DNA from: Onchocerca volvulus
Lineage: Eukaryota > Nematoda > Chromadorea > Rhabditida > Onchocercidae
Assembly: GCA_000499405.2 (NCBI GenBank)
Contig: HG738138.1
Coordinates: 24,563,687-24,627,686 of the forward strand
Direction of reading: 5' to 3'
Length of the DNA stretch: 64,000 nucleotides
The position numbers and the translations under genes are program-made. Below are positions 1-64,000 of this stretch, one piece after another; the stretch's first letter is position 1; each line of letters opens with the position of its first letter. The notes under the pieces are model-generated. The model was not told the origin of the DNA. It did no database searches and saw only the letters and a list, made by a program, of their open reading frames with translations.

Positions 1-1067
1 TTTTTTTTTCGTAAAAATTTGATGACAAAGTGACAAAGTATGAAGTAATGTTAACACTTCGTTTCCCTAAAGCATTAAATTAATCACAAAATGATAAGTA
101 TTTATCAATTTTCGATATATTCTAATCATTGAGAAGATTATATGACGAGAATAATTTCAACCGGATTTACTACCCGGTTGAAACACTATCCGGTCCGAAT
201 TTAGACAAATAGAGAAAAAAATAATTATCGATCATTCGATAGTTAATTTTAGAATAATTCTTGTCCAAATTTCTTTTTTTGGTTTGTTTTTCAGCTTATT
301 TTTATTTAGTTAATCGATTTTTGCCCATCATTTTTGCTAATTTTTTTTTTTTTTTTAATCTTTTGATCTATCAATTTCATTATCCATTTGCTGCAAATAG
401 ACAATTGGAAATAGTTGAATAAAGCAATAATAATGCACATTTGAAGACTGTAAAAAGAAATATTCATTCCAAAGAATCTGTGGATTGTAAATTCAATCTT
501 ACTGAATTACTTGTAAAGAACCAACGGATTTTAAATTTAAATACTGATTGAATATTTACAAGTAAATCTAAAAAGAAATTAGTAATTTAATTAAAATTTT
601 AATGATTAAAACATCTTTTGGATAGTAAAATAAATGTTGCAACAATAGTAGAAGAAATAATACCAATAGTAGGAGCAATAGCTATGATAAATTTACATTT
701 AAAATTGCCATTTGTTCCAGAAATTGGTGAACACCATTTGAACAATCTTTGATCTTTTCGTTTTTCAAATTGCCGAAAAAAAAAAAAGGAAAGGAAGGAA
801 AAATTAAACTAACAATAGCAATGGCATGATAATGAAAAGTTTCATCTAAACATAAAAATATTAAAGGGACAAAAATTTTTTTTTTCAAATTTTTTTGTTT
901 TTTTTTGTTTTTTTTTTTTTTTGATAAAAGATTAAATTAGTTTAATTTAATTTTTTTTTTAAACTCTTTTTTTCTCACTTTTCAAAAGCTTCACAGAAGT
1001 TGCCTTAATAGGTTTTATCAAGTTCATAATAAGTTTGATCAAGTTTACCCGAAAATACGTAAGAATA
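1..1067. other. No gene seen; AT-rich start of window
   Basis: Homopolymer T runs and AT-rich sequence. A short hairpin at about 163-184 pairs CAACCGG with CCGGTTG. No exon with plausible splice sites and protein-like reading was found on either strand. Confidence 0.6.
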
Positions 1068-1073
1068 TTAAAG

Positions 1074-1318
1074 AATCACCAAGCAACCAAATGAATAAGC
1101 AAAGATCAACCAAGCAACCAAAAGTTCCACCAAGCAACCAAGAAATCCCACCAAGCAACCAAGAAATTCACCAAGCAACCAAGGAATCAAGTCAGCAAAC
1201 ACCAAGAAAGTAATCAACCAACCAAGCAACCAATCAGCCAGGCAACCAAACAACCAAGAAACGGATTAACCAAGCGACCAAACAACCAAGCAACCAAGCA
1301 ACCAAGCAACCAGGCAAC
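1074..1318. repeat. CCAAGCAA-rich degenerate tandem repeat
   Basis: Repeated CCAAGCAACC blocks with variable AAGAAAT spacers, giving a low-complexity Pro/Ser/Asn/Gln-like or Cys/Leu-like reading depending on frame. The open frame on the minus strand is a by-product of the repeat. No splice sites or conserved domain support a gene. Confidence 0.75.
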
Positions 1319-1478
1319 TATCATACAAAAACTCCAACTTCTCTTTCTATGACAATTTCAATTCAATTCTCTTCCTACTGATGACTCTTTGCACTTTCCT
1401 ATTTTAGTATTATTGTTGCTATGAAATTATTAATCAATTTTGGAATTGAAAAAAAAAAATCCAAAGTAATAATCAATA

Positions 1479-2064
1479 AAACTTATCAACTAATTGATAA
1501 TTCATCCCGTTCTTTTCAGTGTTTTAAGAATTTTTCATTAAATATTACGATTAAATTTCAATAAAGAAAAAAGTTTAAATCAAAGATCAATCATGAAACT
1601 TCTTTTAGAATGTTTACATATGGCTATATATATTTTGTAATCATCGAGACAACAATTCTCGAAAATGCATTCTACTGTATAATGATTACAATGGATTGGA
1701 TGCAAAATTGAAATAGATGGAAAATGCACGAGAAAAAGTTACGCTTGGATACAACGTGAATAGAATGGAAAGCGGNAAACTTATCAACTAATTGATAATT
1801 CATCCCGTTCTTTTCAATGTTTTAAGAATTTTTCATTAAATATTACGATTAAATTTCAATCAAGAAAAAAGTTTAAATCAAAGATCAATCATGAAACTTC
1901 TTTTAGAATGTTTACATATGGCTATATATATTTTGTAATCATCGAGACAACAATTCTCGAAAATGCATTCTACTGTATAATGGTTACAATGGATTGGATG
2001 CAAAATTGAAATAGATGGAAAATGCACGAGAAAAAGTTACGTTTGGATACAACGTGAATAGAAT
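1479..2064. repeat. 297-bp direct tandem duplication joined at an N
   Basis: The block 1479-1775 is repeated almost base for base from 1777, with only a few differences (for example CAGTGT versus CAATGT). A single ambiguous base lies at 1776, exactly at the junction. This may be a genuine recent tandem duplication or an artefact of joining two overlapping contigs. Confidence 0.85.
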
Positions 2065-2740
2065 GGAAAGCGGGAAAGGTTACGCTTGGATACAACGTGA
2101 ATAGAATGGAAAGCGGGAAAGGTTACGCTTGGATACAACGTAAACAGAAGGAAATGCAGGAGAAAAAGTTACGTTTGGATACAACGTGAATAGAATGGAA
2201 AGCGGGAAAGGTTACGTTTGGATACAACGTAAATAGAACGGAAAGCGGGAAAGGTTACGCTTGGATACAACGTGAATAGAATGGAAAGCGGGAAAGGTTA
2301 CGCTTGGATACAACGTGAATAGAATGGAAAACGGGAAAGGCTACGCTTGGATACAACGTGAATAGAATGGAAAACGGGAAAGGCTACGTTTGGATACAAC
2401 GTGAATAGAATGGAAAGCGGGAAAGGTTACGTTTGGATACAACGTGAATGGAATGGAAAGCGGGAAAGGTTACGCTTGGATACAACGTAAGCAGAAGGAA
2501 ATGCAGAAGAAAAAGTCACGTTTGGATAAAACGTGAATAGAATGGAAAGCGGGAAAGGTTATGTTTGGATACAACGTAAATAGAACAGAAAGCGGGAAAG
2601 GTTACGCTTGGATACAACGTGAATAGAATGGAAAGAGGGAAAGCTTACGTTTGGATACAACGTAAATAGAATGGAAAGCGGGAAAGATTACGCTTGGATA
2701 CAACGTAAATAAAATGGAAAGCGTAAAAGGTTACGTTTGA
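2034..2740. repeat. 43-bp minisatellite
   Basis: About sixteen head-to-tail units, most of 43 bp, whose core reads TTACGCTTGGATACAACGTG followed by AATAGAATGGAAAGCGGGAA. Units vary by CGCTT/CGTTT, TGAATAG/TAAATAG, and a variant ending AAATGCAGGAGAAAA. Single units also end the first copy of the upstream 297-bp duplication (about 1735-1775). GC content is higher than the surroundings. Confidence 0.93.
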
Positions 2741-4212
2741 AAATAAATCATTCAACGTTTGAGAATCATGTGTTGAATTTTCGACAGACGAAAAATGACG
2801 AGAGCAACAAGGAATAAATGCGTGCGAAAAATCGATTTTTATAAAATTTCAAGAATTTAATTTGATTGTGGAATATTTTTTTCGTTCTTTTTTTTTTTTC
2901 CGAAATTTTTTTTCATAAGGATCAAATGTAAAAAAAAATGCCGATATAGAAAAAAGGATGAAAAGAATGATGATAGTTGAAATCAACATAATAAGGTCAT
3001 CGAACTTCAAATATTTTCCACACTCTAATGGCCTTTGTTATGGTAATTTTTATCGATTCTTAATGGTTTCACATTAGATGACAACGAAGATGATACGATG
3101 ACGAATGTTAGCGTTAGCGACATTCGTTAGCGACAGCGATCGCTATCATCAAATATGCAAATTTCACGACAATTATTTCGGTAGAGGGGTAAATTTGATG
3201 AAGGGATCCATCCATTTAACAATATATTTAACAGTGGACATATTAATAATGCCCAAAAATTAACTTATTGATTGATTATCAATAAGTAATTCACTTATTA
3301 ATTTGATTTATCAATATTTAAAGTAAGAAATCATGATTAGATTACAGTAGAAATATGTAAATTTCATTAGACTGAAAAAAATTTAATAAAGAAATCTACT
3401 TAATAAGATATTTAATAGTAAAAAGATAAAGAATGCTTAAAAATTAACTTGTTTTCAATTAACAAGTTAATTTTTAAGATAAAGTACGAAATTTTTGTGA
3501 AATTTGAAATGAATTGTTAAAGCAAGTTTTCAGATATCTTAGACTAATTAAAAATATTTATGTGATTAATCTAATCTCCAAGATTTAAATATAAGTTCTA
3601 ATCCCAAATTTCTTCAATTTCTTATTTTATGTATTAAATGTGAAAAGTAGTTGATAATATAACATTTGATTTGTATCGTAATATATTTTTGTGTTAATTT
3701 TCGGTGATAAAAATCAACAACTTAATTCTTTTTATATTAATATTTCTTATTGAATTTAGCATTTTCGATTTATAAATCAGAGATGATGAAAGTAATTAAA
3801 ATTAGAAATAAAAAATTTAATAAAATATTACTCATTATAATCATTAACAGATAAAAATATTAATATACTGGAGTAATAGAATTTTATTTCAATAGCAAGG
3901 AAAGAAAAAAAAAAAAGGTCAAAATGAACGTCTGAGAAAAGTTTGACAAAAATTTAAAATTATTCAATCTTATAAATATGTTCGCCAAAAATCAATAAAT
4001 GTATGTAACAAATGCTATGATTTGAACGATAAGCTGCATTAAATCTATTGGTAAGGTCATAGGTCAAGGTTTTTCTTAAGCTAAGTAAATAACCATTTTG
4101 TAAGACTTATAAATTGGCAATCATTGAAGTAATATTTCTTTTAGAATTTAGCTTTTAGGTTTTGTAAATGGATCATATAAGGTTATCTTAAAATTATCAA
4201 TAATTGACAAAC
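2741..4212. other. No gene seen
   Basis: AT-rich DNA. An imperfect GTTAGCG/GCGACA cluster with local self-complementarity (CGAATGT and ACATTCG) lies at about 3100-3145. Nothing else stands out. Confidence 0.55.
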
Positions 4213-4327
4213 CTGATTAGTTTCATCTTTTACATTTTTCATCAATAAGCGGAATTGCTCGTCCGCTGTCATAAATATTCGTCGTCGCAGAAGGCGTTTC
4301 ATCGAAATTCGCAATTTTGTCGTATGT
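4213..4327 (-). CDS. Isolated exon-like block, unidentified gene
   Basis: On the minus strand a CCCAG acceptor precedes a block of higher GC ending in CAATCAG before a GTTTGT donor. One frame is open through to the donor (containing MKRLLRRRIFMTADEQF); a second frame is open almost to the end, so the frame is not certain. It could belong with the block at 10500-10636 on the same strand as widely spaced exons of one gene. I recognise no family. Confidence 0.3.
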
Positions 4328-7300
4328 CTGGGAGAATTCTCGCAAAAGATTGAATACCGCGAAAGTAATGCAAATGTTGCATAGTAGTAATACCTAAGTT
4401 TCAAATGAATTTTAACAGATAACTTGGCATTCTGTAGTAAGCAAACGAACACAACAGATACTAAAAAAAGGAAAAAAGGAAGAAAAAAACCAATTCGCAA
4501 ACGAAATAATTCAGAGGTGAAAGATGAAAGAACGTAGCGAAAAATTTTTGGAAAAATGGATCGAAGTTTGGTGACATCTATGGAAACTTAATGATTAATA
4601 TAACATGTATAGAAATTAATGATTTAATATGATATACTGGAATGAATTTAATTTCAAATATCTATTTATTGATCAAAATAATTATAATTTATTCAAAATG
4701 TTACTTTTTTTTTTGAACAAAATGGCAATTAAGAATTTCCTGATTAAATTACGAACATTTCAGATATATTAGAATTACAAATGAAAGACCTAATTTTAAT
4801 TTAATGACAAAGAAAAACATTTGCTGATATCTAGAAATCAAATTAACTAATGAAAAGTTAATTAAAAACATTTGTACTTGAAAAAAAAAAGGTCTAAATT
4901 TTCCAAATATTTGTCTTATCCGAAGATTAGAAACAGAAAGCTTTGATAACTATCGTATTGTAGATTTGAAAGTTTGAAAGTACGTATTGTAGATTTGAAA
5001 GTTTCCAAATTTTCAGATAATCATGAAAATTTAAAAATTCCTTGATAAATTTATTCTATAACATCAAAAATTTTTAAAAAGTCAAATAATTTGCCAAGCA
5101 TATTAGTCCCGAAACAGAAAACTAATAAACTAATTCATATTTTTCAAAAACTTTTGGAAAACTGATGTGAATAGGCTCTTGCAAATGAATAATTCATTCG
5201 AGAATATCTGGCCTAGCACTTTGCCCAAAATCGATTTCACATTATGATTGATGTTAAAAATGAGCCTTAAAACAATTTTTTTCTCAAAATTTTAAGGATA
5301 CTAAAATAGATAACAATTGATTAATTAATCAAACTAATTGAAACGACACAAAAATCTTATCCAAAATTTATCTCATTTTATTAGCAATTAAGATTGGTAG
5401 TAAAAATGGACTATTTTTCAATCAATATAAATTGTATTGGAACAAATAACAATTAACTATAAAAATCTAGAAGATATCTAAGATCGGTAATAGATAACTA
5501 TAATACATTAATAATTAATTTTAACTTAATATATGTATTTCTTGTAAATTTATGCATAAATTCGAAGAAATAAAGTAATCGATTTATTGATTAATTTATT
5601 ATTTTTATCTATCTTCGCATAAACATTAATTTAATTTAAAAAAAAAAAAAAAAAAAATGAAGAAAATAATGACATTTTTCCAATCTATAACATCAGTGAT
5701 TGAATAATTGTAAATAAATTAAGTTTTAAAAATTACAAAACAAATTAAATTTTGCTTGAAAACTGATGTAATTGAAAAAAAAAGAAAAAAGAAAAAAAGA
5801 AAAAAAAGAAAATTTTTTCAAAAAAAAAAAGAAAATGGTATTTTTTCAACTTAACTATCAATGCTATTTAAGTTAGATTGAATAAATTGTAAATAAATTG
5901 AACTTTAAAAATCACAAAATTAATTAAATTTTGCTTAAAATAGTTGAAAAAAATTTTAAATTAATTAAATTTTGCTTGAAATAATTGAATAAATTATAAA
6001 ATTTATTTTATTTTAGAAATAAAAAGAAAAAATGAATTCAAAAGATTTCCATCTTCGAAGATTCAAATCGACACCTGCAAACGGAAAAAGCTAAGAATGA
6101 TCGATTGTTGTCACAGCAATGAAATGACCTTTACCAGGTATATTGCTCATCGATCAAGTGTCACATATTAATAATTAACCTCAAACCCCATCATTTATCT
6201 AAACAAGAAATGATGGAAGCAAACAAGCTTTAATCGATTGATATTTCATGTTCAAATATAAAATATATTTGTAATTGAATAATTAAATAATTAAGTATTA
6301 AAAATTTCAAGTTTTTATTTATTCATTGATCAATCATTTACAAAATGTAATAATCATTTCTTTGTTTTAAATTTATAAAAAATTCTGCTACAATCAGAAA
6401 TGAAAATAGAAAATTTAAAACTTTTAAATTTAATTATATATCTAATGATCAAAAATAAACCGAATTTCTAGCTTCGGTCTTACAAATTGTTATAAAAATT
6501 AAATTAATGATTTGATATTATAAATACCTTGCTAAAATAATTATTACGATTTCATTGATCCGATCAGTCATTTGTATTCGTATTAAAAGGTTTTAATTAT
6601 TTCTTGATATTCTTACCAAAAACATACTGAATAGTCCTTTTTTTTTTTTTTAAATTAAAATTAATAACTTTATCAGAATTAAATTTACAAGTTTCATCAG
6701 TTATAAGTCCAAAATTTCTGTGATCATATATCATTCGAACAATTTTTAGTGACACTAATATATTTTCTTCGTAGACAATGTCATTTACCTTCAACAAATA
6801 GTGAAATTCTAAGAAAAATGAAATTTTGTGATAATTCAATAAGATAAAAATATTTTGATAAATAAATAGAATGATCGTAAAATGGTAAGAAAAAAAAAAG
6901 AAAAAAAATGAAGGTAAAATAGTTTTTCTGACTTCAATCAGAATGAAAAAAAAAAAAATTAGGACAAAATGATTTCCAGAATTCTAGCCTGGAAAAAATT
7001 AGACTAGAATGATTTTTGTAATTCTAAACTAAACATTTCAACTTTATTTTAGAATGAAAAAATTTTGACAAATAATAAATGAATTTAAGGGAAGACACAA
7101 ATGTCACATATTAAAAACACAATTTTTGATCAAAGTTGATCAGGTTTTCACACTATTCAAATCAACAATGTTTTTCAGGAGTTAATTATTTGCCATGCCA
7201 AATTTGAGGTTATTTGATGGAAATAATTTGGAACAGAACAATTTGATTACTATGATAAAATACGGGATAAATAAAATTTCGTCTAGAAAAAATTAATTCT

Positions 7301-9467
7301 AAAAATAATATGCACTAATAAAAGAAAAAATTAATTAGTTAAAATTAATAAGTGATAAAAAATGTGATTCAAATATTGATTGAATCAAAAATGAGAAAAT
7401 CGTAGAATTTTTTAGTAGCAATAATAAACTTGTTCAAAGAAGAAGCAATGGTAGGAACTAATTAAAAATTCAATTAAAATTTGACAAATATTTCCCTCAT
7501 CTTTCATTAAAATATTAAACTTTGAAATTAAGTGCCAAGCAGGCTTAATAAATTATTGTAAGAAACAGAATAGTGATGTTTCAGATCAATGATAAGATTT
7601 CGAAAATTGGATCGAATTGATATTTGAGAAAATGCCATATGGTACTTTACGCATTTTAATTCCGTAGATAAATTCGTTGCATTAACATTTTAAAATCATC
7701 TTCAGATGATCGCATAAATATTTTCTTTTTATAAATTTAATTAAAACCAATCAATAAGAATGTATAATATTGGACATCAGCCTTATTTAGCAGTATAAAT
7801 CAGTTCAAATTTTGTTTGCTCACCAAAATTGTAATTGTAATCAACAACTATGATCAAATTTTTGGAGTATAAAATGAAATAAATGCTCAATTTGACAGTA
7901 ACTCCAGTACGATATTCGAAAATATGCATACGGTACTTGTCCTAATACGGTATGCGTATTTCCGAATATCGTATTAGGATAAGTGTAGCTGCTAAATTTA
8001 CAGCTAAGATAAGTCTCTCTTCCTATTTGTTCTTTTTTTTTTTTTTTTTTTTTAAAGATGCTAAAATTTTAAAAAAAAAAAGAAAGAAAGGAAGAGAATT
8101 TATCTATCCATACATATATTAACAAAGTTCCTCATGTCATTACCACCATCGATGTTATGTTATCAGGAAATATCAAATGAGGACATGTAATGGAATTTTA
8201 ATGTTCATTTTGAAGTGAAGACGAAATTTTCTGCTCAAGGCTAATTTTAATGACTCCTTATCAATATCAAGATTTGTATGACAGATAAGCTCATTGATAA
8301 GTTTCTAAATAGATTTTGTTGTTCATATTGAATGAATATATGTAAACATTAAAAAAAAAGGTCATAATAAAAGATATGTGATAGCTGATATTATTGGATG
8401 CTTTAATATTATGCATTAAATTTTCATAAAATTAATTGATTGAAATCTTTAATCAATTAATTAATTTTTAGAAAAAGCACAAATAATTTCAAAATTATCA
8501 AAATCAATCAATCGATTTCAACCAAATAATTTTTGAAAAATTTGCAAAAAAATGTTAAAAGTATTAAAATCAATTAGTTTGATAAGATCAACTTTTAATC
8601 AATGCAGTATTTTCGAAATATCATGTAAATAATTCTTTTAGTGCTGCAATGTTATTGTCAAAAGTTTTAGTAATAATATCAACAATATAGCAGCTTTCTC
8701 CACCTTTTCACATTTTTTTTTAGGCCAAATTCGATGGTATAAAATTAAAATGAATGACTAGATATAGCAATTTTCTCGCGTTGTAGTAAAAAGATCTGAT
8801 ATGTTGTCAAGACAATCATACCCGATCACCTTGATGATCTTATCTCTTGATTTCCACTCATCAAAGACAAATTTGCTATCTCAAAATTGATAAGATTAGG
8901 TCAGTAGCACCATTTTGATGTGGCATAATTCGATTTGATAAGTATGGAAATAATTGAGAATAACCTCTAACTTTGTCACCAATTATTGATGGTACCAACT
9001 AATTGCAAGGTAAACTACAGGACATTGATGAGTATAATGATTTTTTGCTTTAAAGAAAATGATGAAAGACAATACCAATGATAATTTTTTTTTTCTAGAA
9101 ATTAGATCACTCCAAATAAAATTTATATTTTAATTGAAAAATTTCATTTCAATATGAAAAATCAATAAAATTTCGCACATAATAAATGAATAACAAATCA
9201 TCAAAGCAATAATTTAAAATTGCCACATAACAGCAAGAAAAGAGTGTGTAAATAACGTAGTAAACAAAGACGAAGAATATTTATATTCCATCAGCAAAAT
9301 CGAATTTTTCATTCTTAACATAGAATTAACTACAATACTCGAATTCAATTTTTTTACTGGAAATAATAATGATATCTGTACAGTGTAACATTTGTTAGAC
9401 TTGTGGAACACAATCTTTTTTTTTATTAAAATTTAATTCTTATTCAGAAATTTCAAATTTGGATGTG
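4328..9467. other. Gene-poor AT-rich stretch
   Basis: No convincing exon on either strand. There is a 25-30 bp direct repeat at about 4953-5005 (CGTATTGTAGATTTGAAAGT twice), poly-A/T tracts, and one structured inverted repeat described separately. Confidence 0.5.
7909..7983. repeat. Compact inverted repeat with two overlapping stems
   Basis: The left arm 7909-7935 pairs with 7946-7973 (24 of 27 positions, some mismatches allowing G:U) around a 10-nt loop. The loop segment CTTGTCCTAATAC (7936-7948) is itself complementary to GTATTAGGATAAG (7971-7983). It could be a hairpin RNA, a remnant of a small inverted-repeat element, or chance structure in AT-rich DNA. Confidence 0.6.
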
Positions 9468-10174
9468 AGCGTAGCCGATCCAGCTAATCCCATGGGTGAC
9501 GGCCCAGCTTCGCGTGTCCGGTTTCAGCTAATCTATATAAAGAAAAACATCAATGTTCGTTTGCTCAACATCTTAAACCTCCGAAAGTTCTTAGACACGC
9601 ACATTATTTATATTTAAAATCTTAGATATCGAAAAGTCTTTAACCTATTGCTTTTAAATTTTGATGCAACGTTGCATTCGAATACGTGCATTTTTTATAT
9701 ACGCGTTGCTGTAGCCCAGTCTGGTTAAGTGGAGAAAAAGAGAAAGCGCATGTTTCTGGTGTTGGAGAAAAAAAAACTGATTCTTTGTAATTTGCTTTGT
9801 AGCTTGGTTGAATTAGAGATTATTAATTATTAATTATTACAATTTACCATTAATCATTATTATTTATTATTATTATTCTTTATTGTTAAATTACTATTAT
9901 TACTATCGAGAAAAAGAAAAAGAGAGGTAGAGACATATGAGACGAAGAGGGAGAGTGAGAAAAAGAAAGGAAGGCGGAGACAATAAACCTCATCCTGCAC
10001 TTATTTTTAGTTGTCACAGACGTGAAACGTGAGGAAAAAGTAAGTATGTCTGTAAAAAAAAGTGATGAAATATTAGAATACAAGAATTTGTGTCAAAATT
10101 TGAAAAAAATCAAAATAGAACTTTCGGAAATCCATTCGGGATAACAGGTGGCATTTACATTTTTATTTCTATAG
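9468..10174 (+). mobile_element. Helentron-type non-autonomous element (HINE), copy 1
   Basis: The element shares its 5' part (CCGATCCAGCTA, then CTATATAAAGAAAAAC, ATGTTCGTTTG and AAACCTCCGAAAGTTCTTA) and its 3' part (GGATAACAG then CATTTACATTTTTATTT ending in CTATAG) with the inverted copy at 51583-52516. The subterminal CTATATAAAGAAAAA and the terminal TTTTTATTTCTATAG are inverted repeats of each other. An ATT microsatellite lies in the centre (about 9817-9905). This order (5' subterminal repeat, core, central microsatellite, 3' subterminal repeat) is that of Helentron-associated elements such as DINE-1. The 5' border is approximate. Confidence 0.8.
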
Positions 10175-10499
10175 ATTTATGTCTAGATTCTAGACTAATT
10201 TGTGACTTATTGATTTATCAATAAGCAACAATTTCAAATATTTAGTTCATCGATGCGATAAGACTAAGCAATGAAGCGAAAAAAAAAGCCAAATATAGCT
10301 AAAATTTAAAATTAATCGACTTGAATTATTCAAATAGACAGGACAGATTTTGAGTTAGTGGCCAAGCACACATCATTACTAACAATCCATAACTTAAATT
10401 GTACAGAAACAGCCAAGATAGTTGCAGGAAAATTGGATTCTTAGCTAAGCAATTATCAATCTCATCGAAGATACAAGTATAAACAATGAAAAACCCAAC

Positions 10500-10636
10500 C
10501 TTGCTTTCGCTCATTTCCATCATCGATGACATATCTGGTGATGGAAGTGTCGCATTTTTGCTCTTCAAATTTTTGCGTCGGATTCGAGTTGCATGCAAGA
10601 TTGGTCGTCTTGATACTATCGTAAAATTTTTTAACA
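10500..10636 (-). CDS. Isolated exon-like block, unidentified gene
   Basis: On the minus strand a TTTCCAG acceptor is followed by 137 bases ending AAGCAAG before a GTTGGG donor. Two frames are open throughout; the more protein-like one starts VKKFYDSIKTTNLACNSN. Base composition is clearly richer in GC than the flanks. No family is recognised, and no neighbouring exon could be joined to it with confidence. Confidence 0.35.
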
Positions 10637-10639
10637 CTG

Positions 10640-13600
10640 GAAATTATTATTCTTAATTTTTGGAAATTTTTGAATTTAAATTAGTGGACTGAACTTTATT
10701 TAAATTATCCAATTCTGATTATTTTCCATTTGCATATTATAAGCAAACGAATTTTAGATCAAGACTAAGGTTTTTTTTTCTTACCTAATTATATAAATCA
10801 TTTTGAAATTTGGAATCTGGCTTACTTCCATGTGCAGTTAAATAATCACTCGAAATCAATGACGGCTTATGATGAACTGATATGTCAGTTAACTTGTCAA
10901 GTTTGTTAACTTTTCAAGTTCGACATTGCCAAGATTTCAAATTGAAAATGCAGACAACACTTGTCTAAAACTGAAGAGATAAACATGCAATTAGCAGTAA
11001 AAATCGAATCTTTATAATAATAAAATCTGATCTTTATAATGATAAAATTTAAAAATACGTTTGCAAAGTTTAAACGTTGTTTAAAATTTTTAAACTAATA
11101 CCAAGTTGTCAATAAATTTAACGAAAATTTAATGATTAAAACAAATTATGCAAAGATCTTTCCATCAATTATGAATTTCAGATACAGCTGAACTGAAAGG
11201 CAATGATTGCATTTACATTTGATTGAATTGAAATCAATTATTTAAATCAAGATAAAATTAAAAGCAAATGAATGTCTTATTAAATATTAAGTGTATGTAT
11301 GATTAAAGAAAAATTTGGAATACTACAAATTTAATACAAAGAAATTTCAAAATTTTAATTCAAAAAAAATTTTTAAAAATCGATAATTTTAAGCAAAAAT
11401 TATAAAAAATTAAGCTATCACCATCCTAAAAATTATGTTTACAATATTGTTATCAAGCAATAAATATCAAATACTTGTAATGAAATTAAGATTTGTATTC
11501 TATATAAAATTCCGGAAGATCTAGTAAAGTAAGAAGATCTATACGTGAAATGAAGAAGTTTATAATTTGAGAACTGGAAATAGTATATGATGAAACTTAA
11601 GTTGCTAAATGTACTATCAATTTTCATACCATTATATTTCTAAATTTTGAATATTTCAACTAGGATTTGACTCAAATGAAATTGCAGACTGAGCAAGAAT
11701 TATCCAATTCCAAGAATTTCGTGTCAAATAATATGCAAATAGCCAATAGTGGACGAAGGATAGCGAAACAGTTGTCCAGTTTAATAGCAAACAACATTTA
11801 AATCCAATTCATCCTATTATTGCAATTAAATTTTAATTAATTATTGATCATTCAGAGGGATCACAATTTTTCAGGTGAACTTTTTTTTTCATCAATTTTA
11901 ACTTTTCGACAATCCAAAAATAATTCTGTTTTGATTTTACTACAGCTAATATCACTCAGTTATAATTTTTGTTCAATAAATAGCATAGATTGCATCGATC
12001 TGTCTAATTTTTGAACTGAGCTTTATTTGCATAAATTCAAAATTCAGTTTTAAATTTGGAATATTTTCATCAAAAAATAGTATCAAATAGTTCATTAGAT
12101 ATCTCATTATTTTTGATCTAATGATTATCGCAAAAAAAAAAAAAAAACATTGTGTTTTCGAAAATTTTATATTTTGCAAATGTAAAAATTTGATTATTCG
12201 CTGTTGCCAAAGTTTGCTAATGAATTCTAAATTCTTCAATCCCTTTGTAGTTTAGCATTTTTCAACTTGACAATTTGTCGATTACTGGGCGATCAACTTT
12301 CAGGATCATTGTGACTATTAAAAATTGTAACATTAATTTCCAATATATATCTTTAATTATAATTCTCAATTTTTCGGTTTACTATACCTTAATTTTAAAT
12401 TATAATATGCAATTTCAATCACTTTTTTTTTCCAATTTTAATTTTTTTTTATATTGATTCTCAAAAGAAGATTGCTTTGTTCTTATCTGGCAAAAAGTTT
12501 TCATAATTTTAAAATCTTCAAGACTAGCAAAATTAGGCATATCCGTAAAAGAAGAGAAAATTCATTCTTGTTTTTTTCTTATTTTTCGAGAGTTTTTAAG
12601 GTTTTAAATTAATAAATTTTTAGCTGCATTTTCAAGCTTTCTTTTCAAATGTCGAATGATTCTTGGCTTATTATATGCATGTATTAATAAAACTTATTTA
12701 CTGATTACTTTTTCTTGCATTTTTTACTTTTAGAAAAAGTGAATTTTAGTTAAAAAAGAATTTAGTCAGAAAAAATCATATAATTTTTGCATGAATTGTT
12801 AAACATATATATTTGTATAAATTTGTAGGTATAAAAAAACTTAATTTTTTTTTTCTTTTTTGGAAATTAGTTAAATATTTTGACATGTGCTAAAGATATA
12901 ACCGATTAAGGCTGATTGCAGATTTGATCATTAGTGAAACGCTGACTCGTTAATACAATAAAAAATTTAGTACACATTTTGGGGATTAATTACCCAAAAA
13001 AGTTCACAATTTTCTCGAGAGTTATAAAAGTTCATATTTTTCCAACTTTTTGAACAATTAATCAGGAATTAATCGACAAATAGATAAAAATGAATATTTA
13101 AATGCTTTTTTTTTTTTTTTTTTTAAAGATTGATATGCTTTAAATCTAATGAACACTGAAAACCAAATCATTGTCACCTTGTCATCAAGCCAGCATGTTT
13201 GCATGAACTTTAAATGTTATTAGTGATGGTTAATAATTCATCGCAAAAGCGTATAAATCATTTCAATAATTGCGACTTTTAAATTAAAAATTACAATTTT
13301 TGCTAGAATTTCCAATAATTATTGGCAATTCATAAATTTCGAGTACGTTTTATTTTTTTTAACAAATTAAATAACGTATATTAAATATTTCAAAAGCTTT
13401 AAGAGGAAATAAAAATGAATTGAAATTTCGAGCTCCTTTCATAAAGATTTGATATAATTTCGATTTCAAATATAATTTCTTTCGCATTTAAATGTGGCAG
13501 AGATTGAATTTATGCTAAATTTAATGAAATTCTTGGTTTCTCTCATGAAAATTGTGCGTAATTTTTTTTTAAATATATGTTGAAAATATTAAGAGTGATT

Positions 13601-14170
13601 AACTGTGCTTGAATGGCAATTATTCATGCCTTAAAATTTGTATCAAAAAAACTTCAAAAAAGACGTAAAAGCAATTATTCTAAAAATAAAGTGTGTTTAC
13701 CTCAAATACAATGTTTCATAATTAATGAATTAATTTTGAAAAAGTGTAAAAACGTATAAATAAACAAATAGACATGATTCAAGGTAGGTAATAAATACGG
13801 AAATGATAGAATTATTCGCTAGAAAGATAAATGGTACTTCTTTCTTCATCAAAATATTTTAAAAATTTAGGTCACAACAATCTATTATACAATTCATAGC
13901 GAATTATTTCATTTTCTTTCCATTCGTTCTTATCAGCAAGATATCAATTAATCATTCATATATATCTTCTCATTTATTGATAAATTATTATCATTAGCTA
14001 TCTATTTGTTAATTTTGATCGCCTCAGCTATTAATTTTAATTCTTGATTAATTATGATTAATTGAAAAAATAAAATAATTTTTTAATAAGTTATATCTTT
14101 TTGATTATTTGATTAGCATAATTATTATATATTTTATTTTTATATTTTATAAAATTATATTTATATTGCT
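10640..14170. other. No gene seen; upstream region of the UGM gene
   Basis: AT-rich with poly-T tracts. The end of this stretch (ATTGCTCAG at about 14165-14173) could be a spliced-leader acceptor 9 bases before the UGM start codon, as is usual for nematode genes. Confidence 0.5.
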
Positions 14171-14182
14171 CAGAATTGTTTG

Positions 14183-17100
14183 ATGAGAATTGTTGTTATT
14201 GGTGCAGCACCAACAGGTCTTGGTGTAGCTTATCGTTTCTATCAATTGCAAAATGATAACGTTGATGTTACAAAAAATGTTGAATTAATTATTTTGGAAA
14301 AGGTTGGTGACATTCGGAAAGTTTTTTTTTTCATCTTATTTATCTCAATATTTTAAAATTTGTCAGTGTTTCTGCACAAAGTTCAGATTTTACTTTCAAA
14401 TCTCATTCAAAAATTAGTTTTAATCTCATGTTTCTTAAAACTTACATCGAGAATAACGAATTATTTTTCGAATAGTATTCAATTTTTCTCAGCAATATTA
14501 GGCACATGTCTATGAAAAAAGCGGAGAAATGAACGAAATGAACTGAATTTTACTAGGAAATTTAAAGCTCCCAGAGATTATTTAACAGATAAAATTTGAA
14601 TTTAAAATTGAATTTTCTGAACATCATTTGAATTTGTAAAAAAAAAAAAAAAGTTATCACAAAAACCATCAAATTATCAACGAAACATTTCAAGAACTAT
14701 GCGTAATTATCATTTGGTTTACTCCAGAAATAGAACCATTTTTCCTCATTTTGTTTTTTCTTTTTCATATTTTCTGTAAAATCTTTTAGATAATATGTTT
14801 AAAAAATTATATAATCATAAAAATCCATTTGGGCATATTTGGCGATGAAAAAAGAAGGGATCAAAAAAAAATTGCATAACTTTCTCATCCTATGAAAATT
14901 AACAATTTTTAAAATACTCTTAAATAAGTAATATAAATTTAAAATTAACTTTCTAAGATTTTTTGAACCCAAAATTATATTATTTATTAGTTGCAATTCT
15001 GAAAAAATTCAACATTTCTAATCTTCAAAAATTGTGATAGAATTTTATCAATTTATTTGTTTCTTTCATCCTAATGATATGAGATATTTTGGAATGATTC
15101 AAAGAGAGAGCATTTACTCCTTTTGCTTTAAATTGAAGAGATTTATAAAACAAAATTAGAATAAAATGATGAAATTGAGGTCAACTTCAGGTGTCAACTT
15201 TACTGATATAATGAAGCATAGAATATCGAAAAATGTGAAAATAGCAATTAAAATCTTCAACAAAAACATAAAAAAATGAATGAAATAAAATGAAATCCTT
15301 TGATTTGATTAATTTTATTTTTTAAGTTTAAATTATTTGAAATAAGTTTACAAGAATAGACATACATCTTCTTATAAAACCAGGTGATGATTTCTATATT
15401 GATTTGATTAATTTATTTTTTAAATTTAAATTTTCTGAAATAAGTTATCCTTCTTATAAAATCAGGTGATGATTTCTATATTGAATGTTTCTTATCAAAA
15501 GGATTGACTACAGGAAACATTACCTGGTGGATTAAGTCGTACAGTCATGGATGAAAATGGATTTTCATGGGATATGGGTGGACATATCACTTTCGATCAT
15601 AATTTGCCTTATTATATCGAAGCAATACGTTGGGCGGTTGATGAATGGAATATTTTGACACGAAACTGCCAAGTTTATTTTTGAATATATCAAAGAAATT
15701 GATTTTGTTCATTTTTAAAAGATTTAAGTAAAAGATCTTGACTATATTGATTATTTTCCAAAATATTGATTATTTCCCAAAATACAGAGGAGAAAGAGAA
15801 ATTCGAATATGACATATACGACATCTGTCAACGTATCAGATCGAAATTGGATTTCATGATTATATGATAATAATTTTTTTTTTTTTTTTTTTTTTTGTTA
15901 GGTTGATATCAGTTATATGTTCAATGAGAAAGATTTACATCTTGTACCATATCCAGTACAATATGCAATACCAATGTTTCCATCGAATATTAAAAAAAAA
16001 TGTTTGAAGGATTTGAGAGATCGATGTGGAAAATCGGAGGTTAGTGATATATTGTGATCGTGAAATTTGATAAATTCTTTACAGAAAAACTTATGGGATA
16101 ATATACTTTCTTAATTTATTCGTTATCGGAATCGATAGTGATTTTGTCAAATGAAAATTAAATTTTCAATTATTGATTCGGACAGAAATGAAGTAGTGAA
16201 AAATGTTTAAATATTTCATTCAGGATTTCTACCTTGAATTCCAGACCATTATTTTACTAAAATTTTTTATTTATTTCTTTCATCCTCCGCTAGAATGCAT
16301 TTTCCTATAACCAATATGAATTCATAAACGGAATTCGAATCGGAACTCGAATAATTCATGATCTATAGATTTAATAGGTTTACGATGCTAAACGATTACT
16401 TACATATCATTATTTCGATGAGATTCTGAATCCGAACTAAATAGAATAGAATTTTTTGAAAATTATACTACATTAAAAAGTTATGGCTTCGTATGAAAAA
16501 AAAAAAAAAATGAAAAACATTTGCAAAAAGCTCATTTTTTTGTCAATTCATAAGATTTTTTAATTTGATGAATAAATTTTTGTTTTTTACTTATTTTTTT
16601 TTTCAGAAAATAAATCCACCAAAAAATTTTGATGAATGGATCAAAGAGAATTTCGGGCCAACATTGAATAATTATTTCTTTAAGCAATATACTCAAAAGG
16701 TTAATTCCTTCACAACTCTTCTTCAGTTGACTGATTCAAACACTTGATCATTGAAAATATTGATCACTATTAGTGTTATCGTTATCACTCTTTTCTACGA
16801 AATCTTTAACATTTCTTAACCTGATCAATTAATTCTGTTTAAAAATTGATAATTAAAAATAATAAATAATACTTTTAGTAAATTCTATTTCGAATTGATT
16901 GATTTGAAATTGAAAAACTATTAAAGGTTTGGACTGTAAAAGCGAATCAAATGAATGCGGCATGGGTTGGATCTCGAGTTGCTAAGATGCCTTATAAAAA
17001 ACTGGCAGAACTTTGTGCTATGAATGAAAAAGATTTGAAAGTATTAATTAGTTTTTTTCTTATTATTATGAAAACAGTCTAACGAAAGTCTTATATTTAA

Positions 17101-17535
17101 AATTTAGTTAAGCTTTAAATTTCAAATAGAGTTTTTGATCATAATCATTAAATAAAAGAAACTTTAAAGCCAGATAAAAAAGTTTTGCGCCAAATTAAAG
17201 CAAGAAATTGCTTTCCACTTCAATAAATATGCGTTTTTCAGAAAACGGGAAGAATCTCAGTTTTTTTCTTTCCATCCATCCATAATTTAATAAATTTTTT
17301 TTTTCACTTTGGAACTATCCCAGTGAATTGATTTTTTTTTTTTCAACAATTTTATTTAAAATTAAGAAACATTATCTTATCTCGCTGAAGGCAAATTTTC
17401 AGAAAGCTGATCTTGGCTGGGGTCCAAATGCTAGATTTATGTTTCCAAAGCATTATGGAACGGGATCAATATGGAAATCAATGACTGATAAATTGCCATC
17501 TGAATGGTTTCGTTTTGGATGCGAGTCAAGTTTTC

Positions 17536-17570
<35 letters not shown>

Positions 17571-18123
17571 AGATAGGAAATGTGCTGAAATAATTTGTAA
17601 GCTATCAAATTATGATAAAACAATTGCAATGATTTGTTAACTTTATAAATTGAATGCAGTGCTTTATAGATCATTGAGAAAGAAATAATCGAAAAAGCAA
17701 TTGAATGTTTGATACGGAAATCAATCATTTCGCGTGAACAAATCGTTAGTCTGTTTTCAATACTGTTACCGTATGGATATCCTATACCAACCATAAATGT
17801 TAGTGAGCTTAGACTAATTTCACGTAAATCTAATGTCAATGAAATTTGCATTGATTTACTTTCATAACTAATCATTCTTTTCATATGTTAATGAAAATAT
17901 ATTTTTTATAAATAATGATAGTTCATAACAAATGATTCAGAGAGATCGAGAACTAACTCGTGCTCATCGAATTCTCGAAAAACATGAAATATATTCGAGA
18001 GGCCGATTTGGTGGTTGGAAATATGAAGTATCAAATCAAGATCATTGTTTTATTCAAGGCAAACAGATTATCGATAGGCTTTTATTGGGCGAGCCAGAAA
18101 CAATATATAAAAATGGGCTATAA
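14183..18123 (+). pseudogene. glf-1: UDP-galactopyranose mutase lacking its central exons
   Basis: Eukaryotic-type UDP-galactopyranose mutase, the FAD enzyme that converts UDP-galactopyranose to UDP-galactofuranose. Exons seen: 14183-14302, 15514-15672, 15902-16039, 16607-16699, 16927-17040, 17403-about 17525, 17670-17798, 17941-18123. Exon 1 holds the Rossmann motif (GAAPTGLG; the family usually has GAGPTGLG). Exon 2 has PGGLSRTVMDENG and the histidine loop GGHITFDHN (usually GGHVxFSH). Exon 3 has VPYPVQ, exon 5 WVGSRVA (substrate-binding Arg), exon 6 LGWGPNARF, and exon 8 the FAD-binding [15 protein letters not shown]. Exons 1-5 join in phase. After exon 6 (RFGCE) about 130 family residues, including the PFYR arginine region, are absent and replaced by a 31-T run. 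The exon 6 donor is poor and does not join exon 7 in phase. About 350 residues remain of a usual 480-510. Two of the missing exons sit at 60993-61406. Symbol by homology to the nematode gene. Confidence 0.85.
15302..15485. repeat. Tandem duplication inside UGM intron 1
   Basis: A block of about 85-100 bp running from GATTTGATTAATTT to CAGGTGATGATTTCTATATT occurs twice in succession, the second copy slightly shortened. Both copies contain a 3' splice-like CAGGTGATGA sequence. It adds no coding sequence. Confidence 0.75.
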
Positions 18124-18789
18124 GCATCTCGAGGATATGGTAATCGATTTCGTTAAGGAAAATTCAATATCTCTATATCATCAAACTTGATCATAACTTT
18201 ATCAGCGTTAACAATTGCGTCTTTTTGTTTGCTCTTAATACTATACCAAATCTTATCACTGTGAATTCAAATGTATTTTGAATCCCTCTTATAATTTCTT
18301 TATCTCCTTTTTTTTTTTTTTTTAAAAAAAGCATATAATTCAAATAAATTTGTCTGTGACTACTAAAGTTTGAAAAATTTTGGCTAACTGCTAAGGAAAA
18401 AAATCTGTCTCTCAAATTATGGAGAAACACATATATAGAAACATCAGAAAATCAAAAATAATCGCAAAAGAATAATTTTCAAAAAACTCAAAATTAAATA
18501 GAATGAAATTTTTAAAGATTTGAAGATTTTTAATGAAGAAATTTTCGAAGATTAATTAAGTTTTTCAAAGCTTATCTGAAAGAAGAGTTGCAAATGTGTA
18601 CCGGGAAAATTAAAATAAAGATCGATTTTTCTTTTAAATTCGAAAAGTTTTTGTATAATTGATATTTTAATCCAAATTCTAATATCATTATTGCTTGAAC
18701 CTAAGGATTAAGTGTGGAATAAAACCGACAATCTCTTTGCAACTTCAAGAGAAGAATTGTTGAAATTAAATTAAAGTTTCCCAATATTC

Positions 18790-19912
18790 AAATCACTTAT
18801 AAAAATCAAGATTGGCTGAGTGAACAAACTTTTCTTGTGGCCAAGAACAATGACATCTACGAACCACAATATTATTTAGTCCCAAATTCAAGCAAGGTAG
18901 TGAAATACAAGTCCGTCGATATTATTGTGGAAGCAGATGAAGCGGTTAATTACTCAACAGAATTTTTGAATTCGCTTATCTGCCAGGGATGTCACCGCAT
19001 GTGCTGCAATTGAAAATCGATGTGTCAATTATCAAATTTGCGAATTATCGATCAGCCAAAACTTTGCAGTGACACGCGACTTGCAGTAAAAAAATTAATG
19101 AGCAACTTCGTAGAAGCGGCAATCTTGACAGGACTTTTTTAAGATGAAGACGTCTTCATTCTTCGCATTCCTATGATTCCAACGGATATGCCATTTCAGT
19201 TGAAGAGATTGCATTTCCCAATGCGATTGGAGATGTTTGCATTCACCATCAACAAGCTCAGGGCCATTCTTTAGAATTGTGCTATTTAGATCTCGAACGG
19301 ATTGCTTCTCACATGGACAATTATATGTTGCATGTTCTAGAGTCGGCAAACAGACACTCTCTATCTTTACACGGAATAACAAAAAATTTATATCCCACAA
19401 GTAATATTGAAATAAGTTGTTTGAATGAAACATTTCATCACACTATCATGACCTTAACATTTGTGCTACTCAACTGCGTTGCCCACAAATCAAAAAGTAA
19501 ACGAATTACATCCCTCACAAAACAAAAAACAAACGAAAAATTTAAATTACTCGTTCTATTTATTTAAAAATACGTGCCTATTTGAATGCAACGCTGTATG
19601 GAAATTTCAAATCAATCGATGAAGAACTTGAAACGCTGAAGGAAGCACTGGAATAATGTAGAAAATGGGCGTGGTGAATAATTCTGTCCGCTTGTAAAGG
19701 CGCGGTGCGGGGCGGAGTCAAAAAATTCAGCCCTCTCATTTACTTTTAGTTGTCATTGACGTAACACTTGAAAAAAAAAAAAAAAAAGTATGTCTACATA
19801 AAAATGATGACCTATTCAAATAAAGATTGTGTCAAAATTTGAAAAAATTACTGGAAAACTTGCAAGGTTCCATCAGGGATAACAGAAAGCATTTACATTT
19901 TTATTTGTATAG
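18790..19912 (+). mobile_element. 3' part of a Helentron with a broken Pif1-type helicase
   Basis: Conceptual reading with several stops and frameshifts gives the C-terminal Helitron/Helentron helicase: NQDWLSEQTFLVAKNND, then YKSVDIIVEADEAVNYSTEF, LNSL, QPKLCSDTRLAVKKLMSN, EAAILTG, RIPMIPTDMPFQLKR, the motif corresponding to FAMTINKAQGQSLE (here FAFTINKLRAIL), and LELCYLDLERIASH. About 470 bases after the helicase the sequence ends in GGGATAACAG plus CATTTACATTTTTATTTG and TATAG, the same 3' terminus as the two HINE copies in this window. The helicase-bearing element and the short elements are therefore one family. The Rep part and 5' end are missing. Clearly inactive. Confidence 0.85.
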
Positions 19913-19993
19913 ATAAGGTGGAAAAACGTCTTCATACACAAAAATACATACACATATACACATCCACACATATAAGTTCGCACATTATGGAAA

Positions 19994-20215
19994 CTATAGG
20001 TAATACGCGCGAATATTATGTGCCTTCTGATAATGAATCGAATCACAATTTTTGTCAGAATCTTTAGAGGTAGGGTCGGTAACTATTATCCCAAATTCTC
20101 GTAAATCACGGCCCAAATGATCATATGGGATTTCATCATTGATAATAATATCTATCATACCATCCATTGATCTTGTACTAGCAGATGATGGAATTGTTGT
20201 TACGTCATTTGGAAT
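19994..20215 (-). pseudogene. Degenerate coding exon, unidentified
   Basis: On the minus strand an open frame of about 73 codons starts just after an in-frame TAA and ends at a TAG. It contains TRSMDGMIDIIINDEIPYDH, LGRDLREFGIIVTDP and ends HNIRAYYL. The amino-acid texture and GC content are those of a real exon, but no acceptor AG lies at its start, so it is probably a broken exon. It abuts the Helentron 3' end and is absent from the paralogous segment near 48 kb. I do not recognise the family. Confidence 0.45.
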
Positions 20216-21406
20216 TTAGAGGGAAATGACAGAAGACTGTAAATATTGAATGATTCATCTTAAAATATTCATTTCAAGTATTTAACATTCTTTCTGATCA
20301 CGTAATATTGTTGTGATAGTATATGGAAAAAAAATTTTTTACAACTGAAATCAACAGAAATAACTTAGAAAATTTCATTCGTTTAGGGCCATCTCATACT
20401 AAAGTGATTTTTCTTTTTGAAATGACAATTTTCTATTTTTAAAAAAAAAGCATTTAAAAAAAATGAAGGAGTAGAAACAAATTGAAAAAGTGGGAATTTT
20501 ACTAAAAAAACGTTTCAACGAACTAAGAATTTCATTCTAAATTCCATTCTTTTCTGTTTTCTGTTCAAAAATTTGTTGCACTTTTTGATTTACCGTCGAA
20601 TTTATGCGAAAATCCACTAACTGCATCTATCATTTCCATGATTCAGTTTGGATTAAGAAAGAAATACTAAAACAAGCGTGCAGAAATTTTTACCAAGCCA
20701 CTAAGCGTCATCTGTTCTTTTTTTTTTTTTTTCGTTTTGATAACGAAGTATTTGACGGAAAAATCGAAAACGTTGATTGGTTGATATAGAAAAATGAATT
20801 ACACCGATAAGATTTAAATATTAGCATTGAGGATGATTCTTGATGTCTAAATTGTCCTTTCTATCCTCTGATGCCTCTTTTTCTGTTTATTTTGTGCTTT
20901 TTTTCGACTTATTGTTTTTTTCTCTTTTATTTCATCTTTTGAAAACTTGAACTGTTGCCCTTCTAGTTTGCTATCGTAAAATATTTCTGTGAAATTTCCT
21001 TCAATTTTCAAAAATAAATCGAGAAAATAAATAAGACACAAATAGACAAAAGCTCAGAGATCTAGACTTAAAAAAATTCAAGAAATTGAAAAAATGAAGA
21101 CAGAAAATTTTGTATATTTATATTGTGTATTTCTTTTCTTTCTTGCTAAGAAATTAACGATTTCTTTTCCCTAAAATATGACTTGAAGAATTCATTAATG
21201 GGCATCTTGAAATATGACGAAATATAGACTGATAAATAAGCCAGCTTATCAATCGTTATCAGAAATATAAATGACAGATGATTTAATCTCATGTGGGAGA
21301 TTTCATGAATAATAATTTGCGCATTCATAATCTTAATTAATGTTAAACTTACATCTGAACTTACTTACGTTACACTGACTGATGCATAAAATGCATTTTT
21401 GAAGAA

Positions 21407-21495
21407 ATGCATAGTCGTGGATATCTGTTCGCAATATTGGCTTTCATCTTTCTGGACACGAGCCTAATTTCGAATCTGCACTGGTTTTCCACGCA
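21407..21495 (+). CDS. Possible first exon with signal peptide
   Basis: ATG followed by HSRGYLFAILAFIFLDTSL gives a short N-terminus with a hydrophobic core like a secretory signal. A possible donor follows CACTG. The equivalent place in copy B (about 49700) has lost the start and first residues by a deletion of about 55 bp, which argues against a conserved functional gene. A second signal-like exon (ATGTCACAGGCAGAG... with a GTAAGA donor) is at about 21848-21921 and has also decayed in copy B. No downstream exons could be assigned. Confidence 0.25.
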
Positions 21496-21929
21496 ATTAT
21501 CTAAAATAATATATTTTTGCATCTGTATTTAACATTGCTTTTGTAAACTTTTTAAATGCTCAAAATTTCGAAATTTCCTTTGCATGTACAATAAGTTGAC
21601 AGTTAATAGAATGCTAAATATATATTATCATGGATGCATTATAAATTAAATTACATTTAATTTAAAAAGTTTGGATCAATTTTCTTCAAATATTTCGCGT
21701 TCGCTAAAGTAATTTGAAATGAATTTTAAATCGATGACATAAGAATTAAAACCTGTCTAAATTTAATCATTTGTTTTTTTTTTGATTTTCTTTTTTTACA
21801 AAAGAATTTTTATTTTTACTTGAAGACGATAGCGTTCTATTTGTCATATGTCACAGGCAGAGTTTTCAGTAAGAATTTTATTAATTGTTGGAGGAATTAT
21901 TGTAATACAAAGTACAAGGTAAGAATATC

Positions 21930-24150
21930 GTAAAGAATTTTTATTGGTCTCAGCAATGGAAGTTGTGATAAAAGTGATAAATGAGGAAGAAGTTGTAATA
22001 AGGTAAAGTAGTCGTTAACATTAAATTTATTGATCGAAATGATCCAGTATTTATCCCAAATGAATTTACAATATTTTAGGCAGTTACTTGGCAGTTACTT
22101 TACAATGTTACACATAGGTTTGATTATTAGGAAAATAAGAATTAGATAAATCGTAATATTAGTGTCATAATATATATTCTCTCATCCTAAGTGGATAAAT
22201 CATTTGAGAAATATGCTATAATACAAACTATTTGAACATATTTCACTTATAAAAATTACTCGGTTTTTTTCGACAAGCATCAAAATATTCATCAAAGTAG
22301 TCAATCTCAAAAAGTGTTCGGAATTTATGTCGATGATTGAAAAATATTTCTTTTAATTCATTGAAAATAGATTAGAAGACACTATAAAAGCTAAAGTTGA
22401 AAATATGACTTCAGGAATTGTATAACTGAACTTAAGGAATAACTATTACTTCACATCTTAATGTTCCAATTAAGTTTTATATTTCCTAAATGATCTTCGA
22501 CAGTTTTCTACACAATTATCATAAGATTAATTCATAGCAGAGATGATTATTTTAATTTAAAATAAGTTTACAAGTTAATTTTTACTTAAAATAATCAGTT
22601 GAACAACTAAATGCCATCACAAATTGCGCACGGAATATCAAATTTTGAATAATTATGAGATTGAAAAATTGTTAAAATTTTAGGCTTTTCCTTCCTTGAT
22701 CATTCCTAAACAAGTTCGAAACCTTGTTTTGTAAAAAATTCGTGACAAATAATATCAACAATGAGCTTTTTAATTACCAATCTGTACTAAGTTAAAAACG
22801 ACTGATAACCCACCAATAGAAGCAGTAAAATGCAACCAATCTGATAAGTGTAATTCATGATAAAGTGCATATCTTTCAAGCACAATGATTTATTTATCGA
22901 CTTCATTCATTTCATTTTAACTTCCTATCAAATGCAAATTTTTATTATTTTGCATAATTTCTTTCTTACATTTATAGTTTAATAAAGAATATTTGGTTTA
23001 ATGAAGATTACTTTGAAAATAACATATTTAAAGATTTGAATTTTTGTCAATATTCCCACCATACTTTCGCTAGATTGTTTAATTTCTGAATCATTGAAAA
23101 TTACTAAGATTAATGATTAATAAGAAAGCATCAAAGAAGCAAATTATTCATCAAACTATTTGATGAGTAATTACAGAAATTTAGTCATTCTAGTTTGATT
23201 AATTCTGAAATAGAAGGCTTATTAATTAATGCTCTGATCGTGATAAAATCAGTGCATCATTTAATAGACTTGATGTGTTTCTGCAACAATATAATAATAA
23301 AAGTAAAAGTGAAAATTAAAAAAATAATTGCAAGATTTTTTATTACAGATCATAAATGAGCAATTTGGCAACAAATTATAGTATTATTAAAACTGTGAAT
23401 CATTTTAAATGTGATAGATGTCAAATGATGAGACATACTATTATTGAAAAAGCAATTTTTCGTTCCTTTTCAAATCATTTCTTGAAGTTTAGATAGCATA
23501 TTGAGAGACAACTTTTTCTTTTACATTGATTGTAATCAAAAGTATCATGGCAAGTTTCAACAAATAATTGAGTGTACTGAAATTTTCATATTATAATTTT
23601 CATTTTTAAAAAATTTGTATAGAATTGAAATGAAACTGGATAGAAATCAAATGAATTCTGGTATCACATTTAAAGATTGTATATAACAATGTTAACGCTT
23701 TGAAAATTTCACCTTCAAATATTTGTTTTTTTTCATTTCTTATAAAGAATAAGTCGAGAAGAAAGTAACTATTTTTAACTTTTTTTTTCATTTCTTATAA
23801 AGAATAAGTCGAGAAGAAAGTAACTATTTTTAACTTACTGTTATTAATTCTGATTAACACCGATTATTTAAATTGAATTAAAAAAAAAAAAAAAAGCTGC
23901 TTTACATCAATGTTAATTTTCAAGTATCTTTCGGGAATTCGTGTAACATTTTAATCCGGTTGATATCAAATGGCATTAAAATGTGTCATGAGTATTTTTC
24001 AGAAATTTATATCGGATTATATTAAGCCGCTATCATGTCAATAAATATGTCATAAATATCGTTCGAAAATTTATATGCGATTGTATCAATTAAAGATGCG
24101 AAATAATTATATTAAAAATGCATTGAATAACGTAAAATTTTCGATATTTT
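21930..24150. other. No secure gene; upstream of grl copy 1
   Basis: AT-rich duplicated DNA matching 50290-52700 in copy B. It holds the 54-bp direct repeat at 23735-23836 and, at 24046/24047, the empty insertion site of the HINE found in copy B. The grl promoter should lie at its end but no element can be assigned. Confidence 0.5.
23735..23836. repeat. 54-bp direct repeat specific to copy A
   Basis: The unit CATTTCTTATAAAGAATAAG continuing through TCGAGAAGAAAGTAACTATT occurs twice in a row here but once in the paralogous copy at about 51310-51370. It is a tandem duplication younger than the segmental duplication, or a loss in copy B. Confidence 0.85.
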
Positions 24151-24232
24151 TTAATTTCCCGTGTTCATACGTGAACATTTGGAATGCAATTTTCCACGAA
24201 TGTCATATTTAACTTATAGATTACGTATTGTC

Positions 24233-25762
24233 ATGGAACTATTTGCTTTTCAAATTGTATTCTTCGTGCTAATGAAGCAAACAACAGCCTGGGGCAACGC
24301 ACTTTGTGTATTATGTAATTGTCATCAACCACAAATAATCTGTCCTCCACCTCCGCCAGCTGTGTGTCCACGTGTAGTCTGTCCTCCACCTCGGCCACCT
24401 GTATGTCCACCAATATACTGTCCTCCACCTGTGGTATGTCCGCCGCCTCCAGTTTGTCCTCCAGTACCCTTTTGTCATTCTCAAATCTGTCCGCCATGTG
24501 GAACACATACTGTGCCAGTTGTATGCAATTTATTTTTTGAAATTTTGATTTTGATCAAATTGTTTACTTTTTTTTTTGCAAACGAGATTACATAAATTTT
24601 GAAAATTTGCACAATTTCTGATGATTTTTGACGACTAAGCTATTAACTTCTATATCATATTACTTTACTAAAATCTTGCAGCATGGACAATTAAAAGTTT
24701 ATAAATGAGGATAAGATGTCGGTAAGTTAAAAAATATTAAATGCGTAACTTATGACATAATACAATAATGCATTCAAATAGAGACTTCCATAGGACAAAG
24801 TTCATTTGAAATTTAAAAGATTAAATTGGTTTATTCATCGAAATTCATTTAAAAATTTAAATTGGCTAGGTCATTTTCGCAAATGATAAACTTTTCAAAT
24901 ATTACCGGAATCTCCTTTTCAGAAATAGCTTTTAGCTTATAGCTTTATCAGCTAAATTTTATTTTTTATTTTTTAGTTCACAACTATTTCTGTAATTGCA
25001 ATTTTAGTTTAAAATTGATTTTGACTATCGTTGTCTAAAAAGATCGAAATGCATTCTAATCTTTCTTTAAAAATTTTCTTATTATATTTTCAAAAAAAAG
25101 AACCACTGAAGATCGAGAATTGAAGATCTTCTACCATTTGCTTTTTAGAACGGAATACCTAATAACTTGAAGAGATAGAATTCTTAAGTACCAATCTCCA
25201 TCAAATTTTCTGTGAAAATGTAACAATCTGTTTTAAGTTTTCATGCCATTCAAATTTCAGAATGTTATTCATTGCTGTAAGGGATGCAAATGTTCCGTGC
25301 GATTTAAACGAGATTCTTCAAGCGTTAATGATTTAATGCATGAAATAAATCCTCTATGCAATAATGATCAATTAATGACAATTATGGAAAAGGTGACATT
25401 TTCTTGAATATTCTAATTTTTCAATGCACTATTTCTGTTTCTTCATAATATGGGCATGAATTCTGCCTGTGTATGCACTTGAATTACTTACGCTTTGATA
25501 CTCGCAACATAAGTAATTTATTATTCGTTTCGTCAATTTTTTTCTGTACAAAATGCATTGCTTATCTCATCAATTAATTTTACAGAAGATTGGAACAAAT
25601 GCGACAGAAGCAGCGTTTGCCATAAAGAAAGAAGCCGATTATAAGTTGAAAGCAAAATTTAGTGTATTCTGTGCAATGAACGATTTGATATATGTGGCAC
25701 ATGCGGGAAGTTTTTGCCAGCATAAAAAAGGCGATATTATTTGTTTCGCCTATAAATTTTGA
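24233..25762 (+). CDS. Secreted ground-like (GRL) domain protein, copy 1
   Basis: Three coding exons in phase 0: 24233-24520, 25261-25392, 25586-25762, giving about 198 residues. The ATG at 24233 is chosen over an upstream in-frame ATG at 24161 because it starts the signal peptide (MELFAFQIVFFVLMKQTTA, cleavage near AWG) and is the start conserved in copy 2. Exon 1 encodes a Cys/Pro-rich region of CPPP, VCPP and VVCP repeats. Exons 2-3 encode the nematode ground-like domain: a Cys-rich start (CCKGCKC), LCNNDQLM, and the domain end YVAHAGSFCQHKKGD followed by CFAYKF. GRL proteins are hedgehog-related secreted proteins made by nematode epithelia and associated with cuticle or other apical matrix. 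All key Cys of the domain are present; it looks functional. Intron 1 is unusual (see the 40-nt exon-like block). Confidence 0.9.
24682..24721 (+). other. 40-nt cassette-like exon with stops, grl copy 1 intron 1
   Basis: A 40-nt block flanked by CTTGCAG and a strong GTAAGTT donor. Spliced after exon 1 (phase 0) it would add HGQLKVYK and then a TGA; the other two frames also hit stops. Inclusion would remove the ground-like domain. An identical block with identical splice signals lies at 53192-53231. It may be a poison exon or a decayed former exon. Confidence 0.5.
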
Positions 25763-26766
25763 TCATTTTCACTCTTTTTTTTTTGTATAATCTATGGTAC
25801 TGGTAAATTTCTAAAAAACTTGAATTTTGAAAAAAATAAATTCATGTCATTATAACTCGTTTTTTTTTTCGCAATATCTAGTCTGAAGTTTTGCTATTTC
25901 GGTACTTTCAGAAAAAAAAATTGAATTCTTATCAAATTTCAACCTTTAGGGAAAAAACCAAATCCTATAAAAGAATTTTAATTCTTTTAAGCAACTTGGT
26001 AAAAAAAATTCTTATCAAAATGAATGTTGAGTTTTTTTTTTTCTTGTAAGGAAAGTTCTTTCTTCCGTAATTCTCTTTCTTTTCTTTGATAAGAATTCTT
26101 GAATATTACATTTAGCATAAATTTGAATAGGACAACTTTATGCTATAATGACGGTTTCGAAACCTACTCACTGTAATAGATGTCTAAAATTTTCCGCTTT
26201 CTTTTTCCCATTTTAATTCAAATGTAACTTAAAAATTTATTTTTCTTTGAAATTTCATGTTATTTGCATGGGAAAATACAAATATGCGTGATATTAAAAA
26301 AAAACAAATTATCTTTATGACTATCTGGATAAAACTGACCGCTATAATTATATTCTGGATTAATGTGAAATGAAATACCAGTATCGTATGAATGTCCAAG
26401 TTTGAAAGATATTATCAGCAAATAAATTTCAATTCACTATTAAAAAGAGAAATGTCAAGTTGGTCAAAAAATTTTCTTCAATGATTATTTTTAGGTGATT
26501 AACAAATGAATGATAATGTCTTAATTTTTTGACTTTTTTATCACTGAATTTTGTCAATATTACCTTATGCAACATTTTCCACTGTTCTTATCATCACTAT
26601 TATTCTGCATTATCATGTAGGTATCTCTTATTTATTTTCAATTCTGTTATTTTCATATAGAACGATAACGTAAGCAATAAATCAGATAATCAATTTTGCG
26701 GTAAAAACTGTAATTTTCCGAAATTTTCCCATAAATTAGTTAAATATAAGTGAAAAAAAAAAACCT

Positions 26767-27938
26767 TCATCTCATAAAAGTTGCAAAAGCACCTTCGCCG
26801 ACAAAATATTCAATACCAAAACGTTCACTTCTCAAAATTAAAGCAACACTTGGTGCAACTCGATTCCACCTTTCCTGTAAAAAATTTTAAGCGTTTTGTA
26901 TCCTAGAAGATTTTGAAGTCAAATATTTTAGAAGTAATAATGAAGAAAACAGCAAAAAATTATAGACTGGAAAGTATTTAAGCAATTTGTATCTATAAGT
27001 AATGTGAATTATTGGGTAGGCAGAAACGCTAGGTAACCATAATTTTGTCTCGCAATTTTCCATCGCAAGGATTTATTTCGGATTCAATTCCAGTTCCTTA
27101 CTTTCAATAATATTTTCAACATTTTCTTGAGAGAATATTGCGGCATTGATAGTAACGAATTGAGAGTTTGAAAGTAAAAATTTTTTTATTTTTAGCTTCT
27201 CAATTCTCTTGCCATAATTGTTTTTTCTAGGAAATATAAAATCAAATAAAAAACAAACTTCGTACATGCTCATTCGTCCACCAAAATCAGTATTTGCAGT
27301 GAGAGTTTCATCAAATATCGGTTTTTGAAAGAAAAGATCAGCTTCGTTCGAAGGAAGTGGACTAAAAATTCTGGAAATACCATTATATTTAGATCTATAT
27401 ATATCTAAATAAATAAATAAATAAATAAATAAATATATATATATATATATATTTATTTATTTATTTATTTATATTTATATATATATAGAACTTACGCTAA
27501 TTCAATGTTGTTAAGGATTCCATGCTGATTCAATAACACAATTAACCTTTATTGGATCCTCAATCGGAGGTACAAAACTGCTTACTGATATTTCTTGTAA
27601 CACTGTTGTTTTGTCTGTTTCATGATGAACTACAAGGATTTAAGTCGCTAAATTTATACGTATAGATAATGAACTTGTTTTTAAAATAGTACTGCAATAA
27701 AAATCGCCATCAATATGTATATATTTTGGTCAAAAAACTTTCCAAATGACTTGTCGAAAAGGAAATTTGTTTTCACGAGAATTTCATTTCTGTAACAGCA
27801 GTATCGGATATCAGAAGTGGATCATTAACCAAATTACCTGCCGATGATTGAATTGATGAAGTCAATGCATTCATCGAGAAGCCACTGGCACAATCACTTC
27901 ATTCCCCAACGAAGTGATTTTTTGGAATTTGTATTCTG
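26767..27938 (-). pseudogene. bub-1: BUB-1-like middle fragment up to kinase P-loop, broken
   Basis: Minus-strand exons: 27777-27938, 27547-27629, 27259-27361, probably 27098-27235, and 26767-26874. The first (TSSIQSSAGNLVNDPLLI) is paralogous to the last long exon of the plus-strand BUB-1 gene (TSSIQPSGGNLLDDSFLF), acceptor included. The next encode VLQEISVSSFVPPIEDPIK and FFQKPIFDETLTANTDFG. The last encodes WNRVAPSVALILRSERFG then EYFVGEGAFAT, a kinase glycine-rich loop, and then stops at FMR. The bases after GAFAT would read V/F-Y-E-M-K up to a GTTTTT donor if one base were added, so a one-base deletion is likely. BUB-1 is the spindle-checkpoint and kinetochore kinase. The N-terminal region and the rest of the kinase are absent here. 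Assignment to BUB-1 rests on paralogy plus the P-loop. Confidence 0.65.
27405..27490. repeat. Self-complementary AAAT/AT/ATTT microsatellite
   Basis: A run of AAAT units, then alternating AT, then ATTT units, flanked by TATATA and TAGATC/TAGAAC. The whole block is close to its own reverse complement and would extrude as a hairpin. It lies in an intron of the broken BUB-1 fragment. Confidence 0.85.
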
Positions 27939-28289
27939 CTGGAAAACCCAAGTCTTTATTGACGACAAGCAATAATAAATTGATATTCAAAAATTTATAA
28001 ATATAGAAGATAGTTTATGATCTTATTGCTCTTCCACATTGCAGTGCAAATATAAATTCTTTCGATATATCGCACAGCTATCTCTCCCAAATTTCAAATT
28101 ATTTCTTTGCCATTTTATATTAATAGGAAAAAATTACTGCAAAAACTTTTCTTTTAAATCACCAACTTACATGGTATATCCGTATGAACAGTAAAATTCC
28201 TTGAAATTTTGATCTAATTAAGTTAAAATTAATTCAAAACTCACTCTAATATTTAATTTACTATAATATTTAATAGTAATCACCAAAAA

Positions 28290-28760
28290 TTCCAAATACG
28301 GCAACTTGACATATATATTTTTGACAATAATGTATGCAATAACACAATCTGAATCAAACGAGCAACTGAAGTTTAATGGAAAAAACATTAGGCGGCAAAA
28401 ATTTGATATATAAAATAGCTTTCTTTTGAACAAAATGAAAAGTGAGAATTTAAAAAATTTAATAATCAATTCGTTAAACGATAATAACACTTAATTAAAT
28501 GTAATGAATATTTTCTTTTAGATATTTTTTATTAAAAAAAAAAAAAAAATGATACTTTTTTAACCTAAAAATCAAACAGCAAGAGAAAGTCATTCCAAAA
28601 ATGGCTCAAAAGATCAAAATATCACGTAGCTTTCTGAATACAAAGAAAAAAAACTGCACGTATGCTCTTTTTCTTGTTGCCAAATTGCACGTACTGCCCA
28701 ACCTTCCTCTTCCGATGCTTCGTTTGTTCAGATAGGAATAAAATGATACGGACGATAAAT
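28290..28760. repeat. Segmental duplication copy A, second block
   Basis: Collinear with 56180-56710. A shared stretch runs from AATCAAACAGCAA through GGCTCAAAAGATCAAAATAT and AAAAAAAACTGCACGTATGC. In copy A it is separated from the first block by the BUB-1 fragment (26.4-28.0 kb); in copy B by unrelated DNA (54.9-56.1 kb). The open frame in copy B is not kept in copy A, so it is not treated as a gene. Confidence 0.8.
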
Positions 28761-29104
28761 AACCAATAGGACGATCAATTGGGCGATGTGCTAAAAATTT
28801 ATTTACACTGTATATCTATCTATTTAAATCTATGTGTAATTTATATTTTTTTAAATCGGAACTTTTTAAAATTCTTTCAAAAATTTTTGCAAAAATTTTT
28901 ATTTCTGCCAAATTCACGTATTTTACAGGGTTAGCATAGAAGTTTATTATTATAGTAAATCTTTCAAGTTTGATTTAAAGCGTAGAAATAGGCGGATAAT
29001 TGAGTTAGTTTTACAAGTTAAGATTCTTAATTTTTTAATTATGATGTCGGAGCCTAGTTTTTGGTTAATTCAGTGTCAGGGCCCATATTTCATCAGTCTA
29101 AGTT

Positions 29105-29522
29105 AATTTGAAGGTAATTGATGATCAGTGATATTGAAGTTGTGAGTATGGGGATAGAGGTAAGTTATGTTTTGATTCTTTTATGAAGTCTTTGGATCAT
29201 TTGTCTGTGGAGAATTTCGATTTTTTAATGTTCATAATCGTTGTGTTTTGCGATTTGGTACTAATATAGGTGTTTATTGCACTTCTAGTGATTCTATTCA
29301 CTCTTTTAAGTGTTTTATTAAGTTGAATGCCTTGAACGGACTTTTAACTAACTTGTAAATTTTTTTTTTTTGCTAGTTTTGTTGTGACTTGTAATTTTTC
29401 TTGTTCTGACCTGTTTTATGGTCAGTGTTCTGAAATTTGTGCTGCTAATCAGAGATGGATAATTATTGTGTTAGAATTAACCTCTTTAGAATGTTGGATG
29501 GGCTGACCTCTTGTTTGTTAAA
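29105..29522 (+). pseudogene. cox2: Nuclear copy of mitochondrial cox2 (NUMT)
   Basis: Read with the invertebrate mitochondrial code (TGA = Trp) this gives cytochrome oxidase subunit 2: KVIDDQWYWSCEYG, DSFMKSLDHL, NRCVLRFGTN, TSSDSIHSF, LNALNGLL, the copper-site stretch FYGQCSEICAANQRW, and the C-terminus LECWMGWPLVC. All three TGA codons in conserved Trp positions prove mitochondrial ancestry. There are at least two frameshifts, and the conserved copper-ligand His of ANH is replaced by Gln, so it is dead. Strongly T-biased coding strand, unlike flanking nuclear DNA. The sequence just upstream (28900-29100) is T/G-rich and may hold mitochondrial tRNA sequence; this is not resolved. Confidence 0.92.
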
Positions 29523-30351
29523 ATTTTCTAGTACATATAAATTGTCTATCTCCAACATCATTGATCTACCCATATTCTTTGCAATTATGTCATCTATCGA
29601 TATTATTACAGTTATATCTACTGATATTCTTTGTATCATTTTATCGTTAATTGTAAGTTTGGCTTTCCTTTTCTAAATTTTGTTGTTTTTTCTCTTCTGG
29701 TTTCTTTTGATGTATATTTATTGTTTGATCTTGTTTCTTTTAAGGACTTCTTTGAGTTTGTTCCTTGAAAAAAAAATTAAAATCAAACCTAAAATATCTG
29801 TTCTTGGCAATTTTTACCATAGTTTCTTCTTTTTTTTTTTAGATTTTGAAACCAATCAGTTTGCTCACAAAGTTCGAAGAATTGTTTGTCAAAAATGACA
29901 AATTTTTTATTTCGAAAATTTCCCCCTAACTCAACATGCAGAACCTGTGGCTGGAATCACGACAGCTTATTTACTTCTCCTCATGTGATATCTCTGAAAT
30001 TTTCCAGTTGTATCTTTTCCTAGTTTTAGTGCTTTATAAAATAATTAGCTTGTATTTCGATCAGTTCAAGCTTATTTGATTTTCGATATTCATTTGATAA
30101 TGTCGAATGTTTTCTCGTTTTAATAGTTTCATTTGATATTCATTTAATGTCCTCGAATTGCATCCTTAATTTTGCATATCAGCTTAATAAAGCTTACGAG
30201 CTAGTTTTTTGAAATTTACGCCATCATTTCTCTTTAGATATTTGTTTAATTTGCTTTATTGCAGTTGACAAGTGGCAGTCTATTGTGCTATCATTCTATC
30301 GATCGCCGCTGAAGAAAGAAAAGATTTGAGAATTAATGAGAATCGTTGATT

Positions 30352-32990
30352 ATGGAATTTTTTGAATCATTACCATCTTTCGTCAAGTAATTTCTTATAC
30401 ATTTGCTTCTTTTCCGTTCTTTTTTCTGATTAAAATCACTTGTATTTTCAATAATTATTTAATGATCAGTCAATTTTAAATTTTCAGTTAAAACAATATT
30501 TGATTAGTTTTTGATCTTAAATTGTTTATAGTTCTTAAATTTTAAACTAAATAATTTTCAGTCAATTTTTGAGCGAATTCAATTTTCATTTTCAATTAAC
30601 CATGAACTACATTTAATTAATTAGGGGTCGCAGATGTGCAAGACATAAATCTAGTAGTTGTGATAAAAGAAAATCATTGATTAAATTATTCTCAATAAAA
30701 AGTTAAATTTGAGAATTTAAAGTCTAAAAATTAGGAGGAATCATGTGATTTCAGAGCGTTGCCCGAAGCGAAACAATTGGATTACATCTTGAAGTATGTT
30801 GTAAATAAACTGCTATTCTTTTGATTTTGGATTGTATAGCTGTAGTTGCATTTTCTGAAACCATTACATCAAAATTGTGAAAAGATGATTTTTGAGGTGC
30901 AGAATTAGTCAGTTTTTTATTTTTCCAATTTTAGCCGATTGAAATGGATGGAGAAAGATTTCGAAGATGAAGAAATTTATCTCTATCTACGTAAAGCTAT
31001 CATGGAAATTATATTGCGGTATTCCGCGGAAAATAATCCGTTCTACAACGATAAACGTTTGTTCGACGTTTTCTGTATTGCTGTAAGTCAGTATAAGTAA
31101 CTGATAATTATCAATTGATAATTATCCGAAGCAATAATTGCTACATCTTAACGTATAATGCGTAGTTTACCTGCTATAGTTAGCATAATGTTGAGCTTTG
31201 AGAAATGATACAGTTAGGACTATGTCAACTAAAGAACAAGATCACTGGAAAAGGTGGACATCAGTAGTTGAATGACTTGAGATAAGTCAATTTTCGCTCA
31301 TGTGCTCAAATACTATGTTGTTATCATTTTATCAAGTATATCTATTCTAGCTTATTTGTTGCAATAATTTACTATAACTGATTTCATTTTTTCTGCGAAT
31401 TTTTTTGAAATAACTGCTTCAAATGTCTTTTGTGAAATTGATTTTAGGGTAAATTAAATCATACAATGGGGATGAAAAGGATAATGGAAAAGCTGCATAA
31501 TCGGAAACAGTTTTATGAGCTGGCAGAATTTTATGTCAAATGGGGAGAGGTAAAAAAATAACTTTTCCTAATTATACTAAAGAAAATGCATTATGTTAAA
31601 GCTTATAAGAGACATTCGTTTCAGATATTTGCGAAAGAAAAGAACAGGAAACGTTTTAACAAAATATGGGATGAAGCCACAAAAGCGAAAGCTAAGCCAA
31701 TATCACATGTTAATAAAGCTTTTAGGTGAAAGCATTATTTTATAACTGAGATGATTTTACAATGTTGTGTCATATAAGTGTGATACAGTACATTATGCTT
31801 ATCATTCCCTAATACATACATCAAGTGACTAGAAATCAGTTGCCATAATTTTATGATTTTATTTAATTGTATCATTTATGAAACTTTGTGCATTCTTCTT
31901 GCTCATTCACTGCAATACTTCTGCTGTACCGCATCTGTAAATTTTGAATATTCTCCTTGAAGAAGATTTGATTGACGATTTATCTTTAAAACTTTATCGA
32001 CATCCACTGTATTTCGATTTAGCAATAATAATGATGTAATTACAATAAAATTTCAGGGCTATGCTTTATCGGTATTTCCAAATGGCTGATAGCATGACTG
32101 ATGAAATAATTGTAAATCTCGAGAAGAATGGTATTTTTTTTAACTATTTTAAATGATGCTAGAATTATTTTATAATTTTTACCCCTTAAAATTTCATGCT
32201 GCCTTTTTAGAATCGTCAGAAGATTCGCGAGTGGCATTCAGAGATGTTGAGACAGCAACGTAAGTTTTTTTTTCTGTGTTTTTTGGCCTATCTTTATACA
32301 AATGTGAAAGAAATTGGTTGGTTTCATGTAAATTCCAAATTTTAGCCTAGAACAAAAACCATCTAAAAATAATGAGCGCTCAACAAGACTAACTCATCCT
32401 TCCAGAGTAAAAAATCTTATGAAAATAGTCAATGGGCAACAATCAATTGAGGATTCCACATATTTAAAAATTTTTGAATATCAATATATTATCACTTGTC
32501 ATCAATAAAGAATTGCTTTCCAGCGGAATACAAAATCGAAAACTATCAGATATAAACGAGGAACAAAGTGATTGTACCAATGCAAGAACTTCATCAATTC
32601 AACCGTCAGGAGGTAATTTGCTTGATGATTCATTTCTATTTTCTAATAATTGGGAAATTCGAGCATTAAAAGAGATGAAAGGTCAGTTCCCCATCTTTTG
32701 AAAAGAAACTTACAATGCTGGTGTTCATTTTTAATCCACCTGGGCCAAGCCGTTATTTAAAAAAATTTCTCATAAAATTTCGTGTGTCACATTAAAAAAA
32801 GCAATTTGATGCCAACAATTAATGTATTATAATATGAATTCTTTCCAAAGTATTACTTAAAACATTTATATTTAATACATCCAATACTTGATATATTCAA
32901 AATTTCGAGAGTAAATATTTGCATGATGAGGATGAAAAGTTTAGAGGAGCAGTGCGTAGTAAATTGGTGAATAGTCGAAAGAGATTTTGA
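30352..32990 (+). CDS. bub-1: BUB-1/Mad3-like N-terminal checkpoint protein, kinase-less
   Basis: Exons 30352-30386, 30755-30793, 30935-31082, 31448-31549, 31625-31725, 32057-32130, 32211-32259 and about 32346-32427 join in phase with GT-AG sites. The protein begins MEFFESLPSFVK and contains the Mad3/BUB1 homology region I: LDYILNRLKWMEKDF, YSAENNPFYNDKRLFDVF, then FYELAEFYVKWGEIFAKEK and KAKAKPISHVNKAFRAMLYR. This TPR-like domain binds KNL1 at kinetochores. A further exon 32524-32681 (TSSIQPSGGNLLDDSFLF) and a possible last exon ending RSKLVNSRKRF at 32990 follow, but the phase from exon 8 to exon 9 does not fit cleanly. No kinase domain follows within the window. No KEN box is seen. It may be a truncated duplicate of BUB-1 or a Mad3/SAN-1-like gene. 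The first eight exons look intact. Confidence 0.7.
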
Positions 32991-34455
32991 AGGAGCAACA
33001 TTTTATAGATTAATTTATCAGTGTTTTCTTTTATTTCAAATTATGAGCAAATGATCTCAAAAAACAATTAAAAAATTGAATCTCTCAAATTTTTCATGCG
33101 AATTATACAACCACCGATCATTCTTCAGAATAAAACATTTATATTTTTATGTTTGTTTTCAAGATCGATTGACCATTTTGAAGGAAATGAATTTATTTTG
33201 CTTCATCCGTAGCCGCTTGTCAAACATTATCATACTTTCATTTTATCTAAACAGGAAAGAATGAAAAAAACTTTTTGTTCCAATCTTTCGTGGAAATTAT
33301 ATTCAATTAATAGATCCAAAGTTAATAAAGTTCAATTAAAAAATGCATGGGTTATTTGAACAAAAATTTATTAATACCAAAAATTCATTTATTACATCAA
33401 CAATCAGAAATCGCTTTTAATCAAAAATTGGGCTAATTGATTTAACTTTATTATTTTTCATTCACTTGTGATCAATGTTTTCACAAGATAGGCAGATTAC
33501 ATCTCCAAAATATATTTTATATTTTTGATATTACCGCCATCTTCAATGCTTAAATTTTGCAGCAAAGGTGTGACATCGAGCAGCCCTTTGATTCTAACTG
33601 TTCAAACACAAGGAAGATGCAATTTCACACTGTCACGAGTCATCTATTTTGACCCAACTTTCTCTTTGTCGATGATTTGATTTTCTTTTTAATCTCTTAT
33701 CTTGGCACTTGACGTACAGTTCAAGACAATTTCTAGTATTTGTTTCTATAATCTGATTTTCAAATGTTCATATCCTTTCTCGATTTTAGAAAAAATTATT
33801 TGATTTGTTCAAGTTTAGTTGGATATACGACGTTTTTTTCTCGCATGGTTTTCTTCTTTTGAAGTAATAATTTTAGCATTAACTGAATAGTTGAGTTGTT
33901 TCGGAAACTGTGTAATGAAAAAACGTTTTCATGAAGTTTTAAGGACATTTATTCTAGCAATACGCAAGTTCGCAAAAATCTGTCTCAATTTATGAAAAAT
34001 GTTTGCATTTGATATGAAGTAGTGGCAAAAGACTCTGATGTTCCGAAAAATTCAATCTTGTTTAAAAAAATTTTGTAATGTTATCAAATGTTTGATATAT
34101 TATAAGCAAGCATTCTTTAAACTAATAGGTTATTTGTGTTTGAATAAAATGAACCAATCCTCATATCATTCTACTATCAACAACATAATCACTTTTTCAT
34201 GAACGATAACAATATTCTACAAAACAAGCGCCATAAATAACTTTTAAACCCACCTCATGTAACTGATCATTTGTTGTAGTTAATGAATTCACAGTAATAA
34301 TATTACTTATTATAATAGCAAATATCATGAATTTAACGAGTACATACACAATATTGCAATTAACTGTCTGATTCTGTTAAGCATTTATGACTTCTGAAGA
34401 ATTTTATTTACCATTGAGAAATACGAATTTAAAGAAATGTTAAAATAACTGCACT
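32991..34455. other. No secure gene
   Basis: AT-rich. A short protein-like stretch after a TTGCAG at about 33560 (reading TSSSPLILTVQTQGRCNF and on to RVIYFDP) may be an exon of unknown identity, but no partner exons were found. Confidence 0.45.
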
Positions 34456-34745
34456 ATGGCAGGTGCAAAAGTTAAGATATACAATGGCATTTGAAAAACT
34501 TATACTTCTCCACTTGAAGATAATTTATTATTAAATTTAGATCCTATTAGTGATGGAACTATTATTAACAAGTTCAATTTACGACTTCATTTTTGCTCAC
34601 GAAATCTTCTGCGTATATCCGAAAAGGATCGTATCATTTGCGCAAATGTTGCCCTAAATAAATCATTCATTCTTTTATTAACAGTGAGAAGAAATCCAAT
34701 TTTTTCGAGAAGATTGAAAATTCGAATTTTGCGGGCTAGTTTTTA
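34456..34745 (+). pseudogene. Degenerate intron-free reading frame, unidentified
   Basis: From ATGGCAGGTGCAAAAG a frame with one TGA after about 12 codons runs on through LLLNLDPISDGTIINKFNL and LRISEKDRIICANVALNK. The lack of introns and the codon texture would fit a bacterial transfer like the other two in this window, but no family is recognised, so origin is open. Confidence 0.25.
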
Positions 34746-34799
34746 AAAAGTTGTGCAAATTCCCGATTCCTACATTATTCACATTATTCCGTGTGTATT

Positions 34800-36454
34800 C
34801 CATCTGTCCACAACGATTTTCATCCTCTTGTCGTTAAGATAGCTTAGAAATTTTACGTCTGATAAAGATACAGGATTGATTAACCATCGGGGGTATGATA
34901 TTATTTTTTTATCAACCTTAAAAGTCTACATGATAAATCATCTCTGCCAAGATACAGCTTTAACAAATTTGGATTCTAAAAAAAATTTTTTTTTTTTTTT
35001 TGCTCATGCAATTATTTCTCCATCTATTCATTTCCAAATTACAGTTTTTTAGGCATTACTGATTGCTTCATCACAAGATATCCTCAAATATGCTACAACA
35101 TCTAATCATTTTTCTTATCCTTCCCATCGATTATATGCATAACATGTCAATATCAACTTATCACTGATAAATATATTTAAGAAATATGGTAAATACAGTA
35201 TACTTTTTTAATACACTTCCCGTCCTAAGATGCTTCTTGTTTCTTTGAAAATAGGGATGAAATTTAGAGATTCACCTTTGCATGATACGCCACATTTCAT
35301 TACTTCAATTTAATGTAATGAAATAAATTTAAAATGATAGCTTAAAATATATGGTTTTATCTTTAACAAAATTAACAACTCTTTACAGAATTGTTTAGCA
35401 TTAGATTCGTGCATGTTTAAATATTATCCAACTCTGCAGATTATGAAGAAGTCGAGTGGCATCGACAATTTTTCTTATCTGAATTTCAAAACAAATCGTT
35501 ATATTGAGAGTAGCAACAACAAATATTGAAATAAAACAATAGAAAACCGATATCAGTTTCGTACTGTAGATTACCCTGCGAATTTAAATTTTCGACGAAT
35601 TCCAAAGATATCATTAAAGGACTACCGAGACCTTATTTCTTTTTTCACTTTGCCGTTAGAAAGGACTGCTTAATGTAAATTTTATTTGTCGCTTTCAGCA
35701 TCGAATGGCACAGTTTATTTCTTCTGTATTTCATGTAATTAGTTGTTCGAATTTTTTCAAGAAGCTCAGAAAATTGTAATTTTTACTTTTGAGGACGAAG
35801 AATCTGACTTTATTGCTGTTGCTTGATGGTACACATTACATTTGTGCTTTTCAGTAGCAAGTTTTTCCTTTTCTCGAATTCCACGGAATTTAATTTACCG
35901 ATAGACAAAAAGATGAAAAGTGAAATCAAATTTTGAATAGAAACTCAAACAAAAATTGAACCATATATTTACTATCTTTAATACAAGCATCATTTCTGCG
36001 TAAATTGGAAAAATTACCAAACTTATTGTTGATAAATTAAAAAATTGCAAGGATTTCGAAAAAAATTCCGAATGATTATTTCTAACTTCGAAAGAAATGC
36101 ATACATCTTAGTTTAATTTCAATACATTCCTATTTCAGATTTTATTTGTTGCTACTTCCACATTCGCTCTTTTTGCTGAATATGAGCGATGATTATCATT
36201 GAAGATCAACAAAAAAGCGTCTATTGTCAGGTTTCACTAGATAAAGAGTTAATAAATAATGCAAAAAACAAATTTTCCAGATGAATAACAATATGATTTT
36301 CTTATAAAAGATAAATTCAAAATGTGTTGTTTTGTCATTCGTTTTCAGGTTGACTCCTCTAACACATAGCGTGACAGCAATCTTCCTCTTCAACACCGCA
36401 GTAAACGGTATGATATTACACGAATTTCCCAGCTTTTGAATGAATCTGTAAACG
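34800..36454. other. No secure gene
   Basis: AT-rich. Around 35540-35690 one plus-strand frame reads FRTVDYPANLNFRRIPK for about 40 codons without clear splice sites. Nothing else is protein-like. Confidence 0.4.
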
Positions 36455-37300
36455 AATTAAAATGACTTGTATTTTCAATAATTATTTGATGCTCAGCTAG
36501 CAATAAATTTTCAGTTGAAGAAATGTTTGATTAGTTTTTGGTCTTAAATTATTTATGGTTCTTAAATTTTAAACTAAATTATTTTCAGTCAATTTTTGAC
36601 CGAGTTCAATTTTCATTTTCAGTTAACCATTAAATGAATTTAATTAATTAGGAATCTCAGATGGCAAGACATATATTTTGTAATTATGATGAAAGAAAGT
36701 TAGTTAATTGATTAAGTTATTCACAATGAAAATTTGAAGTGAAAAACTAAAGTTTAAAATTAAAAAAAAAAATTCATGTGTTCGTGTAATTTCAGAACGT
36801 CATTAGAAGTGAACAAAACGTCAGTGGAAGCGAAACTGTTGGATTTCATCTTGAAGTATGTTCTAAATGTTTAAACTGTCATCATTTCGCTTTTGGATTG
36901 CATAGCTGAAGTTTAGTTACACTTTCTAAAGTCATAAAATTAACATTATGAAGAAATGACATACTTTATTTAGGGTTTCATAATTGGTCAGTCTTTGTAT
37001 TTCTTCAATTTGAGCGAATTAAAAATGATGGAGAAATCCGTTATAATCTACGAAAAGCCATCATGCAAACCATACGGTGGTTTTCTGAGAAGAATAATCC
37101 GCTCTATAACGATAAGCACTTGTTCGGCGTTTCCTGCATTGCCTGTAAATCATTATAATTAATTTAATTACAGTTGATAATTATTTGAAGCGGTAATTGC
37201 TACATCTTAAAATGTGTAATACGTGATTTTCCTGTTATAGCTAGCCATACAATGGGGATGAAAAGGATAATGGAAAAGCTGCACAATCGGAAAGTACTGA
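36455..37300 (+). pseudogene. BUB-1 5' fragment, left arm of an inverted repeat
   Basis: Homologous to 30430-31490 of the intact gene, intron sequence included. Exon-2 equivalent 36796-36855 (KTSLEVNKTSVEAKLLDFIL) has an extra TSLEVNK-like insertion shared with the minus-strand copy. The exon-3 equivalent from about 37013 has lost 19 bases after MMEK, shifting the frame before WFSEKNNPLYNDKHLFGV, and its 3' splice site is mutated. Intron 3 is largely deleted: the CTAGC at its start runs directly into exon-4 sequence (HTMGMKRIMEKLHNRK). The homology starts in intron 1, so exon 1 is absent. Dead copy. Confidence 0.85.
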
Positions 37301-37379
37301 CTTGCTTCTTCCGCGAACGACGTAAGATTCCACTGCCGACGGCATTTGTTGGAAATGCCGCATCAATTCCTGAAATAAA
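37295..37379 (-). CDS. Exon-like block on minus strand, unidentified
   Basis: After TTTATTTCAG a GC-richer stretch reads IDAAFPTNAVGSGILRRSRK in one frame and ELMRHFQQMPSAVESYVV in another. It is followed by the border of the BUB-1 left arm, which truncates it. Possibly the remainder of the gene represented by the two blocks at 37467-37550 and 37797-37996. Confidence 0.3.
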
Positions 37380-37466
37380 TTAATTGCAACGCATTCTATT
37401 TCATTGCTTTACCACAAAACTATGATAAGTTATCGCTTTTCCTCATGATTACATGAAAATACGAAC

Positions 37467-37550
37467 CGATAGATCGAGAATCACTATTATCACACAGATT
37501 TTTGCGCTTGCTGGGAGTTGCTTCTAGTTCCGACAATAAGTTACTGAAAC
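37467..37550 (-). CDS. Exon-like block on minus strand, unidentified
   Basis: ACTTTTTAG acceptor, 84 bases, then a GTTCG donor-like end. It reads SNLLSELEATPSKRKNLC and DNSDSRSI. Polar, basic and Ser-rich like a regulatory linker. No family recognised. Confidence 0.35.
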
Positions 37551-37796
37551 CTAAAAAGTTATCAAATGTCGCAAAAAAAATCCCTTTACAAAAAATTAAA
37601 AAAAAAATTAAAACAAATATGGCAAGATATATGCTAGTAATCATTATTCACATTTATTAACTATAAAAGACAATTTCACATAATCTTTAACATAATAGAA
37701 AATTCAAATAATAGAATGTGATTCATAAGGCTGCCAAACAAGACGTCAGTATAGATATAATTAAATTTTAAAAAATTTAATTTTCTACCGCATTCT

Positions 37797-37996
37797 TCAA
37801 TTTTGACTTAAAATTTCGAGTTCAAATGCGATAGTACCGACAGCTGCTGAATTTGATAACGCTGGTGCACTGACTTCACGAAGTTGTATATTTTTCAACT
37901 GATCTGCGATAGAGCTATCATTTCCTTTGCCCAATGACAGTGAAGATTGAGGTACTGGCGTTGGCGATGCTAGTGGTGCATTTGAAGAAACTGCCG
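37797..37996 (-). CDS. Exon-like block ending in a stop, possibly NOT3 linker
   Basis: After ATTACAG on the minus strand an open frame reads AVSSNAPLASPTPVPQSS, SIADQLKNIQLREVSAPAL and ends FELEILSQN-stop. It starts where the right-arm BUB-1 homology stops. The ASPTPV motif recurs in the NOT3-like exon at 43209-43394, and Ser/Pro-rich linkers are typical of the middle of NOT3, so it may be a downstream exon of that broken gene displaced by the BUB-1 inverted repeat. That link is inference. Confidence 0.4.
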
Positions 37997-38039
37997 CTGT
38001 AATGAAAAAGTTGGAAATGTTGAATTTATTTTGAAGATT

Positions 38040-39610
38040 GTATGATTGTATGATTTAATTTATCCTAAAATCAATTTTGCAAAAGACATTTGCAGCAGTT
38101 ATTTCAAAAAAAATTTCAGCAAAAATGAAATCAATTTTAGTAAATTATTGCAAAAATAAGTTAAAATAGATATACTTGATAAAATGATAACAATATAGCA
38201 TTTGAGACATGAGCGAAAATCCTTCCTTTACTTATTTAACACTTAAGTCATTAAACTGCTGATGTCACCTTTTGCAGTGATCTTGTTCTTTAATTGAACA
38301 GTCGTAACAGTATCATTATTCAAAGCTTCAACACCAGGCTAACTATAACAGGAAAATCACTATTATACATTTTAAGATGTAGCAATTACCGCCTCAAATA
38401 ATTATCAGTTGTAATTAAATTAATTATAATTACTTACAGCAATGCAGAAAACGTCGAACAAGCGCTTATCGTTATAGAGCGGATTATTCTTCTCAGAAAA
38501 CCACCGTTTGGTTTGCATGATGGCTTTTCGTAGATTATAACGGATTTCTCCATCATTTTTAATTCGCTCAAATTGAAGAAATACAAAGACTGACCAATTA
38601 TGAAACCCTAAATAAAGTATGTCATTTCTTCATAATGTTAATTTTATGACTTTAGAAAGTGTAACTAAACTTCAGCTATGCAATCCAAAAGCGAAATGAT
38701 GACAGTTTAAACATTTATAACATACTTCAAAATGTAATCCATCAGTTTCGCTTCAACCGGCGTTTTGTTCACATCTAAAGACGTTCTGAAATTACGCTAA
38801 CACATGATTTTTTCCTAATTTTAAACTTTAGTTTTTCACTTCAAATTTTCAGTATGAATAACTTCATCAATTAGCTATTAAATAGCTTCTTTCATTATAA
38901 TCACAAAATTTATGTCTTGCCATCTGAGATTCCTAATTAATTTAATTCATTTATTGGTTAATTAAAAATGAAAATTGAACTCGCTCAAAAATTGACTGAG
39001 AATAATTTGGTCTGAAATTTAAAAATTATAAAATATTTAAAATGAAAAACTGATCAAGCATATTTTAATCGAAAATTTAATGCTAACTGATTGTTAAATA
39101 ATTTTTGAAAATACAAGCGATATTTGTGAAAAAAAGAATGTAAAAGAAGCAAATATATAGGAATAACTTACGGGACGAATAATGGTAGTGAATCGGGCAA
39201 TTCCATAATCGTCTATTTTGATTTATTCTCAAAATTTTCAGCAAAGATCGGTTGAATAATAGAACAGTGTACTGCCTCTTATCAACTGCAATAAATCAAA
39301 TTAAACAAACATCTAAAGAGAAATGATGGCGTAAATTTCAAAAAATTCGCTCGTGATCTTAATGGACCGATATGCACGATTAAGGATGCAATTCGAGGAT
39401 AGTAAATGAATATCAAACATTAAACGTGAATATCAAATGAAACTATTAAAACGAGAAAACACTCGAGATTATCAAATGAATATCGGGTATCAAATAAGCT
39501 TGAACTGATCGAAATGCAAGCTAACTATTTTATAAAGTACTAAAACTGGGAAAAGATAAAACTGGAAGCTGGTAAATTTCAGAGATTTTGCACGAGGAGA
39601 AATATGTCGA
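38040..39610 (-). pseudogene. BUB-1 5' fragment, right arm of an inverted repeat
   Basis: Reverse-complement match to about 29990-31470 of the plus-strand gene, covering upstream DNA, exon 1 (39172-39206, MELPDSLPLFV), exon 2 (38726-38785, ending VEAKLMDYIL), exon 3 (about 38448-38570, ending WFSEKNNPLYNDKRLFDVF) and intron 3, stopping at the first bases of exon 4. Exons 1 and 2 join in phase, but exon 3 has the same 19-base deletion as the left arm and a TTTGAG acceptor. It shares the exon-2 insertion with the left arm, so the two arms are each other's closest relatives. Homology to the upstream region of the intact gene continues to about 40260, interrupted by the purL fragment. Confidence 0.85.
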
Positions 39611-39901
39611 TTAGAGGAAAATTTTCAAAATAAAAAACTTAAGAAATAATTCTTCGAACTTTTGGAGCAAAATGAATGAGTACAAAATTTGAAAGAAAAA
39701 AAAAAAAAACGAAACAGTTGGTATAGCATAATGGTAGACAATGTTAAGAACAATAGATATTTCAAGTTTGATATTAGTTTGTTTTTTCTAAAGGATAAAC
39801 TCATAAGAACTAACTCAATTTGCGATCATAAAATTCCTTAAAAGAATAAAACCAACAATAAATATACATGGAAGAAACGAGAATAGAAAAAAAAAAAAAA
39901 A

Positions 39902-40078
39902 CTAATTTAAAGAACTGCTCCTTGATAGTGCCTCTGAAGAAAACGTTGCACCATGAATTCCATCTCTTCCAACTTTTCCACCGATAAATACGATTTTATC
40001 ACCACTTTTAGGTTTCTTATGTGAAGGTACATTATTTATACTACGCGGCATAATTCCAACACTTCCAACAAAGACTAG
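39902..40078 (-). pseudogene. purL: Bacterial purL fragment (probable Wolbachia transfer)
   Basis: Minus-strand frame LVFVGSVGIMPRSINNVPSH, KKPKSGDKIVFIGGKVG and RDGIHGATFSSEAL is the AIR-synthase-type segment of bacterial phosphoribosylformylglycinamidine synthase; GRDGIHGATF is the bacterial signature and eukaryotic enzymes differ here. It lies inside DNA homologous to 29450-29860 but is absent there, so it is an insertion of about 180 bp. Wolbachia is the expected donor in a filarial host; the donor is inferred. Too short to be functional. Confidence 0.8.
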
Positions 40079-40269
40079 CCACAAAACCTATCGTACCTAC
40101 AATCATAGATAAGAAACCAAAAAGGATATCACTTCTATAGATGACGTAATTTAAAGAATATCGGTGGATCAATGATGTTGGCAATAGACAATATAATTGT
40201 ATGCAAATTGTGACTTACTAGAATTTTCCTTGCCAGAATTTCCTATCGGGAATACATGCATTCATTACT

Positions 40270-40271
40270 AC

Positions 40272-40305
<34 letters not shown>

Positions 40306-41755
40306 ATTAGCTATCTTCAGCGACTGAAAATCAGTTCATTGGTTCAAATTGTTCAAATTTAGTTAATTAAATCACATGAATCCTAATTAATTAATTGATT
40401 TCCAAGACTGAAATTATTCTACTTTAAATAAATTAACACAGATTTAAATTTGCAAACGTTATCATTATTCCATAATTTTTTTGATTATTTTTTCCTTTTT
40501 TCTTCTTTTCGATTATGCATTCGTAAATAAACTGGGTATCTTGGACGCTATTAAATTCCATGTCCGAACAATTCTGCTTCAAATTAACATCCATCAAAAT
40601 TAAGTGATCATCCAACGATATATCACGAATACATAACAGTTGGCAGATGATTCTTATAATAAAAATGAGTAATGGATACTGTGCTGATAAATTTGTAAGA
40701 TATCTGCAAATGTCTGATGATAATGATAATAAATTGATAGTCTAGTGTTTTATCATAACTAGATTGATTTTTTTTCGATTTTTCAAAACAACTGATTAAA
40801 CTGATTATATTTTTTAGAACAGGATATTTCTCCATAAATGGATATTGAAAAGTTTCAGAAAGCAAAAAAACTTAAAGTTAATTAGGCATGCCTTTAGTAA
40901 ATATAAATATCGGATCGATCTAAAAATAATATTAAAAATTAATTGCAATAATAATCTGAAAGGTGCAAAATCCACTCAAGTGTATATGCAAATATATATC
41001 ATTAATTTGAAAATTTTCAAATTCAATACCAAAAAACAGACAATTTGCCGAACATAACTATATGTAGCTTTATCAGATTGTTCAAATTGTTAGAACAATC
41101 CGGTTTATCGTCTCTATTTGCTTGCATTGTCGAACTTTTCCCCATAGAACATTGCACTTGAGGATAATTTGGTGAATCTTCCTAGCAGTTTACAAAACAG
41201 GTTACTGCGCATCATATGTAAAAATACATGAGACAATGATTAATTGATTATTCTTAATACTCGAAATCTGAAGCATACATGACCAATGCTTGTTCCATTT
41301 CTATTTCCAGAATATTTCCATTATGCTCGCTTAAGCAGAAATTTACAAAATTATATTTAAAAACAATAAAATTAAATTTCATTATATTGAAAGAATTAAT
41401 TGAAGAAGATTCAATTATTCTTAAATCCTAGTTCAGAATCAGATTTCTGAATTTTGCTCAGAATTCAAAAACGGTGCATCGGTCGAAAAACAAAACATCG
41501 GCCGAAAAACATTTAATGGGGCTATAAAAAAAAATTCATTTCTAGCTAACTAATTAGATTACATAGTAGCAACATATCTAAGAGAGAGTGATGTGGTACT
41601 ATCCAAATGATGATTATCATGAATCGCTTAATCACTAAGAATTAATGATATATTGTGAAGATTGCGAGATTCAAGAACAAACGAACAGAAAAAGAAACAA
41701 AGAGAAATGAATATGACAATCATTACTATTTCCTAGTGATATCTGCAAATTAAGA
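40270..41755. other. No gene seen
   Basis: Starts with a run of more than 30 A (about 40271-40302). The rest is AT-rich with no exon that has both splice sites and a protein-like reading. Confidence 0.5.
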
Positions 41756-41759
41756 TAAT

Positions 41760-41930
41760 GCACGTACTCCGATAATATAACTGCACGTTAATCGGTGTAT
41801 ATGCACGTACTCCGATAATATAACTGCACGTTAATCGGTGTATATGCACGTACTCCGATAATATAACTGCACGTTAATCGGTGTATGTGCACGTACTCCG
41901 ATAATATAACTGCACGTTAATCGCTGTATA
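41760..41930. repeat. 43-bp tandem repeat, four copies
   Basis: Unit GCACGTACTCCGATAATATA followed by ACTGCACGTTAATCGGTGTATAT, starting at 41760, 41803, 41846 and 41889, nearly identical. Each unit contains CCGAT...ATCGG complementarity. Its sequence is unrelated to the other 43-bp array at 2 kb. Confidence 0.95.
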
Positions 41931-41934
41931 ATAC

Positions 41935-42950
41935 ATTTGAAATATCTCATGATCCCAGCCATTATATCCTTTTCAAAAAAAAAATCTCTTCCGTCGACCA
42001 GAACTTCCAATGCTAATATTACTATATTTATTTTATCGAATAATCAATATTTTCATAATCTAATACATGGGTTAGTCTCAAATTATCTGATTTATCCCAT
42101 CTTTATCCCTAGATAAATGAACACAATAAACAAATAATTCCAAAAGATATGACATACACTAAAATATCTTTTGTAACAAAAAAAAAAAAAAACTAGAAAG
42201 AAATGTAATACTTGAAATATTAAAAAGCTATTTTGCAATACATATTTTTTTTTGCTGAAACTTTGAAACTTCAATTCTAAGCTTAATTTCTCAATTTAAA
42301 TTTAAATAGAATTTGATTAAAAATTCAAAAAAAAAAAAAAAGAATCAAAAATATTGCAAAATCTACAAAATATCCCCAAATTAGATACGTTAACACTATT
42401 GATATTTAACATAATAGGTTCGGAAAAATATGCATATATATGTATCTACACATAGACAATTACAATAAATATATGTCGAATAAATGAGTACAATAAATAA
42501 GAACCAAGCAAAGGGATACTTTTAATATCGTATCGCGCCAATTTCAAAAAATCAACAAAAAAAGGGGGCAAAAATAAATTGTTAGAATATCTGATGGAGA
42601 TATCACAATCTTTCCTTATAATGAAATTAAAGGAAAAAATTTTTAATGCTCTAAAATGCATGAATTTATATATTCCTCATTATCCGATAAAAATTATGAA
42701 ATCAAGCGAAATAACATCTTATTTTATTATTTGGAAAAGTTGGGAAATCAATGAACTTGAATAAGAACAAATGAAAATTAATTCAAATAATCAATCTATT
42801 TTGATCTTTACTTATTTTGAAGCATCATAATTTTTTTTTTTTGAACCTTTACCACTTCCTAATAATTTAGGAAGTCAAAATCTTAAAAATTGATGCAATT
42901 TATTTTGAAACTATAGCAATTAATCGAGAATACATTACTAACTTGGTAAG
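41935..42950. other. No gene seen
   Basis: AT-rich with poly-A tracts (for example 42179-42193 and 42328-42341), downstream of the broken NOT3 copy. Confidence 0.5.
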
Positions 42951-42957
42951 TTTTAAC

Positions 42958-45401
42958 GGTGTAGCTGGTGTACTTCTGCTGGCTGATATTTGTCGTGGTA
43001 AAAGTTAAATGTCTTTGCTTTGTATTATTGTCGTCGTCCGTTTCCTAATATAAGGACATTACTGGCTCAAAGATCGAATTTAAGTAATAGTAAGAGAATA
43101 TCTACTAATTGATATTCAAATTGATAAGTATCCCAAAATTTTCCACGAAATTGCTTTTTGAATAGAAAATAAAAAACTGCCATCTAAAAAGAAAAAAATT
43201 GTGCTTACAATGTATCCAGAAATAATGTTTAGCTGGTTTATAAGAAACCTTCGGTACGACCGGTGTAGGTGATGCAACTGGTGATATTCTCCTATCTATA
43301 TTGTTTTCCATTTTTTCATCAGAATCAGACGAATCAAAAATAGCACCATCTAATTGCGGCGTATATGATTGCAGATCCAACTCATCATAAACTCCTAAAA
43401 ATTTAGTCATTTTATTTGTCAATATCATGTATATTTACTGAATTACTGGAAATATTTAAAAAAAAAAAAAAAAAAAAGAATGGTCAAGTAAATTCAGTCT
43501 TCCAAAAATCTAATTGAATGAGCGTAATAATTCCAAAGCAAAACAAATTTTTTATTCACATATCTGAAATCCATCATTTGTCTAACTTTCTATTGCTAAA
43601 AATATTGTCAGTCAAAGATTACCTGTTATTTCGGAATCAAATGACTCAGAATCATTTTCACTTTCGGGATTCAAAGATTCGATGTACATTTCGAAAGATT
43701 CTTTCAGCGCATCCATTACTCTCGTACTTTCCAAATGTTCCAGTATTAACAAGCCTCATACAAATTTCCTAATTTCGATACGTGAAACTCTTATTCGTTC
43801 CAAATGTTTTCTCAAATCATCTAATCGTTTCAATTTCTAAAATAATTGTTTTTTTTTTTTTTTTTTTTTTTTTGTAAGGAAAATTCCGATGCATATTTTC
43901 TATCAAAAAATTATTTTGTTTATATTTTGATAGCATATTCCTTATTTAAGATAAAAAATTTTGAAAGAATAAGAGTTACGTTCAATTTCACATTTCAGTA
44001 ATTGTTCTTTTCTATCTCAACAAGATGATATGCAAGAAAGTAATGGAAGTATTTCCAGTTTTATGGGATATGAGTGAAATTTGCTGTCAGTAACATACTA
44101 TTTGTCCTTTATGTCTTATTTTCATATAATAAAACAATAAAGCAATATGAATAACGGCAAATAGAGCATTCTATGCTAAAGATGGCTAATGAGCTTCGTA
44201 GATCTTAGTAAAATTATATATATATAAAAAAAAGAAAAAAACTAGGGACAAAAAAAAAACGATGAACCTCTTTCTCGTCTTTCTTTGGATCGTCCCTTTT
44301 ACCTTTCTTTCTTGTCTGATCAGCTGTTGACAAAGATTCAATTTGTGATTCAGTCTTATCAACTTCGTCTTCTAGATATCGCATTTGGTACTAAAAGTTT
44401 ACTTCTAAAAAACTTTCGTAACTACTAATTTTTCTAGCTAGTTTTAAAATTCTCAAAAAATCGTGAAATGTCTAACAATTAAAATACCTGCAACCACTAC
44501 ACAGTTTCCGCCTTTTCTTTTTCCCGGGATATCAAGCTTCCTAATTCGGCTGATAATCTCGGCTTGCTGTGTGATTTGGTTTTATTCTCTCTTTCAATAT
44601 CCTTGAATTGCTCCATTCTTTGTTCTATTAACTTTCCGATAAGAAATCAATTTATCGATTTATGCTGGAAAACAGAAAATGAAATTACCGATATAAGCAA
44701 GTTTGCATAGATATAAATGGAGTTATCAGATTATGCTACCAACATAACTCAGTTTTCTACAGTCCCATATACTATCTCGAATATTTCACTTATTTCCATA
44801 TACTACTACTACACTATATTTATTTTTTAGCTCTATCAATAAAGCTAGAAATTATATAAAAGTTTTAAAATACAATAATCTTAATATCGGATGAATTCTG
44901 CCAGCCTTTGATTTGATCCCTTAGCCTTTGCAACTTCTTTATTTCTTCTTTTTTAAAATCATCCTGCAATATTTTTCTCTAGTATTCCGTTTGCATTAAT
45001 GAATCAATATATTGCAAAAATTTCTTAAGTATCAAAAAAAAAAAGAAAAAGAAAAAATACGAACTTTTTAAAATAAGAAGTCATTTAATGAGCAAAATCT
45101 AAAATTGAGTTAATATTTCAGCTATGTCTATGATTTTAGATAAGTTTTCTCAAAATCAAAAGCTTTAGAAAGAAGATGAACTTGAAATTTCTCTCTTTGA
45201 TTATCACTGTTCGCTTCATGCATTTTTGCCATTGTTTCTTCAAATAATTCGACTCCTTCCTCCACCTGCAACAACATTTTGAACAAAATGAATAAAACAA
45301 AAGAAACTCTGAAAATGAATCTAAATTAGGAAGAACAATATTAATTTAACCTTCTTGAAACATTTATCAATTTCATTGAGCAGTTTTCGTTTTTTAGCCA
45401 T
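42958..45401 (-). pseudogene. ntl-3: CCR4-NOT subunit 3 (NOT3) N-terminal copy, broken
   Basis: Minus-strand exons: 45351-45401 (MAKKRKLLNEIDKCFKK), 45182-45265 (VEEGVELFEETMAKMHEAN), about 44880-44963 (KKEEIKKLQRLRDQIKGW), 44488-44664 (MEQFKDIERENKTKSHSKPR), 44268-44390 (YLEDEVDKTESQIESLS), 43623-43836 (LKRLDDLRKHLERIRVSRIE, LESTRVMDALKESFEMYI), 43209-43394 (VYDELDLQSYTPQLDG, SPVASPTPV), 42958-43044. This is the coiled-coil NOT3 N-terminal domain in order. NOT3 is part of the cytoplasmic deadenylase complex. Damage: missing donor after exon 3, one-base shift in YRK/LIEQ in exon 4, TAG inside ETV-WLQ, TGA inside KFV-GLL, and TGA at the 43209/43044 junction. The C-terminal NOT-box is absent. 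Upstream a signal-like block lies close, but no promoter is assignable. Confidence 0.88.
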
Positions 45402-45750
45402 AGAAATAAGTTTGACAGTTTGCTGGAAAAAAAAAAGAAAAAAATATGCTATTTAAATTCGCTAAAAATCCACAATATATATGTTTGCTTTTTTACAGTT
45501 ATCTCTGAATAAATGAATTTTTTTCTAAAACTTTTCGAGAAAAAAGAAAAAATCAGTGCAAACTTGATTTTACCAAATTTAAACTTAATCTTTTGGATTA
45601 GCAACTCATCTGCTAAATATTATTTCCTTTATTATCTTATCAATATTAGAAAATTTCCTAATATTCTGGATGCACATCATCAAAAACCGGGTCTTAAATG
45701 AAGTCTTAATAGTTTCTATTAATTATGCTATTCATCTAAAGCTTAAATAG

Positions 45751-46204
45751 CTATTTAACTTGCAAATGAGTTATGATCTTCAAAAATCCCAACTTTAACA
45801 TTTCCATTAAAACAACAGATTTTTGCTTTTTCGATCCCTGTGGATATTTGAAGTCATTGAAAGAAAAAAAAGAATAATGAAAAAATAAAAAGAAAAATAA
45901 TACATACCTAATTACAGAGGTACAAAATACAAATCTATAAAAATGAAATCGATAAACGATGAAAAATAGAATCTTTCGCCGATCGTTTCCAAGCATTCAG
46001 CGGCGAGCAAATCTTTTGGATATAGCAATATCAGTAATAGAAGAAGAAGCAACAATTCTGGTTGTCTTAATTCTACGACAAATAACTGTTTTTTTCGAAT
46101 AATATATCGCAGCAATTAATTATTATTGATATTTTGTTGCTGTCATCAAATAAAATTCGCTAGTGAAATCAACAATACGAGCTTTTAATTGTAATATACG
46201 ATCC
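45751..46204 (-). CDS. Possible small secreted-protein exons, unidentified
   Basis: Three minus-strand pieces. 46126-46204: after ATTTTCAG, DRILQLKARIVDFTSEFYL and MTATKYQ-stop. About 45960-46115: a hydrophobic Leu run (ELLLLLLLLILLYPKDLLAA) like a signal peptide followed by ECLETIGERFYF. 45753-45835: after ATCCACAG, KKQKSVVLMEMLKLGFLK and a stop. The first could be the tail of a gene cut by the rearranged block at 46286; the other two could be a small secreted gene. Weak evidence. Confidence 0.28.
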
Positions 46205-46285
46205 TGAAAATAATGCATTAAAAAAATATTACCTTCGTGAAATAACGCGCTGTTAGAATCAAAAATGATAGCAAATAAATTATGA

Positions 46286-47530
46286 CATCTACGAACCACA
46301 ATATTATTTAGTCCCAAATTCAAGCAAGGTAGTGAAATACAAGTCCGTCGATATTATTGTGGAAGCAGATGAAGCGGTTAATTACTCAACAGAATTTTTG
46401 AATTCGCTTATCTGCCAGGGATGTCACCGCATGTGCTGCAATTGAAAATCGATGTGTCAATTATCAAATTTGCGAATTATCGATCAGCCAAAACTTTGCA
46501 GTGGCACGCGACTTGCAGTAAAAAAATTAATGAGCAACTTCGTAGAAGCGGCAATCTTGACAGGACTTTTTTAAGATGAAGATGTCTTCATTCTTCGCAT
46601 TCCTATGATTCCAACGGATATGCCATTTCAGTTGAAGAGATTGCATTTCCCAATGCGATTGGAGATGTTTGCATTCACCATCAACAAGCTCAGGGCCATT
46701 CTTTAGTTGTTGCATGTTCTAGAGTCGGCAAACAGACACTCTCTATCTTTACACGGAATAACAAAAAATTTATATCCCACAAGTAATATTGAAATAAGTT
46801 GTTTGACTGAAATCAAGATCATTGTTTTATTCAAGGCAAACAGATTATCGATAGGCTTTTATTGGGCAAGCCAGAAACAAGATCTAAAAATGGGCTATCA
46901 GCATCTCGAGGATGTGGTAATCGATTCCCGTGAAGGAAATTAAATATTTCTACATTATCAGCGTATCATCATGATGAAACTTGATCAGTAATTTTATCAG
47001 TACATCAACAATTGCGTATTTTTGTTTTTACTATCAATAACGTGTCTTGCCCAATAAAACATAATAACGTGTCAAATTTTATCATTGTGAATTCATCTAA
47101 ATGTGTTTTGACTTCCTCATAACTCCTTTTTTTTTTTTTTTTTTAAATAGAGAAGAAGAAATATAACTAAACTTCGATTTGCTGAGCTGAATTTGCGATG
47201 TTTGGTTATAAAATTGTTAAAACCTTCAAAGTTCTAACTTAATTTGTTTATAGTTATTAAAGTTTGAAATATATTGGCTAAATACTGCATGGAAAAGCTC
47301 TCTCTCTCAGATTATGGATTAATACATAGATAGAAGCATCAGAAAGTTGAAAATAATTAATTGAAAAGAATTATTTTCGAAGAATTCAAAATTAAATGGA
47401 AGAAATGAAATTTTTAAAGTTTATTTAAGCTTTTTAAAGCTTAACTGGAAAAAGGGTTGTCAATGTGAACCGGAAAAAATGAAATAAAAATTGATTTTTC
47501 TTTTTAATTTGAAAAGAAAAGTAATTCTTG
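46286..47530 (+). repeat. Rearranged copy: Helentron helicase joined to UGM last exon
   Basis: 46286-46808 matches 18852-19430 (helicase fragment) nearly base for base, with a 41-base deletion after CATTCTTTAG. At 46809, without spacer, it jumps to sequence matching 18033 onward: the UGM last exon ([10 protein letters not shown] in the shifted frame; the UGM frame carries the IDRLLLG segment) and its 3' flank, continuing with decreasing similarity to about 47530. The order is helicase then UGM, the reverse of the 18-19 kb locus. Shared stops show both helicase copies descend from an already dead element. Confidence 0.9.
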
Positions 47531-47711
47531 GATTTATATTTTAACTCAAATTTTAATATCATTGTTCGTTTATGAACATGAGAAAGTATCCAAATAAAAA
47601 AAAGCAAGAATCTAAAAAATTTATACACAAAAACATTAACAACTTTACGTTTAGAAACGTAAATTCAGAAAATTCATCAAGATGACATACGTGTAATGTA
47701 AGACCATTCAC

Positions 47712-48090
47712 CGATATTATCGATTTTTACCAATTGAGCTTTATTTTCCCTACAGATATTTCGAGCATTTCGAGCTGTTGTTTGATACTAAAAAAATTTT
47801 AAACCTCAAAAATGTTAATATATAACTGATACAAAGTTACATGAATTAATTAAGCATGAATTCATACAATAAAAGATTTAATTTTAAATCGATCGTTCAA
47901 TTTTGTGAGATAAAAGATCAGATGTTCATACTACAAAAATGCAAATTTTCTATGATCAATTAATTAATTCATCATAATTACGATAATTTCATATGAATGA
48001 TTACACGATAAACAAAATAACAGTAGACATTGGATCCCTGATCTGCTTTGAACCAACCACCACATTCGTAATCTGTCATCACTCGTTTCG
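47712..48090 (-). CDS. C-type lectin domain, N-terminal half only
   Basis: Minus-strand exons 48014-48090 and 47712-47787 join in phase: YECGGWFKADQGSNVYCYF then YQTTARNARNICRENK and AQLVKIDNI. This is the start of a C-type lectin-like domain (first Cys pair, GWF, Tyr-Cys-Tyr, the A-x-x-x-C helix and AQLV-x-I strand). A GTGAAT donor follows but no exon with the WIG or carbohydrate-binding part is found before the rearranged block. A signal peptide exon is not seen either. Splice sites and frame look intact, so the break is recent or exons are missing. Partial gene. Confidence 0.7.
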
Positions 48091-51000
48091 CTGAAATAAT
48101 AATTCTGCTGTCAACGGATAAAAAAAAAAAATAAAGAAGAAAAATTTTTCATGAAATGTGATATAATTTCACTAAACATTTTGTTATTTAATTGCAACTG
48201 ATAAAGATAATGATAATATTCTAATATTCCGTTGTGTTATATTGATATTTCCTTGGGATATTTCAGACATTTCTTAAGAAATTTCATTGACAAAATTATG
48301 AAATCGTTTTTTGCTTAAACTTCCGATGATATCTTCGCATTCGAGAAAGTTCAGATGTGGTAATACAAATGAATAAATTCTTCACACTTTTTCTCTTTAA
48401 TTTATCAGACTATTTGGTTTAAATCTTTACGATCTCTAATTTTAATTGTTTCATTTCTAATTAATTGGAATTAAAAAAGAAGAGTTTCCTTATTTATAAA
48501 TAAGCAGTATCTCTTCAATAGGAAAGATTTATTTCTGTTATTTGTAGTAAAAAAAATTTATTTCGATTGAAATAAATTATTTTAGAGTATAATGAATTCG
48601 GTTACATATTTTACAGTAACCCTAATTTTTTTTTTTTTCACGAATTGTATAAATTCAGAAAATATATTATCAAATCAATTTAGATTTGAATATTATTAAA
48701 TTAATTTAATGATAAAATTCTATTCGATATTTTAAATTTCGTCCGATCAGAAATGTATTATCTTCTTGAAAGAGTAAAAATTTTGCTAAAAAAAAAAGTT
48801 TCAGCGAACTAAGAAAATGATTCAATTCCTTCTTTTCTGTTTTTTGGTCGAAAAATGGTTGCGTTTGCTGAATAACTGGCGAAAAAGATACGAACATTTA
48901 TTAACTGCATTCATCATTTTCGTAATTTTCAGTTCGGACTAAAAAGGAAATTTTGGAAAGAAAATAAGCGCAATTTTTATCACGCCACTAAACGTAATTT
49001 GTCCGTTTTTTTTTTTTTTTTTTTTTTTTTGCTTTTAAAACTAATTATTTTACAGAAAATAGAAAACGCTGATTGGTTGATATAGAAAAATGAATTACGC
49101 TGTTAAGATTTAAATATCAGCATTGCGGATGATTATTAGTTTTCTAAAATTGCCCCTTCCTATTTTCTGATGTTTCTTATTTTACTTATTTTGTGCTTTA
49201 ATTTTTTCGACTTATTCATTTTTTTTTTTTATTCCAGTTTTTAAAAATTTGGATCTTTGTTCTTCTAGTTTACTACTGTAAAATTTTTCGATGAAATTTC
49301 TTAGAATTTTCAAACAATGAATCGAAAAAGTAAGATAAAGCACAAATAGACTGAAGCTCAAAAGACTTAGACTCAATAAATTCAAGAAATTGAGAAAATG
49401 AAGAGAGAAAATCTTTTACATTTATATTAATATATTTCTTTTATTTTTTATTAAAAACTTTACGATTTCTTTTTCCTAAGCTATGACTTGAAGAAATCAT
49501 TGATGAGCATCTTGGAATATTACGAATTATAGACTGATAAACAAGCCAGCTTATCAATCAATCATTATCAGAAATATAAATGGCAAATCTCCTGCGCGAA
49601 ATTTCATGAACAATAATTTACGCATTCATTATCTTAATTAATGTTAAACTTAAATTTCATTTTCACGGCATTTATTAAAAAAATTTTTGAACTTACTTAC
49701 GTTACACTATTGGCTTTCATCTTTCTGGACACGAGCCTAATTTCTCGGATCTGCATCGGTTTTCCACGTAATTATCTATAATAATATATTTTTGCATCTG
49801 TATTTTACATTGGTTTTGTAAACTTTTTAAATGCTCAAAAATTCGTCAGTTACTTCCAAATTTTCATCTAATTTTAACAATTTTTAAACTATCGTTTATG
49901 TGTGTCATGAAATTTTGATAAATTTGTGTAAATTTCCTTTGTATATACAATAGGTTGACAGTTGATAGAATGCTTAATATAAATTTTCATGATGTATATA
50001 AGTTAAATTACATTTAATTAAAAAGTTTGGATCAATTTTCTTCAAATATTTCGCGTTCGCTAAATTAATTTGAAATAAATTTTAAATCGATGACATAAGA
50101 ATTAAAACCTGTCTAAATTCAATCATTTGTTTTTTTGTTTTCTTTTTTTTTTTTTATAAAAAAAAAGAATTTTCGTTTTTACTTGAGGACGATAGAACCC
50201 TGTTTGTCGTGTGTCACAGATAGAGTTTTTAGTAAAAATTTTATTAATTAATTACTAGAGGAATTATTTTAATAGAAAGTAAAAGACAAGAATTTCACAG
50301 ACATAGGAAGAATTTTTATTGGTCTCAGCAATGGAAATTGTGACGAAAGTGATAAATGGAAGTTGCAATAAGGAAAACAGTCGCTAACACTAAACTCATT
50401 AATTTAATTAATCCAATTTGAATGATCCCAAGTCGATAAAATGATCTTTTTTATAGTGGCAGTTCCTTTATAATATTTTAGACATTTATTGGCAATTACT
50501 GTACAATGTCAGACATAAGTTTGATTATTAGCAAAATGAAAATTAGATAAATATTTCATATTAGTGTCATAATATATATTCTCTCATCTTAAGTGGATAA
50601 ATCATTTGAGAAATATTTTACAATACAAATTATTTGACATATTTCATTATTAAAATTATTCGTTTTTTGTTTTCGACAACCACCGAAATATTATTCAAAG
50701 TAGTCAATCTCAATCAATCTATTCCAAAGATTCATTCATTTTAGGTCCATTTATTCTTATATTTTAGGCTTATTAATTAATGCTGTGATCGTGATAAAAT
50801 CAGTGCATCAATGAATACACTTAATATATTCTGTGGTTCTATAACAATATAATAATAAAAGTAAAAGTGAAAATAAAAAAAAAATACCGCAAGATTTTTT
50901 ATTACAGATCATAAATGAGCAACTTGACAACAAATTATAGTATTATTAAAACTGTGAATCCTTTTAAAGTGTAATAGATGTCAAATGAAGAGACATACTA

Positions 51001-51582
51001 TTGTTGAAAAAGCAATTTTTCGTTCCTTTTCAAATCATTTATTAAAGTTTAAAAAGCATATTGAAGGGCAAATTTTTCTTTTACACTGATTGTAATCAAA
51101 AGTATCATGGCAAGTTACAGCAAATAATTGAGTGTACTGAAATTTTCATTTTTCAACTTATAACTTTTTCTAATGATGGGTCTTGAAATTTTTTCCAAAA
51201 ATTTCTATAGAATTGAAATGAAATTGAATAGAAATTAAATAAATTTTGGTATTACATATAAAGATTGTATATAATAATATTAACGCTTTGAAAATTTCAC
51301 CTTCCAATATTTTAGTTTTTTCATTTCTTATAAAGAATAAGTCGAGAAAAAAGTAACTATTTTTAACTTACTGTGATTAATTCTGATTAACACCAATAAC
51401 TCAAATTTAATTTAAAAAAAGAAAAAAAGGACGATTTTATGCTATTGTATAATTTTCAAATATCTTTCATGAATTTGTATAGCATTTGTCCAATTGACAT
51501 CAAATAGCATTAAAATATGTCATAAGTATTTTTCAGAAATTTACATCGGATTATTTTAAGCCGACATCAGATATCAATAAAT

Positions 51583-52516
51583 CTTTATAAATAAAAATGT
51601 AAATGCTACCTGTTACTTCTCAATGATTTCCGCAAGTTCTCCACCGATTCTTTTCAAATTTTGACACAGTCTTGTATCTCAATAGAGCATCATTTTTATA
51701 TAGACTTACTTATTTTTTTTACGTTCCACGTGCGTGAAAACTAAAATAGGTGAGCAGGCGGAGTTTACCTTCGTCTTCCTTTTTTTCTCTCATTCTCCTT
51801 CTTCCTCTCATTTCTCTAATAATAATTAATAATTAAAAAATAATAAATGATAATAAATAGTGATGAATAACAATAAATAATGGGTAAACAGTAGTAAATA
51901 ATAACAAACAACAATAATATTTTCACGTATAAGTAATAATAAATAATAGTCTTTCCACGTTTAAGTAATAATAAATAATAATAATGAACAATAAACAATA
52001 ATAAATCGTGAATAATAGTAAATAATGATAAATAAAAATAAATACTAATAAATAATGATAAATAATGATAAATAATAATAAGCAATAATAAATTATAATA
52101 AATAATAATTAATAATAATAATAAATAATAATGAATGATGATAAACGATAATAAATAACAATAAATAATAATGAATAATAAATAATAAATAATACTGAAT
52201 GATAATAAATCATGATAGTAATAATAACTGACAAATAATGATGAAAAATAACAAATAGTAATAAATCATGATAAATATTTAAAAACATTTGCTTATTCGA
52301 TTGCAACGTTTTAAAGTTAAGGACTTTCCGATACCTAAGATTTTGAATTAATATAGACAAGACGCATGTTTAAGAACTTTCGGAGGTTTAAGATTTTGAA
52401 CAAACGAACATTGACATTTTTGTTTATATAGACTATCTGGAGCCGGACAAATGAATCGCGGCCGGCCCTCACAGACTAGCTGGATCGGTCATGCGGAGAG
52501 TGCCGGGTCCAGCTAG
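51583..52516 (-). mobile_element. Helentron-type non-autonomous element (HINE), copy 2
   Basis: In minus orientation it begins CTAGCTGGACCCGGCACTCT, contains CTATATAAACAAAAATGTC, an ATT/ATA microsatellite core (about 51820-52270), and ends CATTTTTATTTATAAAG. Its boundaries are exact because copy A of the segmental duplication keeps the empty site: AATAAAT|ATGTCAT at 24046/24047 against AATAAAT-element-TATGTCAT here, with one extra T. The GC-rich 5' end (CCGGC, GGGCCGGCCGCG) contrasts with the AT-rich flanks. No coding capacity; the open frames in the microsatellite are artefacts. Confidence 0.9.
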
Positions 52517-52721
52517 TATGTCATAAATATCATTTGAAAATTTAAATGCGATTGTATCCGCTATCAAATAGCAATTAAAGATGCAAAACACTTAGATTGA
52601 ATATGCACTGAATGACGCAAAATCTTGATATTCTTTAATTTTATGTATCAGTACATAAAATGAAACGTCGGAAGGCAATTTTTCACGAATATCACGTCTA
52701 AATTATAGATTTCAAATCACT

Positions 52722-54270
52722 ATGGAACTATTTGCTCTTCAAATTGTTTTCTTCGTGCTGATGAAGCAAATAACAGCCTGGGGTACATCCTGGATGGAAG
52801 CCTGGAGCAGCCCATTTTGTCAATTTTGTGATTGTCCTCAACGAGAAACGGTCTGTCCTCCACCTCCACCAGTTGTGTGTCCACGTGTAGTCTGTCCTCA
52901 ATTTTCGTCACAAATGTGTCCGCCAGTATTCTGTCCTCCACGTGAGATATGTCCGCCTCCAGTTTGTCCTATGCAGCAAATTTGTCATTCTCAAGTCTGT
53001 CCGCCATGTGGAGCACATACTTCGCCCTTTGTATGCAATTTATTTTTTGAAATTTTGATTTTGATCAAATTGTTTACTTTTTTTTTTGCAAACGAGATTA
53101 CATAAATTTTGAAAATTTGCACAATTTCTGATGATTTTTGACGACTAAGCTATTAACTTCTATATCATATTACTTTACTAAAATCTTGCAGCATGGACAA
53201 TTAAAAGTTTATAAATGAGGATAAGATGTCGGTAAGTTAAAAAATATTAAATGCGTAACTTATGACATAATACAATAATGCATTCAAATAGAGACTTCCA
53301 TAGGACAAAGTTCATTTGAAATTTAAAAGATTAAATTGGTTTATTCATCGAAATTCATTTAAAAGTTTAAATTGGGTAGGTTATTTTCTGCAAATGATAA
53401 ATTCTTTAAATATTACCAGAAATTCCTTTCCGGAAACAAATCTCATAGCTTTATTAGCTAAATTTTATTTTGATTTTTTAGCTCATAGCTATTTCTGGAA
53501 TTGCAATTCTAGTATGAAATTGATTTTAACTATTGTTGTCCATGACGATCGAAGTGCATTCTAACCTTTCTTAAAAGATTTTCTCATTATATTTTCAAAA
53601 AAAAAAAAAACCATTGAAGATCGAGAATTGAAGATATTCTACCATTTGCTTTTTAGAACGGAATACTTAATAACTTGAAGAGGTAGGATACTTAAGTACA
53701 AATTTCCATGAAATTTTCTGTGAAAATAGAACAATCTGTTCTAATTTTTCATACCATTCAAATTTCAGCCTCCTGTTAAGTGCTGTAAGGGATGCAAATG
53801 TTCCACGCGATTTAAACGAGATTCTTCAAGCGCTAATGATTTAATGCAAGAAATCAATCCAGTCTGCAATAATGATCAATTAATGACAATTATGGAAAAG
53901 GTGACATTTTCTTGAATATTCTAATTTTTCAATGCACTATTTCTGTTTCTCCATAATATGGGCATGAATTCTGCCTGTGTATGCACTTGAATTACTTACG
54001 CTTTGATACTCGCAACATACGTAATTTATTGTTCGTTTCGTCAATTTTTTTCTGTGCAAAATGCATTGCTTATCTTATCAATTAATTTTACAGAAGATTG
54101 GAACGAATGCGACAGAAGCAGCGTTTGCCATAAAAAAAGAAGCGGATTCTAAGTTGAAAGCACAATTTAGTGTATTCTGTGCAATGAACGATTTGATATA
54201 TGTGGCACATGCGGGAAATTTTTGTCAGTATAAAAAAGGCGATATTATCTGTTTCGCCTATAAATTTTAA
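52722..54270 (+). CDS. Secreted ground-like (GRL) domain protein, copy 2
   Basis: Exons 52722-53030, 53769-53900 and 54094-54270, all phase 0, about 205 residues. Signal peptide MELFALQIVFFVLMKQITA; then a longer linker than copy 1 (TSWMEAWSSPFC), the CPPPP/VVCPRVVCP repeats, and the ground-like domain starting KCCKGCKCSTRFKR and ending YVAHAGNFCQYKKGD, CFAYKF. The Cys pattern is fully conserved with copy 1, while the repeat region and some linkers differ, so the pair has been under selection or has diverged only recently. Role as for copy 1 (apical matrix, inferred from the family). The gene sits in copy B of the segmental duplication just downstream of a HINE insertion, which may separate it from upstream control sequence. 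Confidence 0.9.
53192..53231 (+). other. 40-nt cassette-like exon with stops, grl copy 2 intron 1
   Basis: Identical to 24682-24721 including both splice signals and at least 130 bp on each side. Inclusion after exon 1 would give HGQLKVYK-stop. Confidence 0.5.
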
Positions 54271-54869
54271 TCATTTTCACTCTTTTTTTTTTGTGAATCT
54301 ATTGTACCAATAAAATTTTTAAAAATTTCGAATATTGAAAAAATTAAGTCATGTCATTACAGCTTGTTTTTTTTTTTCGCAAAATCTAATCTGAAGTTTT
54401 TCATTTCGGTACTTTTAGAAAAAAAAAATTGAATTCTTATCAAATTTTAACCTTTAAGGGAAAAATCAAGTCCTATGGAGAGAATTTTAATTCTTTTAAA
54501 CAACTTGGTAAAAAGAATTCTTATCAATATGAATGTTCTGAGTTTTTTTTCTTGCAAGAAAAGTTCTTTCTTGCTTTTCTAATTCTTTTTTTTTTTCTTT
54601 GATGAGAATCCTTGAATATTACTTAGCATAAATTTGAGTAGGATAACGTTATGCTGTAATGATAATTTCGAAAAATACTTATTGTATTAGATGTCTGAAT
54701 TTTCTGCTTTTATTTTTCCATTTTAATCTAAATGTTACTTAAAAATTCATTTTTTCTTTTGAAATTCCATATTATTTTTACGGGAAAATATAAACATGCA
54801 TGGGCAAAGAAAACTGAATAATCTTTATGTCTACCTGGATAAAACTGATCGTCGTAATTATATTCTGGA

Positions 54870-56175
54870 ATTTTTAATTTACTTCAATTTTACCTAATTT
54901 AAACGAAAATTTTTGAAGAGATTAGATTTATTATAACAATATTAATTTTAATATGATAATTGAAAAAAACTCTTGAAAATATTCAACAATTTCAAAAGTC
55001 TTAGCATTTAATTATGTTACAGATGAAATGAATATTTCAATTTTGATTACGACCTGAATAAAAAAAAAAAAAAAATCATTTGGTTTTTTGAAAATTTAGA
55101 ATTAATTTGTTAAATATTTGTAAAGGAAATGATAAGAAGCATACTAAACATTTACACTGGACACAACCATTATTATTACTCTAAAAGTCAAATAAAGAAT
55201 GTTTTTAAAATTTATGAAGCAGTGGACATTTAGTTCGTTTACATACTGCATAATTTTTCGCATAACGCAAATAGCCACGAGCACAAATTCTGCAAGTGCA
55301 AATTACTGTAGCGAAATAAATCCTACAAAAACAAATCTCCAATTAAAATTATGACATAAAGAAAAAAAGTGTATGTGAATAAGCTATAATAAAATAATAT
55401 AAACAAGGAAAAGTGAATTTTAGAATTTTCACTTAATTTTCTTATAAATATTCAATTTTCCATTTTTTTTTTCGAAAAATTAATTGTCGCAAGAAAATTT
55501 TCTCTTAGATATGATGGTAAAAATTTTTGAAAAATTCCTAAAATTTTTATTATATTTCAAAAAAAAAAAAAACCTGTTTCAAGTTCTGAAAATTCAAAAA
55601 AATTTTACACCATAGAAAAATGAAAGAAAAATTCAATAATTTTATTTTCATTACATATTTTTTGCTCATGCTTTATGTATATTTAGTGTAGTAATTTGAG
55701 AATTATAAAGGGTATCATACAAATGCAAATCTTTTATAGTTGATGAAACTTTGAATAAATTTTCGGAAGATTAATCAAATAATTGAATAATATGAATGTA
55801 ATTAAAAACTACTTACTTATCACAGTTAACATCACTGAGTTCTCACTAATCGTTACTGATTAAGTTTTGTATAGATGCACATTTGCACGGCAAACAATTG
55901 TTTGAATCTCATAATAAGCCATTTTCACATCATAATGAACAATGTTCCAGTGGTGGACAAATTGCTGGATTTACTATCAGTATTGGTTCTGAAAACTTAA
56001 ACTTTCATTTTTTTTTTCTGAGATTCAGAAATGTGAATAAATAGACATGAACAAAAATTAGGATAAAATTCTTGAATTTTTTTTTTTTTCGAAAGTAAAA
56101 ATTTTATAGTTAGAGAATGAAAATGAAAAGAAAAAAATTTTTAGTTATTTTAAAAGAATTAATCAAATAGTAACC
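54870..56175. other. No gene seen; unique to the copy B side
   Basis: AT-rich DNA that replaces the BUB-1 fragment region of copy A. A short block at about 55230-55325 (minus strand, Cys-containing) is not supported by splice sites. Confidence 0.5.
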
Positions 56176-56179
56176 ATCA

Positions 56180-56710
56180 ATCATCAAAACAAATATGGCA
56201 TATATTTTTGGCAATAAAGTATACAATAAGACAATCTGAAACATAAGAGCAACTGGAAATTCAATTAAAATAAAAAATATTTAGCGAGAAAAAGTTGATT
56301 TTTAAAATAATTTTTCTTTTGGACAAAATAAAAATGAGAATTTAAAAAATTTACTAGATAATTCATTAAACAATATTAACACTAATTAATCAGTTAATCA
56401 TTAACTAATCAGTTAATCAGTTGACCAAATCAGTTAATTAATCAGTTAACTAATTAATCAGTTAATCATTAATCATTAACTAATTAATCAGTTTAAAAAA
56501 ATGACATCTTTTTTTAAAAAAATCAAACAGCAAAAGAAAGTCATACCAGAAATGGCTCAAAAGATCAAAATATCATGTGGCTTTCTGATTACAAAGAAAA
56601 AAAACTGCACGTATGCTCTCTTTTTTCTTGCCAAATTGCACGTAAAGCACAATCCTTCTCTTTCGCATGCTTTTTTGGAATGTCTCGATCCGATTGAAAT
56701 TAGATGATAT
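56180..56710. repeat. Segmental duplication copy B, second block
   Basis: Matches 28290-28760. It contains a plus-strand frame (KKIKQQKKVIPEMAQKIKIS) that is broken in copy A and has no recognised domain, so it is not called a gene. Confidence 0.8.
56385..56495. repeat. AATCAGTT / TTAACTAA tandem repeat
   Basis: Degenerate repeats of AATCAGTTAATCATTAACT, absent from the equivalent place in copy A (about 28490), so expanded after duplication. Confidence 0.85.
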
Positions 56711-57162
56711 GAACAATGGGTTAGGATGGTGCGCTAAAATTTGTTTGTATTATATATGAATTTTGTTTAAAAAAATTCTTTCATGTTACTTTCTAGTTTG
56801 ATCAGATGCATGTATTTTACAGGATTGCACGTAATTTATAAATTGCTTCATCGGTACCGTCCAGTTAAATTGTATCGAGAACAATTCATAAAATTTCTGG
56901 AATTGTTGCTGGAGTTTCTATAATTAAGAAAAACAGGAAACGCAATTACTCTTGGTATCATATCCTAAGATTTTATTTTGCTATTGTTATCTTACTCTGA
57001 GATATTGTATTTCTTTGAATTGTTACTATGATTATAGTTTTTTATAATTGGCTTTTATATTAAAGTTGTTAGGCATTGAATTTTGAAATTTTATTTCAAC
57101 AGTTATTATGTTTTAAAATGATTATGACTGAGAATTATGAATTTTTTTAAAATTAAATTTGC

Positions 57163-57168
57163 TTTTAG
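57163..57168 (+). promoter_or_regulatory. Probable spliced-leader trans-splice acceptor of zhp
   Basis: TTTTAG followed by GG and the start codon. No coding exon precedes it, and the closeness to ATG is typical of nematode SL trans-splicing. Inferred, not proven. Confidence 0.45.
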
Positions 57169-57170
57169 GG

Positions 57171-58896
57171 ATGGGTGATTGGATTCACTGTAATGTATGC
57201 ATTCGTATGCCATCTCAAGGTAACGAACAGTATCCATTTTATTTCACATCATGTGGTCACATCATTTGTGGTAAATGCTACGAAACAGGTCAGTTAATTT
57301 GTCCGTCTTTCACAATCTACTCATTCTTGAAAAATTTTCTGGAAGTTTTTTAATTTTCTGCCAAACCCACATCGTTCATTTTCAAAATCATATGATGATT
57401 TCGATGGAATTCAAAAATTGATTTGATACAAAAGTATATATTTATTCAATTTTTCGATATTTTCCCAAGTAATTTGACATTTTCAGCTCCTCAAGGTCAT
57501 TGCATGCGGTGTAGCAAGCATGCCAATGCAGTGAAAATTAATCGGAATCTTCGGAGCGATTTGCAAATGTATTTTCTAAATCCAAAAGAATTGCTGGATC
57601 AATATGTCAAAAATTTGAATGCGGTTTTGGATTTTCAAAGTAGCCATCGTCAACATTTACAAAAAGCAAAACAAGAACAGGCAAGTAGTTCATATCAATT
57701 ATTAGTAAACTTGCAGATATCGGTACTCATCAAAATTACCAGTAAATAAGAATTTACAAACGATGCAATTGATTGATCGATGTTATAGCAGAAGAAAGCA
57801 ATGAAATATGTAATATCGGCACAACTCGTAATGAAGCAGAAGACCGAAAGGGAAAGGTTGGTATAATTCACCGTTTAGTGAGTAAAGCATAAATATGCGT
57901 TTTGTTGAGATTCTGGAATAATTTTCAGGAAAGCTTTAGCTGAAAAAGATTCACTAATAAGAGAAATTGAAAAGCTTCGACATCATGCTCAGAAATTGGA
58001 ACAGATGTACGTTTATTGATTTTCATTGCTCATTATTTTCCAATTTCATGATAATTCTGAGTAAGAGCTAAACTTTTTAATCACAAAATTAACTTTATAG
58101 AGGAAAAAGGAGAGAGATTAAAATGGTTTCATATATTGTTTGTTCAAGACTTCTACTTATCTCGTTTGGGAAAATTGAATTCATTGTCTTTCAGGTTGGC
58201 TAGCAACTCTGTTTCACGTAATAATTTACAAAGTCCTCATTCGGTTGGACGAAGTAATAAGTTAATCTATTTTTCTTAAGCCACATGTTTGATAAACTAA
58301 CAGTTTAAAGTTTTGAAATGGCGTTTTTATATTTTCTCACGAAAGGGATAATTTGAATTCATAACGAAATCGTTGTGCAGATGATTATTACGGTTTTGAT
58401 AATTCATTATCTTGTATCCTAAAACATTCCAATACGACAATTTTTTTTTTCTCTCTCAGGAGGTAGTATAGCTTCGACAGAAAGAAGTGGTGGAAGTTCT
58501 TCGGGACGTTTTGCCACCAGTACTCCCATCAGCGACTGCTTAGAAACGGTATTACCAAAAGATTTTCTTATTAAAAAATGCTTACATCAATCTTTTCTAT
58601 AGCATTTCTTTGAATATGTTCAAATTCAGTCATTCTTTACTTTCCAATTTAAGCTTGTAATTTGTCACGCAAAATTATGTGACTTTCGCATGATACTCGT
58701 TTTACTGCATGTTCTGACTTATTACAATTCTTGTAACTTTCAGGATGGGTTTAAGCTGACTGGAGAAAATCGTTCACTTAGCCGCGTAACTGCTGCCTTT
58801 TCTCGCAATGGTATAGAACCAAGTCCTATTGCTTTATCTGCTGCCGCCATTACGACACCTGATATGCTGGGTTTAAGAAAACGCTCAGAAAAGTAA
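57171..58896 (+). CDS. zhp-3: ZHP-3/RNF212-like RING protein of meiotic recombination
   Basis: Seven exons: 57171-57288, 57487-57680, 57789-57856, 57929-58006, 58195-58253, 58460-58548, 58744-58896; all join in phase to give 252 residues. Residues 1-55 hold a RING: CNVC, TSCGH, CGKC, CMRCSKH. Then NRNLRSDLQMYFLNP and a coiled coil (QKAKQEQ, MKQKTERERKALAEKDSL, EIEKLRHHAQKLEQ), and a Ser/Gly/Thr-rich tail (STERSGGSSSGRFATSTPIS) ending GLRKRSEK. This is the Zip3/HEI10/RNF212/ZHP family, SUMO or ubiquitin ligases on the synaptonemal complex that choose crossover sites. Shorter than C. elegans ZHP-3, so exact orthology within ZHP-1 to ZHP-4 is uncertain. Intron 2 is GC-AG (CAG|GCAAGT). TTTTAG two bases before the ATG is a probable spliced-leader acceptor. 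No damage seen. Confidence 0.88.
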
Positions 58897-58899
58897 ATT

Positions 58900-60045
58900 A
58901 ATTTCTTCTTAAAAACACTTGTAGTTAAATATAACAGACAGCATCAGTTATTCATTTAAATTGGAAAATATCAGTATTAATCTAGAGCATGAGAAATTAT
59001 GAACTAGAATGATTTTAAAATATACCTAGCAAGTTTTGATTTTTGGCTGAATCATTTTTAATCATGTACTATTTTCCTTATGCTTATCTCATTGAAGTTT
59101 TGACTGATTTTTGTAAAATAAATCATCTTCAGATTCGATAAAAACTGGTTGATTGGAAAAGGAGCAACACCGAATCACATATTTTCGTAGATAGAATGTT
59201 GTAATCCCAATTTCCTGATGCACTATCTATTAGTTCATAGCATTAGTTTTAAATTGTAATTTTTGTATTTTTTTATTTATTTAATAATCATTTTATGATC
59301 GTCTTCCAATTCAAACTAAAATATGTTTGATATGTTAATTTGCTAAATGTTATCTTGCAAATGGAACATCATAAGTATTATATTTTCTAAGTACACTTGC
59401 AACGTTTTAGCAGTTTTTATCATTTTTTAATCGTGATTGAATATTTCTGAAAATAATATCCCTCTATTAGACATAGATAATTGTGAAGGTCTTCCTTATA
59501 ATTTGTTTACATTTATGGATAATTAGGATTGAAGAGATGTTTTGACTAATATGAGATGCAAAAATAAATAAGGTGAAGAAAGATTAACTTATTTGTAGTA
59601 CTGCAGTTTTAATGATTAAATGTTATTAATTACATGCTTTTTCAATGCAACACATTTTTTTTGTGAAAACGAAGGAAAAACTGTATATTTCATTTACTAA
59701 TTAAATTAGTATAAATTTAGTATAAAGAGTATTGTAAATTTAGTTGGAGAGATATTTATTTGTGAGTTTCAAATATTTCGCACTAGAAATCATATTTGTA
59801 TAAATATATGTTTATTATATGGTGAATGATGTTTTCCAAATTGTTGAATGAAAATAATAATTGATTAAAAGTTGTATTTATCATTGAAAACTTTTTTGGT
59901 ATTATTTCTTCGGACTCATTTATTCAACTTTGTTTCTTTTATTTCTAATTTACAGTAACATAATAGTATCTACAAAGAAAAAATAGTAGAAAAGTCTGAA
60001 TACTATTTTGAAGTACTATTATTTCGCCGATAAGGTAGTTGTGTA
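58900..60045. other. 3' region of zhp, no further gene seen
   Basis: AT-rich. Poly-A signals such as AATAAA-like motifs occur after 59560, but none can be assigned with certainty. Confidence 0.45.
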
Positions 60046-60047
60046 GG

Positions 60048-60426
60048 ATGGTAGAAGTTTCATTAAGTTTTAAAATCAAAGAGGCTGAAAATCCTATTCT
60101 AGAAGTTACTGATGCTTGACGGGACATTGCATTTACTGAATCAATTAAAAAAGCGGATATCAAATTTGCTTGGAGCGGGCTACCTGATAAGACTGATAGT
60201 TTTTATAATGGACTAGAATTTAGAATTGTAGATGAATTTGATATCGAAAATAAACATGTGACAAATATGAAAGGTCACTTACTTATGTTGATAAAATTAC
60301 TCAAAAAGATGAGGATTCAAAAAGAATAAAGTATTTGCTAACTAAATGTGGAAGAAAGTTTCAGGCTTTGAAATATGATCAAAGTAGCCAATCTGCATTT
60401 CGAAATACGATACTCGAGATGGACTG
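60048..60426 (+). pseudogene. Degenerate intron-free frame, possible bacterial fragment
   Basis: From ATGGTAGAAG: VEVSLSFKIKEAENPILEV, one TGA, then RDIAFTESIKKADIKFAW, GLPDKTDSFYNGLEFRI, DEFDIENKHVTNMKGH, and after a shift YVDKITQKDEDSKRIKYLL, AFRNTILEMD-stop. About 125 codons of good protein texture with one stop and one frameshift and no introns. It lies directly next to a bacterial transposase remnant, so co-transfer from Wolbachia is plausible. I do not recognise the protein. Confidence 0.45.
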
Positions 60427-60516
60427 ATTATGGAATAATATTTATCAAAATTAAAATTTTTATCTAGCATATTCTTTTTCTTTATGGCGCAAAATTATAC
60501 ATCAGTTCTTACTGCT

Positions 60517-60840
60517 TTATATCTGGTTGATGTAGTACAATACTTTTTTATCCATATAAACAGCTCCAGAATTGGGCATAATATGCTTAAAACTTTCAGC
60601 ATCGCTAACATTAGCTCTGATAACCGCAACTTTATTAATCATATCCGATTGTTTTGATAACATTATCAAAGCTTATTAATTCTTTTACAGCCAAATCTCG
60701 CATCTTTATCTTTATAAATCTTAGGTAACATCTTATAATTAAACTTTTCAAGTTTCTTTTTTCTTGCCTTATCTCTTTTTTTCATAGACTTGCCTTAGAG
60801 ATTAAGTGGGTAGCATCTACAAATGTGAATGCCTTGCTCG
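60517..60840 (-). pseudogene. Bacterial DDE transposase remnant (probable Wolbachia IS)
   Basis: Minus-strand reading: KAFTFVDATHLISKASL, TGA where the family has Trp, KKRDKARKKKLEKFNYKML, DKDARFGCK, then a broken segment equivalent to NKFWYGYK, then INKVAVIRANVSDAESFKH, IMPNSGAVYMDKKV and a stop. FVDA-THLISKA, DK-ARxGCK, INKVAV and GAVYADKG are landmarks of the IS4/IS5-type DDE transposases common in Wolbachia; catalytic Asp of VDA and the D of YxDK are visible. Multiple stops and frameshifts; no terminal repeats recognised. The donor genus is inferred. Confidence 0.75.
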
Positions 60841-60992
60841 GTTGAAAAAAGATTTTCGGATCAATCAAATGTTGGCTAAATGAAAAATTTTGATTATTTG
60901 ATTTAACAAGTTTGATTAATCACTTAAATTCGAAATCTTTTTCCTCAAATAGGGATGATTCAATTTCGCAGTACAATTTCTTTTTGTTTTAG

Positions 60993-61406
60993 ATAATTGA
61001 TATTGATGTCACAAATAAATTAATTACGTATGAAAAAAAAAACAGTTGATGTGCTTATTAATACATCGCCTATTGATCAATTAATCAAACATACTTATGT
61101 GAGAACTTGAATAACTGTTTATTACTTTAATATTTTGTGGAAACCATTTTCCACTAAATATTAAGTGAACAAGATTGGCTGCAAGAAAAATCAAAGTGTG
61201 AGGCTACATCTGATTATAAAATGTTTAACTACGGTATCAATATTGAGAAGCTTATTGAGTAAAGAATATCATTTCAGGATTTTTTTTTAGGTGTTTGTAA
61301 TAGGTATTGATTCTAATAAAATCGATGGATTGTATCGCAGAGCGATTCACTTGGCTTTATTTCCCAAAAAATACTGCACCATTTTATCGTGTTACTTTTT
61401 ACCACG
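60993..61406 (+). pseudogene. glf-1: UGM central exons, displaced and frameshifted
   Basis: Two exons. 60993-61098 (TTTTAG acceptor, TATGTGAG donor): IIDIDVTNKLITYEK then, after a one-base excess in a 10-A run, TVDVLINTSPIDQLIKHTY. 61291-61406 (TTTTAG acceptor, CACGGTATGG donor): FVIGIDSNKIDGLYRRAIHL then, after one extra A in a 6-A run, PKNTAPFYRVTFY. These correspond to the UGM segment that follows the RFG element and includes the family stretch WLYFPEDNCPFYRATIF, whose Arg binds the substrate pyrophosphate. This is exactly part of what is absent at 17525-17670. The intervening stretch 61180-61260 also has a protein-like frame that I cannot place. Downstream 61440-61525 resembles 18669-18755 beside the Helentron. 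Confidence 0.75.
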
Positions 61407-61539
61407 GTATGGTGAAATGACCTCAGATGATGAGAAATCCTAATTCCGATATCATTATTGCTTGGACTAAGGGATTAAATGTGATATAAAACCGGCAAAT
61501 GTCTTCTACAGCTTCATAAAATTATCGGTAAAACTGGGG

Positions 61540-63535
61540 TTATTTTATAAATATGATGGAATAATAAAAGTGTTTGTATAATAAAAATTTGTAACATTTC
61601 TCAGTCAGATGAATCATTTATCCATATCTTATGCTTTAGACTGATACAAAAGTCTTTGTTCTCTCATCTTCCAATCCACTAAAGATTGCATGCATTCTCT
61701 AATATATTATAAATCATGTTAATTGTCTGGAATGTTGTAAGGACTAAAACTTGTATGCATTGTTTAAAATTGTAAGCATTGTCTATCTCCTATCTTTTGT
61801 CCTGATAACCAATTCTTTTTTATAACATATCAAGTATTACCGATTATAAGACCAAGGATTATCGGCCAAAAAAAGTAAGCTTCTGTCGATCACCGTAATC
61901 AATAGTTAATCTCTTTCATCCATTTCGGTTCGCTTGATTTTATCTCACATTTTTTTACTGCATTATGAGTGCCTTCGAATTCTCTATTCCAATATTCAGA
62001 TAAAATCTGTGACGTAATTGCGATGAATAAAACTTTTCTTGCGTCAGACTTCATTAAAAACTAATTTGTCTGTACCAAATTCTAAACCCAGGCAAAAACT
62101 TTCTTTCCGAGGCAAACATAACAAAGTCTCAATTTCGCTTCTTGAGTCGCTATTAAACTTTGCATTTATAACTCAGTATGCTCATTGATTTCTTTTAGCT
62201 ATCTATTACAGATGGATTCTGTAAAAAAAAAATAAAAAATTGATATTGAAAAAAGAAAATCACTCTCTTATTTTGCAGTAAATTTTTTTAGCTTCTCGGT
62301 CAAAATTAATAGTCGAATTAATTCAAGCCAATCATCAAATCTTGTAATGCAGTAATTGTCGAGAATCCCGAAATACTTGAACTCAAATTTTGTTTTTTTT
62401 TATTCATCATTTATAAATGTATATATCTAAATTTAAAATTCGCTTCTAGACTCTCCTTTCCTTTCCTATCTTCTTAGCATAACTTTGTAAGCAACTGTCT
62501 TGCTCATACTGGAACGAGACAGTTGTATTGCATAACGATCAGTTATTACTGTAATGTATAACTGTTTATAACTGTTTTGGCAAAATTTCAACATTTTTAA
62601 CGCGGGTTGTAAATTTCAAATTAATCCTATAGTTTTCTTGTAAATCTTGGTCCATCGTTCTTCTTATGTGTTTTTTCTTGTTATATTATCGTTATCAAGT
62701 TATAATATGTCTAGCGCGTATTATTTCTTTAAATAAAGGTTTAATTACCCAAGTTTGAGGTCATCCAATCAATTCAATTCAACGCCACGCCAACACGACC
62801 AAACACAATACAACACAACCCCCTAGACACAACACACGGTGATATTAACTATTATCGGACATTACTCACCGACATACAGAAAAATTTCCACTACAGTAAT
62901 TGTTGTACTGAGATTTCTCAGGAATTATATGTGTTGATCAAATTACTCAGGAAAATTTATGCGAAAAATTAAATTTCGAAATAATAGAAAAACTGCTAAA
63001 GTGGAGTAAAAAAGATCTACACATGAAGAAGCATGAATAAAATGTTGGATATTGCTAATTCAGATTTGATAGTTCGGGATTAATTTCTGATTTTTCCAAA
63101 TTTATTGTGAATGCTTGATAATTTGTATAAACAATTGATAATTGATAATGTTGACAATTGCATTAAAAAACGAAGATCGGATGAATAATTTTGCAAATTT
63201 CTTCACAAATATTTTTTTGCTTTTGAAATTTAAAAATATCCTTTGCAGAATATTTCACTATTGATTTCTGCCTTTAGCTATAAAACAGAATTGATAAATT
63301 CATAAAGTTGATCAATTTTTTAAATTCCAAAATTTTTCAGATAAATTTAGCTCCGATGATTCAAAAAAAAAAATCATTCGATTTATTATCTTTATTTATA
63401 TTATCTGTAAAATTAAGACTCTTTTGATATTTTTAAGCGTCAGGTATAAGTGTCATTCAAATTTCCAAATATGAAAATATGACATAGCATTAAAAAAATG
63501 TCATTTGTGATTAATTTATCACATATAATTAAAAC
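61540..63535. other. No secure gene; possible retroelement remnant
   Basis: The minus strand at about 61900-62200 has a broken protein-like reading (LIATQEAKLRLCYVCLGKK, EYWNREFEGTHNAVKKC). At 62760-62835 there is a C/A-rich block (CAACGCCACGCCAACACGAC) unlike the surroundings. Both could belong to an old retroelement, but no paired LTRs, primer site or reverse transcriptase were found. Confidence 0.35.
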
Positions 63536-63539
63536 ATAC

Positions 63540-63638
63540 CTTGCTTTTTGCACATGAAATAACTGACTCGTTTGTTGCAGACAGTTTCATGTAGTGAACC
63601 TAATTCAACATTCATATCTTGCATCTTCATTTGATTAT
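63540..63638 (-). CDS. C-type lectin domain, C-terminal exon
   Basis: Minus-strand exon between TTTTACAG and a GTATGT donor, reading MNVELGSLHETVCNKRVSYF and MCKKQ. The G-x-LHET-x-CNxRxxYFxCKK pattern matches the end of C-type lectin-like domains, where the last two Cys pair. Because a donor follows, more residues come after it. It cannot be the continuation of the N-terminal half at 47.7-48.1 kb, since on the minus strand it lies upstream of it. Confidence 0.5.
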
Positions 63639-63639
63639 C

Positions 63640-64000
63640 TGTAAAATTAACTTATCTAACTAAACCTAAAAAAAATTATTCGTCCTACTTTCATGTTTTC
63701 GATTATGCCAACCGAAATTTGACATAATTGAGAACAATAAGTTATTTGCTTTTGCAATTATTTTTCAAATTATTTACTTCAAGACTTTTACAATTAGTAT
63801 GATTTTAAAATAATCATACAAAAAACTTTCTTCCTAAATCGACATTACGCAAATAATCACTGATCATTTTATTCTTATTTCAATTTTAATACCAATAAAT
63901 ATTAAAATTTAGTTCGTTATGTTGCCATTATTTCAAATATTCCCAAAAGTTTTTTAGATTATTTTAAAAATTTGTACTAGATTGCTGATAAACCTTTCAA
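63640..64000. other. No gene seen
   Basis: AT-rich sequence to the end of the window; it may be intron of the lectin gene. Confidence 0.4.

Follow-up and report, generated by a model that had tools for sequence, protein, structure and literature searches.

The window analysed here is a stretch of 64,000 bp of the Onchocerca volvulus genome (C3:24563687-24627686), located on a contig of 25,485,961 bases; the genome searched comprises 94.7 Mb in 115 contigs. A mobile element of 935 bp is found on its forward strand at positions 51582-52516, together with two related pieces elsewhere in the window. The features are as follows, in positions of the window.

51582-52516, + strand: complete non-autonomous Helitron copy, 935 bp, flanked by A51581 and T52517; placed by homologous ends genome-wide and the empty site in duplication copy A
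51582-51605, + strand: 5' terminus TCTTTATAAATAAAAATGTAAATG (family consensus TCTATATAAATAAAAATGTAAATG)
51606-51816, + strand: remainder of the conserved 5' region
51817-52277, + strand: degenerate TAATAATAAA/AAT microsatellite
52278-52516, + strand: conserved 3' region
52409-52432, - strand: the 5' terminus repeated internally in inverted orientation (asymmetric or subterminal inverted repeat), 84 nt from the 3' end
52433-52475, + strand: inner of the hairpin units in the 3' tail, degenerate
52476-52516, + strand: terminal palindromic hairpin unit, with CTAG at 52513-52516
24045-24046, no strand: unoccupied target A^T (the pre-insertion site), kept by duplication copy A, from comparison of the duplicated segments
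9470-10175, - strand: second short copy, cut short on its 3' side within the last hairpin (approximate lower bound), with TC at 10175-10174 and an A flank
18741-19403, + strand: degraded Pif1-type helicase piece, antisense to the Helitron ends
19710-19913, - strand: 5' end with TC at 19913-19912, adjoining the antisense helicase; other side truncated

Borders of the element and the empty site

The element belongs to a segmental duplication with segments A (~18.0-28.7 kb) and B (~46.3-56.7 kb), the pieces of which are mostly 78-91% identical. The insertion distinguishes the two segments, being present in B and absent from A. Copy A reads AATAAA/TATGTC, and in copy B the same bases stand on either side of the insertion (AATAAA, then TC...CTAG, then TATGTC), with zero bases duplicated or lost. 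The borders are exact because the empty site shows no gained or lost base. At the 5' border the TC occupies 51582-51583; the junction T is ambiguous, so that this border is exact to one base. The original prediction of a complete mobile element with exact borders at 51583-52516 and an unoccupied site at 24046/24047 is confirmed after a shift of one base in each case.

On the forward strand the ends of the element are A/TC...CTAG/T, and a palindrome precedes the 3' end by about 12 nt. The minus-strand orientation proposed originally read the element backwards. The extreme ends are not inverted repeats of each other, and the inverted copy of the 5' end sits subterminally. The terminal hairpin of this copy carries one deletion and three changes. 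When folded as DNA, its 3' tail gives a value of -18.1 kcal/mol (z -2.4), which is equalled by 4 of 200 shuffles.

The Helitron end at 52516 is located about 205 bp upstream of a Met at 52722, a possible start of a predicted short Cys/Pro-rich product. The matching frame in copy A (Met at ~24233) stands without the insertion. A promoter change by the insertion upstream of this frame is possible. A protein search gave no candidate homologue of the predicted product.

Other copies and repeats in the window

The three copies in the window, at 51582, 10175 and 19913, have one terminus in common. A shared terminus had been predicted and is indeed present, but it is the 5' TC end and not the 3' end. 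The second copy, proposed as a short element at 9468-10174, keeps a regular TC end; on the other side the homology breaks off within the last hairpin and CTAG is absent. It contains an AT-rich, AAT-type microsatellite at 9819-9906. The predicted microsatellite is present in this copy and, at 51817-52277, in the complete element; no match to it was found in the piece at 18790-19912. In the third copy, at 18741-19913, a degraded helicase on the plus strand runs into a minus-strand TC end.

Some repeats of the window lie outside these copies. The helicase pieces at 46282-46812 (segment B) and 18850-19430 (segment A) are 99.5% identical over 425 bp, while the remainder of the duplication is ~78-91% identical. 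The piece in segment B is at a non-matching position and has no Helitron end. This near-identity could reflect a recent local copy, conversion or an assembly effect. A tandem array at 1479-2739 has a period of ~43 bp and a longer internal repeat. Inverted repeat arms of ~780 bp, 90.6% identical, are located at 36466-37246 and 38337-39117, with related pieces at 30.0-31.5 kb.

Ends, target and abundance of the family

Flanked loci were gathered by searching the genome with both end regions of the element. The matches in L001-L068 and the window that reached within 12 bases of the query end gave 44 5' ends and 30 3' ends, of which three and one, respectively, come from the window itself. These ends were gathered by similarity to those of 51582-52516 and are no random sample; nor are they fully independent, L032 and L033 having one flank in common. 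The 5' ends start with TC in 40 of 44 cases and are preceded by A in 38. The 3' ends are CTAG in 21 of 30 cases, CTAA in two and other sequences in seven, and T follows in 29. Compared with base composition, the flank bias has p values of 1.2e-12 for A and 6.5e-13 for T, on the assumption of independent ends. The six 5' ends without a preceding A and the seven 3' ends that are neither CTAG nor CTAA are counted against the canonical reading given below. The 3' consensus closes with a 19-nt palindrome, GGCCACGCGGAGCGTGGCC, and a further 12 nt ending in CTAG; the palindrome is degenerate in the 51582-52516 copy.

The family is abundant, as a genome search for the shared ends, suggested with the original prediction, demonstrates. 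The 26-nt 5' end with up to 3 mismatches has 1,287 sites, some of them internal inverted copies, compared with 1 site for the reversed-pattern control. The 13-nt 3' end with up to 1 mismatch has 406 sites, some representing the other arm of the palindrome, compared with 9 in the reversed-pattern control. The Helitron family in Onchocerca is large and old.

Several individual loci are of interest. At L041 (C3:19308547) and L044, head-to-tail CTAG/TC junctions are found with zero host bases between. These two of the 30 3' ends are directly joined to a TC-type 5' end, as expected of tandem or circle-derived products. L015 and L065 represent a second 5'-end subfamily, in which GTAAATC(G/A)TT.CTGTG replaces GTAAATGCTACCTG after the common TCTAT(A/T)TAAA start. 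The loci L032 (C3:12686227) and L033 (C3:12528619) have an identical 5' flank on opposite strands ~158 kb apart, which is either a segmental duplication in inverted orientation or an effect of the assembly. The 5' flanks of L021, L028 and L015 are AAT-rich as well. Together with the nested copy L078 described below, these flanks suggest that the family may insert into its own microsatellites.

The inverted copy of the 5' end and the 3' tail

The inverted copy of the first 24 nt was found in all 30 aligned 3' ends, the query for which spans it. It is located 82-85 nt from the 3' end in 29 of them and 42 nt in the remaining one, and 15-23 of its 24 positions match, compared with a shuffle mean of 13.6. 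Genome-wide, a 44-nt pattern representing this feature gave 275 matches, compared with 0 in the control. The inverted copy might be thought to serve as a second start of transposition. The idea gained no support, since none of 30 inspected sites looks like an insertion begun there. The 30 sites were drawn from 100 listed among the 275 (20 with 0-1 mismatch and 10 keeping GTAAATG), and their flanks were judged by eye. In 27 of them the inverted copy adjoins a 3' tail, either entire or in part (clearly the latter in L090, L098, L103 and L104); in the other three (L083, L084 and L105), G or T, never A, precedes the TC.

The 3' tail consists of one or two palindromic units of ~42 nt each. Covariation was tested on 29 of the 30 3' ends, the second match of L061 being dropped. 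In the inner stem 191 of 224 cells are paired, a value reached by 39 of 500 shuffles. Covariation in this stem is weak: seven compensatory cells were counted where shuffles average 3.0, and 6 of 500 shuffles reach this number. The outer stem of the terminal palindrome gave no covariation signal in the 29 ends. Downstream of the 5' region, the 51582-52516 element, the short copy at 9470-10175 and the coding copy L069 all have a microsatellite of AAT type.

Coding relatives

The arrangement of a coding relative, L069 (contig C38), is as follows, all on one strand.

1167: TC end
3071-4063: Rep ORF
5222-6482: helicase ORFs
6800: CTAG end

The order between the ends is thus TC, Rep, Hel, hairpin and CTAG, in the sense direction. 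These ORFs match Pfam families PF14214, PF05970 and PF21530, and genome-wide both PF14214 and PF21530 have at least 150 matches. No endonuclease is found among the Pfam matches on 7 ORFs. The distance from the helicase stop to the 3' end of L069, the one copy measured, is ~315 nt, which is too short for an endonuclease of the Helentron type. No complete uninterrupted Rep-Hel frame is present among the copies examined.

The Rep ORF of L070, 519 amino acid residues long, matches Helraiser (7lcc) with an E value of 2.3e-103, and this is the sole solved relative found. The alignment of the two contains a GLPHAHIL stretch and the paired tyrosines of KYICKY. The Rep (HUH, two Tyr) and the Pif1 helicase are found between the ends in L069, the nature of the Rep being supported by the match of L070 to Helraiser. 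The comparison set for Rep and helicase is without a named Helentron or Helitron2 reference protein.

Classification of the family

The marks of canonical Helitrons are TC/CTRR-type ends, a palindrome near the 3' end and an A^T target (PMC4067079, PMC5148889, PMC4778049). The element at 51582-52516 is very probably a non-autonomous copy from a canonical (Helitron1-type) family of rolling-circle transposons, because of its A/TC...CTAG/T ends, the consensus hairpin, the empty site without duplication, the many copies and the sense Rep-Hel of L069. Insertion occurred between A and T without target duplication at the one empty site; it was found neither at T^T, as in Helentrons, nor between TTTT and T or C, as in Helitron2. 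The prediction of a rolling-circle element of the Helitron superfamily with a helicase-bearing relative in a filarial-type genome is supported.

It is important to compare this family with known systems. Helraiser/Helibat1 from bat has the same TC/CTAG ends, a 19-nt palindrome ~11-12 nt from the 3' end, the A^T target and a Rep-Pif1 protein (PMC4778049). The Helibat ends are described as being without inverted repeats, whereas the Onchocerca family has the inverted copy of its 5' end; it also adds one or two tail hairpins and the microsatellite. Hel-2, BmHel-2 and OnMITE01 of Lepidoptera also have TC/CTAG ends, A/T flanks and a 3' hairpin; their inverted repeats are subterminal, and a microsatellite lies downstream of the repeat on the 5' side (PMC4344730). 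They differ in having a (CTGT)n microsatellite and a consensus of ~250-340 bp. Since Hel-2 has the same set of traits with another microsatellite, the combination has a precedent.

The inverted copy of the 5' end in the 3' region is a trait described for Helitron2 and Helentrons, and is therefore counted against the canonical reading, as are the weak covariation of the terminal palindrome, the altered terminal hairpin of the 51582-52516 copy and the interrupted Rep-Hel frames of the copies examined. It raises the alternative that the family is of Helitron2 type, or intermediate between Helitron1 and Helitron2, with a functional and family-defining inverted repeat. Its presence in every aligned 3' end and the 275 genomic sites favour such a reading, and Helitron2 elements, including FoHeli of Fusarium, have an asymmetric inverted repeat and a transposase gene that may point either way (PMC5148889). 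Helitron2 differs in termini and target, however, and those found here are of the Helitron1 kind. The copies L071 and L072, with a reversed gene, lack the 24-nt repeat, and lepidopteran Hel-2 combines canonical ends with subterminal inverted repeats (PMC4344730). We therefore regard this alternative as improbable.

The original assignment to a Helentron or DINE-1-type element on the minus strand is ruled out by the ends, the target and the direction of the genes, and we consider it highly improbable. The likeness that prompted it is real: Helentrons and DINE-1/HINE elements likewise combine 3' palindromes and a microsatellite with an inverted repeat that lies subterminally at one end (PMC4067079), and the subterminal repeat itself is confirmed in the present family, but it occurs with canonical ends in Hel-2 as well. 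Helentrons have a T^T target and an endonuclease-bearing partner, while the Onchocerca family has the A^T target, TC/CTRR ends and no room for an endonuclease in L069. The helicase in sense copies points toward the hairpin/CTAG end, and the L070 Rep matches Helraiser. An inverted repeat is also what a TIR DNA transposon or MITE would have, but the extreme ends are not such repeats, a Rep/helicase lies between the same kind of ends, and no target site duplication, the opposing outcome named with the original prediction, is seen at the empty site, so that the chance of this identity is negligible.

By analogy with the Helraiser experiments (PMC4778049), the Rep-helicase of this canonical Helitron family would nick next to TC, unwind one strand as far as the 3' hairpin/CTAG, where it would stop, and the unwound strand would be joined into the A^T target. 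The short copies, which retain only the ends and a microsatellite, would be mobilised in trans. The rearranged relatives include a subfamily with its transposase gene flipped relative to intact ends.

Copies with a reversed transposase gene

The direction of the helicase was surveyed in all 150 listed Pif1_2B matches, using family ends within 4.5 kb; the counts are minimum values from a biased sample. The 98 5' ends used comprise 42 of the 46 rows of the 5'-region search (four short fragments were dropped), exact 26-nt matches and 7 picked places, namely five one-mismatch 26-nt sites chosen for nearness to helicase matches and two others. The 109 3' ends comprise 39 of the 41 rows of the 3'-region search (the own copy and one fragment were dropped) and further exact 13-nt matches. 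Among the matches listed, at least 17 have a 5' end within this distance, 10 in sense and 7 in antisense, and at least 22 have a 3' end, 13 in sense and 9 in antisense.

Six of the seven antisense cases on the 5' side, L071, L072, L073, L076, L079 and L080, have a common inverted arrangement (for L076 the reading covers the 5' side alone). The block inverted in L072 occupies ~1122-3588, between direct 5' and 3' regions. From end to end, over 3.8 kb, L071 and L072 share 90.5% identity; the host DNA that adjoins their A/TC and CTAG/T junctions is different in the two. The near-identity of the two at different sites implies that the flipped form moved as a unit. We read these copies as a subfamily with the transposase gene flipped between intact ends, with six copies besides the window piece. 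The helicase piece of the window looks like an old, truncated member of it.

The seventh case, L078 (C2:27574700-27580500), carries a helicase and has an open frame of 612 aa; it reads as nested in the microsatellite of another copy. It illustrates an alternative in which the antisense helicases are mere nested insertions of sense elements and a flipped-gene subfamily does not exist. As an explanation of all antisense helicases this was rejected, since it fits L078 only, one of seven. The six others have the inverted arrangement of L072 in common, and when they were searched for the consensus of the ends, neither TC nor CTAG of an inner element was found (for L076, on the 5' side only); taken with the L071/L072 pair, this makes nested insertion an improbable account of the group.

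Relationships of the Rep and helicase proteins

The Rep search returned 2,919 proteins, of which the best 120 were considered, and the tree contains 68 of those and two worm copies. The worm copies group with the partial lungfish protein P0098 and with P0045; further proteins adjoin, and the hookworm Ancylostoma is far away. A careful tree of 31 rows retains the same four-row set with support of 98/94. The quick tree draws the lungfish protein inside the worm clade. This placement was not accepted, as an AU test of the two worm rows as one clade gives p 0.29 and so keeps that clade allowed. In its longest matches the partial lungfish Rep reaches 81% identity with L070 and 84% with L077, the value for Ancylostoma being 58%, and the two Onchocerca Rep copies are 80% identical to each other. 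The comparison thus suggests this much: the lungfish Rep is as close to the two worm copies as those are to each other.

For the helicase, the 7,980 candidates sharing most words were scored, the best 120 were considered, and the tree contains 48 of them and two worm rows. Here the worm copies are found in a set of 15 rows with Nylanderia, Cryptotermes, Nilaparvata, Trichonephila, Sparganum and further proteins, and Ancylostoma is again far away. The simplest reading of the two trees is that this Helitron lineage probably reached Onchocerca by horizontal transfer.

The discordance of the trees could also be explained by ancient paralogous Helitron lineages that were lost patchily, with no horizontal transfer. 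Nematode sampling is thin, Ancylostoma being the sole nematode named, and many close proteins are without an organism name, which leaves room for such a history. The identity of 81-84% between lungfish and worm, similar to that between the worm copies and well above the 58% of Ancylostoma, speaks against it. So does the AU test, which rejects a clade of worm and Ancylostoma proteins with p 5e-6, this group having been chosen after the first tree. Paralogy therefore appears rather unlikely to us, and horizontal transfer is the preferred reading.

A broader statement can be made by joining these results: a canonical Helitron lineage would have crossed phyla (spider, termite, ant, planthopper, tapeworm, lungfish and filarial nematode), so recently that the lungfish Rep still matches two Onchocerca copies as well as they match each other, would have grown to hundreds of copies in the worm and would have produced a mobile subfamily with reversed transposase between intact canonical ends, combining Helitron1 termini with Helitron2-style features. 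As a whole, this statement seems to us evenly balanced between right and wrong.

Significance for Onchocerca and for Helitrons

Among openly licensed PMC papers, searched by title and start of abstract, no earlier description of this Onchocerca Helitron family was found. The main text of the O. volvulus genome paper (PMC5310847) contains no words beginning with helitron, transposon or transposable. According to a 2025 paper, helitron density in Onchocerca is associated with inserts derived from Wolbachia (PMC12693587).

The Onchocerca family is a known kind of element, a canonical Helitron, and it is real and abundant, with some unusual derivatives. The present analysis corrects its misfiling as a Helentron and establishes, to the base, the ends of an abundant Onchocerca volvulus family, which allows proper annotation of the copies. 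The inverted copy of the 5' end by the terminator and the subfamily with the flipped gene are natural tests of the parts that Helitron mobility needs. Finally, the protein trees add a likely case of horizontal transfer involving parasites.
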